Source: Leptodontidium sp. MPI-SDFR-AT-0119 (taxonomy: Eukaryota > Ascomycota > Leotiomycetes > Helotiales > Leptodontidiaceae). From it: a stretch of 64,000 bases of DNA. The notes under the pieces are model-generated. The model was not told the origin of the DNA. It saw nothing but the letters and a program-made list of their open reading frames with translations, and ran no database searches. A program made the position numbers and the translations under genes. Every line of letters begins with the position of its first letter. Within the stretch, counting starts at the first letter, position 1. The DNA lies in contig JAHLEZ010000021.1 in the NCBI GenBank assembly GCA_020726505.1, positions 62,001-126,000 of the forward strand, written 5' to 3'. Positions 1 through 64,000 of the stretch are shown one piece after another.

Positions 1-1144
1 AGATCGTAACCGCTTAAAGGCTGGACAAGAGATTCGCCATCGGCAATATCGTGCAAAGCGTCTAGCCAGCTTCTGTACTGGGCCACGCTATTGTCGGGAG
101 TGGGCATTCCACTGAGCATCGCGGGAAAGATGTTTCTGGTAAAAGAGCCGAGGTCACCGAAATACCACCCACGAATAGTGTAGTTGCCAAAAATGTCCAT
201 GTAGACTTCGATACTTGTGTTCCGGTTCATGTATGGTGAAGTTGTTGCGAAGGTCTGGAGTTGGAGAATAATACCGGTGGCTGCGTCGACAGATTTCAGT
301 GCCGATGCAAAGTTGGCCGAAAAGCTAACAACTTGAGATGGAGCTGGCTGAGTTTGAAGATAGAAAGTTGTCACAATTCCAAAGCTGTCTGCTGCACCGC
401 GTAATGCATAGTAAATCTCGGGACGGCTGTTGGGAGTAGTATGGATGTAGGTTCCATCTGCCAAGACAACATCCATAGCAACGATAGCGTCAAGCGCAAG
501 ACCCCAATGGCGAGACGAGTAGCCAAAGCCTCCATGAGTGTAATGCCCTCCAATCCCAACTCCTGGGAACGTCCCGTGAGGAAGTGCTCGTTGGCCTTGA
601 CTGAAGACCCCGACGCCTAGATTTCCGAGGCGGACTCCTCCGCCGACAGTGACAATTCCAGTTGCTTAATCGTATCAGCGGCCAAGTACCTTCGTTAGGG
701 GCGAAGGCAAAAGCGGCGCTTAGAACACCAGTTTGACTGAAACTCACATTTATCCAAAGAAATATTATTGAACTTCTGCAAGTCAACCACCAAGGTACCA
801 TCCTTCCCACCTAGAGAATAGCTAGCAAATGAGTGTCCTCCAGACCTAGCCTGGACTTTCACACCAGCAGCAGCGGCGCAGGTGACTGAGTCTGAGACAT
901 GCTGATGGTTGGTAGGGATTGTTACAGCAGTAGGGGTATATGGGAGGCGGAGATTATATGGAGCTATAAGAGCACTCCAATCCGAAGAGGAGTTCAAAGC
1001 TGTGGGGACATTTCTAGAAGCAAGGCAGTCTTGAAGGTATTGTTGTCGACGAGTGACAAGGCCTTCTAGCGCGCTAGCAGGATTGCTGAGAACCGCTGGC
1101 ACTAGAAGGAGCCCAGTGGAAAAGAGGGATAGGATTTGAGGCAT
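1..1144 (-). CDS. BBE-like FAD-linked oxidase, secreted (3' end cut by window edge)
   Basis: Exons 1144-748 and 664-1 (running off the window); the 83-bp intron 747-665 has GTGAGT, a GCTGATAC branch site and AG, and splicing keeps the frame. The protein begins with a signal peptide (MPQILSLFSTGLLLVPAVLS), then the PCMH-type FAD-binding core: RSGGHSFASYSLGG holds the His that normally carries FAD, followed by GGGVRLGNLGVGVF, GIGGHYTHGGFGYSS and LRGAADSFGIVTTF. This is the berberine-bridge/glucooligosaccharide oxidase family, which oxidises sugars or secondary metabolites outside the cell or in the secretory path. Where bicovalent members have a Cys (HGTCP), this one has HGTFP, so FAD is probably held by His only. 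The substrate cannot be told. Confidence in the family is high; the C-terminal substrate and BBE regions lie outside the window. Confidence 0.9.
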
Positions 1145-2556
1145 GCTGGGGTTGACTATGATTGCAGGTGTTGAGGGATAGAGGGCCTGAGAGATGTAAC
1201 ATGTCTACTTAAATACTGATTTATCCCGCAGAGAAATTTAATATTTGAACACGAAGAGCCGTCATCTCCGTGTCGATCATCGTGTGAAGTTTGATCAAAA
1301 TCTGTGTGGTCCAATGGCGGAAAGCTTTTTGGTGCCCCCAGGAATTAATCAAAGGCGAAAACCTAGATAGCTCCAATATTAAAGTTGGGTCGAGCCGCAG
1401 CAGCACACGGAGCGGCATATCTTCAACGGATACAGTGTCGTCGCGGGTCCGGGAAACTCTAACCTTCGCTTGTCTTTGAGTAGCCGATTGACAACATGGG
1501 CAGCGACGAATCCACTGCTGCCAGAAACGAAAGGCTGTGATAGGGCATGATGAAGGACAAGAGAATTTTGGAAGTTCGTAGGCAGGGGAGGATTGAAGAT
1601 GGGACTATTATTAGTTTACCAAATGAAGCTGAGATTAATAAGAGAATCACTACGGAGAGGGAATTGGCCAGGTGAGATCCGTGACATACCTTTTCATAAA
1701 GCGTTCATAATGCTGTCTGCAATCGCTCCATAACTATTTCTTCAGAATTGCTCCTGCTTGACAACACGTCAATTGGACTAACGTCGCCAAGCTTACTGCC
1801 AATTGGATATAATATCAACTATCCGCTCCTCTGGACACGAACAGGTCTTGCCAAACCAAGCGCTAGTTGGCTGGCAGCTGAGGGGCGCGGGAGTGGACGC
1901 GGCCACGGCGACGGAGAATCATTCTCCGCTTACTTTCGAGGGTTTTTACCCGCTGCCCTCGGCGCAACCTATCCCACCTTGAATGTTCCCCAAGCATGGC
2001 TCCTTCACCACATCCACAGCCACGGCTTTGCTCCTATGCCTCTATATTCACCAAGCACCTAATTACCTCAACAATCTAAGACATGCCAATCCGACATGCC
2101 TTCCCCCTACGCCTGCCATCAAACGATGCGAAGACTGTACACGAACACCACGCTACTCGCAGCCCGAAAACTGCCCCCTATTCGGCCGTGTAGTCAAGAG
2201 AAGCGAGCGAATGTATAATAAGATAGTGGGGAGGGTGATCAGCTGGACAATTAGGACTGTATCAACACCACAAGGTGGAGAGATTTGGGGTCGAAGTCCT
2301 GGATAACAGACTCTGAAGTGTGTCAGCGCGGTTCAAGTGAAAGTGATAACCTCCGTGGGAGCTACTGTCCTTCCGCTGCTCGATCATGATCAGTATTTTG
2401 TCTACTCTTGAACCGTCGGCAGCCCTCTCGTCCATCCGTGGATTGATTATATTATTACTTGTCATGAGCAAGGGGGAGAATTTGGAAAGAGAACAATTGG
2501 TTGAATTCTATTACTGTATGCAAATGTTTTGCGTTCAAGGTCGGCGGATAACCTAG
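1145..2556. other. Intergenic region without a convincing gene
   Basis: Short ORFs only, none with recognisable protein character. The stretch about 2087-2200 resembles, with gaps, the sequence just downstream of the FunK1 gene (about 36600-36760): both carry a GCCAATCCGA core followed by CCTTCCCCCT and AAACGATG. It is probably an old dispersed copy of that flank. Confidence 0.4.
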
Positions 2557-2558
2557 TA

Positions 2559-2939
2559 TAACGCTTACTTTATAAAGATATTAATCACGTGTAATAGCGG
2601 CCTTATATATTAATACACGATATATAAAGATAATAAGAGTTCCTTAAAATCTATAATTAAGTAGGAAAAAGGTAAGGAGAAAAGAACTTTATTTATAAAG
2701 GGGGAGTGTGACGGTTAGGGACGCCTAGAGCCTTATTTCCGGTATACCGACTAACCGAGCATTACCAAGATTAATTGGCCCTATGGCGCTTCCCTTTTTT
2801 ATATATAGAGCTCTTCTTTTCTTATTTTCTTTCCTACTTAGTTATAGATTTTAAGAGACTCTTGTTATCTTTATATGTTTAGTATTAATATGTGAGGCCG
2901 CTGTTACACGTGATTGCTGTCTTTATAAAGTAAGCGTTA
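2559..2939. mobile_element. 381-bp palindromic element with ~110-bp inverted arms and TA target duplication (MITE-like)
   Basis: The left arm starts TAACGCTTACTTTATAAAG (2559) and the right arm ends as its reverse complement at 2939. Both arms extend about 110 bp, to TAAGTAGGAAA and its complement. A TA dinucleotide flanks each side (2557-2558, 2940-2941), the target duplication of the IS630-Tc1-mariner superfamily. It has no ORF, so it would need a transposase in trans. The arms differ mainly where one has CA and the other TA, as expected of RIP. Confidence 0.75.
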
Positions 2940-2941
2940 TA

Positions 2942-5052
2942 TTATCTATAATTCTTTTGAACTCGTTTAGGAAGATAGTAAATATCCTCTCCTCTTTAAT
3001 TCCCTTGTGAGCAGTTACTACGGAACTAGCTTAATATAGGGAAGGCTTATATTGAGTAATAGTTTTTAACGAATAGTACTTAAGTTCACTGCACCCCCCG
3101 CAAAATCGATTAAAGCTTTGCCTTTCTCCTCTTTTTCTTCGTCGCAAAACCGAAGAAATTAGTAACTCCTTTTCGCTAGACCTTTTTCTTTAACTCGCCG
3201 AATTAAGCCGAAAGTTATTCCTTTTTTAGTAGAGCAATCTTTTGCCGAAGACGCCGATATGTCGTTTGCCTTTTCTTTGGTTCCCTTACTTAGCTCCCCC
3301 GATGTTAATACCCTTAAAGTTAATACTTCCTTTAATATACTAAGAAGCTGTACAAGGCCTACGAGTATATTTATAAGAGAAACGATTATCGAGAGCCGAC
3401 TTTACATTTTAGAAGAGTTACTTACGGAGACTCGTGTAGAGAACTAGTAGTTAAAGATATTTTTTTAATAACAGCGACTTGTTATCGGCGAACCGCTAGC
3501 GCGTAGATCTGCCTTTAGATTTATGACTTTTTAAGATAAGAATATATCCCTCTATTCTCTAATTAAAGAAACTCCTGCCCTCCAGTTAGATAAAGGCAAA
3601 AGTAAGGTATAAAGTGCACCTGTACTTGTACCTAGACTTAGTAGTTTACTAAATAATAACGATAATAATAGTGGAGACGATTTCCGGCCTTACTATACCC
3701 CTCGTCCTTAGATCCCTCAACGTTCTCGTTCTCTTTTCTTTTCTTATCTTTTTATTATGTTTATAATAACTCGTATTAAGAAGATCCCTAACTTATAAGA
3801 GAAACTTGCTAATAACTACGATTACTAACTAAAGCTTTAGGAAGTTTGAGTTTATAATGCCCTTAAGAGGTATCGTACTTACTTCGTGAATAATAAGTAT
3901 CGGAAAGATTAGATCCTTATATAAACTAATAAATAGCTAGCACGTTCCTAAAGCTAGTATTCCTTAAGCTAGAGTTTAATAAAGATAAGTGTTGGGATAG
4001 CCTTAGCTAGGGGGCATTCTCTTACTCTGACAGCTTCTAAAGATAGTCGTCTCTCCTGGCCTAATAAAGCTTAGTTTCATACCTTGCCTCCTAGTTTCGT
4101 ACGAGTAATGCTTATACGAGCTACGGGGTTTAGTACTTGATGTATTTAAGGTAGCTTTCCCTTTCGTACAAAAGGGACACACGGAATATACTTGATCAAA
4201 CTTCACTTGTTGTATTCTTTGTCACCCTGATATCAGGTATCGAACCTTGGTTAGATACCAACAATAAGACCCCTATCGATGCCCTCGATCTAGTTGATTA
4301 GGTAATTAGGTTCTTAACTAACCCTTATAATTAATAAACCGCACGAAATAAGTACCTTAAGTTAATAATAAGACTTAAAGAGTTGTTTTTAGGACTTTTA
4401 TCAGAAGTTTTATACGTTAATATATTAAGTAAGTATAAACGATAAAAATAATCTTAAAATAAACCTTAAGAATAAGATCGCTTTACGCTTACGTATTAAA
4501 TTATTTAATAAGTATTAGTTCGCGAGTACTTTAAAATAATATATTAAGGCTATTTAAATTAAAGATTAAGGCTAAAATATAAAATGCTGGTATCACGTAC
4601 AGTCGGACCGCTTTAAACACGGTAAATTTTCAGACTTTAGAAAAGTGGGGATATATTTTAATGAAAAGTTGCGCTTTAATATATAAAGCTATTTGGCTTC
4701 TTTACTTTTTTTATTTTACTAAGTAATTAAAAAGTTATACTTAAATATATATAAACAAAACGAGTTTTCAAAAAATATGATACCTTTGTCTTGGCATTAT
4801 CTTTGCTAAGATATAACTTTAGCATTAAGACTTACAAAAAAATCTAATAAGTGCAAAATACTCCCTTTAGCTGTGTACGTATTTTAAATTAAAGAGTTTT
4901 TAAAAATGTTGATATTAAGGATTTCTTTTAAAATAGCTTTTGAGGCTCTAAGAATTAAGTGAGTTGAAATATCTTTAACTTTAACGTCAAAAAATATTAC
5001 TTTTTATAATTACAACTGTTCTTTTCTAACCACGCGCTTCACAAGAGCTAAT
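2942..5052. other. AT-rich degenerate repeat block, no gene
   Basis: Very AT-rich sequence packed with TA and poor in CA and TG dinucleotides, with stops in all frames. Short ORFs (3259-3447 plus, 4003-4206 minus; the latter has a CPFC pair) lack support. It reads as RIP-damaged transposon sequence whose identity I cannot recover. Confidence 0.6.
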
Positions 5053-5799
5053 ATGGCTCCTTCGAAGCGAAATCGAAGTGCTACGCTTGTAAAATCACCT
5101 CCCCAATCGCTTATTAGGCTAATTAGAAAGCGCCCTCGTTAAAAAACACTAGAATCCTTTTCTTTAGCTATTACACCTAGCTTACCCTTACGCCCTACGA
5201 AACCTACTACTACCTTTATACCTACTGCTTTTAATAGTAGTCAAGTCGAAGAATCAGATTCGGAGGAGGAAAATACACTAGCTCAAGTGATTAGCGAATT
5301 AGAGAGCGAAAGAGAGAGTGAGAGTGAAGAAGATGATATTACTTATACTACCGAGTATTTAGATCAAGATCTTAATAAAGAGCTAGGCCCGGATAGGCTA
5401 GACAGGGAGGATATAGACGAATCAGATGCTGAGAATGAAGTAAGCGAGGAGTTTAAAAGTTCTAAGTTTTTTAGTCAGTTAGTTATTGGTTTAGAAGGTA
5501 AACTTAACTTTAAGTTACCTTCTGAAAAAGTAGTTAATTTATTAACTTTTAATACGTATTCTATTCCTTTTAAATATATAATAACTAACTTATAAATAGC
5601 TCTAAAAGGACCTCATATGAATCACTTTGCTTCTCTTAAAAAGAAGTCAAAAAGTACTCAAATGCGAGTAGGAGTAATTCAAAGAGAGTTAAATCGTCAA
5701 ACCTCACTTTAAAAGCTCGCTAAAACACCTTCGATTATCAAATCAACTACTTGACAACCTCTCTCTGCTTTTTTTAAGCCAAAACCTTTACCTTTATAA
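5053..5799 (+). pseudogene. Decayed acidic ORF inside the repeat island
   Basis: One frame is readable from ATG 5053 (MAPSKRNRSATLVKSPP) through a long Glu/Asp/Ser-rich stretch (ESERESESEEDD) to TAA 5797, but is broken by TAA at 5140, 5593 and 5710 and TGA at 5752. Three of the four fit a C-to-T change in CAA or CGA codons. Its end reads QPLSAFFKP, close to a PCNA-binding PIP box. It is probably an accessory protein of a DNA transposon, or the N-terminal part of a mobile-element protein. No function can be assigned. Confidence 0.5.
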
Positions 5800-6119
5800 A
5801 GATTATAATATAACTACCTCGCTTAAAGCTCGCTTATATACTCAATAAAACCTATTCTAGGCCTAATCAGCCGGAAATAGCTTAAAACAAGCCACATACG
5901 TCTGATACAAAGCTCTGACGTCCACAGGTTACAGCCATGGAATCCAAGGCTTCTGATACACGGCTTTCCTAGGCTAAAACAGTGGTTGTACGAAGCTCCG
6001 GGCTCTGCGTCTCAAACTACCGGAAAGCAACTGTATTTGGTAAAGACTCGTTTGAGCTCGTTTGAGCTTACATTTACCTAATTTGGCTACCTAAGCGAAT
6101 ACACACGTGATAAGCTAGA

Positions 6120-6822
6120 GTAGTTATATAGACCTAGAAATCCCCTTTACAATAGAATCATCATTCACACCAAGTATCACTTCTTTTCAACCTTTACTTC
6201 TATAAGAAGAAGATTTATTCGAAGATATCGATTCTAGCGACGACGAAGATTCGGAGTTTGACGCTCTTATAGAGGCTAAATTTGAGGCAGAAGATAACTT
6301 TATTGAGTTAGATGATTTAAACGATATCGAGTTTATTGATAGTGGACGAAGAGAGCTCTTATTAGACTCTCTAATGAGCGACGCAATTATACTTGACTTA
6401 CCTTTCTCTACGTCAAAGACTTATAGAGAAGTCCTCACTTCGCTTAAATAGCAAATTAATAACAAACGCCTTCTCTTACTCCCTCGCGTACGCTTCGAAT
6501 ATTCGCTTATTTAATAATACGTTTAAAACCTCTTAAAAGAGAACCCTCGAAGAGGTATATAAGAATACTAGCCATATGCGAGCCTAATAACCGATGCGAG
6601 CCTTTGATACAAAGCTAGTAACTTGATACAAAGCTAATAACCGATGCGAGCCTCTGATACAAAGCTAGTAACTTGATACAAAGCTAATAACCGATGCGAG
6701 CCTCTGATACAAAGCTAGTAACTTGATACAAAGCTAATAACCGATGCGAGAGCTTAGTACTCGGTACTCAAAGTAGTTATATAGACCTAGAAATGCCCCC
6801 TCAATAGAATCATTATTCACAC
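6120..6822. repeat. Two copies of a ~50-bp motif flanking a decayed acidic ORF
   Basis: GTAGTTATATAGACCTAGAA followed by TCAATAGAATCATyATTCACAC-like sequence occurs at about 6120-6175 and again at 6773-6830. Between them, about 6197-6511, a frame rich in Asp/Glu (EEDLFEDIDSSDDEDSEFDA) is open apart from TAA/TAG stops. The second copy lies just before the transposase frame, so the motif is probably part of the transposon leader, duplicated or present in two nested elements. Confidence 0.5.
6586..6750. repeat. 50-bp tandem repeat, 3.3 units
   Basis: Units begin AATAACCGATGCGAGCC at 6586, 6636, 6686 and (partial) 6736; they differ by one C/T change. Within each unit the phrase TTGATACAAAGCTAGTAAC recurs in shortened form, so the unit itself arose by internal duplication. 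It lies upstream of the transposase relic and may be its subterminal repeat. Confidence 0.85.
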
Positions 6823-6873
6823 TATCATTCTCTATTTTACAAGGTAGAATCGAAGCCTCTTTACTCGTAGCCG

Positions 6874-8701
6874 AGAGTAATCACCCTACTAGAAACGGAA
6901 AAAACGCTTGCCCGAAAGATTAGAGCCTTATATCTCTATTATCGAACCTACGGCTCTTTACCTCTTGAAACTCGTGGTGGTAAACAAAGGAATCGCTTTT
7001 ACCTTAATAACGAAGACGTATTTAGAGCTTGTAGAGCTTGGCTATTAGCTCAAAAGCTCGCTACGGTTACTCTTAAAGGCTTTCGATACGCTCTTAATAC
7101 GCAAACTATGCCTTGTTTACTTGCTTCGGCTAAGACGAGTAAGAAGTCCCTTTTAGGAAAGACTACCGGTACACATAATAAACCCGGTAAAAAGCCAAAG
7201 GAATGGAAACCGCTCGGTAAAACAGTTACTTATAAGTGGTTAAATCGTCTTGGATTTTACGCTACTGAAGAAAAGAAAGGCGTCTACGTAGACAGTCACG
7301 AGAGAGCCGACGTAATCGAATATCGGCAAAACGACTTCCTTCCGCAAATAGCTCACTATACGGCTCTCTCTACGAACTACGAAGAAGACGCTAGTGGCGT
7401 ATTGCAACTTATTCTACCGATTTTATCTTTTAGAGAAAAAGAGCCCGTTATTTATTACTACGACGAGAGTTCCTTTCACGCAAAAGAGTACTCTAAGCGA
7501 ATCTAGTTAGACGAAAGTCAATATAAGATGCTTTCTAAGAGTAAAGGAGGCCTTATTTATTGCTCGGACTTTATAAGTCTCGAAGGGAGGCTTATAATTA
7601 GTCAAAAAGACGCTCGGGAAATCATTTATCCCGGTGGTCTACAAAAGACACCTTATTAGGATACAAAGTAACTACTTAATCAAGTCGAGAGAGCCATTGA
7701 TATATTCGAAGAAAATCACCCTAATAAAGTAGCTGTTTTCGTATTCGACTAATCAAGTGCTTACGCTAGTAAAGGAGACGGAGCTTTAAACGCTTTTACT
7801 ATGAATCTTGGAGAAGGAGGTGTTCCTTTACCTTAAAAGGTTTAGTTATACCTTTTCTTCTAGGAAATATTAACTAACTTTATAGGATACTTACTTTCCC
7901 CTTAATATTAGTGAGGCTAAGCGAGCTCGTGGGTTAGTTGGTACTCCTCAAGAGCTTAATTATAAAGTAGAGAAAGTAGTAAAGGTTGTCGTACCGGGGA
8001 AAAAGAAAAGAGTACAATAAACTGTAATTGAAGAGGTTCTAAAGGGAATAAAGTAAATACTTGCTAAAAGAGGTTGTTTACTAATAGGTAAGTAATAAGA
8101 GCTCTTTTATATTATATAATATACTAATATTTTACAGGCAAAAAGCTTTTACCTACTAAGTGTACTAGTGAAGCTAAAAAGAAGTGTAATAACCTTCTTT
8201 CTTGGCCTCCGCCTCCCGGTACGAAGACTACTTGCTGTTTAGTGAGAATTCTAGCCAATTACAAGGATTTCTTTGAACAAAAATCGGCTCTTGAAGAGAT
8301 ACTATTGGCTAGAGGTTATAAGTGTCTCTTTTTACCGAAGTTTCACTGTGAGCTAAACCCGATTGAGATGTATTGGGCGTATTGTAAGAACCTTTATCGA
8401 TAGGTTTAGAAAGACACTTTTCTACAAGTATATTACACTTTACTTACCCTTTTAGTTATATTTACTTATATACTTCTTTTAGGCTCGAGAAGCTTGCTTT
8501 AAAGCTCTCGATTCTTGTCCTCTTAATACGCTACGAAGGTATTGTAATAGAGCTTTACGCTTTATGGACGCTTACCGAAAAGGGCTTAGCGTAAAGCAAG
8601 CGGCTTAGTGCATTAAAAAACAAAGCGGCCATAGAACGATCTCGGAGACTATAATGAAGGAGTTTAATATAGTACTAGAGAAGCAAGGAGAAATAGACTA
8701 G
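6874..8701 (+). pseudogene. Tc1/mariner-type DDE transposase, RIP-damaged
   Basis: A frame running from about 6874 to TAG 8701 shows the fungal IS630-Tc1-mariner transposase: DNA-binding part (YYRTYGSLPLETRGGKQRNR), first catalytic Asp in YYYDESSFHA, second in VFVFD followed by a stop and SSAYASKGDGALN, and the third acidic residue in FHCELNPIEMYWAYCKN, then CPLNTLRRYCNRALRFMDAY. Two introns are visible, 8088-8137 (TACTAAT branch) and 8428-8482. At least six in-frame stops sit where family members have Gln or Trp (for example YW to Y-stop, FDQ to FD-stop), which means CAA/CAG to TAA/TAG and TGG to TAG. The gene is dead, and the pattern is that of RIP. Confidence 0.85.
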
Positions 8702-11338
8702 TTAGCTTGATTTTATTCGTTAGATTTTGTATTTATTTACTAGCGCGGTAGCTAGCTTAGCAGTTATAAAAGTACTTTACAAAGAGAGAGATTAATTATA
8801 AAGTAAGCTAGTAAACGACTAATAAGTTATTATAAAAGATTAGATTAACTACTATTAAAGGGAAAGTAAGTTAAGTAATCTTAACTTTTAAAGTATATAA
8901 AAGAATAAAAAGTATACGATGAGACGGTTAGCGGGGCGCGGAAAACGGGGGGGTCGCCTCGATCTGGTTTGGCGGGGCTGCATGCGGGATGGTGTGCGCC
9001 TATCCAGGTTTAGCGCCACCACTTCCGGCAAGGCGGGCTCGCTTCGGGGCGGCGCTGCTTTGCCAACGTCCTGTATAAGAACCGCACCACCTCCCCATCG
9101 CCGTCCCTCCCAACTCTCCCATCTTTACTATCTTCACGCTCCCACTTCGACTCCCTTCTTCCTGGCCGCCGCAACCCCCCAGTCTGCCTCGCCGCGGTCT
9201 CAATCTCGGCCGTACTTCCCTGCTGCCTCCTTTCCTGTCCACCAACCCACCTGGTCCAATCCTCCTCCCTCAGCACGACGACCGCCCCGCTCGACCCATC
9301 CACGGATGGCACGAATTCCAGCAATGGCTCAGCTGGCCGACGATGCAGCGTTACAGGAGAGCGTCGACCTCGCGAATCGCGCTGCGCGACGCGCGGTCTG
9401 CCTCACCTCCGTCTCCTGTCCCAGCCTTGCATCCTTGCGCCTCGCCCACCCCTCTCCACCTCGCCCACTGAACCTACTGTAGCGGCACTGAAGTCCAGTC
9501 GAGCACGATGAGACTCCTACTTCGTCCAGCCGGCAACCCTGACCGCACTGACTGACGTCTCCGTGTCGTATGAGGGAGTCCACCTCGAGAAGTCTCCCGG
9601 TCCGTGACCTGCAACCCTCGAATCCGAAGTCGCCCTTCTCTTCTGGCGGTCCCTTTTCCATCGACTACGGCGCTTTTTGCTTCCCATATCGATTGTCACT
9701 CCTGCCTTCGTGGCTCTCCTTCCAACGGTCTCACTCGTGCTTGCTTGGGAACCGAATGCCAGAGATCCCGGCTGCAGTACCAACTGCAGGCAGCAGCGGC
9801 GCGCAAGTCCTATTCTTGGAACCCCCGCTTCATGCAAGTCTCGGTCTGAACTTGCTCATCGCTGTGGGACATCCCCAATGGCAAAAAGGCCTCACAACCA
9901 AGCTACGATGTGAAGGATGCCATCTGCTGCGCCGTGGCGCATTGTGCATGGCACAGGGAACTGGAGGAGCTGGACTCCCCTCCTGCGTCTCTGAACCTGC
10001 GGCATTACCAATCAGGCAGGTGCCCCCTCACCAGCGCTACCTCCGTCCCTTCTCGGACGGCTGTTCTAGTCTCGCCATACTCCGTCGACTCTTCATCTGG
10101 ATCCACTCTGAACCACCCTTCCCGCCCTGGCAGCCTCGCCGCAGCTGAAAATCTTGACGGCACAGCCTGTTTGATGCCCAAACCCTCGATCGACTACTCT
10201 AGAATCGATTTTCATGACTGTCAAGCCGGTGATCATTGCTTCGGTTCGCGTTGTATTGGCCGAGATATGAGCCTGAGCCAAGCTCAGCTCCTCACTTCCC
10301 CCGTCGCACCATCGCAATCCTCACAGGAGTGCCACTCGGTGATCTGCGACGGTAAAAGCCTGCCCCTTGGCATTCCCTTCATGCGATATAACCTGGCGAA
10401 TCCGAGAAATGCCTCACGACGACACGGCTTGCCTCTGCCTTGCTCCGCCGGGGATTCCGTGGCAGGCGTGGTCTCCATCAGGATGGCATAACGATAATCA
10501 CATCCCTAGTGAGTTCGAAGACTTACCGTGCTCACATGCCGCGAAACAGCTGAGAATCGAACGTTGGAGAGAGGAGTCGATTGGAGGAACATTCTGTGAC
10601 GAGGGCTTATGGCGGGAGCACCCTCTGTGAGGCCATGGCAGATGATCATTTGCATGACAATGGCAACTTCGCAGCCTCTGCTGAGGATCCCACGGACTGA
10701 ACACGAAACGACGGCGTTGGGAGAATGGATCACAAACAGGCAGGCTGACGTGGAAGATTGCGAGGAGGCAGGTCATACGACCTCGGAAGAGCTCGATCCG
10801 CAGCGGTTGCATATTGAAAGGATGGATGTGGTGATTTGAGAGCTCTTCTGCGAATCCTTTGGCGCAGGCCTCTCGCTGCTGTGGCAGGAGTTGTACGCGC
10901 CACCAGAATGGGGAAAGCATAATTCATGCCGCGGAATATCACTTCTCCAATGGGAAGGTCGTTTAGCCTCAGTTACGCGGAGATGGCTCCAGGGTGCAGC
11001 GGAAGGGTGTGGTGGGTTGAGTTTTGAGCAACATTGGAGTGATGACCGGCTGATTTCTCGATCTTCGGTGAAGCCGAGGAAGACTGGGGATTGCATGCTC
11101 ACCAAGTCCTGGCCAGAGCCTTGAGGGACTGAGATTTCATGCGCAGGACCAGGTTGCATTTAGGACGGCACAGTGAGTTTGGGGCCGCGTTTCCTGCATG
11201 TGTTTGTGCATTCGGCCATGCTGCAAAGCGCAGCTGATGGTGGGGACCCGCAGACGTTCTTCGTATATGAACCCAGGCATTTCCACCTCAGAATCTGCCC
11301 CTCCAGAGCCAGATTGAACATTCGGACCTCGACGCGCC
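8702..11338. other. Sharp AT-to-GC boundary and GC-rich non-coding stretch
   Basis: AT-rich sequence ends at about 8918, and the next bases (GGTTAGCGGGGCGCGG) begin a GC- and pyrimidine-rich region. ORFs on both strands here have no protein-like pattern. It is probably the promoter and leader of the SANT-like gene that starts at 11339, possibly with old fragments. I see no RNA gene. Confidence 0.4.
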
Positions 11339-13443
11339 ATGGACAATTTCATCTTCCTTGAACCCCTCACGCCCTCAAGTAGCCAACCTCGTTTGCCAGG
11401 TGGTACATCTTCAAATGTATCTCGACCATCTCTTGCATCTCGTTCCGATCTCCAAACCACATCACAATTCAATCAGCGAAACCATCTTTTGAAAAGCCAG
11501 CCGACCCAATCCCGAGATGTGAGCGATCTATCCAAGAAGAGCCACTCCTCAGATCAGCGTTGTAGAAATGACACCGTTCAAGACCAAGGTACGTGCCTAG
11601 ATTCCCGCCACAACCATTACCTCTAACGTTACGGATCAGACTCGACAGCACAAACCTCCCCAGATAGCGATGATGATGACGATGTACCGAGTATCGAGAA
11701 ACTCTTGTCGGGCAAATGGCAGAAGAACAGCTCAGCGAGCGCGGAGCCAAACGGCGTCGACGACGACGGCTTTGTTGATATAGATGACGTCCTGTCAAGC
11801 ACACAACCGAAGAGCATGCTAGCAAGCGCGAACCTGAACTCCGGTGGCATAGCTGTATTGGTCGACAATGGAAGTCGAGGTGGCAGCCCTGCTGATTCAA
11901 GCTGCTCCGATGTGGGAAGCAGTCAAGGTGAGCATCTTGCGTCTCAACTTGTCCAGGACCCAGTACTTATACGACCTCAGATCCGATTATACTGAGTGAT
12001 GATGAACCTGCGGGCGCTGAATCCGAGACCGACTGTAGTGATATTGACGTCGACGTCACACCTAAGAGCGTTTCTGACCCTCCACACGTGGCAGGCAGCG
12101 AGCTGGCGGATGGCGGCGGCATTGGCTCTGGCTCGGGAGCGGTACTTAGTCCTGGTCGTTTTGTCACCGACCATTCTGACGACCAGAACGATCACGACGG
12201 CGTATTTGACAACCCCCAGCCTCGCCTCTCCGCTGTCTGTCCAACGCCAGCCTCACATAACTCTGGGTCCGCGACACACCAAGCCAGTAAAACACAGGTG
12301 AATACCGACCTCATACAAGGAAGCACGAGCCACGGTGATTTCGACGATGTCAATGTTGCCGAGGAGTTGGAGGGCGAGGGTTTTGATGTCTTCGCTGAGG
12401 GAGACGAGGCTGACTCCCACTCTGCGAAAGGACCAACTTTACCGGCTACTTCCGACAAGAATTCATCCTCTCATAACAACATCACCGGGCTGCGGGATGC
12501 TCCGCCCGATGGCACTCAGTCTCCACTGCTCGCCTTGGCGGCGGCGGCGTCGCCCCACCAGCCAGACTTGAAGAACGGCCAACTGCCAAAGCAACTTCGC
12601 CGTGGTGCCAACAGACATGACCGCCGCAAACGTCTACGCACGGTAGCTCCCAGAGCGGTTACCACTGCCAGTACCGCTTCTGCCGCATCCGAATCCGCAG
12701 ATCTAGAAGAACCAAAGTCACGCATTCAAATCACAGCCCCGGACGAGGAATGGGAACACTGTGATACCGACCAGAGAATGGCAGACGGTGGAAGCGCCGA
12801 TGATTCTGACGACGAAGATTACGCTGACATGAGCGACCCCACTGGCCCTACGAGAGGTGGCCGGCTGCACTCTCGGAAACGGGCCAGGCGGACGAAGGAT
12901 CAGGCACACAACGATGCGGGAGGGCCTGCCAGTCATCCCCTCGACGTTTCACGCCAAGCTGCTCCAGTAGCCTCTTCCAGCGGGACGCAGGAGAGTGAAG
13001 AGATGTCCATCCACGGATATTTTACGCTGAAGACTGTCGCGTCGAAGGTCGTCTACTGTCTCACATTTTCTCAAGATTTGCTGCCGCTTCCTCAGCACAG
13101 GGGGCAGAGACAAGACAGTAACCTCGGCTGCGAACACTCTCAATCGTCTCCTCTTGATTGTGGAACGCGTCAGGCACCGCTGCCGCGCCAGACGATGCGC
13201 CGTTCATGGACACGAGAGACTACCTCTGACACTATCTCAACACGGAGACCGGGGAAGGAACTAACTGAAAGGCAAGAGATTCTACTGGCCAAGATGGTCC
13301 ACGACGACAAGACCTGGACAGAGATAGGAGGGCAATTCCCAGGCCACACTCTGCAGTCACTGAAGGAGAACTTCTTCACGAAGCAAGGGGGGAAGCCTCG
13401 GAAGCGGGGCCGAAAGCCTGGTGTAAGGGCCGTTGGCGTGTGA
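11339..13443 (+). CDS. SANT/Myb-like nuclear protein, 666 aa, intact family member
   Basis: Exons 11339-11588, 11640-11927 and 11981-13443; both introns (51 and 53 bp) are GT-AG and keep phase, 2001 nt in total. The first 600 residues are disordered and acidic, with basic patches (SRKRARRTKDQ, RHDRRKRLRT) and a SUMO-interaction-like motif DPIILSDDE formed across the second splice. Near residue 560 lies IHGYFTLKTVASKVVYCL. The C-terminus carries a Myb/SANT-like helix bundle (KELTERQEILLAKMVHDDK, TWTEIGGQFPGHTLQSLKE) and a basic tail KPRKRGRKPG like an AT-hook. A DNA- or chromatin-binding role is inferred. Broken relatives lie at 13.6, 15.3, 36.9 and 49.1 kb. Start chosen at the first ATG of an open exon with good splice phase. 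Confidence 0.7.
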
Positions 13444-13606
13444 ACAAGGACTCCAGCCTACTGGAGACTTGCGGATGCGTAGGATGCGAAAATGTTTGTT
13501 GTATAGAATTGTCTTGAATGTTGGTTTAAACCTATTTGCGGGAGTCAGCTTCCCTTTTTTTCAGCATGTACACGTGTTTAGAGCCTCACACAATTGCAAG
13601 TAGTCA

Positions 13607-15174
13607 TTGCAAGGTTCGTTAAATACGTACACGAATTACCGTCCAATGCCAGCCTCACGTCATCCAGGGTCCGCGACATACCAAGCCAGTAAAACACAGG
13701 TAGACGCGAACCTGATACAGGAAAGCATGAGCTTCGATGATTTCGACAATACCGATGTTACCGAGGAGTTGGAGGGTGGGGGGAAAGGGGGGGCCGTCGC
13801 AATGCAGTAGCAAAAAGAGCTCGGAGACCCAGATGTGGGTGATCAGGACTTGGTCGAGGTCGTCGACGCGGACGACCTGGAAGACAAGGAGGTCACCGAG
13901 ATCCTGCTAGCCGCAGAGCCTTAGATCCCAGACGAGCACCGTTTTCGACTGCGTGGGATACGCACCCAGCCCCTTGCTGGACGCCAGACAAAGACGACCC
14001 AGTACCGAGTCGTATTGGGGGATCGGTTGAACAGATCCGATTCTTGGTTCAATGAGGAAGACATAGGAATATCAATGCTACGGCCGTCTTATGAACGATC
14101 ATCTCAAGACTCGGTCCTACCGGTAGAAAGGGATGTTAGTCGAGTTCACCGCATGCGTTTAGGCAAGAGGAGCAAAGGCAAGAAAACGTTCGAGTACCTG
14201 GTTGATGAACCCCGCACCTGGATTACTGAAGATCAGTTGAGAATCTCACTCAGCCCTATGTTGGTCGCTGAGCTTAAAGGTAACTACTTACCTTATAAAT
14301 GCCCCGGTTTTGCAAATCTTGAGCAATAGGTTGCTGACGGAACATATTTCGAACAGGGTCTTGTCCTCGTCCTTTGAGCGAAGCACAACGTGATGTTCTT
14401 CTCAATCGCCATGCGTCACGAGCCTCTCGCTCATCTGCACCAGCCGACCCTGTCCTGGGGGGCAACCCTATAACACTGAAGCGAGGGCACCAAGACATGC
14501 ATACAGACATCAGTAGCGACACCCACCGTTCTGCGAACACTGATAACAATCACAACGCCTGCGATACAAGCGACGAGGACCCACGACCTGCAAAGAGACG
14601 AAAGCCACGCTCAGCATCTACTGTGACTCCAACCACCTCCCCAAGGCACGCCCCAAAGGTCCATGTCGGACAGGCTGGCCCCTTTGTTGCGTTGTCGATC
14701 GCCACACCTGAAATTGACGACGCGCGACTTCAGTTTGATCACGAGTGTCAGTCGACCTTCGTCGTTAATAGCCACCAGCACGCCTCGCGACCCTCCCGAA
14801 GCCCGTCTGAGGCATCAGAGGCGACACCAGTTACTGAGCATCGGCAGTGGCCATTCCAAGGCTTCTTGAAATACACCAGGATCGGAGATGATGTGACATA
14901 CAACCTTGAGTTCAAACTGCCCTCGGTCTCGGAGTACGTTCACATACCGATTGGTCCTGCAGCACTGGAGATCGATCACAAAGCTGCTGCACATTCCAAG
15001 ACACCTCAAACACCACTGAAGTCAAAGAAGGGCTGGGCTCCTTGGTCAGAGAAAGAGGATGCGATACTCCGGACAAGGAAGGACGGTTGTTCGTGGAAAG
15101 CGATCCATGAGGATCTCCCTGGCCGGAGCATGGGAGCCATCCAGGTGCGCTATTCGACCATGTTCAACAGATGA
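13607..15174 (+). pseudogene. Chromo-like plus SANT/Myb protein, two nonsense codons
   Basis: One frame is continuous from 13607 to 14279, then an intron (14280-14356) and 14357-15174. It is interrupted by TAG at 13808 and 13922, both one C-to-T step from CAG. The 5' part matches the neighbour gene (PASRHPGSATYQASKTQV versus PASHNSGSATHQASKTQV). The middle has two chromo-like stretches, YRVVLGDRL...WFNEEDIGISMLRP and FEYLVDEPRTWITEDQLR. The 3' exon has DTSDEDPRPAKRRKPR, FQGFLKYTRIGDDVTYNLEF and a Myb/SANT domain (GWAPWSEKEDAILRTRK, CSWKAIHEDLPGRSMGAIQ). If translation restarts downstream, a truncated SANT protein could still be made. Confidence 0.65.
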
Positions 15175-15289
15175 TGCTGCGCTCCGGCGACACTACAATT
15201 TGGAGTATTTTGCGGCAGCTCTGGGCATCGTACACTCAAGAACCCATGCGTTGTTCAGCTGCGTTAATTTCGGCTCCAGAGGTTTCCAT

Positions 15290-15415
15290 CCCCGCCGTCT
15301 GGTGCAGTCATTGAAGGAGAACTACTTCACGAAGCAGGGGGGAGAGCCTCGGAGGCGGGGTAAAGGTTGTTCGTGTTTGAAGGATACAAGCTCTCCTGAA
15401 GGCAGCGGATTCATC
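15290..15415 (+). pseudogene. 3' scrap of the SANT-like family
   Basis: LVQSLKENYFTKQGGEPRRRGK, split here by my reading as LVQSLKENYFTK plus QGGEPRRRGK, repeats the last helix and basic tail of the 11.3-13.4 kb gene, with the same following bases GGTTGTTCGTGTTTGAAGGA that occur at 37.6 kb. No start or upstream domain is present, so this is a third partial copy in the same cluster. Confidence 0.6.
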
Positions 15416-15602
15416 AGATGTGAGATGCTCAATATCTCTACACTCATTCATAGTCGCCGAGCAAATATTCTGCTCATTTCCTAGGACTGAGCTAGTAGCT
15501 ATAGGTTCCCACTTTAGAGATATCGCAATTACTCGATGGAATCTATATGCTCGAAACCTTGCTTTGCCTGCCACTATGAGAGATCTATCCCTACCCTCAC
15601 TC

Positions 15603-16300
15603 TTACTGATCACTTCGCCTGCTCTCCCCTCGAGTGATCAGCGGACATGCTGGGAAACTTTCGATGTACCGTTTCTTTTCTTCGTTCGTCTTGGGCTTCT
15701 CTGACGATCTCTGAATCCAAATGTTTTTCCCCCTTAAAAACTCCTCCAAGTCCTTCGCATCTTGGTCCCAGTCGGTCTGGAATACCCTAGACACTTATTC
15801 CCACTCTTCTTCGGGCCACCTGTATCGGAAAACCTTGCGGTACATGTTCATGTGCCGGTCTGTCACGATAAGTCCTTGGAGTTTAGGAAACTTTTTGTGG
15901 AATTTCACACTTCTGAGCTCGTATCCTGTTTTGCCAGTCAGATCTTTTGGAAGAACGTCCGCAATAATCTTGACATAGCGGAACACATATTGGTCATCGG
16001 GTTGCCAATTCAGCTGTGTCGATTCGCAGACGTAGATGTCACTCTCCGGTTGGAAAAATATCACACGTCGGTGATCTTGCGGCCGTGAATGGCGGAGGTA
16101 GCTACGACTGAGTCGCCCCAGGGCGAATTCTCTTGAGTCATGGCAGACGTATAACACGTAAGGAGTCAGGTACGAGTATATAATGCCATTTTGCGGATTG
16201 AGAAGCCTCGTTATCGAAGATTCGTTTTTGAGAAAAGGTTTTCTCTTAAATCTGATCTCGGATTTCTCTGGGAAACCGAGAAAAGCAAGGAAAGGTTGGA
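15603..16300 (-). pseudogene. 2EXR-domain protein, frameshifted and with nonsense codons
   Basis: The N-terminal 2EXR signature FSRFPREIRDQI is readable at about 16280-16242 and is followed by TAA where the family has Trp. The frame then shifts to one carrying YVLYVCHDSREFALGRL, RRVIFFQPESDIYV, QLRSVKFHKKFPKLQ-like sequence and YRWPEEEWE. A TAA at 15797 then precedes a same-frame continuation (VFQTDWDQDAKDLEEFLRG) to 15603. The 2EXR family is expanded in ascomycetes and of unknown function. At least one frameshift and two stops make this a pseudogene. Confidence 0.65.
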
Positions 16301-16984
16301 ACACATTTTCCCATTTCTTGCGAGCCTTCTCGCTGATCCTGAGGAGCTTGCATATCTAGGATTTATTAGCAAGAATTGGCGTACCAAGAAGGTATTGACT
16401 TACTAACTAAATCTGGGCGTGCTGTACCTAAAGGTTTCCGAGGCGATTGAGAAGGGGACTGGGCAGGTATGGTGAAAGCTAGAGGAGGAACAGCCTCTCT
16501 TTGATGTACAGGTGTCGTGGCTCTGGATCTACTGGGAACATACGGTACTTATACCTGCATCCCAGCTCAGGTGTCACTCATTGTTAATTCTCTAGTCTAT
16601 ATTTAGTGCGTAAGGGAATTCCAGGAATTGTGGAACGAGGCATGGGATGGTTTGTTGGTCTCACTCTCTGGCAATGGCGACCTTCTGTGCATGCAAGACT
16701 TCGCTTGGGTGTTCTTTGCTGATGCAAGTGCTGCCACTCAATGTGACGAGGTTGCCTAGGCTGAGCTTCCGGAGTCTACAAGTTGAGTGTACAACAGCTA
16801 GAACCCACTGCGAGAAAGCAAATGGACCTTGTACAGCTCATACCCCAGAAGAAGTAAGTAGTTTAGGATGCAATTGGTGGGAGTGATCAATTCGTGGGGC
16901 ATGGTACAGAAACGAGACGCTTCCGCTATTTTAGATAGTTTTTGCCATCCGTTTTCCCTCCGTCAATTTATGTTAAATACATGC
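16301..16984. other. Intergenic, nothing recognised
   Basis: No ORF with protein-like composition and no repeat were seen. Confidence 0.4.
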
Positions 16985-17404
16985 TCATGAAGGTTTCACC
17001 TTGTTCTTTTTATTGCTAGCATGAATCCACCCCCGTACAACAGATGCACCATCGATATCCTCTCGGTACTCCAACTCCTTTAATCTCTTCCCTTCCATAG
17101 CCTCTCTGGCATCAGCAACAGCCTTGTACTTGCTAATTGGTGGTTCTTGGTCGAAGTTTTCTAAGCAGATCCGACAGTACTCTCTAAGTACACCAGCGTC
17201 ATATTTCAGACAAACTAGGTGCTGCTCAAAAGTGACATCATCCAGTTCGACCCTTCTGTGGTGGTCAGAATTAAGCGCGCGACCGAGAGGGAGAAGATGC
17301 CCTTCTTCATCGAGATGGCCGAATACCAAATACATCTCGTGCTCATCGGAAGCGCGCCAAGAACCGAGTAGAACTCCTCGAGTTTCCGGTACGTTCCTTC
17401 TCAA
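16985..17404 (-). CDS. Hypothetical protein exon, 139 aa open frame
   Basis: The frame is open from a TAA at about 17490 down to the stop at 16985, and reads like a real protein: RGVLLGSWRASDEHEMYLVF, GHLDEEGHLLPLGRAL, then a charged helical part (YKAVADAREAMEGKRLKELE). It has no ATG before MYLVF. CTATGCAATGAACAG just upstream could be a 3' splice site, so this is probably the last exon of a gene whose first exon I could not define, or a 5'-truncated relic. The family is not recognised. Confidence 0.4.
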   Translation of the reverse strand: MRRNVPETRGVLLGSWRASDEHEMYLVFGHLDEEGHLLPLGRALNSDHHRRVELDDVTFEQHLVCLKYDAGVLREYCRICLENFDQEPPISKYKAVADAREAMEGKRLKELEYREDIDGASVVRGWIHASNKKNKVKPS

Positions 17405-18598
17405 ATCAGATGGCTTCGGGTTATTCGATTGGGAGACACTGGCTGTCGGGGCATTGATGAGCTGTTCATTGCATAGAAACCTCCGTTTGTATTATTCCGT
17501 ATAGTTGCACCTCAATTCTAGAGCCAATTAGTGGACGTGTGTGTTCAGTATAGTAAAGGTGTATGTACCACTGAACAAGTATGTTCGTTCGAATCTCCGA
17601 ATACTCTTTTACTGATTTCGATCTTGATCTGTGTTTCGACGTTGTTCCTGTCCACACTTCAAGGAATGCTCAAGTGCTTGGGCTTTCCAGGATGTTCTTA
17701 AATAGAAGTGGAAGAGTTTGCTTAGGTGCTTTCCTATGCACGTCCATTTATTCAGTCTCAACAACTTAGCCGACCCATTCCTCCACGCATCTGGGCATGC
17801 AGCAATGGACAGTCCTGCTACATGGGGCCACAGCGGAACCCTAAGTCTACAGCAGACACGCAATTAACCTCCAAAGTTCCTCCAATAGATTCTATGCCTT
17901 CTATTTCCTCCCTGCTCCACCCGCGTCGTGTCCCCTATGCATGCAAAACTGGTTTTGCATATTTGTCACCACTGCATTGTCAATGCAGTGACGGACTTGC
18001 AGGATTCGAGGCTGGCAAAGGGCGGAGCAATGCAAACAAATGGCGTGGCTTTGTTGGGTACAGCATCCTGTCAATCACCATGACAGTCAACTCGGCCCTT
18101 CTCACACACCTCCGGAAGGAAGCGCCGACGACATCTTGCAATGGCCAAAGGTTCCATGCTCAATATGCAGATTTGGGAGGAAGGTTACGGTATGTCGTTG
18201 GAGCCGTTCTTGGAAGTGAGATAAAATCAGCCACCCGAAAAGTACCATATCCAACCACCAGCTAGTCAGAATCATCAAAGGACCATGGTAGTAATATCAA
18301 ATAGTACATTCAATATACAATCTAGCAATAATATAGGTTATATCGGAGGCCTCAGACGCCAATCTAGCTCCTCCTATTTCAACAGTACAATCACTCTCAA
18401 ATCCACCAGATCCCACTTGATAACACATCGGGATATGTTCATCCTTAACCTCGTCGCCTCACAAAGACGATGTAGATTCTGGTGCCCGAGATCTGCTAGT
18501 ATTTCCAAATAGGTACCGCCGTCATGGCCCGCCTCCCGAACCATCGTACAACACGCCAGGGGCCGCCATATATCCACCTGGTGAAGGAGGAACTGACG
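17405..18598. other. Intergenic, nothing recognised
   Basis: The longest ORF (17726-18265, plus) lacks any recognisable motif and has the composition of non-coding sequence. No tRNA-like fold or repeat was noticed. Confidence 0.35.
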
Positions 18599-19750
18599 TC
18601 AATGGACATTAGCTTTGCACCAGCATTCCGTATGTTGACTAACCTTTAAGAGTTGCTCCCATTCACCTAGGACATCATCCAAACACCATGATAGATAGAC
18701 GGCATCGTTGAATTTTCGACGAAAGGCATTTTGTTCCTCCTTGGACCAAGTTTCGGAGGTCCGGGGTTCGGAGAAGGGTTGCTCGACTACAATCGTACAA
18801 GCGAGTAGAGTGATTTTCATGAAGTCTAGACGTGATAGAATTTGTGATGCAATGATTTTGGTGTTGCCCATGCCGGACAACATCTTCTCAAGTTGCTGAG
18901 TAGCTTCGTCAAGTATCCTGTAGTTGGCCTGGAGCTCACACCTTCGCCGGTGTGGTACCAAGCTCTTCTCAATAATAGAGGTCTCTTCATCGAGACTCCA
19001 TCGTTTCCGGAGCTGTTGTGTTCCTGCGTTACTGTCACCATGTTTCCTGCCGGCAAGTCGATCCTGGAGAACTAACCTGAACTCTTCGTAGAATTCGTGC
19101 TATCCGCTCCCTAGATATAGTTAGAACCTATATTTCCCTAGAGTCATGAGGCTTACAGCGAAGTTCTGATTTACTTTGGGCTCGATCTTGTGCTCGGACA
19201 ACAAATCTGTACTTTCTGAGTCTGAAGTTCTCATATCATAGTATCTTGTCAGATAAGGGAGAAGGAAGCTTACCAACGAAAGGTTCTGCCTTGACAATAC
19301 GTTCTGTGAGACTGCCATCAGCACGTCGGTATTCGAGATGATACACGGTCTCGGGCCAAGGGCTGGCATCAAGGCTGGGTGTCCACGACTCGGATTCGAA
19401 GAGACAATGCTCGAGATGTCCTTTGAGCTTCTGGGGCATGGGCTCCTCTTCCAGCCCCTCTGTACATTTCCGTTTGCGTTTCTTGGATGAAGGGTCGGTA
19501 TCCAACTTGGGCGGGGTGGAAGCTCGAACAACGCTCCAGCCGGGCCAGCCTTCCACATGAGTTGAATTGGACACTTCCTTCCATAACCAGGGACGTCAGT
19601 AAGCCAATCCTCATGGAGCTCTAGTGGAGGACATACATTCACCTTCTCGACATTATTCTCAATCGTGCTGTAAGTCACGGTCGTCTCTTGGGTGATTGTA
19701 TTCTTGGGCGGATCTGAAGTCCCGGGTGTGCTCCAGATGCGGCTAGTCAT
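18599..19750 (-). CDS. Hypothetical nuclear protein, four exons, 327 aa
   Basis: Exons 19750-19637, 19577-19274, 19221-19157 and 19099-18599; introns of 59, 52 and 57 bp have canonical ends (GTATGT, GTAAGC, GTAAGC) and the joined frame is 984 nt without a stop. The protein starts MTSRIWSTPGTSD and has a nuclear-localisation-like run SSKKRKRKC near residue 70. A 200-residue C-terminal helical half follows (HEFYEEFRLVLQDRLAGRK, ILDEATQQLEKMLSGMG, CLDDVLGEWEQLLKV). I do not recognise the family. The helical half could be a protein-interaction module. The exon structure is well supported by phase, less so the exact acceptor choices. Confidence 0.6.
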
Positions 19751-20536
19751 CGTGCATGTAGACAAGGGATACAGTGGAGTGAGGCGGACAAGTCTGGATG
19801 CTTTACCCTGCCCACAGGACCTGCTTGAGAAATGGACTAGTATGATCGGTGAGAGGATGAAGTGAGGCGAACCAACACAGCAGCGGTGAGAAGTTGAGGG
19901 ATAAGGAGGGCGTCTGCAGGTGGCCTCGTTCTGCAGGGACGCCCTCCTATATACGTCCCTTGAGGTTGGTCCTTTCATGGACATAGTCCAGAAACGAGAG
20001 TATGAACCGTCCCCCAGCCCGGATTCAGTGGAATCGTTTCCCGGTATCCACATGGCGCCAGGAGTAGGCAATAAGACCACGCGGGATTAGAAAGGTCCTT
20101 GTCCATGTGGGAGTCTCCCAGGTTGGAACGAGTTCGAATCCTGTCCTATTTCCACAGCTCAATGGGCGATCCCACAGCCTTTCCAATTTGGCGCCTTTGA
20201 CAGAGCTCCTCCAATTCTCAGCCGTAACAGGATTAGGAAGACCGTGATTTGATTTGTATCTAGCTGCTTTAACAAACACGATATGGACCAGCAATCGCGA
20301 CTTGCATTAGCATCGTGCAGATGGAAGCCGAGCATGTGGGGGTGGGGTGAGCTTCATCAGAGCTTGGAATACCTCCCGTGTCCGTTTGAACCGAATTCCA
20401 ACCCTAGTAGCCTGGACGTGCAACCCCAAGATCTTCAGCTCGGTTTTACCCCAGCAGCTTTCCAAGTCCTCAAATCTTCTTCCAAGGTCGCATCGATTAG
20501 GGTCATGCAAGGGCAACAAGCTAAGGGGCGGCCCCA

Positions 20537-20770
20537 CACAGCGCCCGTCTGGCCTCGAGTTCACACGACTTCAGCGCCCGTCCGAACTTGACTTCCCACG
20601 ATTCTTTTGCACGACTCACACAGCGCCCGTCTGGCCTCGAGTTCACACGACTTCAGCGCCCGTCCGAACTTGACTTCCCACGATTCTTTTGCACGACTTA
20701 CACAGCGCCCGTCTGGCCGCGGGTTCACACGATTTCAACGCCCGTCCGAACTTGACTTCCCACGAACTTC
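20537..20770. repeat. 82-bp tandem repeat, nearly three units
   Basis: CACAGCGCCCGTCTGGCC starts units at 20537, 20619 and 20701. Each unit has GTTCACACGACTTCAGCGC and CGTCCGAACTTGACTTCCC. Units 1 and 2 are almost identical; unit 3 has a few changes and is cut short. It ends about 30 bp before the ATG of the next gene, so it lies in that gene's promoter or leader. Confidence 0.9.
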
Positions 20771-20801
20771 TATTAGCCCTTTTTCCTGCCGAACTCTTAA
20801 G

Positions 20802-22355
20802 ATGACTTGTCGATTGGAGCCTGGTGTTTATTACACCGATGGAAATGGGTCGCCTCTGATCATTACTGATGTCGACTATCGTTCTTTCAGCCTGCCGATA
20901 TTGACGACTATCATCAGATCGCTGACCGATGCCTACAGAAGTGCTCTCGCTGCTAAACCTTACGTTCAAGCTTGTCACAAACTCCAGACTGCGGATCGAT
21001 CTTCCAAAGATATGGGCGACCTTCTCTCACTCCGTTATGGTGCCTCCGAGCCAGACCCATTACGAAATTTCCTCGTCAAGCTTTCTATTCGAGCCTTCTT
21101 AGGGGTTGGTTACTGTATCCCTCGGAAGTCATTGGAAGGGATAGATAGGAGTGACCATTCTCGATTTGTCCAATTCTGCGAAGTCACCGCAAGCAAAGTC
21201 CCCCAGACGCAAAGAACACGCCATGTTAAACGTGCACTTGGAGATATTGACAAGAAATATTTCTCCCGACTCCAACAGGAGTTGAATGGTAACCGTCAAC
21301 CATATACCTTTTAGGTCAGAATGCTGCTAACATTACTCTGGAAGATGCGTCTGATACCGAAGGTCAAACAACCACGGTGCTTCGTTCAACAGGTACAAAG
21401 CTTATTACCCAAGCCAAAAACACGTCGCAAAACCCACGAGAATCACGACCGTCAAGGAGTCCACTCATACACTCCGCCGTTCCCGACCCTTCAGAAATCC
21501 CAGTAGATCAGCCGTCATCGAAGCGTGCACGGATCGAGACGATTTCACCGAGCCCATCGAATTCCAGAGACTGGGGGGCACAGCAAAACGACCAATTGGA
21601 TACAACGAGAAGCGATGGACTGCGGATGCAAGTGGATTTGGAGGGGATGTCGACACATGGCCAGGAATTAGAAAGCGGTATGAGTGCAAACAAGATTTCG
21701 ACTACTGGTACAAATTGCTTATTTCGCCTCAAGTTTCGCGATCGTCGAATTCTCCTGAGCATTCAGATGATTCACAACCGTCGACCATATTCGACCCGGC
21801 TGCTTTGACCTCGCAAAATATGCAATCACAGCATTGTGCTTCTCGGGAATCGCGGCAATTCAACGTTCCCAACTCGACAACTCCAGCAGAAACAACGGAT
21901 CAAGAGAATCAAATGATAGCTCGAGATCGGACACTCATGATCTCTGACATCATTGAGAGCAATTCGTCACCTGGTCAAACCATGCCGCAGCTTCTTTCGT
22001 CAATGGCCCTTACCTGTACCAGTGAACACGATGGTGCAGAAGGTAAAAAGGCGTCACCAACAATTTTGATTCCAGCTAATCAGTGTTAGGTGGAATCATT
22101 TTCTACGAGGGCCGCCGTCAGGTAATCGCTCAAAAGGCACTTTTATTAAAGGCCCTCGAAGAGATTTGCGTGTCAGCATCAGTGATAACTACTGAAAGCA
22201 TTCACATCCTACCATTGGTTGAGTTTGTGTTCAGGCTGGAAGGTGTATTGTTCACTAGTAAGATGGAGATTTCTGGGGACGTAGCCAAGAAAATTACGAA
22301 GAATTTCAAGACGCAAAAGTTCAACGTCTATTTTCCCAGAGAGTTATCATCATAG
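20802..22355 (+). CDS. Hypothetical protein, four exons, 443 aa
   Basis: Exons 20802-21288, 21345-21392, 21512-22042 and 22090-22355 give 1332 nt in one frame; introns are 56, 119 and 47 bp. The second intron was chosen because only that acceptor class joins the frame reading IGYNEKRWTADASGFGGD and ECKQDFDYWYKLLIS. The N-terminal 160 residues look folded (MTCRLEPGVYYTDGNGSPL, LRNFLVKLSIRAFLGVGYCI). The centre is disordered, and the C-terminal 90 residues look folded again (GGIIFYEGRRQVIAQKAL, VFRLEGVLFTSKMEISGD). The family is not recognised. The stop codon overlaps that of the convergent gene at 22350. Confidence 0.6.
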
Positions 22356-22868
22356 TTTATAGTAGTAATAGAACTGAGCAAATCCTGCGATGTCATCCCC
22401 CTCTTCCACAGCAATAACGCACCATCCGCTGCCTTCTGGGCCGGTGCGAATTACTTTGTATCTCGTTCTGATCTCTGCAATACCCTCGCTATATTTGTTG
22501 AACAGGAGTGCGCATACTGCCGCGGGCACACTCACAATCCCGTTGCTGGGTATTGGATCCGGGCTCCTGGAGATGCTCTTTGCAGAAGTATAGACGGAAG
22601 TCAGCACATCGCATATATTTGACGCATAACTATTGGGGTGTCGTACGAGTTTTTTGACCGTGTTTTCAACAGCTTTAATGTCCATTATTATGCTAGTGAC
22701 GTCCACGACCCTCTCCTCCTCCTCCTCCTCCTCCTCTTCCTTGCCCTTCTTATTCTTCTTATCCTTATCCGTCATATCCTTCGAATCCTTCAAGTCTGCG
22801 GACCGCGAAAAATCGTAGTGTAGGCGTCGTAGTGATGGCTTGTGTAATCGGAGGCTTTCGAGATCCAA
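22350..22868 (-). CDS. Hypothetical protein with poly-Glu stretch, 3' exon(s)
   Basis: An open frame of 172 residues that extends further upstream without ATG (HRKLQQDIPLVCTGPSDLD) to a TAA at about 22970. CTTAACCAG there looks like branch plus acceptor, so an earlier exon is likely. It has a Lys/Asp-rich then poly-Glu stretch (KDKKNKKGKEEEEEEEEE) followed by a folded-looking end (VPAAVCALLFNKYSEGIAE, GSGWCVIAVEEGDDIAGF). It is convergent with the previous gene, overlapping by six bases at the stops. Function unknown. Confidence 0.5.
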   Translation of the reverse strand: MDLESLRLHKPSLRRLHYDFSRSADLKDSKDMTDKDKKNKKGKEEEEEEEEERVVDVTSIIMDIKAVENTVKKLVRHPNSYASNICDVLTSVYTSAKSISRSPDPIPSNGIVSVPAAVCALLFNKYSEGIAEIRTRYKVIRTGPEGSGWCVIAVEEGDDIAGFAQFYYYYKL

Positions 22869-24490
22869 GTCTGATGGACCTGTACAGACGAGTGGTATAT
22901 CTTGTTGAAGTTTTCGATGGCTGCCCGACGCTGTTCGATGCGTTGCGCCGAGTATCGCTACCGCTGGTTAAGCTGCTCGCGCAAAAATTGTCTAGTCGGG
23001 TCTCTTGACTAGATCCGACTCGATTTGATTCCGAGAGATTTCGTTCTTCTATCTCCTCGGTGGATTGAAGTTAGATGATCGATTTCGACGGAAGGTTGAT
23101 GTTTTTACGTGCATGTGTCATGGAAGCCCAACGCAGACGACGCTAAAAGCCCCAACCCCGCCGCAGATTTGTCGCTGGCCGAAGTTCGCTGTTCTGTAGC
23201 TCTCCCTGTGTTTCTTCCAGTGCGGATGGGGTTGCGGTTTGACTTCAGCGAACTCTATCCTCATCTCCCGAGTATATCGAAAGAAGAGTGTACGTCATGG
23301 ATCGTGAACGACGAGGAGCATATATGAGGATGACCCAAAGATTCGGGGTGCGTGCCCAAGTGGGCAACCCCACCATGAGATAAAGTCGTGGGCCATTTCG
23401 TCAAGCCGCGTGACTACCCCGCGGTCCGCCTCAAGAAAAGTCCGTCTAAAGCCAGCCTCATCCCTTAGGTGGAGGCAAATTGGAGGGACCGCAATACAGA
23501 CTGCTCGTGGCAGAACAATTCGCGGTCTAACTGAGAGCCAATGCGGTCCGCTAATTGAGTGTATTTGAGCATACACCGCCGAAAGGGATCGAATTGAATA
23601 CGTACTACTATGAATCATTCTGAACCTGGCATGCCGTACACACTCGTTCAAGCCGCAAATCTCCAAACTTCGTGCTGGTGAGGAATAATAAAAGCAAGCA
23701 GTGAGTAAAAGGTGAGAATTCAAGAGGGGAAATGCCTATTATATCGTTGGCGCCATTGCATGCATCTCTCGGAAGGCGGATCATCAAGACGAGGCTGGTC
23801 ACCTCGCCTTCTGATAGGCCAGTGGGTTTGAGTCGGAACTGCTGTCACTTTCAACGTGCGTATGCAGCTTGCAGTGTGATGGAAAGAGCACTATCTCTGT
23901 TCCGTATTCTGCTTTGCCAAAAATCTCAGTAGCATTGGGTCCACTTCGGACTAGAAAGCCATTGCCAATGAATGCTATGATTTTGTGAGGAACTGCCAGG
24001 AAGTGGCGTCCTGTCGACTGACCTCCTGGATTCTATCTACTTGGTTTTCATTATGGATGATTTAGTCAACAACAAAGTATTGCCGCTACCACCTGCATCC
24101 ACAGCTCCAGGTTCCCTGAACCTGGAATCATTGACGCTCATTACGCTTAGTGGCGGGGAATTGCCAGCCTCAAGAGCCGCGCTCAATGCAACTCGTTGCC
24201 TCATTCTCTTTCAGGATAGCCCATCAAGTCCCTAGCATGTTCCCTACCACATCGCTCACCGCTTCTCTCCGTTTCCTGTCCCCTCCAACCTGCAGTTGCC
24301 TTTCGCATTAAACTTGATTGCCTTATTCCCCATAAATCGACTCGAAAGGGATATGGAGGGCTCACCATGCGGAATTCTTGGCGAGGCGTCTGATCTGGCG
24401 ATGAACCTGGCAAACGATGCATATATAAAGACTGCCGGCTCTTAAGTTAGAACAGTAATAGATCTGAAAAGCTATATATGTGATCCCTGG
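22869..24490. other. Intergenic, no supported gene
   Basis: It probably holds the undefined first exon(s) of the Glu-rich gene near 22.9-23.1 kb. Other ORFs here have no protein-like pattern. Confidence 0.35.
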
Positions 24491-24498
24491 CACTGAAT

Positions 24499-24635
24499 GA
24501 AGACCTACCCTGTCCTAGGTTCTGACCCTGTGGGGTGGCAGGGTCATTGGTTAGGTCTTCGTGTTTTTAAGGCGGCAAGACACCAGAGGCGTTCCAAAGA
24601 AAAAGCCCCCGAACTCATATTTTTGAGCAGGGGGC
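24499..24635. other. Two adjacent stem-loops upstream of the Hsp70-like gene
   Basis: First hairpin: GAAGACCTA (24499-24507) pairs with TAGGTCTTC (24552-24560), and inside it TGACCCTG (24523-24530) pairs with CAGGGTCA (24539-24546) around an 8-nt loop. Second hairpin: GCCCCC (24605-24610) pairs with GGGGGC (24630-24635), with ACTCA/TGAG inside. They could be a structured leader RNA, a small palindromic repeat or chance. Confidence 0.4.
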
Positions 24636-24978
24636 GGCCCTAGAAACTATTTGTGATATGCAAGGCCTCCGCTGAAAACTTCATGCAGGCGTTACCGTCA
24701 GTTCCCAATCCGGTTAAGCGCTACCGTAGGAGATGAATCTCGTTAGAAATATTGCTCATTCGAGGAGCCAAAGAAAACCAGGGGAGGAGGTTGGCAACGC
24801 AGGAGGGCGGCACGCAAGCACGGGCTGGATTGTCGCCCAGATGGAGAATTCAAGATTCAACATTGATTATGTAAGTACGGAAGACAAACATGTCGATAGG
24901 GAATGTCTTACTAGAGTATTAGTACAAAGATCTATCATTCTGCTTCACAGTTGCTCACATCAACCGGCCACCAAATAT

Positions 24979-27266
24979 ATGATGGCTTCCAGCTCTACCG
25001 CCCGTCACCCCAGACGCATCGCAGGTCGAGTGGACTGGATTTGCGTCGATTTAGGGACCGGGGGTCTCAGAATGGGTTGCAGCAACGAAGGCGACGAAGA
25101 TTGCAAGGAAATCGCAAACTATGCAGAGGCACAGGCTGGGACCCCGTCTCTCGTTCCCCAAGCACCATCGGATATCATTTACGAACCCAACGATGAGGGA
25201 CCAGCAGAGCCCGTGGCATTTGGCTATGCCAGACCACGAAAGAGTCGACGTCAAACTGTCGTGTCGAAAGTGAAGATTGCCCTCCTGCCGGATCCCGAGA
25301 GCTACGGTTACGCGCATTCCCTCTTGGTTCATGCTTCGGATACCCTCAGACTGAGCTCTGTGCAACAGATCCCAGAGGACTTCCTGAGATTCGCTGTAGC
25401 GCATGCTACGAAGGAGTGTGGTGGGCAGCCGAGGAAAGGTTGGGTTTTTTCAGTACCTCAATCATACGGGATCGAGGAGGTGCGGAATTTCCGAGCATTG
25501 ATTAAAAAAGCGGGTGGCATTGGCAACATCTATATCCATGGCGAGAGCGACTGCGTCACCTACGCAAACCTGCCATCGATACAGGATATTATCGGCGAAG
25601 CAAGGGAACTTGCCTTCAAACAAGGCCGGAACTTCTCGGTCACTGCTGGCATATTTGACCTTGGAGCTGGCACAGCGGTTCGTGGCCTTCTTCGGATGCG
25701 GTGGATAAGACTGACATATTGCAACCAGGACGTGACGACCTCCGTAATATGCTTCAATGTTGATGGTACACCACCAACGATCACAGAGCGACGAGCCCCT
25801 CTAGGTACCCCAAGAAGCTCAAGGCTACATATCTAGTACTAATGATCTCATTAGGCTTCGCAATTGGAGGGGACCTGTTTGACATCCGATTTATCGACGT
25901 CTTGCGTGCCAAACTTTGCATCGATCTGCCTCTAGAGGAGGAGCAGACGCTTTTCGAACCTTTTGTTGATTACTTTCACAGGCGATCGAAGCCACGGTGG
26001 CCAACCACTTTCGAGGAGGAAGAGTATCCCTTCCACGTGCCAGGTGGTATGGAGCGTTTCGTTTTGACAGAGTGAGTCCCGGTCCGAAAGCTCCTCCACA
26101 TTTTGTTCGCCGCCTGACTCTGCAATCAAGAGAAGATATGGTTTGCATTATGGATCCGCCAATTGACGAAACTTGTCAACGAATTGGCAAACACCTCAGT
26201 GGACTAAGGCTTCAGGTATGCCAGTCGCGTCGAGCAGATCATTGCTACTGCTGACACCACAAGCTTGTCGTCGTCTCCGGGGGGAATTCAGAAGTGCCCG
26301 GCATGATGCCACGCTTGCGAACCATGTTGAAAAAGAAAAACATCGTCAGCGCCGACGAGCAAGTGATCCACTTGGCAGGACAGTCTTCGTCAGTACCAAT
26401 CAGTTCTGCCCGAGCTTCGGATTCAAACTGACACAGAAGTTCTTGCAGGAACGCTGTGATCCATGGCCTCCACTACTGGACCAGCCATCCTCAGTTGGTC
26501 AGGGGCCGGTATGCTCGAGTGACCCTCGCTCGGGTGGTAAAACGGCATCGCAAGGAGCTTGCTCGTCTTCGGATACAGATTCCTGCTCCAGACGCTGAAG
26601 AACCGGACTTCTTTGATTGCGCAGAGAGGATCATGACAGAGGTAATTGATTCTGTGAGCAGCCCGCGAGATGATAACTAAAGGCCTTCAGGGGGACTTGG
26701 TCCCGGATGGTACTCGGACCGTCGACGTATACTACGACATCGACGCAGACGCAGAGAAATTCGATGTGCACCCTATCGTCTTCTGCATTCCCAACGAAGG
26801 CTCCCAAGAGTATACGTCGGGGCCTTGCGTCTGGAATTTTGCATCGGAATGCAGGCTGGTAGGCATGCTCGATATCATGCCGACGCTGGCTGGAATCGAT
26901 GTCGCTGCACTGCGGAGGGGCCCTGTAAAAGGCAAGCGTCGATGCTGGCTGCGTTTAGGTGCACAGGTTGGCATGGATATCACAATCAAGGTAGCCTGGA
27001 GATCTGATGGACGCAAACCCAAGGACGAGACAGGCTTGTGCTCGTCCACGCTGACGCTGAATAACCTGGAGCTGCCCAACGATGGCTTGGTGAAGGAGTT
27101 TCGTACACCCATACAACAACGGGAGAGCTGCAATTCTAGCATCTCTACCGATACCTTGCCGGGTCATCTCGAAAGGTTAAGGACTGCTGCTGGGACTAAG
27201 GATCTCTCACAACAAACGATCCTCACACCCGCTCCATCTTCTTCAAGTGAGTACATCACGCTTTAG
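24979..27266 (+). CDS. Hsp70-like ATPase, seven exons
   Basis: Exons 24979-25677, 25729-25804, 25855-26071, 26131-26215, 26264-26388, 26449-26641 and 26691 onward; all introns are 48-60 bp GT-AG and phases agree. Actin/Hsp70 ATPase motifs appear in order: phosphate-1 VDLGTGGLRMG, phosphate-2 GIFDLGAGTADVTT (formed by splicing), GFAIGGDLFDIRFID, and the adenosine-binding VVVSGGNSEVPGMM. After the ATPase comes a domain ending EFRTP, possibly substrate-binding. It is a member of the divergent fungal Hsp70 family, not a canonical heat-shock chaperone, and probably cytosolic. If the last exon is not spliced, the protein ends SSSSEYITL at TAG 27264. If 27247-27335 is spliced out, it continues in frame into the CENP-B-type ORF. 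A possible leader intron starts with GTAAGT at about 24871. Confidence 0.85.
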
Positions 27267-27335
27267 GGCTTCTAGATAGCCATGATTTTGCAGCTCCTCC
27301 TATCGGCACGAGTGATGACTGACTTTGTACAACAG

Positions 27336-28576
27336 GTGAGCATTGCGTTGCTGAAAATCGCCGTCCCGCCTCGCCAAACGCCGAACGAGGCGATAATGAT
27401 TTCATGTTGGCAAACGAGAATCTCCGCCTGGTCGCAACCACTCAACAGAGCAACCTGGGCACGCCGATCCTGGAAATATCTGAGCACAGATCTCCTTCAG
27501 TCAGTGATAGAACCCAGACGAGCACCGCAGGAAATTTAAGTCAGAAGAGGAGTTTCTCTGAGTTCCAAGAGAGACATGAAGACACCTCCGAGATGACACA
27601 GCACATGCCATCGCCTCAATTGCGCTTCCACGATGTCGGACAAATCGAGTACGTTCAGCAACATCAACCATATACCTCGCCGTATCGATTGCCATCGCTA
27701 CATGTTCCTCATATACCAAGTAGCCATTACCAACAGCCTGACTGTCGGCTGCATCCAACGAATCTTGTCCCCAGCTTGCCACCACTCCAATATAGCCGGT
27801 TCCACGGGCTTCAGAGCACGGGAAACGCGACGGCCATGGCGGAAACGTATCCACAGATTTACAGGAACAATCCACAGCACCCACAGATGCAACTGCACAA
27901 CCAGAACCCAGAACTGCATCATCAGATATACACCTCCTCTCAGAGTCAAGACCCGTCACAGCCACGTGATAGTAACAGCGACAGAACATCAGTCGATCCA
28001 CAGCAGCTTGCACTTGGGTACTCCAGCGGATACTACGGCCCCGCAATGCACCTCGGGCCTGTAGATGTGCCCCCGAATAGCAATCCTGAATGGTCGAGCC
28101 AGCAGGTTGTCTCTGATACCAACGGCAATAAAGTCTTTCGCTTTGTTCCTCAAGGCCCGCACACCATACCAGAACGTAATCTGGTAGGCAGTGATGGGTC
28201 TGATACCAACGGCAATAAAGTCTTTCGCTTTGTTCCTCAAGGCCCGCACACCATACCAGAACGTAATCTGGTAGGCAGTGATGGGTGGTCTATGAACAGT
28301 AGCGACATGCCATGTTCGGGTATGTTACCTGGCCCAACTGCTGATTCGAGACCACCAATTCTAACATCGAAGCTTTCTCAGATTGAACGGACAGTGGCAA
28401 CTTGGTTGAGGAAGAGCAAGACTCCCTTGCCGGACTCTGCCATCGAAGAGAAGGCACGATATTTTGCAGGAATGTCTGGAGGCGAGACCGATCGTCCCGT
28501 GATTAATAGCCCTGGTTGGCTCGAGAAATTCAAGCAAAGGAACGGTATCGCTACCTCGCCGAGCGTCTCATTGTAG
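27336..28576 (+). CDS. CENP-B/Tc5-type HTH protein, or C-terminal part of the Hsp70-like gene
   Basis: The frame is open from the acceptor at 27335 to TAG 28576; the first ATG is 27404. The bulk is Gln/His/Pro-rich and disordered. The C-terminus has a CENP-B/Tc5-type helix-turn-helix: VATWLRKSKTPLPDSAIEEK and NSPGWLEKFKQRNGI, the DNA-binding fold shared by CENP-B and pogo/Tc5 transposases. No DDE domain follows, so it is a host DNA-binding protein or a domesticated fragment. It holds a perfect 29-residue tandem duplication. As a stand-alone gene it would start at 27404, only about 140 bp after the Hsp70 stop. As an exon it joins the Hsp70 gene with matching phase, giving 1063 aa. Confidence 0.75.
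28112..28285 (+). repeat. 87-bp perfect tandem duplication inside the HTH gene
   Basis: Units 28112-28198 and 28199-28285 are identical by eye and encode the same 29 residues, starting SDTNGNKVFRFVPQGPH. The length is a multiple of three, so the frame is kept. Perfect identity suggests a recent event. Confidence 0.95.
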
Positions 28577-30266
28577 CTTTATCGGGGAGGAGTCCGGAAG
28601 CCTTGAAATTTTCCAACCACTGTGAGTTTGACACGAGGTTGCTGTGAGTCGTGTCGAGCTGATGATATCAAGGTGGGAAACGGCGACTGCCTGTGTTAAG
28701 TTGATGCGTTTGGAGATGAACCAGAATGGGATACCGTTGTGAACAGAGGCAGTCAGTAAATTCAAGCACTTTCAAGCAAATTGCATGATTTCCTTTGCCG
28801 TTCCAAGAGTGTCGATATTGGGGTCGGTCGGCAGGCTTCCCTGAATCACTACGGACTGCTTCCCAATCTATCCTTCGAAAGTTAAGCCTGGGATGTCCGC
28901 ATTCCTTATTCGGCGGTCGCTATACCGTGCTGCAATAGCCCAGCAATCAGAGCTGTATTCAACGTCGTGAATCTGGCATTTAACCGTTCTCTGGAACAGC
29001 CCATCCGATGCCAGTTACAAGTCAAGTGTCGTCACATATAAGCCAGCCGGTACGTTTTGGTTTCCCTTAGTAGCCGCTGTTCATGCCAAGTTTGCCCATT
29101 TATTCCACGATTGAGTGCCTTCCCTTGGCGGTCTAATGTATCACTCGTTCACCAGCTATGTCCATGACGGTGTGTTCTGTAATCATTGTCAGCTCAATAT
29201 CTAGGGTCTTGAGGATGTTCAGTTGCACTTCTCCCGTTTTCCCATGTTTGCTTGCATAATCCCAGTCATCTCAGGCACATGGTACAGAAGTATGTGCCCG
29301 CGACTCTGTCTGTCTGCTTCTTCGAACTAGATTCGCCTTCATCCTCTTGTGCAATATGGATTGGGGGCTTCGTGAACCTCTGCACACGACAAAAAGTACT
29401 TGTCCACCATTGTAAACGAATCGATATGATCGTCCTAGGACTATTCGCCAGTGCGTTCATGACCCGGTCACTTCATTTTCGGCAAAGCTGTCCATGGTTG
29501 TGCGCCCATCTTCCTTGGTAACTGCATCCAGCTTCAACCACATCACTATCTCAACCGGATATCAAGACGGTGATACAGACGACGCAGCATGCTTCAATGG
29601 TGTATTGTGGCGTGGAGGTGGTGATAGGAGCTGTGCTGTTGGTGAAATCGGCGGTTGTGAAGCCGGAGGAGATGGAGAGTGGAGTCGGAGGGAGGCTTCG
29701 CACACGTAGAATGTGCTTGGGTCTGCGGCGCCTTCGTTGGCGGCGGAGTGTAGGAGGCAAGGTCAGAGCTGGCCTATGTTGAGAGCGGTGGTGCATAACG
29801 GCGTGTCCAGCAAGGGTCAAGAAACGGCTACGGCGTAAGAGAAGCGCGCGGCAGTGTGCTTGCAGGGTCACGAATCGGCGAATGGGAGAACTGGATTGCA
29901 GCGTGGTAGGCAAGGTTAGAGAACGCTTCTATCCACCCTCATCTACGAACGGCATCCGTCTCCAAAAACAGCATCCGTTGAGCAACGAATGCTTGATTCT
30001 CTTCACCTTTGGGTTGCTAAGCTAGCCTTCCAATCAGAAATAGCGAAGCCACTGGTCTGTGAATTCCTATCTGCCTGTTAACAAATAGAAACTCGCGCCC
30101 TGACTCGTTCTTCTCCTCTAGGAGGTTCCAAGAATTTCCCACCGAAGCTTCCTTCATGGTATTTATGTGACATTAAGTTAACTCGTACGACCCGTGCCCA
30201 TCTTCCACGACAAGATGGCCAAGAGAACGGTAGACCTTACATGGGTGTCTGAGAATTACGGGGAGC
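28577..30266. other. Intergenic, nothing recognised
   Basis: Short ORFs on both strands lack protein-like pattern. I see no repeat or RNA gene. Confidence 0.4.
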
Positions 30267-31160
30267 ATGAGCCTCCTACATTCAAACGAACTGCTCGCCC
30301 ACGAGCCCGGCCAAAGCGTCCTCCGCCATTGTACAAGGCGTCGGTCAAGGAGCTTGCAGAGACAAGCACCATCGGGAGTCAGCTCTTCCACAGCCGACAT
30401 TGACAATGCGATAATTCAGCGGATCAAGAAATGCCTTGAGCGTGCCAACCACCCAAACACGCCAGAAGCAGAGGGCAAAGCACCACTTCATTGGCTTCAC
30501 GGTTGATGGGACAGTACAATATATCACAGGCAGAGGCTGGACAAAGTGTTGTATCAATTCGACGCGTTTAGGTCCTTTTCCCGAGACTCCAAGCAAAACT
30601 CTCGTCCGTCGAACCAGCAACAACTGCCGATGCCAGGAGTGACATCGACGGTGGCCACGCTCTCTCCCACGATGGCGCCTGCAATCTGATATGGTCGGAC
30701 TCGGAGAGAATTGGAGACGACGGCGGAGGCGGTGATCCCGGCCCCCTAGATAAGAGAGCTGATGAGAGCAGCGAAGACTACATTGAGCCGGACTCCAAAG
30801 TGGAAGACAATATAATGTCAACTCCTTCGGAGACTTGGACGAAGAGATCAGCAAGCTCAGAGATCAGCAAGCTCATCAAGCCCTAGCCACTGTCATCCGA
30901 GCCTTCTTTTGGACTGTATTTGTCGCCTCCTGCACCGACAACTCAGAGTAACATTCCCTCCCCACCGCCGAAACGAGAGCCAACACCAACTCGCCCAGCC
31001 GAAACAAAGCAAAAGTCAAACAAGCCACCAGAATTGGAGCCAGAGATGGAGTCACAATGGGCTTCGCAGATGCAACTCGTCACCTTTCGCGCAACAGCCA
31101 CCAAGATTGCAGATGAATACTTAGCACATTCACATCGAATCAAGCTGGGTCGGCCTGGTG
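30267..31160 (+). pseudogene. DUF7168/DUF2786-like protein, frameshifted
   Basis: From ATG 30267 the frame leads to DIDNAIIQRIKKCLERANHP followed by NTPEAEGKAPLH, the start of the DUF2786/DUF7168 helical domain. One base is then missing at about 30492: the expected LASRLMGQYNISQAEAGQS is found in the next frame and runs into TAG at 30569. Acidic and Pro/Glu-rich coding-like sequence continues to about 31155 (MESQWASQMQLVTFRATATK). The family is fungal or phage-like and of unknown function. It is broken unless the assembly has an error here, and it abuts the 1.2-kb duplicated segment. Confidence 0.55.
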
Positions 31161-31823
31161 ACTTTGCCGGCTGCGGTCATCGACGGCGATGATGACATTT
31201 GCGATACTGCGACACATGCCGTGTACCCAGTACCCCACCATTCGAGTCCACCTTCAATATCGTCCTCGTCGTCGACATCGTCCCCACTCTCCTCCCTCCG
31301 CAGCTCTCCTGCATCGTCGCCGCCGCCTTTTACCATTTCATCACCCCGCATCTCGTTGCGTGGTACATCTGGCAACGGCCCGAGCTATGACGGGATGTAT
31401 GTGGGCATGGATGGACCGAATAAAAGGAAGCGTAGGCGTACGTCTTGTGGAGCACCGCATAAGGCAACCGAGTCCAGCCAGTTAGAACGACCTTTGACTA
31501 AGGCGATCGAAGCTGTGGGCACGAACGATGCAGCGGGCGAAGCCTTCGATGGGCAAGTGCAGAAGTCAAACCCAGAGTTGCTACATACTGGCGCGGAAGA
31601 GGCTACTGTTCTCAAGGGCGAGCTCCCAGCCGCATCCCCTCCTAAAGCAGAAAATGCCTGTGAGGGAGCAGATCTGAAAAATCAGGTTACATCCCTAGAA
31701 GGTGGTATGCTGGAAATACTGCGGCGAGAAGACGCTGTCGAGATCATGACATCCCTGGTACTAACAGCTACGAAAGCTCGGACTCAAGCAGCCTTTGATT
31801 ATTCTCCCCCCAATAGAAGGTAG
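31161..31823 (+). CDS. Hypothetical disordered ORF within the duplication, copy 1
   Basis: An open frame of about 220 residues, Ser/Pro-rich at first, with a basic NLS-like NKRKRRRTSC and a C-terminal helix (DAVEIMTSLVLTATKARTQA). The first ATG is only at MYVGMDG, so it may be the 3' exon of the broken gene upstream. It is identical in both duplication copies. Function unknown, possibly not expressed. Confidence 0.35.
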   Translation, partial: TLPAAVIDGDDDICDTATHAVYPVPHHSSPPSISSSSSTSSPLSSLRSSPASSPPPFTISSPRISLRGTSGNGPSYDGMYVGMDGPNKRKRRRTSCGAPHKATESSQLERPLTKAIEAVGTNDAAGEAFDGQVQKSNPELLHTGAEEATVLKGELPAASPPKAENACEGADLKNQVTSLEGGMLEILRREDAVEIMTSLVLTATKARTQAAFDYSPPNRR

Positions 31824-32374
31824 AAGGCACTTCTTTTCTTATCAATGCATACGTTTGCCAAGACAGTGTGGTCGTTGTCGCCAATAATTCATTCGAGCGT
31901 TCCCGAAAATTGCCCTGATACGGGCCGATGCTCCGCACATTCTCAGCCGCAACCAGACAAGACTTGTGGTGACACCAGACTGCGAAACTCTTGCCTCATC
32001 CACTCTCAAATGGTGCGTGATATACCTGACATGCATCGGATGGTTCTGAATGTAGCAAGTACCCCCGCGCTACATGTTCGTTGGCAATGATTGGGAGCCC
32101 ATTTAAAGTAGGTGGTGCGCAGTTTACACAGACTTGATTGGCAGTTCTCTCTGCCTGGAGCTGGCGGGGTGATTTGAACTGGTGGGGTCGGGGCAAATGA
32201 TTCCGGCATCCAATCTTCGTGATGGATTCGCGGGGTTGTGCTAGGCAGGCTTACTCCGCAGGTGCTCTTTAGGACACCCGCTTGAGACTCGTCACTTGTG
32301 CATATGCATCATGAGTCACTTCTATCACCGCAGAGAAGGACAAAAAAACATGCCAGTATACCAATGGGGCAATT
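31161..32374. repeat. 1.2-kb segmental duplication, copy 1
   Basis: Matches 51923-53135. About the first 900 bp look identical; the last 330 bp carry a 1-bp indel (run of C at about 32062) and several substitutions. No terminal repeats or target duplications are visible at the ends, so it looks like a recombination product and not a transposon. Confidence 0.95.
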
Positions 32375-32477
32375 TGTTCAAGTAGCAAGTTCTTCTTCCC
32401 AGACTGGTAAAAAAGAAAGAGAAACAACCAAGACTTCACTTTATTCCTAAGTCCAACGCTAACTCAGGACTCCCAAA

Positions 32478-32747
32478 ATGTGCGTCATCCAGAAATCCAA
32501 GTTCGTCTTCAGAGAGTGTAAATCCCAGAACGAAAACCACTATCTTATCCAATCCCGAGTTATCACTCGTGACATCGTTGGTATGCCTCAAGACGTCATC
32601 GATAAACTAGTTTGCGATAAGCCGAAGTCGACGGGTCCGTACTGTACGGATCCTGTCTGTGACGATCTCACGGAGTGGAAAATCCCTTTTGGCTCGACCT
32701 CTAAGGCAGGAAATTGCCCTATTTGCGAAGAGCAAGGTCTTTATTAA
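32478..32747 (+). CDS. Small Cys-containing protein, 89 aa
   Basis: ATG 32478 to TAA 32745 with a clean leader. The sequence starts MCVIQKSKFVFRECKSQ and ends with a Cys pair GNCPICEEQ; six to eight Cys residues suggest zinc binding. The MC... start and terminal CxxC resemble the fungal family represented by the 105-aa gene at 54.0 kb. Role unknown. Confidence 0.55.
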   Translation: MCVIQKSKFVFRECKSQNENHYLIQSRVITRDIVGMPQDVIDKLVCDKPKSTGPYCTDPVCDDLTEWKIPFGSTSKAGNCPICEEQGLY

Positions 32748-33033
32748 GGTACACAAACTTCTTGTCGAAACGTAAATAAAGACAGCTGACATTCTTAGGG
32801 CATGCATTCCAAAAATCTAGAGACGGAAGGTCTGACAGATTACCTGGCTTTTGAGCATTTGAGGTGGGGATTGAGAAACAGGCAGGGAAAGTGTTCTTAG
32901 TATTTGGGTCTGGGGAGGGCTGATTGTTGAAGCTAGCTATAATGGGTTAGATCCATTCTCAAATGCACGTGCCTGAAACCGCTGCAACCATCTCCAAGGA
33001 AGATTTCCACCTTCCTCATCAATAAACTCTCCA

Positions 33034-33836
33034 ATGACCTCACCTCAAGAGATCCTGGCAGCAGCCAAAGATAAAGACTTCAAACTCGCCGGCTGCGGCC
33101 TCTTCGCCCAAGTCTTAGTATTAATTGAACCTGGGATCGCTCTCAAGATCTGTGATGAGCCGGGAGAAGCTAGCGAAGTAGAAAAAAAGATCTACGAACG
33201 ATTGGGTCCTCATCCCCAGATTCTGACGACCTATGGGGAATGTGAGTCAGAAGCCGGTAAAGGCCTTGCCCTCGCATACCTGCCCGCCGGACCTGTGGTG
33301 CAGCATTTAGCACTAGAGAAATACTCAGAAGAGAGGAAGCGGTCAGTGGATCGAATTCGTCATCTCGGTGGAATGCGTCCTAACAGTCTTATAGATGGCC
33401 AGCTCAAGCAATTGAAGCAGTTCAATACGTCCATTCCAAAGGCGTCATCCACTGCGATATAGGAGCACACAACTTCATGGTTTCAAACGACGGGTCACTC
33501 GTGCTTGCCGATTTCTGCGGCTCTAGTCTCGATGGCTCAACAGCAGTCGTAGCTCCCTCAATACGCTACTGTAGACCTATCCCTATGGAAGAACGGTCGT
33601 TGAATATCCGTATTAAAGATGATCTCTTCGCCCTTGGTGTCGTGTTGTATGAGATTGCGGTCGGGAGTCGAATTCTAGAGGGTAAAGATGACAGGGACGT
33701 CACAAAGCTGTATGAGAAGGGAGAGTTTCCTGATTTAGGAGGGATTGAGGCGAGGCTGGCGAAAGTTATTAAGAAGTGTTGGGAGGATCAATATGAGAGT
33801 GCTGATGAGATCCAGGCCGATTATGTGGGACTATAG
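33034..33836 (+). CDS. Compact atypical protein kinase, 249 aa
   Basis: Exons 33034-33341 and 33395-33836; the 53-bp intron (GTCAGT to TTATAG) is needed to join the lobes in frame. It shows a short glycine loop AGCGLFAQVLVL, the beta-3 Lys in IALKIC, a catalytic loop HCDIGAHNFM (Arg of HRD replaced by Cys, Asp and Asn kept), metal-binding DFCGSS in place of DFG-x-S, and a C-lobe DDLFALGVVLYEI. Catalysis is possible but the changes are unusual. It belongs to the short fungal kinase-like proteins often found in accessory regions. Substrate unknown. It neighbours the FunK1 gene on the same strand but shares no close sequence with it. Confidence 0.8.
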
Positions 33837-34161
33837 TTGTTGGTGAGAAGTCACCAACTGCGCTACGGTACTTTAAGCATATCCTTCTTAATCAAATGCG
33901 CTTACACTCACAATATGATCTCCAATATGTCCATCCCCCATAATACGCCATAACTGTGTGGAAAATGGCATTTTGTTGTGAAAGAAACGATCAGAGCAGT
34001 CGTCTCGCGAACGCGAATCGACTTGTCGGCTTTTCCAGGCTAACAATCCCGAAGTAATCTCTAGTGGCTAGGCGGAAAATTCCGCACGGACCAAAATACC
34101 ACGGAACGCGACGACTTTCAGTCCCAGCCACCTCTCCCATCTCAAGAACATCACATTCGCC

Positions 34162-36542
34162 ATGGCAGATCAGGCACGCTCGGAGATCATCAAAGATAAT
34201 CCTATTGGGAAAGGCCTCGATGCTTTCCGCGCTTCATACACCGCAGTCTGTGAAAACCAGAGCATCCCCTCCACTCTGGACTCGCTGGGCAAGCTTGGCC
34301 ATGATGGTAATACAGCCCAGCTCCGTTGACGTGCACTACTGACTATTTTGCAGAGCTCCAAAACATCGCCCTTGTCCTTCTCTCGACACTGCAGATCCTC
34401 CCGGCCGCTCGTCTACTCCGTTCCAGCGGTGGAAGAACCCTCTTCAGCGAACTACCAAGACTAAATTCGGCGATCACTTCCGATGACTTTGACCTCGACG
34501 GTATCAAACCTCTCTTGAATGCAGCGCTCGCCGACAGTCCAGACGATGTGCTCATCTGGGATCAAGTCTACAACGCCGTCACCGAATCCACCCCGCCCCT
34601 CCGACCGATAGCATCTTCCGTCCAACAAACCCCATGGCTCCGCAACACAAGCAGCTTCGCGAATTCTTCTGAACATCGCAAGTACGTGGACGCTGTGCTT
34701 AAAGAAGAGCTCGGCCCTATGTATGTTGGGCTCCGCAATTTCCACGAGACATATTTTGGAGATGTTGCAGACCTTGAGACAGCATCCGCGGCGGTCTTCA
34801 AGATGTGCATGGAGGGCAACAGTCCAATTTTTTGTGAAGGGTGGAGTGGATGGCCCGAAGATGCAAATCAGGATCATGTCTTGGGCTGGTTTGCGGAATT
34901 GAGCGAGAAGCTGGCAGCATTCGCAGAGGACTATAAGTCAACACCGACACGTCAACGAAGGCCATTGGCACAGCCTAACAAGCCGATTGACGGTTCCATA
35001 GCGAAGCGCAAGATGGACATTGGCTTCGTGAACGATCCCGAGGCTAGGAAAGACTCGAGATGCCATTGGTCCCAGATCCTCGTGCCAGGAGAGCTGAAGA
35101 GTAATCGATCCGCCGATATAGCTTCAGAAGCATGGCTTGATCTTGGGAGGTATGCAAGAGAGGTGCTCGCTGCTCAAGACACTCGTCGCTTCGTCTTGGG
35201 CTTTACCATCTGCGGATCTCTCATGAGGGTGTGGGAGTTTGATCGGCTCGGGGGGATCGCATCCAAACAATTCGACATCAACGAAGATGGCCTGCAGTTT
35301 GTGTCCACGATCCTCGCGTTTCTCTGGATGAATGAGGAACAACTTGGGTTCGATCCTACAGTTATCACAGAAAATGGCCTGCGGTTTATTGAGATTCAAC
35401 GGAAGGGTACTACGGAGCGGCTTATCATCGACGGGTTGATGACGCGGGCGCGTTGCATATCCGGCCGGGCGACGACTTGTTGGAAGGCCCATCGCGAGGG
35501 AGACCCGCAGACACCGCTTGTTATCAAGGACTCCTGGCAGTACACGGAGCGTGAGGAAGAAGGAGAGCTGCTCCGAGAGGCGACTGACAAGGGTGTGGTC
35601 AACGTGGCCCGATACTATCACCATGAGATTGTCCGGGTCCTTGGTACGGATGACGACGTTCGAAGCAATGTTCGGAAGGGACTGGATATCATGAAGGCGG
35701 AAAACTACCGGCCGGAACGTTCGATGATATCCCCAAGCAGGAGTACAGTTGGTGCACGGAAAGGTCGCAGCAGCAGCACCACCGGCTTGAAGCGGTCATC
35801 CAGCCAGACTGGCGCCCCTCTACCGCCTAGCAAGCGATCCTGTTCGACATCTCCGACGAAGGCCGGCAGCAATGCTCTACCAAATCGAGTGCATCGGCGT
35901 GTCATCCTTCGTGATTATGGGAAGCCGATCTACAAGGCTGGCTCCCGAGCAGCTCTACTTACCGCACTGGAGGGCTGCATTGAAGGCCACGAGTCCTTGC
36001 GTAAAGCCGGCTTCCTCCACAGAGACATCTCAATCAACAACCTCATGATGAATGAAGACGAAGAGAACCCTTCCTGGCCTTCGTTCTTGATCGACCTCGA
36101 CCTTGGGATCAAAGAAACACGGAGGGAGGCTTCCGGCGCCAGAGGCAAGACTGGCACGAGGGCTTTCATGGCCATAGGTGCCCTCCTTGGCGAGCAGCAT
36201 ACATTTATGCATGACCTCGAGTCAATCTTCTGGGTGCTTTTCTGGATCTGCATTCACTATGATGGACCAAATCAGGAAAGGGTTGTTGCACAATTCGACA
36301 AGTGGAATTACGTGGACATGGAAGAGTTGGCCAAATTGAAGTTAGGTACTGTGGCGAAGGAGACAATTTTCATGAAGACGATCACGGATAATTTCACGTC
36401 TTATTTCGAGCCGCTTATTCCATGGGTGAACAGGCTGCGGAAGATTGTCTTCCCAAGAGACAGGCCGCAGGAACAGGAAGACGAAAGGCTCTACTCTCGA
36501 ATTAAAGGGATTCTCCGGGAGGCATGCGAAGACTTGACTTGA
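34162..36542 (+). CDS. FunK1-type protein kinase, 777 aa
   Basis: Exons 34162-34306 and 34354-36542 (47-bp intron, phase kept, 2334 nt). The N-terminal 400 residues carry the FunK1 region (VPGELKSNRSADIASEAW, GFTICGSLMRVWEFDRLGG). The kinase core follows: VILRDYGKPIYKAGSRA, catalytic loop HRDISINNLMMN, metal site FLIDLDLGI (DLD where most kinases have DFG, usual for FunK1), GTRAFMAIGAL and HDLESIFWVLFWI. A Ser-rich linker is present (GRSSSTTGLKRSSSQTG). This fungal-specific family is expanded in multicellular fungi; substrates are unknown. The gene appears intact. Fragments of the same family lie at 53.1 and 63.4 kb. Confidence 0.92.
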
Positions 36543-36889
36543 TAGACAAGCGTGATGGAAGGGACACTGAGTCGGCGCATCAGAAGACTGCTTCCCCCTT
36601 GCGATGCCAATCCGATATACCTTCCCCCTTCGCCTTCTGCGCCTGCCAACAAACGATGGGAAGACTCTATACTCTCAACCACTTCGTCAAACCTTTCTGC
36701 ACGGAAAACCTCACGAACACCATGCCACTCGCTGCCCGGAAACCATGCCCCATATATTCGGATGCGCTTCGTGAATGTGCTTGAGGAGTTGTTTGAGGTA
36801 TGCATGGTCGTAATCAGCAGTCGAGTAACTAGATCACATCAGCACAAGGATTATGGGATGATCCCCGATTAGATCCATCCGCACATTCT

Positions 36890-37650
36890 CTTCTTGATCT
36901 CCAGCCCAATAAGCAGACCAACCCCGACGCCTAGACCAGGCACATCAGCAGTGACACCCATCACTCCGCGAACACTTGACGGCAATCACAATGCCTGCGA
37001 TACTGAAGATGAGGACCCGCGACCTGCAAAGCGACGAAGCCCTCGCGCAATACCTGCCGCGACACCTGAGATGGACGACGCGCAGCCTCAAGTAGACCAC
37101 GTCCATCTCAGAATCCATTGATACAAGCGACCCCTCGGAGCGCATCCCCAGCGGCGGGGACTGCTGCTGAGTGTCAGCAGGTGGCTTTACGTGGCTTCCT
37201 CAAATGTACCACGACTGGTAAAGACACTGTCTTCAATCTTGAGCTTCATCTGGTTAATGCCGCGGGGGCCCTGGACTAGCCAAACCCTTTTAAATGGTTG
37301 GGCAGTAGTCTAGACGTCGGATTATCAAAATCACTCCGAGGCGTCCCTTGCAGAACTGTCGCACATTCCAAGAACCCCAAAGATCGCGGAGACCTAGATA
37401 TGAGTCCCCTGTGACAACAGAGGCTGCAATCTCTCACCTGGTTGGAACAAAATGGAGGCCGAGAAAGGAACTGACTGAGAGCCAGGAGGCTCTGCTAGTT
37501 AACCTAGTGCAACGGGACAAGACATGGCCAGAGATAGGACGGCATTTCCCGGAACACACACTGCAGTCATTGAAGGAGAACTTCACGAAGCAAGGGGGAA
37601 GCCTCGGAGGCGGGGTCGAAAGGCCGGGGTCAAGGTTGTTCGTGTTTGAA
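36890..37650 (+). pseudogene. SANT-like family relic
   Basis: Pieces collinear with the 13.6-15.2 kb copy: NHNACDTEDEDPRPAKRR, ATPEMDDAQPQVDH, LRGFLKCTTTGKDTVFNLEL and the SANT end (KELTESQEALLVNLVQRDK, TWPEIGRHFPEHTLQSLKE, then NFTKQGG). They lie in different frames with stops and small deletions, including loss of one Phe codon in NFFTKQGG. No complete ORF remains. Confidence 0.7.
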
Positions 37651-37875
37651 GGATACGCTCTCCTGAGGGCAGCGGTTGCATAGCATGGAAGAGGCTTAAC
37701 ATATCTGAATTCTTCCCTTCCTCAACCCTAAGTTTGCTTGCATCTGGATCAAATGAGGTTTCCTACTATCTGATACTGAGCCTTCCATCATCTTCCATAT
37801 GTACCTTCTACGCAGTCTTAACTCTCGTCTCACATATCATCTACTTGCATCCAATTTGACATATGCCGATGACCC

Positions 37876-38400
37876 AGCCTAGGCAATATCCTCTTCTGTA
37901 AAGCCTTGCTCTCGGAGGCAGTGTTTCCAAGACTGAAGTTCTTCGTTCGTTGCGGTAGGGATAAGAGGACCAATGGTTACATATTTTGCACCCGTATTCT
38001 GAGACTGTTAGTAGGCTCCAGTGAGGGAATGTGTGACGTACCGTGAGCATCAATGAGCTCCCACCCTAATCGTTTCTCCACAGAATCCAAGCCGTGCGAG
38101 AGGTCATTCAATCCCCTGCAATGCAACATAACCCATGCAAGTCTTCAAGCCTGCAGCCTGCAGTAAGTCGGTCAAACCCTATCAACGTCCTTGGCGTTTT
38201 GCTGTCCATACCGGAGCGGGCCGACGTTAGTGTGAAGCTTGCAGGGCGTTCGCAGGGCGAACATGGCCGAATTCAGACACCAGCGCATACAATATTGCAT
38301 TTGATGCAAGTTTCCCCACCTACTGCCGAGAGCACTTTGAGGCTCTGCCAGGCCGTCTGTGATGCAGGGGCCTCGCCCCGCTCCTAAGGTGAAGAGGGGA
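37876..38400 (-). pseudogene. Possible multi-exon hypothetical gene or relic
   Basis: Protein-like stretches lie in order on the minus strand: TAWQSLKVLSAVGGETCIK (about 38350), GLNDLSHGLDSVEKRLGWEL plus IDAHG ending at a GTACGT donor (about 38040), and AKYVTIGPLIPTATNEELQ with WKHCLREQGFTEEDIA before a stop at about 37876. The last two belong together by sense, but the only good acceptors (CTCAG, ACTAACAG) join them out of frame, so there is either a frameshift or a splice I did not see. The family is not recognised. Confidence 0.35.
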
Positions 38401-38699
38401 AAAGGACTGACAAACCTGAATGTACAGCCATGCATCATGGCAGCATTTTCCGACAAGCTCCCCAGTCAGATTCTTTGAAGCTGGATGTTGTCATGCATAC
38501 CCTGTTCCTTATTGCGACCGCTGCTCTTCTCCTTCTGTTCACGCCCAGCCCGTACGATGTTGGTGGTAGCGGTTGGTGAGCATTTCAAGTGCTATTTGAC
38601 GACTGCATATTACAGGAGACACACCGATGCATGACAATTTGCCCGAGGGTGGTGAGAGGCTGTCATTTAAATCAATAAGAGACTGAGGTTCGCTCACAT

Positions 38700-39111
38700 C
38701 TACGTGACCTGATTCAACGGACCAAAGGCGTTATTAGTCCTCGTAACAACATCTCCAATTCGAGGAACTCCCCGCGTCATGCTTGACGGAGCCAAGCCTG
38801 CGTACTGACCAACTTCGATTAGGACACGAACGAGCTCCGGATTGCCGTGCCAGACATTAGCAGCAAGCGACTGGATAGTCGGTCCGTGATGGAATTGTTC
38901 TGCCTTTGAGGAAGTTAGTCTCAACGAGGCAGTATATGGAGGAGTGGGAAAGTACATACACGATGGTGTCCGCGGCGCGCGAGAATACAAATACTGAAAT
39001 GGGAGATGGTTCCGTAAGGAAGGACCATCGCTTGCCTCGACGGTAGTAATCTGATAGCTTCGTTCTGGGAAGTCCCCCCTTGGAATCCTTCTTCTTGGCT
39101 GCGAGGTACAT
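38700..39111 (-). CDS. Hypothetical small protein, two exons, 119 aa
   Basis: Exons 39111-38956 and 38903-38700; the 52-bp intron starts GTACTT, has GACTAAC as branch site and ends AAAG, and the joined frame is 360 nt. The protein starts MYLAAKKKDSKGG and has YYRRGKRWSFLTEPSPISVF, QFHHGPTIQSLAANVW and a C-terminal GVPRIGDVVTRTNNAFGPL. It has no signal peptide and the family is not recognised. It lies downstream of the NLR gene on the same strand. Confidence 0.55.
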
Positions 39112-39376
39112 ATCAATAGCAACGGTGCTATCGCGCTCCCCGACCTCCCGGCTGACCTGACCTTTCCCACATTTGCTCGATCCTGCCCTTTTTCATTGGC
39201 ACAAGTGGCTGAGTTGTTGTTTTAAATGCCTTATCTTCAAGAGGTAGCCTCTTCTCCAAACTAGGCAAATTATCAGCTTTCGATATCGGATATATAGCGC
39301 CTTCAACTCACAAGTCGATTGAGAAGCAGCATGTCCAATAGTTAATTCTTTAAAGTGAATGCTAGAGCGTAAGGTC

Positions 39377-42300
39377 TTATCCAACGGAGATCGCACCCTG
39401 CAGACACCTTTGCTTATCGTGGAGAAAGTTGAAAACTTGCTTCCGTTGTTGATTTTGAGGACGGAGTTGCGAAAAGAATACTCGTCGAGTAAAAAATCCA
39501 AACCGTTTTTTCCAATGGTTCTTAAGAATTTCTAGGTCGCGGTCCCAACTCTTATTACTAAGGTTCAGTAATTGATCGACGATCCCAAATTTGTTTAGTT
39601 GACACGAAAGAAGTTTAAAAATTAGCACTGCCTGTAGCAAATTTTGAACAGCAGCCACGAGCACCGGTTCCGTGATCTGGAGAGAAGGGTCTTTTCTCCA
39701 CAAGAATTTGAGGACTTGTACTGCCTCATACCCGTTCTGAGCAGCGGCCGTCAGCACAGCTTCAGTGACTTTAAGGGAAGGGTCTTTTCTCCAGAGGAAT
39801 TCGAGGACTTGGACTGCCTGGTCTTTGTTCCGAGCAGCGGCCGTGAGCACAGCTTCAGTGATCTCGAGAGAAGCGTCTATTCTCCAGAGGAATTGGAGGG
39901 CTTGGACTGCCTGGTCGTTATTCTGAGCAGCGGCTACGAGTACAACTTTAGTAATCTCAAGGGAAGGGTCTTTTCTCCACAGGAATTGGAGGACTTGGAC
40001 TGCCTGGTCGTCGTTCTCTGCAGCGGCCGCGAGCACAGCTTCAGTAATCTTAAGGGAAGGGTCTTTTCTCCAGAGGAACTGGAGGACTTGGACTGCCTGG
40101 TCGTCGTTCTCTGCAGCGGCCGTGAGCACAGCTTCAGTAATCTTAAGGGAAGGGTCTTTTCTCCAGAGGAATTGGAGGGCTTGGACTGCCTGGTTCCAGC
40201 TCTGAGCAGCGGCCGCGAGCACAGCTTCGGTGATCTCGAGGGAAGGGTCTTTTCTCCACAGGAATTCGAGGGCTTGGACTGCCTGGTTCCTGTTCCGAGC
40301 TGCAGACGTGAGCACAGCTTCGGTGATCTTAAGGGAAGGGTCTTTTCTCCAGAGGAATTGGAGGACTTGGACTGCCTGGTCTTTATTCCGAGCAGCGGCC
40401 GTGAGCACAGCTTCGGTGATCTTGAGGGAAGGGTCTTTTCTCCAGAGGAATTGGAGGGCTTGGACTGCCTGGTTCCAGCTCTGAGCAGCGGCCGTGAGCA
40501 CAGCTTCGGTGATCTCGAGGGAAGGGTCTTTTCTCCAGAGGAACTGGAGGGCTTGGACTGCCTGGTCATCGTTCTGAGCTGCGGCCGTGAGTATAGCTTC
40601 AGTGATCTTGAGGGAAGGGTCTTTTCTCCAGAGGAACTGGAGGGCTTGGACTGCCTGGTTCCAGCTCTGAGCAGCGGCCGCGAGCACAGCTTCAGTGATC
40701 TCGAGGGAAGCGTCTATTCTCCAAAGGAATTGGAGGACTTGGACTGCCTGGTCGTTATTCTGAGCAGCGGCTATGAGTACAACTTCAGTGATCTCGAGAG
40801 AAGGGTCTTTTCTCCAGAGGAATTGGAGGGCTTGGACTGCCTGGTCGTCGTTCCAAGCAGCGGCCGTGAGTATAGCTTCAGTGATCTTAAGGGAAGGGTC
40901 TTTTCTCCAGAGGAACTGGAGGACTTGGACTGCCTGGTTGTCGTTCTCTGCAGCGGCCGTGAGCACAGCTTCAGTGATCTCGAGGGAAGGGTCTTTTCTC
41001 CAGAGGTACTGGAGGGCTTGGACTGCCTGGTCATCGTTCCGAGCAGCGGCCGCGAGCACAGCTTCGGTGATCTCGAGGGAAGGGTCTTTTCTCCAGAGGA
41101 ACTGGAGGGCTTGGACTGCCTGGTCATCGTTCCCTGCAGCGGCCGCGAGCACAGCTTCAGTGATCTCGAGGGAAGGGTCTTTTCTCCAGAGGAACTGGAG
41201 GGCTTGGACTGCCTGGTTCCTGCCCCGAGCGGCGGCCGCGAGCACAGCTTCAGTGATCTCGAGGGAAGGGTCTTTTCTCCAGAGGAACTGGAGGGCTTGG
41301 ACTGCCTGGTCATCGTTCCGAGCAGCGGCCGCGAGCACAGCTTCGGTGATCTCGAGGGAAGGGTCTTTTCTCCACAGGAACTGGAGGGCTTGGACTGCCT
41401 GGTCATCGTTCTGAGCTGCAGACTTGAGCACAGCTTCGGTGATCTCGAGGGAAGGGTCTTTTCTCCACAGGAATTGGAGGGCTTGGACTGCCTGGTCGTC
41501 GTTCCAAGCAGCGGCCGTGAGTATAGCTTCAGTGATCTTGAGGGAAGGGTCTTTTCTCCAGAGGAACTGGAGGACTTGGACTGCCTGGTTGTCGTTCTCT
41601 GCAGCGGCCGTGAGCACAGCTTCAGTGATCTCGAGGGAAGGGTCTTTTCTCCAGAGGAATTGGAGGGCTTGGACTGCCTGGTCGTCGTTCCCTGCAGCGG
41701 CCGCGAGCACAGCTTCAGTGATCTCGAGGGAAGGGTCTTTCCTCCAGAGGAACTGGAGGGCTTGGACTGCCTGGTTCCTGCCCCGAGCGGCGGCCGCGAG
41801 CACAGCTTCAGTGATCTCGAGGGAAGGGTCTTTTCTCCAGAGGAACTGGAGGGCTTGGACTGCCTGGTTCCTGCTCCGAGCGGCGGCCGCGAGCACAGCT
41901 TCAGTGATCTCGAGGGTAGGGTCTTTTCTCCAGAGGAACTGGAGGACTTGGACTGCCTGGTTGTCGTTCTCTGCAGCGGCCGTGAGCACAGCTTCAGTGA
42001 TCTCGAGGGAAGGGTCTTTTCTCCAGAGGAACTGGAGGGCTTGGACTGCCTGGTTCCTACTCCGAGCGGCGGCCGCGAGCACAGCTTCGGTGATCTCGAG
42101 GGAAGGGTCTTTTCTCCAGAGGAACTGGAGGGCTTGGACTGCCTGGTTCCTACTCCGAGCGGCGGCCGCGAGCACAGCTTCAGTGATCTCGAGGGAAGGG
42201 TCTTTTCTCCAGAGGAACTGGAGGGCTTGGACTGCCTGGTCATCGTTCTGAGCTGCGGCCGTGAGCACAGCTTCAGTGATCTCGAGGGAAGGGTCTTTTC

Positions 42301-45300
42301 TCCAGAGGAACTGGAGGGCTTGGACTGCCTGGTTCCTGCTCCGAGCGGCGGCCGCGAGCACAGCTTCAGTGATCTCGAGGGTAGGGTCTTTTCTCCACAG
42401 GAATTGGAGGACTCGGACTGCCTGGTTATTGTTTGCAGCGGCCGTGAGCACAGCTTCAGTGATCTCGAGGGAAGGGTCTTTTCTCCACAGGAATTGGAGG
42501 ACTCGGACTGCCTGGTTATTGTTTGCAGCGGCCGTGAGCACAGCTTCAGTGATCTCGAGGGAAGGATCTTTTCTCCACAGGAATTGGAGGACTCGGACTG
42601 CCTGGTTATTGTTTGCAGCGGCCGTGAGCACAGCTTCAGTGATCTCGAGGGAAGGGTCTTTTCTCCACAGGAATTGGAGGACTCGGACTGCCTGGTTATT
42701 GTTTGCAGCGGCCGTGAGCACAGCTTCAGTGATCTCGAGGGAAGGGTCTTTTCTCCAGAGGAATTGGAGGGCTTGGACTGCCTGGTCATCGTTCTTAGCG
42801 GCGGCCGTGAGCACAGCTTCAGTGATCTCGAGAGAAGGGTCTTTTCTCCAGAGGAACTGGAGGGCTTGGACTGCCTGGTCATCGTTCTGAGCTGCGGCCG
42901 TGAGTATAGCTTCAGTGATCTTGAGGGAAGGGTCTTTTCTCCAGAGGAACTGGAGGGCTTGGACTGCCTGGTCATCGTTCTTAGCGGCGGCCGTGAGCAC
43001 AGCTTCAGTGATCTCGAGGGTAGGGTCTTTTCTCCACAGGAATTGGAGGACTCGGACTGCCTGGTTGTCGTTCCAAGCAGCGGCCGTGAGCACAGCTTCA
43101 GTGATCTCGAGGGTAGGGTCTTTTCTCCAGAGGAACTGGAGGACTCGGACTGCCTGGTTGTCGTTCTCTGCAGCGGCCGTGAGCACAGCTTCAGTGATCT
43201 CGAGGGAAGGGTCTTTTCTCAAGAGGAATTCGAGGACTTGGACTGCCTGGTCTTTATTCCGAGCAGCGGCCGTGAGCACAGCTTCAGTGATCTCGAGGGA
43301 ACAGCCTTTTCTCGAAAGAAGCTGGAGCATTCTCAATCCCTGTCTCCTGTTTTCTGCAGCAACCTTTAAAACCTCTTCGTCACACTTAAACACCCATTTG
43401 TCGAAATCCAGTGCAACTAGTATATCCACAGAAGGAGATCTAACCGCGTTCAATATTGTTTCTCTTTCAAGCATGGCGTTGAGTCCCTTGGTCTGCAAAA
43501 GTTGTAACATTTGAGCAGCTCCTTCCTGCCTCCTAGTAGCCAACTCATAAATTGAATGTTCTGAAAAGGAACTTGGCTCCAAACGAGGTAACAATTTCTG
43601 TACAACACTGAGGTCGTCTTCCTGGTACTCTCCAGATACCACCTTATAAATCAGATCATGGTTAATAAGATCGTCGTCGCAAAATTCAAGTAGCTTTTCA
43701 ACCAAATCTGCATCAATGCGTGGTGATTTGCCAAATTGATATACTGCCATGCTAATACCAAGATCTCTGACCTTGCCCAAAAACGACTTCAGGCATAGGA
43801 AATTACCTCGCTGGACTAAGGTTTCGCAAAAAAGCGTCGTCAAGGCTGTCTGCTCTGACCAATCAGTACCATTTTGCTCAAGTAGCATTTCCATCAGGTC
43901 TCGCGCATGTGCTTGATTAGAGGCGCATGCAACGGTAATCTCTTCATCCAAAAGGACTACCCCAGGAAAGTGTAGTAATAGCATACGCATCACTAATCTC
44001 CCTTTGTCTCGGTTCTTGGTCGCTGCAAATATAGCATCAATCGAAATATCCACCTCTGCATCATGGCCGAGCAGATACTCGACAATCTTATCCCCACAAG
44101 CCTCATTCTGTGAGGCAATTTCGATCGCTTCAGTTGTGATACATAGGCCAGGTATCCGTTCGAAAATCATCTCGATCATCTCTAGTCCACAAGACTCGTT
44201 TGCCGCAATAACCTCGACTAGCCAGCTTAGTTCTTCTGGTGTATCGACAAAATCAAGAAAGACGCCGAGTAACTCGGCGTTAGGAAACATGGCTGTATTC
44301 CATAGCGCATCCCATACGAGAGAGGGATTTTTGGCCGAGCATAGAGCATCTTTCAGGATTTCTGGTTCAATTTTGTAGTTGCCGCTCAATGCTTCTGCAA
44401 GCAAGTTACTTCTCGTGGCAAGATCATCCTTTCGTACCTCGCGAAATAGCTTCATGAGCTCGCTACCAAAGCTTGTATTACTTGCAGCGCTCTCAAAGAT
44501 CGCATCATCAAGAGTGAGAGGCAAGCTGAGAAGCTTTTCGAAGACTCTTATGTCGGGGATTATGTCAAGGAAAGACATTGATGTTGCTGTCTCTATGACC
44601 AGAGAAGTAACGCCCTGAAAGTGTTCTAGTAACTCTGTCACAATCTCGCTGCTAGAATTGCGATTTCTTATCGCAGCTATAATGACATTGTCGAGGTCCG
44701 TGACTTCGAATTTGTTTGTCAAGAGCAACTTCACGAGCTCCGGTCCACTTTTTTGATTCCTAGCAGCAGCAATAATGACATTGTCAGGGTCTGTAACTTC
44801 GATTTTGTAGGTCAAGAGCAACTCCACCAGCTCCAGTCCACTTTTTTCATTCCTTGCAGCAGCTTCCAAGACCTCCTGAGTGAGATAAACTGGTGAAAAG
44901 GCGTCCAACAGAATCTTGAATGTCCCAAAATTGGCTTCTTTAGCGCTCGTGATGATCACTTCTTCGTCTGGCTTCCAATCCGGAAATTGAGCAAATATCA
45001 GCCGTAATATTGCCCTCCCTGTCTCATGGTTGCTCGCAGCAGCTTCAACTGTCTGTTGACCTATTCTCGTGGGCTTGAATTTGTTAAACAACAAACGTAA
45101 CATTGAGAGGCCGTGGTTCTCATTCGAAGCTGCAGCAGCATACACCTCCTCATTGCATGTCTGCAGTTCTGGTAAAAGCAATTGAACAGTCTTCTCTCCA
45201 TGCTCTTCATTACGTGCTGCGGCCACGAGTAGATCCTCTTTCCAAAAGTCGCACTGGGTCATCGGGCCAGTCACACAATTTCGAAGAAGCCCGAAAGTTC

Positions 45301-48225
45301 TCGCTTTGCAATGACGAGCAGCTTCTTCTAAGATACCATATGTAATGAGATTCTCTGGATGCCGATCAAGGAGCCATTTCACGAAAGTATCCTTGCCAGT
45401 ACGCACAGCTGCATGTATTTCCATGGATCGAACGTAAGTTGAGTGATTGTCAGGAATCCTTTCTCTGATTACCTCTTCAACTCTTTTGTGGTCGTGCCGA
45501 ATCGCGACATAGAGAGGCTGCAGTCTACTAATTCTTGTACGAACCGTGAAGTCGTCACTATTATCCAGCATATTCTTGACAATTTCAGAGAAGCCAAAAG
45601 CACATGCAACCAACGTTCGACTAGGTGGGTCGGCGTTCCATTCGTCTAGGCTGTCTAGCAGTTTGGTAGTCAACTGCTTAGAGTCGATATCTTTGGCATT
45701 AAGATCCATGCTATTGAGAGATCCATGGAGTTCTCGATGCCACCTAGCGAATTCACGAGATGTGCTCTGGCCACCTCGGAGAAAATGCCGGAGTTTGTCT
45801 TCCAGTGGCACTTTGAGAATGCCAAGCTTTTGATCCGTCCCTGCAAGACTATAGTGATAGGGCCAATAGGCATTTGCGTAGTCTCTAAAACTCTTGTTGT
45901 CTCTGTTCGGCATTTGATACTGTTGCCTGGTACGTTGTGATAGACATTGCTCGAGGCACATATCAGCCACGACTCGATTCAGCAGTTCTTTTGGCCAATC
46001 CTGTCGCTGGTCTTCGAAATAATTGGTGACCGAAAGGTGAAAGATCCGAAATCGGTCAAGATCTTCGTCATGCTTGACGAAATTGCGGCAGATATCTATG
46101 ACGTCCTCCTTGGTCTTGATCTCAGGATGGTCAAAACCGACATTGAGAGCTTGTATGAAATCAAAGGTCGAGATTGGCTGCCTTGCACAGAGCAACCACG
46201 CAATCGCTTTATGTGCGATCATTTGGCTTAAGGTACCTTGGGCCAGAAGTTGCTGGTAGATGACGTCATAACTGGCCTCGAGGCCCGGTGGAAGTTTTAA
46301 TAGCTGATGCTCCATGTCTCCCTCTAGCTTATTTATATTCGTGTCAAACAAAGCTTGTAGCTGCAGACCAACCCAGCGAAATCTTTTAAACTTAGTCTGG
46401 TGCAGACAGAGAGGAAGCAACACTTACATGCCCCCGGATTTGTCAACAAGCTCCTTCTCTATTTTCGTCGCAAGCCGGGCCGAAATGCGCCGACTAGAAG
46501 TTTTCGATCTACGTTGTATCGCCTTCTCCAATTCCTCCTCAACATACTTCCGAATGTCTGCTTTATTGTCCTGAGCATCAATCCAATGATATGGATAATC
46601 TAAGAAGGCCCCGCGAATGTCAGTGTCATCCCGACTGGCAACAAATATCTTAACTGCATTTCCAGGGGAGGACGCTATGGTTTTGAGGCCTTGCAAAAAG
46701 GCTTCGCGCTTGCCGTCTTGGCTATGACACTCATCGAGGCCGTCAATGATAATAGTAGCTGAGCTGATGTCTTTTAGTTCAATGATGAGGTCGATAGTCT
46801 CATCGATCTCGAGATCTCGTTCCTGATCCGAATTGACTATCTCCTCATAGTGGCGGGCTACTACGGAGTATGCCAAAGGAACCGACTCCCCAGACTGCAC
46901 TAACTGTCTCGCTATAGAACGGAGAACATTTGATGGATCACCTCGTTTGGTATCATCAGACGTCCTCGAACAGTAGAAGTACGCGATCCGAGTCGAGCTC
47001 TGTGCTGTCTCCTTCTCTAGGAGGATTGAGTCTATAACTCTCGATCTAAAACATACTGGATTAGCTTCCAATTTGAGTGATCGAGTAATGAACTCACGTC
47101 AAGAATGTCTTCCCTGATCCGGCTGTTGTAAGTCGCAGTTAGAACAAGGTTGGCGATATACTATATACCAGACGATGGTCGTAACTAAAGAAAAAGATAA
47201 ATGGGAACATGGAAACATGGAAACAACTCGAGCGAGGACATACGTAAACCCCGTAGCCACAAAATATCTGATTCAGGACGAGTCTTCCAGTTCTTGAACT
47301 TCGTTGTTTTCAATAGCCACTCTCCAGATCCTTCAGACCTGCTCTTACTGTTATGACGATGATGTTTTTCATATGGGGTGTTTGAGAGCCAATTCATAAC
47401 TCTTTTCTTTTGTGCCAATTCCTCTATAATATTATTAGTATTTGATATTCATATAGATGGTAAGCGGTTACTCTTCAAAGGCTTGTCGATCTCCTTCTGG
47501 AGTCGCTTGAGCGCCTTCTCTTCTCCTTCGCCAGGGAGGAAAGGCAGTTGGACATCGAAAATGCCAAATAGCGAGTATGCCTTGTCTTCTCCACGCGTGG
47601 TCTGACGGCCTTTTGCCCATGACAATCGCTGCTCGACGCCGAATTGAGACAGAGCGGTTCCTCGAAGTGCTGCAAGAGGAATTCCCGTTATGTCGTGGAT
47701 TTGTCGCTCTAAATCTTTCTTATTACCTAGCCGCTCGCCCTCTCGGGAGAAAAATTCCGTTGATTCCGGGCCCGGCGCAAGAAGCTCTTGAAGAGTCCAA
47801 CCGCGTGTAAACCATTCGCTTCTCCGGAAATAATGTTCCCAATGATGCTCGGAGAATCGTTCGCTCAAGTGCCGCTCTCTTGCCGGCGGCACATCCCGTA
47901 GATAGACGTAACATTTGTCCGCCTTCTGGTACCAGCCAAACATTGAGTTGATCGCCTCCTGAAGCTCGAGGCTACTCGACTTATCGATGCAGCAGGTATC
48001 CACCCAGAAGTAGGCCAGCTTATCGCAAGCAGCCTGCCGCGCACAGAACCGGATCTTGTCGTAGCCAGCCTTGCTCTTGCCAGTACCATCTTTAATGTCC
48101 CTGAAGGTGACTTCCTCACTATCTTTCCCCCATCTGTGCGAAAGTATGGCGTAAGAGGGAACATTGCCAACATATTCCTCGGTCAGGCTGAACTCGCCAT
48201 CCTCGTCACACTCCAGAAGACGCAT
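39377..48225 (-). CDS. HET-NACHT-repeat NLR-like protein, five exons, 2860 aa
   Basis: Exons 48225-47472, 47423-47244, 47122-47098, 47045-46428 and 46382-39377 (introns 48, 121, 52 and 45 bp) give 8583 nt without a stop. The N-terminal HET domain has YAILSHRWGKDSEEVTF, YFWVDTCCIDKSSS, WFTRGWTLQELLAP and DKAYSLFGIFDV. A linker leads into NACHT: Walker A GLPGSGKTFLTS (assembled across two splices), IAYFYCSRTSDD, Walker B ATIIIDGLDECHSQDG and KIFVASRDD. Then come FRWVGLQLQALFD, winged-helix-like LPPGLEASYDVIYQQLL, about 900 residues of diverged ankyrin-like helical repeats, and about 40 near-identical 31-residue repeats. In known fungal NLR proteins ligand binding by the repeats triggers NACHT oligomerisation and HET-mediated cell death in non-self recognition; here that role is inferred. 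The start is the ATG of MRLLECDEDGEFSL, the usual HET beginning. Confidence 0.92.
39650..43340 (-). repeat. About 40 tandem 93-bp repeats in the NLR gene
   Basis: The period is 93 bp (31 codons), with a run of four 90-bp units at about 42395-42760. Read on the minus strand each unit has EITEAVLTAAA, four variable residues, then QAVQVLQFLWRKDPSL. Positions 12-15 (for example ENDN, RSRN, QSWN, RGRN, RNKD) and 19-20 (QV, QA, RV) vary most; the rest is almost constant. The units resemble ankyrin-like helical repeats of fungal NLRs; I believe Pfam DUF7104 is the closest model. Whole blocks of several units recur, a sign of recent unequal exchange. Confidence 0.95.
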
Positions 48226-49099
48226 TATACAGACCAGATTCGAGAGATTTTCATGAAGAGGGTTCTTAGTGATTATGTATCGCAGACGAGTTCCACGGTC
48301 GCAATGCTTCGTTCGAGAGATGGTTCTATCGAGGCTGGAGATACGAATGAAGATCGCAAAGAGCAAGCGGGCTCTGAACTAACGTTTGAAAATTGCTTGC
48401 CAGTCAGTAGTTGGCTTTCTGTTTGTGGCTCACGTGGGCATATGTAAAGCAGGAAAAGACTTTAGAAAGCAAATCTCCAAGCTGAGTGACTATGATAGAG
48501 AACCCTCTCGGCGAGGAAATGATCAAAAAGGTGAAGAAAATGGAAGAAGGTAGGAGTGCTCAGCTTCATGGGCTGATTTTGGCGGGGTGTTAGGCATAAT
48601 GCAGCCCAGCTGCAGCTGCATCGCCGCGTTGCCACGTCATCTTCCATCCATGGCATGCTCGACCAGATACAACCAGATCTAATGAAAGGATAGTGAATCT
48701 TTAAAGTAAGCTCCTGTACAGAGCATCATAGAAAGAGATATTCTGGTAACCATCTGCATAGTTGAACTGATATGTCGTCGGCTCTGGCAGGTCAGAACAA
48801 GGTTCCAGCGCATGGGGCGTGACTCGCCCAATGCGACACAGGGAGCATGGCCCAACCACCTCCGCGAGCACGCTACGGACCTACCTCAGCGGTTACCACA
48901 GGACGAGACCCAGAGTCGAAAAGGCATCGAAACTACCGGTAGCAGATCAGAAGAGCTGCAAGATATTTCTCGACATGGCACAGCTTAAGGTCTTGGGGTG
49001 GGAGCAGCAGGAGACTAAGGCGGTGGTGGAAACACTAGGGAGGAGGGAACTATGGGAGGAAGAGCTGGTGGGAGAAAGGGGAAGGGTAGAGATCCATCA
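48226..49099. other. Promoter side of the NLR gene and intergenic sequence
   Basis: No further gene was seen. The ORF frame of the NLR first exon runs upstream of the chosen ATG, but without HET-like sequence. Confidence 0.4.
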
Positions 49100-49741
49100 G
49101 CAGGAAGAACTCGGGCGGCCCGCTATGGGGGTGATGAGCGGACCTCGTAGCAGTGGACGGCACGGACGACCTCGAATACAAGGAAGCCACCGAGACTGCA
49201 ACTCGAGATCGAGAAGCACCGTTTTTAACTTCGTGGGATCCGCGCCCGGGAGCTTGCTGGAAGCCAGAAAATAATAACCCAGCACCGAGTCGTATAGGGT
49301 GAACATCCAAACCAGTATGATTCCTGGGTCAACGAAGACGATATGCGAATATCAATGCCATGGCCGCCTTGCGAACGATCGATCCTCTCGAGACTTGGTC
49401 CCACATATAGAAACGGACGTTATGCTAGTTCACTACATGCGTTGTAGCCGGCGGAGCAAGGGCAGGAAATTTTAAGTACCCGGTCGATGAGCTTTCTACC
49501 TAGATTACCGAAGATTGACTGAGAATCTAACTCAGCTCTACGTTGCTCTCAGAGCTTAGAGCTAAGTAGCTGATTGAAGAGAATCCTAGCTTGGAAGAAC
49601 TTACGGAACATGCCGCTAATAGAACACGTCTCAAGCAGAGTCTCCCTATTCCTTCCCAGGAACTTCACCGACCTAATCTTGCAGCTCACTGGTACGACGT
49701 TGCCTTATTTGGACGGAAAAAATTTATTGAAGCCCTTGTCC
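49100..49741 (+). pseudogene. Chromo-like part of the SANT/chromo family, decayed
   Basis: About 49150-49560 aligns by eye with 13850-14280: the phrases for VDADDLEDKEVTE, the run before the first chromo-like segment, GAAGACGATATGCGAATATC and the second segment GATTACCGAAGATTGACTGA are all recognisable, with stops and indels. Sequence then continues in a coding-like frame (LIEENPSLEELTEHAANRT, HRPNLAAHWYDVALFGRKK) to a TAA at about 49747. No SANT end is present here. Confidence 0.6.
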
Positions 49742-50275
49742 TTTTTTAAAGATGCTGCGAGCCCCTACGCCAGCAAGACCGATCCCTGAAGTTGCCTTCT
49801 GGACAGGATCCCCGCAATCATTTATGGACCTCTATGGTTCTGGGCCTTATTTACGAGAGGACATCACAATATCTCGGGCAGATCTATCGCGCCTGCGTCG
49901 TCATTGTTGGGAAGTTGAGCATAAAGGTCTTCTACAACTTTCCGGGTGGCCGCCACGTGGGACCATGCAACCTGAAGAGTTGGAAGTCGAGGTTCATCGG
50001 TACATAAGCTGCGAAAGACACAAATGGCAGTACAATCGATGGACTTGGCAGTTAGGGTCTCCAGTTCTAGTCTTGCCATCGTTCGACAGCGCAGGCACAG
50101 AACATGATTACAGGTCCTGCTCCCCCCTCATTCCCCAACCGCCACCTGATCACCGACCACTCTCCTCTTCTGCACTTTTGTGTCATCTTCATAGCCCTTG
50201 CGCGCTTTGCTTCAATACGCATCTTTTCCCCTCGACAGTGTGACTCCAACTCCTTTCGCGTCTGATAGTCCGTGG
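49742..50275. other. Uncertain coding-like stretch
   Basis: A 163-residue plus-strand ORF (49752-50243) contains HKGLLQLSGWPPRGTMQPEE, but the other frames are just as open and I recognise nothing. I leave it unassigned. Confidence 0.3.
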
Positions 50276-50794
50276 TTAGGTGGAAAACGTCTTCATCGAT
50301 CGTGCCCCCCTCCTCCCCGCCCTGCTCCTCCATCTCACACCTTCCATCCCATCTCCCTGCATCGCCCCCTCCTCATCAACCCCCCACTCGCCCTTCAATC
50401 CCCACGGCACACCCATCAACACGAACCTCTCACTCGGCAACCGAACTCCCCATTCATTCCGCAGCACCCTTGGCAACGTAACTTTATTCCTCTGCTGTGC
50501 CATCCTCAACAAAAACTCCTTACTCAATCCGCGACCTCCATTCCCACCACTGAATTGATACTGCAACCGACTTTGAATCGCCAATATGACCGCATTTGCG
50601 CTAATTTGTCCATCAGCTTCTCTGAATCTGCCACCAGGAGGGGCGTCCCTTGCGCGCGTTTGTTGCGAGATATAAGCGTCGGACGAGAGATGTAGAGCAT
50701 CGGAGAGAATAGAGGAGGAATGTCTGTATGCGAAGTCGAGGAGTTGGAGAGGGACGCGCTCTTGATATGCTGTGCAGCCCAGGGAGGAGAGGCT
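50276..50794 (-). pseudogene. TAF9: TAF9 (TFIID/SAGA subunit) copy lacking its 5' end
   Basis: Minus-strand frame from a TAG at 50797 to the stop at 50276. It reads SLGCTAYQERVPLQLLDFAY, RHSSSILSDALHLSSDAY, ANAVILAIQSRLQYQFSGG, NKVTLPRVLRNEWGVRLP and SERFVLMGVPWGLKGEW. This is the TAF9 histone-fold domain plus its conserved following segment. TAF9 pairs with TAF6 in TFIID and SAGA and is normally single copy and essential. The first helix (PRDARLL-type sequence) is absent, and upstream lies the F-box-like gene on the other strand. It is therefore a truncated duplicate, unless a remote first exon exists. The C-terminal tail is degraded into a Gly/Arg-rich run. Confidence 0.75.
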
Positions 50795-50855
50795 CTAATC
50801 ATCATGACCCCATTCATCCCCATTCTTGATGCTAGGCCAACATCCAGCCTTCGTC

Positions 50856-51731
50856 ATGGCAGGCCACTCTACCCCCCCAACCTTCCATACATTCCACAAC
50901 AACACGACCGCCATACCTGCAGAGATCACTTCGAAGATCTTGGGTTATATCGTCGCGGATGCTCGACCACCACTGCTCGGCGGTGGTGTTAAGACCCATG
51001 CCGCACACCATCCAGTGGCATCAGTATCGAGGGCATTCCGTTCGATCTACCTCAACCACCCCTATTCAACTTCCACGAAAGGCAGAGAGACTATGCCAGT
51101 CAAACTCCGTATTGGCGAAGCCCTCGAGTTCTGCGACCTGCGGACTTTGGCAGCCTTTTTCGAAGACGGTCCTGGCCGAGACGCCACAATCTTACAACAC
51201 GTTCAGTTCCTCAGTATCTCATACATCGACGACCATACGGCCACGGGCTGGGGCCAGTGGACAACCGATTATGCTTACGAGGCTTTTGAGGGCCTTCATA
51301 AACACTGGGGTTCTATGCGAATATCGTGGCTTCGAATCTGCCTCCCTTCGTCACCTGCGATATCTTCCGTCGACGACCGGGGAATATGGAGCCTTTTGAA
51401 GCCCCGTAACCTTCCTCACCTAACAATTTTCGGCCCACGCGGTTGTATCGCACCTGAAGCCCGCAAACATCTCAAGGCGCGCACTCATACAAAGAAGCTG
51501 TTCCCGTGGCGCCCACTTGGCCTGGAAAATGTTGGCGGAAGAAAGTGGAGTGGTCAATTGACATGGCAGGAGCAATACCAGTTACTCGATTCTCGATACA
51601 AGTACTTACATGACCGGGAAACCGTCACCGAAAGGTGTAAAAGGCAACGGAATGCCTACCGCGAGCGGCGAAACCGGTATTCTATGCTATCGAATCGTAG
51701 GAAGAGGGGGCCCGTCGAACCACGAGGTTAG
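50856..51731 (+). CDS. F-box-like hypothetical protein, 291 aa
   Basis: A single open exon. ATG 50856 has a good start context (purine at -3, G at +4); an in-frame ATG at 50829 is weaker. An F-box-like N-terminus, AIPAEITSKILGYIVADA followed by HHPVASVSRAFRSIYL, is typical of the many ascomycete F-box-like proteins that recruit targets to SCF ligases or are of unknown role. The rest is LRIGEALEFCDLRTLAAFFE, LLKPRNLPHLTIFGPRGC and a strongly basic Arg-rich end (ERCKRQRNAYRERRNRY). It is divergent from the TAF9 fragment, with about 60 bp between the two. Confidence 0.65.
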   Translation: MAGHSTPPTFHTFHNNTTAIPAEITSKILGYIVADARPPLLGGGVKTHAAHHPVASVSRAFRSIYLNHPYSTSTKGRETMPVKLRIGEALEFCDLRTLAAFFEDGPGRDATILQHVQFLSISYIDDHTATGWGQWTTDYAYEAFEGLHKHWGSMRISWLRICLPSSPAISSVDDRGIWSLLKPRNLPHLTIFGPRGCIAPEARKHLKARTHTKKLFPWRPLGLENVGGRKWSGQLTWQEQYQLLDSRYKYLHDRETVTERCKRQRNAYRERRNRYSMLSNRRKRGPVEPRG

Positions 51732-51922
51732 GTAAGACTATCGAAAGGTTGATGATATATCTGAACACGATTTCGAGACACATGACTGATTGCACTATAT
51801 AGCTGTACATACAGTTCCTGCCCTGATCACCAGTCAAGCGCGGTCGATCTATATCCTCATTCGCATCCAAATTCATCCTTCTCAGAACGTCCTACGACCT
51901 TACGCCCAAGTCAGGATCTCTT

Positions 51923-52585
51923 ACTTTGCCGGCTGCGGTCATCGACGGCGATGATGACATTTGCGATACTGCGACACATGCCGTGTACCCAGTACCCCAC
52001 CATTCGAGTCCACCTTCAATATCGTCCTCGTCGTCGACATCGTCCCCACTCTCCTCCCTCCGCAGCTCTCCTGCATCGTCGCCGCCGCCTTTTACCATTT
52101 CATCACCCCGCATCTCGTTGCGTGGTACATCTGGCAACGGCCCGAGCTATGACGGGATGTATGTGGGCATGGATGGACCGAATAAAAGGAAGCGTAGGCG
52201 TACGTCTTGTGGAGCACCGCATAAGGCAACCGAGTCCAGCCAGTTAGAACGACCTTTGACTAAGGCGATCGAAGCTGTGGGCACGAACGATGCAGCGGGC
52301 GAAGCCTTCGATGGGCAAGTGCAGAAGTCAAACCCAGAGTTGCTACATACTGGCGCGGAAGAGGCTACTGTTCTCAAGGGCGAGCTCCCAGCCGCATCCC
52401 CTCCTAAAGCAGAAAATGCCTGTGAGGGAGCAGATCTGAAAAATCAGGTTACATCCCTAGAAGGTGGTATGCTGGAAATACTGCGGCGAGAAGACGCTGT
52501 CGAGATCATGACATCCCTGGTACTAACAGCTACGAAAGCTCGGACTCAAGCAGCCTTTGATTATTCTCCCCCCAATAGAAGGTAG
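51923..52585 (+). CDS. Hypothetical disordered ORF within the duplication, copy 2
   Basis: Same predicted residues as the copy-1 ORF (NKRKRRRTSC, DAVEIMTSLVLTATKARTQA) but without the upstream DUF7168-like exon; the left flank is unrelated. It is therefore unlikely to be expressed as in copy 1. Confidence 0.25.
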   Translation, partial: TLPAAVIDGDDDICDTATHAVYPVPHHSSPPSISSSSSTSSPLSSLRSSPASSPPPFTISSPRISLRGTSGNGPSYDGMYVGMDGPNKRKRRRTSCGAPHKATESSQLERPLTKAIEAVGTNDAAGEAFDGQVQKSNPELLHTGAEEATVLKGELPAASPPKAENACEGADLKNQVTSLEGGMLEILRREDAVEIMTSLVLTATKARTQAAFDYSPPNRR

Positions 52586-53135
52586 AAGGCACTTCTTTTC
52601 TTATCAATGCATACGTTTGCCAAGACAGTGTGGTCGTTGTCGCCAATAATTCATTCGAGCGTTCCCGAAAATTGCCCTGATACGGGCCGATGCTCCGCAC
52701 ATTCTCAGCCGCAACCAGACAAGACTTGTGGTGACACCAGACTGCGAAACTCTTGCCTCATCCACTCTCAAATGGTGCGTGATATACCTGACATGCATCG
52801 GATGGTTCTGAATGTAGCAAGTACCCCGCGCTACATGTTCGTTGGCAATGATTGGGAGCCCATTTAAAGTAGGTGGTGCGCAGTTTACGCAGACTTGATT
52901 GGCAGTTCTCTCTGCCTGGAGCTGGTGGGGTGATTTGAACTGGTGGGGTCGGGGCAAATGATTCCGACATCCAATCTTCGTGATGGATTCGCGGGGTTGT
53001 GCTAGGCAGGCTTACTCCGCAGGTGCTCTTTGGGACACCTGCTTGAGACTCGTCACTTGTGCATATGCATTATGAGTCACTTCTATCACCGCAGAGAAGG
53101 ACAAAAAAACATGCCAGTATTCCAATGGGGCAATT
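51923..53135. repeat. 1.2-kb segmental duplication, copy 2
   Basis: Matches 31161-32374, offset 20.76 kb, same orientation. Copy 2 is one C shorter at about 52825. Its right end (CAATT) passes directly into a fragment of a FunK1 kinase gene that is not next to copy 1. Confidence 0.95.
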
Positions 53136-53290
53136 AAAGAGGAGTTCGGCCCTATGCATGTTGGGCTTCCGCAATTTCCACGAGACATATTTTGGAGATG
53201 TTGCAGACCTTGAGACAGCATCCGCGGCGGCCTTCAAGGTGTGCATGAAAGGCAACAGTCTACTTTTTTGTGAAGGCTAGAGTAGACGGG
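53136..53290 (+). pseudogene. FunK1 kinase fragment
   Basis: About 155 bp very similar to 34696-34855 of the intact FunK1 gene: GAGCTCGGCCCTATG versus GAGTTCGGCCCTATG, then the FHETYFGDVADLETASAA codons and FCEG. It has a 1-bp insertion early on and ends in TAG. No other kinase part follows. Confidence 0.85.
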
Positions 53291-54013
53291 TCTCTAGGAG
53301 CTCGAATTCGAGTTAAATTCAGACGTGAACCAGGTTAATTGTCGTTCCTTTCGTTGATCTACCCTCCTCGATGCTGTCTTCTGATGTCTCATTAGGTACT
53401 GCATCGTCTGATCTGCTATATTGAAAGCCACCCTGCTACGTATCACAAAGTTGTGGTAGCTGTTCGAAACATCTTACCGCCGAGCTTATTTTCTCAGCAT
53501 ATCACACAAAGCCACCTCTTAGCGCCGCTGCGCCGTTGCGCCGCTTTCCACCAACGGTTGGTGTTGCAGCCAGCCTTGAACAGAATTCAGGAGAGCCAGT
53601 GGTTCAACTTAGGAGAACCCTTTTTGGTCTGTTCTAGGCCATGGACGTGCCATACAGCGATACGCCAACCATATGATCATTTCCTTGGACGGTTTTGCTC
53701 CTAGCGCGCGCGAGTTTGCCTTGAGACTGACTGTTAGACCTTCGTGAACCTACATGATGATGCCAACATACATGATCTGACCGCCCCAATAGTGGGTCAA
53801 ACATGCTTTTGCTCCAACGAGACACAGCAATCCTCCGGAAGTCGGTTGGAAGTCAGCTCGTCAATGCCGTTGTAAGTATTTAAGTGGCTACTACTTCTCC
53901 TTGTGTTGCTTTGACTTGATCATATGCTTGTTACTATCTACCTCGCGCCGCTCCTTTCTCCACACGCACACATATATAAGACCTCCCCAGCTCGAAAGCT
54001 ACAAGGCGCAAGC
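53291..54013. other. Intergenic; promoter of the Cys-rich gene at its right end
   Basis: A TATATAAGA box-like sequence lies about 45 bp before the ATG at 54014. Nothing else was recognised. Confidence 0.4.
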
Positions 54014-54331
54014 ATGTGTAGTGTAGTCAGATATCACCACCGCTGTGGACGACACTCCACACGTTCCGTCAGCTACTGTCAAAATGCTCCCCAGGGTCGA
54101 AATGGGCAAGAAATATTGTGCGGCAATGTTTCTCGCACGGAATCCAATCAGACACAATCGCTTTGCGGACGTCCCGAATGTGCCCACAATAGTCTAGGCG
54201 GTTACTGGATGTGTTGTTTCTGTCAACAAGGCCCGAATACTGGAGGAATTTGTTTGCTTTCTTACGTGGATGCATACCGCCTCAATGTTGTGTGTGAGCA
54301 TCGTTGCTGCCACAGTTGCTGGAGGGGTTAA
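54014..54331 (+). CDS. Small Cys-rich protein, 105 aa, probable zinc binder
   Basis: A single exon from ATG 54014 to TAA 54329. Cys/His pattern: MCSVVRYHHRCGRHSTRSVS, YCQNAPQGR, EILCGN, SLCGRPECAHNS, YWMCCFCQQGPN, and a CEHRCCHSC end. This matches a common ascomycete family of small cytosolic Cys-rich proteins that start MC and end in a C-x-H-x-C-C cluster; function unknown, zinc binding inferred. A TATATAAG element sits upstream. Confidence 0.75.
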   Translation: MCSVVRYHHRCGRHSTRSVSYCQNAPQGRNGQEILCGNVSRTESNQTQSLCGRPECAHNSLGGYWMCCFCQQGPNTGGICLLSYVDAYRLNVVCEHRCCHSCWRG

Positions 54332-54863
54332 GAACGTGAACTTGGGAGGGTTCGGAGAAATTTGTTGGATTGGGACGGGGATGGATGAAACTTTGAGTTA
54401 TCATCCTCGATGGGTTGTGGAATCTCCCTGGAGACCAGGCTTACCATGGCCAAGGACTAGGCTGCCGTAACGACTTCGGGATTATATGCTGGATTCATTG
54501 GTCTACCTCATGTAAAATAGTGCACATCTCGCCGTGGTTATTTGGCTTGTTTTCTCTGTATGTGGTGGTCACTGGTTAGTTGCTTAAGTCTACTTTCTTT
54601 GTTCTCAATTATTGTTTATTGGCCAATGTAGTGCTTGTCATTTCTTGTGATGTGCACACCATTATTGGCATTCAAGGGAGCCTAGCTCTTACATACGACC
54701 CACAAGAATTCCCGTCTGAAACGTGGTTGGTTGGCTTTCAAGCCGCGCGCCTTCGCTTCGCTTCCAATCAGTGTGACGTTAGCGCCATAATAGGCGGTCA
54801 GAACGTGATGCGCAATGTGAAAACCATAAAGCTTCGGAAGCCGCACTTGCCAGTCGCCATAGA
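54332..54863. other. Intergenic before the kinase-like gene
   Basis: Nothing recognised. An open frame leads up to the kinase start from about 54580 but has no kinase-like sequence. Confidence 0.4.
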
Positions 54864-55928
54864 ATGCAATCCCCAACTACATTTCTCATGGCATCACAAA
54901 TAGAAGCAGATGGTAGCAAGGCGCATTGGGACGAGAATTTGCAGTATAGCTGTATAAGTTCCACTGGAGAGATCGATCACGACTGGGACTTTACTGTCGT
55001 CTGCAACTCGAAGCACTTTGTCGTCACAGTATCACCTGGTCCTCTTCCAGAAGACCCAACAACCTCTCTTCTTGCCCAGTACAGCAAGGCATTTGTCGAA
55101 GATGACGATGAGAAAATTCAGGATGCACAAGACGAAATCTTGGACCTGGTCTTCAGTGCTGGGTGGCAGAAATTCAGAGCGATAGCACCACCTATCCCAG
55201 GAGACAGGCGATCCACGAAGAATCTTCATTCGGACCTCAATCCAGAGACATTCTATTTTCGGCTCGTTGTGACCAAAGGACATGCAAAGATGGTGCAAAA
55301 GGATCCTCCCCCACCGCAACTTAATTCCTTCTGTTTGAATCTGAAGGACAGTACACAGGACTTGCCCCGCTACTCTTCTCGGGATATTACGGTAACGAGC
55401 AAGCTGATGGGGTCGGGATATATCGCCAAAGTGTTAGTACAGGGACTTGACATGTGCTGCAAGATTAGCACGGCACAATCGTTCAAAGCAGTGCAGCGCG
55501 AATACGACTGCTTGCGACAGATCACGATATCGGAAAATGCAGCTTCTATCCCAGCGCCGAAGCTACGGGGTTTGGTTGTTGATGATGATGGGGTCGTTCT
55601 TGGGATTTTAGAGGAATTTATTGCGAATGAAGGAAGGTTGAGTGATGTGGTCAAGAATGACGCTGGAGTTTCTGAGGAGAGAAGAGCAAAGTGGGTGAAA
55701 CAGATTCGAAAGGCTGTTGCGCTCTTGCATGAGATTGATGTGGTATGGGGCGATGGAAAGGCGGAGAATGTGCTTGTTGGGAGTGGAAGTGATGATTGCT
55801 TTTTGGTTGACTTTGGAGGCAGCTACACGGATGGGTGGGTGGATAGGACCCTGATGGAAACTCGTGCTGGAGATGATCAGGCTGTGAAGAAGATTGCTAA
55901 GTTCTTGGATGATGGAGTCCGGCCTTGA
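54864..55928 (+). CDS. Atypical protein-kinase-like protein, 354 aa
   Basis: A single exon. ATG 54864 is chosen, with MASQIEADG at 54888 an alternative. The N-terminal 170 residues are specific to the family (DWDFTVVCNSKHFVVTVSP). The kinase-like part follows: SKLMGSGYIAKVLVQG (glycine loop), CKISTAQSFKAVQREYDCL (beta-3 Lys and helix C Glu), a hinge near LGILEEFIANEG, catalytic loop VVWGDGKAENVLV (Trp-Gly in place of His-Arg, Asp and Asn kept) and FLVDFGGSYTDGWVD (DFG kept). The C-lobe is short, ending soon after DFG. The layout is common in fungal phosphotransferase-like kinases of unknown substrate. Confidence 0.8.
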   Translation: MQSPTTFLMASQIEADGSKAHWDENLQYSCISSTGEIDHDWDFTVVCNSKHFVVTVSPGPLPEDPTTSLLAQYSKAFVEDDDEKIQDAQDEILDLVFSAGWQKFRAIAPPIPGDRRSTKNLHSDLNPETFYFRLVVTKGHAKMVQKDPPPPQLNSFCLNLKDSTQDLPRYSSRDITVTSKLMGSGYIAKVLVQGLDMCCKISTAQSFKAVQREYDCLRQITISENAASIPAPKLRGLVVDDDGVVLGILEEFIANEGRLSDVVKNDAGVSEERRAKWVKQIRKAVALLHEIDVVWGDGKAENVLVGSGSDDCFLVDFGGSYTDGWVDRTLMETRAGDDQAVKKIAKFLDDGVRP

Positions 55929-56483
55929 AGTGATTGGGTATATTGAAGCTGTGGGTGTGCAAACTGGAAGGCCAAAGGTTATGGGGAGATGACCATTTAT
56001 GAAGAGCATCTGCAGTACTAATGTTAGTATCAAAGATGTAGAGTTATTAGGAAGGAAATACCTCTCGCAGCTACTCCGTGAATTCTCTGTTAGGTCGGCA
56101 GTCCTTCAAGGCACGGTAGCCGCTTTCTGCACAAAATCTTCCTTGGCATGGTAGATCAAGTGGAGATCGAACTGCACCATTGAGCCCCAGAATCGCACCC
56201 CCCCACAACGACAAGAAGATATGCCTCTGATGTAAACTGCTGTGCATGTCATAATTATATGGGAAAGAACAGCCTGACAGGAGTAGAAATACTACGTCGG
56301 AAGGCGCAATCTCTCAAGGACAGCGAGAACTATCGACGGCAACAGCAGTCAGGTCGAGACCGGGAATGCAATCGGAGACATCAAGCTCGAGTCGGTCACC
56401 AATCACTTACACGACCCGACCAAATCCTTACCAAACTGATCGAACCGTCAGTCAGTGCGCATCGCGCTGCTTCACCACCCTCT
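55929..56483. other. Intergenic between kinase-like and BTB genes
   Basis: Nothing recognised. Confidence 0.4.
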
Positions 56484-57315
56484 ATGGCGCTGCGAACCTT
56501 GCCCTGGAAGGTTGATTCTAAGTCTGGAGTCACATTTGCAAGGTGAGGCATCGACCCTGTTTCGATTGAGGCTACTGACCGTACCTTAGTTTATTCAATG
56601 ATACGCAATACTCTGACGTGACTGTTTATCTCGGAGAGTCAAAGGTCCCCTTCGCAGCACATGTAGTAGTTTTGGGAACTCGTTGCCCCTATTTCGACGA
56701 CATGTTCCGGAGTGGATTTAAGGAAAGCACAACGAAGGAGATTAGCTTTGAGGAGGACAGCCCACATGCACTTTGGCGAGCATTTCGCTATATCTACACA
56801 GGGGACTATTCAGATGAACCTTCTGAAACCTTGACTCTCGAAAGTCTGTTGTTCACCCTGCTTGACGAATGAAAAGACTGACATATTCAGGTGATGATTT
56901 AGAATTGTTCAAACACCTGCGAGTGTTTGCTCTCGCCGACATGCTGCGAATAGACGAGTTAAAGCTCATTGCATGAAAAAGTTTTGAACGTCAACTCGAA
57001 CAGCATTGGATCAGTGATACGCTTCCTGATTGTGTTCGCGAAGTGTACTCGACAACGAACAATGTCGACTCAAACGGCATGAGGATTGCGGTAGTAAATG
57101 CAGTGGCTGCACATAAGGAGGAGCTTGTTCAGAAGAGGCCATTTCAAGACCTTATTCGAGAGGTGGGCGACTTTGCAGTTGATCTTGTATTGAATAGTCA
57201 GTTCGAAGGCTCGTTCAGGGTGAGGAGTAGTGAGAGGGGAAAGTGTCTGCCCTTGGCTCGGTACCGGCTTGCGGCGGGGAACGGAGTTTGGACAGCGGTC
57301 TGGCGTCATTGTTAA
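56484..57315 (+). pseudogene. BTB/POZ protein with a single in-frame TGA
   Basis: Exons 56484-56542, 56590-56843 and 56891-57315, introns of 47 bp each, all in phase. The BTB fold is clear: FNDTQYSDVTVYLG, FAAHVVVLGTRCPYFDDMF, FKESTTKEISFEED, RAFRYIYTGDYSD, then LFKHLRVFALADMLRIDELK. At 56974-56976 TGA interrupts LKLIA-KSFERQLEQHW, after which the frame stays open to TAA (VREVYSTTNNVDSNG). A CGA-to-TGA change would explain it. BTB proteins act as adaptors, often with Cul3 ligases. A truncated product with the whole BTB domain could still be made. Confidence 0.75.
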
Positions 57316-58534
57316 CCTTTTGTACAGTCACAATGGGTGCTTGCTCTTCGTGCAGAATTCAACGAGCACACGATAAGCCAGAAGAAAACGAATAAGGACC
57401 TGAATTTCACACGTGAAGGATATTAAATTACTTGAATTTTAGGCGGTCGATCGCACAATCGCGGCAACATCAACCGCAGATTGCTCTGCACAATTTTCCA
57501 TTAGCATGTGACCGTCAGCCTAGTCATCTGCAAATGACAATGGTTTTCACAAGACAGCTTCAAACTTGACTGACATCAAGAACACGTGTAATGGCGAAGC
57601 AACCCAGCCTCCTGGTCTTAGAGCGAGTTATTTGCTGCAGAGGGACTTATGGGTCGCATTCAGCTTTAGACTCAGCTTCATGCGACCATTACTTACTTAG
57701 TCGCAGCCGTTGAGACTAGATACAAGTATAATCCATTTGACTCGAGATAGCGTAGATGCATTCCGTTAGCGACGGGCTACAGGTAACAGGACCATGCACG
57801 TGAATTGAATTACATAAATTATTTTAGAATTGGTTTAAGGAGGATCTCGATATAATGCTTCCAAGGTCTGCGCCATGGCTTATCCGCTAGCGAACTAGGT
57901 GTCGAGCTTCGACGCCAAGGCCGCTAAATATAAACGGGTGGGTATGATCTCCTGATAAATGGAAGTGAAGCTGACAAGTGGAATTTGCCTGCCTGTAGGA
58001 AGGCGTCCTGCCACTTCGAGTGCAAGTTGACTTGAAGAGATCCTACACCGAACGGAAATCGCCAGCACAGCGCCCCTATTCCCCGCCTAATTGGCCAACA
58101 ATGCGTGAGGCAATATTGAAGGCGAACGTAACTGAGGTTGCTCGTGATGGATGGGTGCGTCCCTATTTTCTCTCTAGTTTGAGGCGCGGTGCTTGGCCCG
58201 TGCCAGATGTGGGGTGCAGACACAGCAACTGGGATTACTACTTCGTATCAAGGGCAATAATCTAACCTTTTCTGTCTGTGCTACATGACCCAGATTTTAC
58301 CAGTTACAGACGGAAAAGAATAAAGCGGATTGGCTCATTGGTTGATTTCCCTTGCAAAGTGGAATATTCTAGTACTCCGCACAGACGCCAAGTGTTGGAA
58401 TATTTGGGCATGTACCAAAGTATGATTCATTGAGTGAGTGAGTGTGATGCGAGTCAGAACCGGCCAATGAGTGGTCTAATGGGACTAGGAGAACTGAGCC
58501 ATTCAGCGAATCGCAAGGTGATAATAGACTTTTA
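57316..58534. other. Intergenic, nothing recognised
   Basis: No protein-like ORF and no repeat were seen. Confidence 0.4.
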
Positions 58535-59540
58535 TTATATCCAACCATATACCCAGTTCTGAGCAAGGATGAGAGCAAATGTCCAGATAGACTTGCAGCT
58601 TTTGAGCTTACTCGCGTCCGCTCTCGAACCGGTCTGTATACTCGTCGAAGATGTTGGCGTGTTTGTGGAAGAAGCTCTTGTGATTGACGTTGTCGGCTCA
58701 ATCACCGCGGAAGTAATCCCCGGTGAACTAGGGTTCGGGGTAGATGTGCTCGTCTTTGGGGCTTTGGTCAACGCTTGCTAGTTCTCGTCACGCTGCAAAG
58801 AGCGCTCACCTGAAGAGCGGTAGTCGCCGAAGTAGCCGAAGTCCGTCCAAACCCACAATGGCTATATATAAAAAGGGTCGACGTTGTCACAATGTGCCCT
58901 AGACAAGATGACCCAAAAATCTCGCAAAGTGACGCCTGAGAAACAATCTCAGATTGACAGGCACAGGAATAGAACTGCGAGTCGGTGTAGTCTGTAAACG
59001 ACATCGAGCATTGGCTAGCCAGGAACTGCAAGCTCTGGCAAGCAGGTATTGCTATTTCCGTGCAACTTAGGTCACTGAAGGTGCCAAATGCGAAATTAGA
59101 CAGAACGGGTGTGGTGGGTGCGAAAGTAATCTTAGGACCACAAGCTTGGAGCCATTGCTGACGCAAGTCAATGTAATAATGGTCGTTGTTCGGACTGCGA
59201 GCACACATCCGAGTCTCGCTTTCGCAACTACGTAAACAGGAAGTATAAGCAACCAAAATCCCAGGCAAAGGTCTGGACTTAATAGATTAGACTTTACTTA
59301 CTCAGTGATGGCCGAGAACACTTCCTGCGTGCAGAAACAGGTAACGTAATCTGCGGAATTGGACGATTGAATACTCTGGCACTGAAGCACCTTTGCCTGA
59401 AGTGACATGCAAGAACCGAAAGTCACCGGAGCCAAGCAGTCCGTGGTAGCTGGAAGAGGGAGAGAAGTTTGGGCTATAACCAGCGTCAAGGCTACAATTA
59501 TTGCGAAGAAGCTCACAAGAAGACTGAAGAATTTCAACAT
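58535..59540 (-). CDS. Secreted Cys-rich protein with Ser/Thr-rich tail, 291 aa
   Basis: Exons 59540-59302, 59227-58810 and 58753-58535; introns 74 and 56 bp were chosen for length and phase (876 nt). It starts with a signal peptide (MLKFFSLLVSFFAIIVALTL). The mature part has many Cys residues in repeated spacing: TDCLAPVTFGSCMSLQ, YVTCFCTQEVF, SCTEIAIPACQSLQ, FYSCACQSEIVSQASLC. This is followed by a Ser/Thr/Pro-rich stretch (TSTSTPNPSSPGITS) and a hydrophobic end (KSIWTFALILAQN), as in cell-wall or GPI-anchored surface proteins. The Cys spacing loosely recalls CFEM-type proteins but lacks the full motif. Role unknown. Confidence 0.7.
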
Positions 59541-60469
59541 GTTTGCTCAACGCGACGACCTCTTGCTTGAAAGAATTTTAGACTTTAAGGAGAACGTTGC
59601 AAATAGTCATTTTTTGAAATATGCAGGAACCCACGTGCTCTGTTTTCACATGCTAGAAATACGCCTTTTGACCAGCCAAATAAAGTAAGCCTATTAACTA
59701 CTTGTCCTAAACTTGTACAGGGGGTTTCAGCCAGTAGCTGCCGAAGACCCATACATAGCTCAGTACCTACGCAGCAGCGCTCAACCAAGCCTTGACATGG
59801 ATGAGATACATGCCCTCTGTAAAAATTTTGACAGCTCTAGTGCAAGTGTCGATTTTAAGGCCTCTGCACAGCGTATCTGGGGCTGCTCTTCAGAGCATGA
59901 TTATTGGACACATCGAAAACGACCACATGTCTTGAATGTCAGTCGATTAGGCTGGTCGGATATTGTGCGCACAAAAGCATATGACGCTACGGTGTGGCGC
60001 ACTTAGCTGAAAATCAAGCGGGGTAAGGAAGCATTTTCTTTCCCGCGAGAGAAATGGCAATTGCCTGGGGGCTGCGCTCTGGGGCAGCGTGGCGACACAT
60101 GACACGGAACACTCCGCGTGGCGATATGCTTTTGTAGTTTTTTTGTCCATCCAGACTTGCGGAATGTTACCTATGACTTGATTTGTATTTGCCAAAAACT
60201 CTGCGGCATGCCCAAAGGTCTTGGGCCATCGGAATCATACGATCCTACACGCCATATTCCAGAGCTGAGATTTCGATATTGGTCACGTGCCCAGCAGTTC
60301 TTGAAGAGCAAGCCTCTGAATATTATGGTGGTACCCTCGGTATCAAATTTGACACGCAGCCATCGAGTTTCTTTTTCGATGCAGGTTTACTGGAATCAGA
60401 TTATCCATTTTCAGAAACGCTCGAGAATCACTCCGAACAAGATCTACAACATCACTCGAAAGACTAACC
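59541..60469. other. Intergenic with a possible gene relic
   Basis: At about 60150-60300 (plus) PDLRNVTYDLICICQKL followed by HIPELRFRYW recalls the start of fungal F-box/2EXR-like proteins (PxELRNxIYD). There is no start and the frame degrades. It is a weak relic only. Confidence 0.3.
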
Positions 60470-62317
60470 ATGAAACAAGTTTTACCCTGGCTTTGGAGTA
60501 AAATAAGGGTGGCCAGTCTTGGGATCAAGAGAGGGTCAGAGGCACTTTGCCGGTTTCTGTTCCCAACTACCCCTCGCGACAAGGGCTGGCTTTCGTGGAA
60601 ACTTTATCCATCAACTCTGATCCTTTTCAGCCTCCTAGAAATCGGGCTTATTGTTACAGTTGAAGTTCTCCTGCGTCTCTCCAGAGCACACCAGGGCTTT
60701 GTAACGGTCAACGTCCCTAACCCGGCATCGGTCTCTAAGAGCTTCTTTCGACGTTCGCACTGGACCGAATCATATCTCTGGACCACAGTACCAACTTTCA
60801 TCATGTCTCTTTACAAACTGCTCTGGACTTCCGTGATATCCGACTTTACCAATAGGCAACCATTCATAGAGCTGGCCAAGGAGAGAGGATCAACGGGCAG
60901 GAGAACAGTTCTGCTTGACTACCGGTCTTACTCTGCCTTCGTGTCGTGGTATCATGCGTTCAGAAACCGCCATACAGTACTCGGTGTTACCATTTTGGCC
61001 TCATTCTTCTCGCTGCTCCTGCCCTCCCTTGTTAGTAACCTTTTCTCCGTTGCTGCGATACCGCGAGCCTCTGCAGCAAACATGTCTGTCACAACCTTCT
61101 TCAATGACAGCGCCGTGGATTCCAAGACAAACTACCAAACAGTTTTTAGCATCATCTCCGCAGCCCGCATCTATAATGCGAGCTTCCCCCCTTGGACCAC
61201 CGAAAATTATTCCTTTCCTACCTTTGAGCCAGAGAGAGGGTTCCAGGGTTTGGTAAATGGAAGTTTGAAGGTCACTGGTTATTCCGCTGGCTTGGACTGT
61301 CGAAGTATGACTGAGTATGATCACAGCATTACTGATCGCAGCGTCGTTGTTTTCAACACGACTGACCGTGGATGCCCGATTGAAGTACATGTGCCAATCG
61401 CTCCGGGTGCCACAGTTTACGTGAAGACGAACTACGTTGGGAATTGTGATAGCTCGGTTGGTTTACGGCGTCACGCCTTCGTTGCAGGAGTCGTTGACAA
61501 CTCCTCGTCAATCCTCCTCACCAATTTCAGTTTCATTTCGTGCACAATGGAATACTTTCAAACTCCTGGAACTCTCATTGTTGGTTTTGGAATAGCTCAA
61601 ACACCTTCTATCGTATCGTTTACCAAGGGCAACAACCACACAACTTGGTTACCAACGCTCTGGGACCGCCTTGAATTCATGATTCATCAAATTGTTCAAT
61701 TCGATCCCACAGCGACGTACTCCTCTAACAACCTAGGCCTACTGATTCTTGCTTACTCCGAACGACTCGTTGGATCTTCGAACAGATTGGATACTACTGC
61801 CATGATTCAAGCAGTCCAAGATATATTCGCGTCGATATTTGCCGTTTCCTCTTCTATTTATCTTTTCCAGCCACTGGAGGCCCCTGGCAGCCCTCTTTCC
61901 GGCCAACTCTACTCCTTTATCAACCGCCTCTTCGTGGTGGCAAGCACAGCTCGATTGCTACAGGGTATACTGGCGTTTCTGACAGTGTGGATGATCGTCC
62001 TCATGATATATTCCTTCGTTAAAGGCTCGATATTGAAGGAAGAGCCTAAGGGACTTCTTGGAATTGCGGAGCTTGCACAGAATGGGAGTTGTGGCACAAT
62101 CGCGGCAGCATTTAGAAACGCGGCGACCCCGGACGATTTCGAAAAGTTTGTTGAAGCCGAAGAGTACAATGACAAGATTTTCAGGACTCAATACGACACC
62201 CCACGAGGAAGACCACAGATAATCTGTGACGAGATGTTGCCACGCCCCGATGTTTATAGGGAAGAAGCAAACGACGGAATCGACCAAAATTTGCCAACTG
62301 GTTTAGCACCACACTAG
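60470..62317 (+). CDS. DUF3433-family membrane protein, 615 aa
   Basis: A single exon, ATG 60470 in good context (ACCATGA) to TAG 62315. Transmembrane segments: LYPSTLILFSLLEIGLIVTV, TVPTFIMSLYKLLW, VLGVTILASFFSLLLPSL, and near the C-terminus LLQGILAFLTVWMIVLMIYS. Between them is a large, probably extracellular loop with many NxS/T sites (NMSVTTFFNDS, YNASFPP, NYSF). YRSYSAFVSWYHAFRNRH is typical of DUF3433. This fungal family is expanded, often in accessory regions; function unknown. The ORF seems complete. Confidence 0.85.
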   Translation: MKQVLPWLWSKIRVASLGIKRGSEALCRFLFPTTPRDKGWLSWKLYPSTLILFSLLEIGLIVTVEVLLRLSRAHQGFVTVNVPNPASVSKSFFRRSHWTESYLWTTVPTFIMSLYKLLWTSVISDFTNRQPFIELAKERGSTGRRTVLLDYRSYSAFVSWYHAFRNRHTVLGVTILASFFSLLLPSLVSNLFSVAAIPRASAANMSVTTFFNDSAVDSKTNYQTVFSIISAARIYNASFPPWTTENYSFPTFEPERGFQGLVNGSLKVTGYSAGLDCRSMTEYDHSITDRSVVVFNTTDRGCPIEVHVPIAPGATVYVKTNYVGNCDSSVGLRRHAFVAGVVDNSSSILLTNFSFISCTMEYFQTPGTLIVGFGIAQTPSIVSFTKGNNHTTWLPTLWDRLEFMIHQIVQFDPTATYSSNNLGLLILAYSERLVGSSNRLDTTAMIQAVQDIFASIFAVSSSIYLFQPLEAPGSPLSGQLYSFINRLFVVASTARLLQGILAFLTVWMIVLMIYSFVKGSILKEEPKGLLGIAELAQNGSCGTIAAAFRNAATPDDFEKFVEAEEYNDKIFRTQYDTPRGRPQIICDEMLPRPDVYREEANDGIDQNLPTGLAPH

Positions 62318-62494
62318 GAGGAGCCAACCACAACTCTAGATGAGGGCGCACTTGCGGATGAACCCGGAACATGAGTTGAGAAGGAGAGACTTAAAGCATG
62401 GTTTTAAAGGGTCACTTTCTTATTTCTACGCAAGAATTATGTGATGCAGTAGTAAAAGCTGAAAAAGAGACCAAAAAACGCACTAAGAAAAAGG

Positions 62495-63172
62495 GGCAAA
62501 AGTTTGTCAATTGCCGGGGCCTGCGACCTGGATATCTATATCCTCAATATCTCCAGTCTGGACGACAGCTCGCTGGGTAAGCTATTCACTGAACTCCCCG
62601 CGAATTGTGTCGTCCTTGTCGAAGATATTGATGCCGTCAACGCAACACAATCTCGACAGCGCGGAACGGTGGAGACTGGTCAAGATGAGACAGGCTCAAC
62701 TGGAAAGTCGCAAGGGATGGTTTCTCTATCGGCCCTCCTGAATGTTCTTGATGGCGTTGGTTCGCAGGAAGGACGGGTACTGATCATGACCACCAACCAC
62801 ACGGACCGTCTCGACGCTGCGCTGATTCGACCAGGTCGAGTGGATATGAAGCTTGAGCTTGGGTACACTAACCAGGACATCAACGCTCGACTCTTCTGCG
62901 CCCTGTTTATGCCCGACGACACCTCAACAGATGGGAGTCAGCGAGGAGATGAAGACACGCTCAGGAAGCTGATGACAGACTTTGCAAGCAAGATACCAGA
63001 GCGAGAGTTTAGCCCGGCTGAGGTCCAGTCGTTTTTGCTGGAATATAAGCGGTTGCCTCACATGGCAGTGGAAAATGTGCATGAATGGGTAGTCAGAACC
63101 AGGGAGGGGAAGAGGCAAATGAAGAGAGCAGATTCTTGGATGCTTCAAGAAGGTGGTGACATTCTTGGTTGA
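62495..63172 (+). pseudogene. BCS1-like AAA ATPase, N-terminus and most of Walker A lost
   Basis: The frame 62495-63172 starts in GKSLSIAGACDLDIYILN, the end of the P-loop and following strand, then SSLGKLFTELPANCVVLVED (Walker B), LLNVLDGVGSQEGRVLIMTT and NHTDRLDAALIRPGRVDMKL (second region of homology, Arg finger), and a helical lid. This is the C-terminal two-thirds of the AAA domain of fungal BCS1-like proteins, named for the mitochondrial complex III assembly factor. The BCS1-specific N-terminal region and the GPPGTG part of the P-loop are replaced by a Lys-rich stretch. It cannot bind ATP normally, so it is annotated as a truncated copy. Confidence 0.75.
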
Positions 63173-63352
63173 TTTGGCGTTGTGCATTTGCATTTCTGAT
63201 TGGTTTCACAGTAATTGATGAGTGGATGTTTGAGGCTGGATTTAGTTTGGGTGACGCTCTCCATTCCTTTTGCTCTCTTTTTCGGTGGATTCGTGAGGTG
63301 ATAGTGGGAGAGGCATCGTCGCAATTTGTTATATAAGGGTTGTCATAAATGT
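63173..63352. other. Short intergenic between two relics
   Basis: Nothing recognised. Confidence 0.4.
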
Positions 63353-64000
63353 TCATATGTCACTTCCTGCATCGGTCATTATCGCATAGCCGGCAAGGAC
63401 CTTGACATATCGCTCCGGCTCTTTGTGAATATCAACTTCTCGGAGTTGTACAGGCCTGTCGAATACCCAGAGCCGCATCATGCTTCCGCAGATCGTGAAC
63501 CCAGGCATGAATCGCCGCCCCGGTTGACTTCCAAACACTTCGCGTGCATACGCTGCTAACTGTACCAGTGTTTTTGCAGATCGACCCTCATCAGGATTAT
63601 GTTTATGTTCTCCAATGACAAGTACATTGGGCCAGTCGTGCTCGCCGTCCGGTAAGGAAGCGTCAGCCGGGGTGAGGAAAATGTCAAGCTTGCGATCAGC
63701 CTCCGAGCCCCTCAACACTTTGTTCGCTGATGTGTAGTATCTGCGGCGTAGTCCGCTGAGAACAGTGCCCTGGAACTTCATGAACCGCTCACAGAATGGA
63801 GCTTGAAGTGAAGGATCCGGCCATTCGCTACAGCGACCTCTGCGTATTGGGTCCTCGACTGGTCGTAGATATGCTTGGCGTTGTTCGTCCAGGAACTTTC
63901 CCTCAAAGTATTACTCGTAGAATCCTCCGACATCGTAGTAAACTCGGCCAGTAGGTCCATCGAGTATTCGCTGATCAACTCCCTCGTGTGCCTTGTCGTA
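63353..64000 (-). pseudogene. FunK1 kinase N-terminal part, broken, cut by window edge
   Basis: The minus frame from the right edge to TGA 63353 reads RVYYDVGGFYE, TAA (63913), YFEGK. The expected SSWTNNAKHIYDQSRTQYAE lies in a different frame before the original frame resumes with SEWPDPSLQAPFCERFMKFQ, LSGLRRRYYTSANKVLRG, WPNVLVIGEHKHNPDE and FTICGSMMRLWVFDRP. So there is one nonsense codon and two compensating indels. The sequence stops before the kinase core. It is the same family as the intact gene at 34.2-36.5 kb but diverged from it. Confidence 0.8.

What the first reader, a model, noticed from the sequence alone, without database searches (positions are those of the whole stretch)
39377..48225. 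Giant HET-NACHT receptor with ~40 near-identical 31-residue repeats
A single minus-strand gene joins HET, NACHT (GLPGSGKTFLTS, ATIIIDGLDECHSQDG) and a very long helical repeat array. Fungal NLRs with HET effectors usually carry WD40, ankyrin or TPR sensors; this array of ankyrin-like units with strong internal identity is unusually long. By analogy with HET-NACHT-WD40 incompatibility proteins, it may be a fast-evolving non-self recognition receptor. The motifs, exon phases and repeat count are seen directly; the role is inferred.
Basis: partly seen in the sequence, partly recalled or inferred. Interest (0 to 1): 0.85.

Follow-up and report, generated by a model that had tools for sequence, protein, structure and literature searches.

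The report
Fungal immune receptor with 40-unit sensor
A fungus carries a gene for a giant intracellular receptor that looks spliced together from two receptor lineages: a cell-death trigger domain, an ATP-driven switch, and a sensor of forty very similar repeats that differ from one another mainly in one small patch, as expected if that patch does the recognising.

Summary
A five-exon minus-strand model (48225-39377, 2860 aa) reads HET, NPHP3_N/NACHT, a weak winged helix, degenerate ankyrin-like units, and 40 units of about 31 aa matching Pfam DUF7104. Ten units are predicted (pLDDT 95) as an ankyrin-like two-helix solenoid without beta-hairpin. Over 39 units mean identity is 83% (aa) and 89% (nt); 47% of amino-acid variability lies in positions 13-16, the helix A-B turn.

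Exon 1 (HET) is 59-69% identical to HET of seven chosen loci of the same genome, five of them HET-NACHT-WD40. NACHT and the stretch after it are 63-66% identical to a Coleophoma protein with a different N-terminus and no HET found, but NACHT is 26-28% to those five. The join lies at the intron 1 border.

Receptors with internally conserved WD/ANK/TPR repeats are known (Dyrka 2014, at most 21 conserved ANK or TPR units). This is a new variant: a 40-unit DUF7104 array on a HET-NACHT mosaic. Expression, ligand and strain polymorphism are untested.

The parts
47472..48225 (-). Exon 1: start codon and HET effector domain (aa 1-251; PF06985 at aa 25-147), with AILSHRWG, WVDTCCID and FTRGWTLQE at aa 26, 74 and 139 (that these are the three conserved HET blocks is recalled)
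   Evidence: HET matches at 59-69% in seven chosen own-genome loci
47424..47471 (-). Intron 1 (48 nt, GT..AG); border at which homology to Coleophoma P0001 begins
   Evidence: the gene aligns to P0001 from aa 254 onward
47244..47423 (-). Exon 2: start of NPHP3_N, ending with GL and one base of P of the Walker A stretch
47098..47122 (-). Exon 3: 25-nt exon carrying the rest of PGSGKTFL and two bases of T (Walker A)
46428..47045 (-). Exon 4: rest of NPHP3_N/NACHT, including Walker B IIIDGLDE (aa 418)
   Evidence: NPHP3_N aa 283-458; NACHT aa 305-458
46013..46243 (-). Winged-helix-like region after NACHT (aa 573-649; GPIID_WHD 18.7 bits, under the cut-off of 27)
   Evidence: 66% identical to P0001 over aa 527-760
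43298..45418 (-). Degenerate ankyrin/DUF7104-like helical region (aa 848-1554)
   Evidence: model of aa 859-1732, pLDDT 77, pTM 0.39; 49% to P0001 over 788 columns within aa 761-1554
39590..43297 (-). Array of 40 DUF7104 units (aa 1555-2790), period 93 bp; most variable at unit positions 13-16 and 9
39377..39589 (-). C-terminal tail (aa 2791-2860) and stop codon

Best explanation
It is an intracellular receptor of the STAND/NLR class. At rest the NACHT ATPase is held closed; an elongated DUF7104 solenoid, ankyrin-like and about 40 units plus the degenerate region long, samples the cell. A non-self or modified-self protein binds along the ridge formed by the helix A face (positions 9 and 13) and the A-B turns (13-16). 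This releases the NACHT, which oligomerises and brings HET domains together, and HET executes cell death. The array is kept uniform by unequal exchange and conversion while the ridge diversifies, so new binding surfaces arise by changing unit number and order. The HET exon was joined to this backbone by recombination near intron 1, probably replacing a DUF7708-like N-terminus, which changed the output while keeping the sensor. Shown: the motifs, the fold prediction, the pattern of variability, and the discordant relationships of exon 1 and exons 2-5. Inferred: expression, ligand, the switch, cell death, and the direction of the swap. Defence against other organisms is as likely as, or more likely than, allorecognition.
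Against: No RNA, protein, ligand or second strain. Over positions 13-16 as a whole pN/pS is 0.83 (0.57-1.22), because synonymous change is also high there (pS 0.40); the sites with pN well above pS were picked after seeing the data, and the units are not independent. Three further arrays (P0005, P0044, P0001) vary broadly, not only at the turn. HET support in Pfam is moderate (2.9e-10). The HET branch of this gene is long (0.44), and HET of proteins from other sources is as close (P0174 69.8%, P0168 69.2%) as the best own-genome one, so an own-genome donor is not shown. The direction of the swap is not proven; the C6 relative is interrupted by a TAG between its N-terminal and NACHT frames.
Confidence: 0.72

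Rival explanations
1. The array is a tandem satellite that expanded neutrally inside an NLR gene; its uniformity is only unequal crossing-over and its variation has no binding role.
For: Neighbouring units resemble each other more than shuffled order (0.904 against 0.886, sd 0.005) and consecutive near-identical blocks are in excess at my cut-off of 0.965 (6 against 2.3, p 0.0165), as unequal exchange gives. Synonymous change is also concentrated near the turn.
Against: Open frame throughout; pN/pS 0.17 outside the variable sites; variability peaks at the turn in P0010 and P0015 too.
Confidence: 0.1
2. Two genes: exon 1 is a separate HET gene next to a NACHT-DUF7104 gene.
For: The reading frame of exon 1 closes 23 nt after the donor, stop included; the best homolog of exons 2-5 has no HET match.
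Against: Consensus GT..AG 48-nt intron in phase. In own-genome loci L018 and L019 the HET frame also ends just before a NACHT frame. HET-NACHT fusions are frequent among the listed hits.
Confidence: 0.08
3. The repeat number is an assembly error (collapsed or expanded array).
For: PMC12222747 (abstract seen) reports that the WD40 arrays of het-d and het-e cannot be rebuilt from Illumina assemblies; here 3 pairs of units are identical in DNA and the near-identical units 7-10 lie side by side.
Against: 37 distinct DNA units among 40; 77 Mb in 69 contigs, the contig 1.16 Mb long, which suggests long reads.
Confidence: 0.08
4. A scaffold or housekeeping STAND protein, not a non-self receptor; the solenoid binds a constant endogenous partner.
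For: Not every fungal NACHT protein need be immune: Ncp in Penicillium herquei is reported to be required for unconventional protein secretion (PMC13311144, title and start of abstract in listing only).
Against: Concentrated variability in the array and large HET/NACHT numbers in the genome; different N-terminal domain in the Coleophoma relative.
Confidence: 0.1

Closest known systems
HET-NACHT-WD40 receptors, including HNWD (HET-E, HET-D, HET-R) of Podospora anserina
   Same: N-terminal HET, central NACHT, C-terminal repeats; in HNWD the repeats are highly conserved with a few codons under positive selection (PMC2873952 and PMC12881547 passages). The HET exon groups with HET of HET-NACHT-WD40 loci of this genome.
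   Different: NACHT only 26-28% to five such loci and outside their clades and that of Podospora HNWD3; HET lies apart from Podospora HNWD3; sensor is a DUF7104 solenoid of 40 units, not WD40 propellers, which usually have 11 conserved repeats in functional het-d/het-e alleles (PMC12222747 abstract).
Internally conserved ANK/TPR NLRs (Dyrka et al. 2014, PMC4986451, sections 13, 17 and 20 read)
   Same: Conserved repeats in fungal NLRs; there, with one exception in the ANK case, the variable sites map to the concave surface.
   Different: Their highest counts of conserved ANK or TPR units were 21 each, with ANK units of typically 33-34 aa; here 40 units of 31 aa in another Pfam family.
Coleophoma crateriformis BP5796_12979 (P0001; Helotiales)
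   Same: NACHT 63%, aa 527-760 66%, middle region 49%, DUF7104 array in the same place.
   Different: N-terminus related to DUF7708/NACHT_N proteins by BLAST instead of HET (no Pfam match there at 0.001); its units are on average only 47% alike and 46% to ours.
Other DUF7104 arrays with uniform stretches: P0015 (unnamed), P0010 (Morchella snyderi), P0005 (unnamed), P0044 (Aspergillus fumigatus, dynamin-like)
   Same: Same repeat family; 4 of 45 hits have a 100-residue stretch at least 70% identical one period on, 2 of 45 at least 85%; turn variability clearest in P0010 and P0015.
   Different: No HET by Pfam in P0010, P0015 and P0044 (P0005 not scanned, no HET in its list); fewer regular units found (7-21); P0044 has dynamin domains instead of NACHT.

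Membership tests
Fungal NLR / STAND receptor | N-terminal effector, NACHT with Walker A and B, C-terminal superstructure-forming repeats | tested here: met
Fungal NLR / STAND receptor | Ligand-triggered oligomerisation and cell death | not testable with these tools
   no experiment
HNWD / HET-NACHT-WD40 | HET domain at the N-terminus | tested here: met
   HET clade of Helotiales HET-NACHT-WD40 loci, not that of Podospora HNWD3
HNWD / HET-NACHT-WD40 | NACHT of the HET-NACHT-WD40 clades | tested here: not met
   26-28% identity, tree with P0001 99/97
HNWD / HET-NACHT-WD40 | WD40 repeats | tested here: not met
   DUF7104 instead; no WD40 family listed
DUF7104 (PF23397) | Profile match over curated cut-off | tested here: met
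   421.5 bits against 26.1
High-internal-conservation repeats (Dyrka 2014) | Over 85% identity over at least 100 aa | tested here: met
   310-aa blocks of ten units against the first block: 82-89%, 4 of 9 over 85% and 3 of 9 at 85% as printed; the mean over all 39 units is 83%, just under
Ankyrin repeat | Stacked antiparallel helix pairs in an ankyrin-type solenoid | tested here: met
Ankyrin repeat | 33-aa unit with beta-hairpin finger | tested here: not met
   31 aa and no strands in the predicted model; model only
het (vegetative incompatibility) gene | Allelic polymorphism causing incompatibility between isolates | not testable with these tools
   one genome only

The most novel reading that the evidence does not exclude
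The array is a modular reader: each of 40 units contributes its turn residues (16 different types at positions 13-16 among 39 units, one of them with only three residues) to contact one step of an extended ligand, such as a peptide or nucleic acid, so that unit order spells specificity, in the manner of PPR or TALE repeats. Unit reshuffling would then rewrite a receptor's target.
Probability: 0.05. Interest if true: 0.9.

Novelty: new variant of a known kind. Interest (0 to 1): 0.55.

Why it matters
It shows an internally conserved sensor of a repeat family that has no paper in the searched library under its Pfam name, about twice as long as the largest counts of conserved ANK or TPR units in the 2014 survey. 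It also gives a concrete case of N-terminal exchange: one receptor backbone with HET in one Helotiales fungus and a DUF7708-like domain in another, with the break at an intron border. Which surface of the repeat binds can be tested directly, because the variable positions are few and predicted to lie together.

Tried and rejected
Canonical ankyrin array: rejected for the 40 units by length and lack of strands, kept as fold relationship. RIP hypermutation as source of unit variation: the array's indices (TpA/ApT 0.50) do not look RIPped. Exchange of units with another array in the genome: outside this gene only two loci matched, on C10 and C20, at 29-34% identity (34 of 34 candidates scored), so no close donor was found. 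One search listed 9 DUF7104 matches on five contigs but not the window's own array, so that count is a lower bound. Foldseek's PPR matches were judged general helix-pair likeness after VIA-align. An annotated protein for this locus was looked for in three searches: none near 100% was listed. PF06985 and PF23397 together: 0 of 45 listed; 0 seen among the 120 of 3681 listed and the 120 of 7997 listed (some printed domain lists are cut). Papers: DUF7104, 0 papers; Leptodontidium with the strain number, 0 papers; one search found 2 papers on internally conserved NLR repeats. Trees: rows were chosen by me (41 besides GENE in the NACHT tree, 40 in the HET tree); P0201 dropped out of the NACHT tree for lack of a match and the bootstrap had not settled; the HET tree used the quick method without bootstrap. 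A slicing of P0015 by fixed 32 residues lost its register (mean identity 0.53); its 10 regular units were used instead.

Full report
WHAT IS THERE. The window is part of contig C14 (bases 62001-126000) of a 77.0-Mb, 69-contig genome. The gene lies on the minus strand. Pfam finds HET, NPHP3_N/NACHT, ankyrin families in the middle and DUF7104 (PF23397) over the C-terminal half. TRF gives 39.7 copies of 93 bp. By pattern there are 40 units, four of them 30-mers and the last one degenerate.

WHOSE GENOME. Two proteins from public records, P0076 and P0148, lie on contigs of 6,862,130 and 1,163,561 bases, the lengths of C1 and C14 here. The HET of P0076 is identical to that of locus L019, and the HET of P0148 lies at zero tree distance from that of L024. 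Both are named Leptodontidium sp. MPI-SDFR-AT-0119, a Helotiales fungus. The literature search with the strain number gave no paper. That such strain numbers stand for Arabidopsis root isolates is recalled, not a call result.

VARIATION. Over 39 units mean identity is 83.2% (protein) and 88.7% (DNA). Positions 13-16 carry 6.43 of 13.73 bits of summed entropy; 512 of 100,000 shuffles of column order have a four-column stretch as variable. Position 9 is the most variable outside the turn; it lies four residues before 13 and so on the same helix face. For positions 13-16 pN/pS is 0.83 against 0.30 for all other positions; the bootstrap difference is 0.23-0.94. At single sites a clear excess of non-synonymous change holds for 9, 13, 20 and 21, hardly for 16, and not for 14 and 15, where synonymous change is high as well. 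These sites were chosen after looking, and conversion between units breaks the independence that such ratios assume; I take them as a pattern, not a formal test of positive selection. Among five other arrays profiled, the peak at the turn is clear in P0010 (Morchella, 21 units) and P0015 (10 regular units), with a further peak at position 9 in P0015 and a small one in P0010; P0005, P0044 (7 units) and Coleophoma P0001 vary broadly.

CONCERTED EVOLUTION. Units of this gene are 0.83 alike, Coleophoma units 0.47, and the two sets 0.46 to each other (19 Coleophoma pieces of regular length used; three double-length pieces were left out). Neighbours are more alike than shuffled order predicts, and consecutive blocks repeat. 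This is what homogenisation of the array after the two lineages parted would give. Outside this gene no close copy of the unit was found in the genome.

MOSAIC. The gene aligns to Coleophoma P0001 from aa 254; exon 1 codes aa 1-251. The first 300 residues of P0001 match, at 22-32% identity, N-termini of seven other retrieved proteins (P0006, P0024, P0014, P0031, P0009, P0041, P0003), each listed with PF17100 or PF24809; P0001 itself has no Pfam match there at 0.001 and no HET match. HET of this gene is 59-69% identical to HET of seven loci that I chose from the 152 own-genome matches. Five of them (L018, L019, L020, L023, L024) are HET-NACHT-WD40; for L021 and L022 no NACHT match was seen. Against those five the NACHT is 26-28% identical. 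Among 268 retrieved proteins, a set drawn by the three searches and so not random, the eight best NACHT matches have no HET match; in the 40 rows printed, every protein with a HET match has HET identity of at least 52% and NACHT identity of at most 31.4%. HET of proteins from other sources reaches 69.8% (P0174), so the donor need not be this genome. The NACHT tree joins GENE and P0001 with 99/97; the bootstrap had not settled. The HET tree (quick method) puts GENE, on a long branch of 0.44, in a starred 19-row clade with own_L018 to own_L023, apart from L024 and Podospora HNWD3. The nearest own-genome NACHT locus, on C6, carries a DUF7708-like N-terminus just under the Pfam cut-off (24.1 against 25 bits), with a TAG between that frame and the NACHT frame. 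The simplest account is that a HET exon replaced a DUF7708-like N-terminus near intron 1.

GENOME SETTING. At least 157 NPHP3_N matches (150 of 331 candidates scored) and at least 152 HET-exon matches (150 of 295 candidates scored) are present; several HET copies carry many stops. Two other DUF7104 loci examined (L016, L017) are divergent ankyrin/DUF7104 arrays and have no HET match.

WHAT IS KNOWN. Dyrka et al. 2014 (PMC4986451; sections 13, 17, 20 read) describe internally conserved WD, ANK and TPR repeats in fungal NLRs, their preferential association with HET among other N-terminal domains, repeat-number polymorphism and variable sites on the binding surface. [quoted passage not shown] PMC2873952 (passages) describes repeat instability in hnwd genes. 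The present gene looks built to work like these; it is a new variant because of its repeat family, its length and its mixed ancestry.

Noticed in passing
39638-43369, + strand: A 1243-aa open frame antisense to the array; read as a by-product of a 93-bp period without stops in that frame.
   Followed up: partly
P0044 (Aspergillus fumigatus ACP6JB_007675): Dynamin GTPase plus dynamin central region followed by a DUF7104 array with a uniform stretch: the same sensor type on a different NTPase.
   Followed up: partly
27323-28573: Frame with a Tc5-type transposase DNA-binding domain; it holds a perfect 87-bp tandem duplication at 28112-28286.
   Followed up: no
4001-8000: AT-rich stretch (GC 0.36, TpA/ApT 1.58) that looks RIP-affected.
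   Followed up: no
34311-36539, + strand: Fungal protein kinase (PF17667, 1.3e-144) about 3 kb from the gene.
   Followed up: no
31125-31820 and 51827-52585: Two frames share the same peptide stretch (LPAAVIDGDDDICDTATHAVYPVP), so a segment is duplicated within the window.
   Followed up: no
HET copies on C47, C69, C12 and C41: HET regions with 13 or more in-frame stops, as decayed duplicates would show.
   Followed up: no
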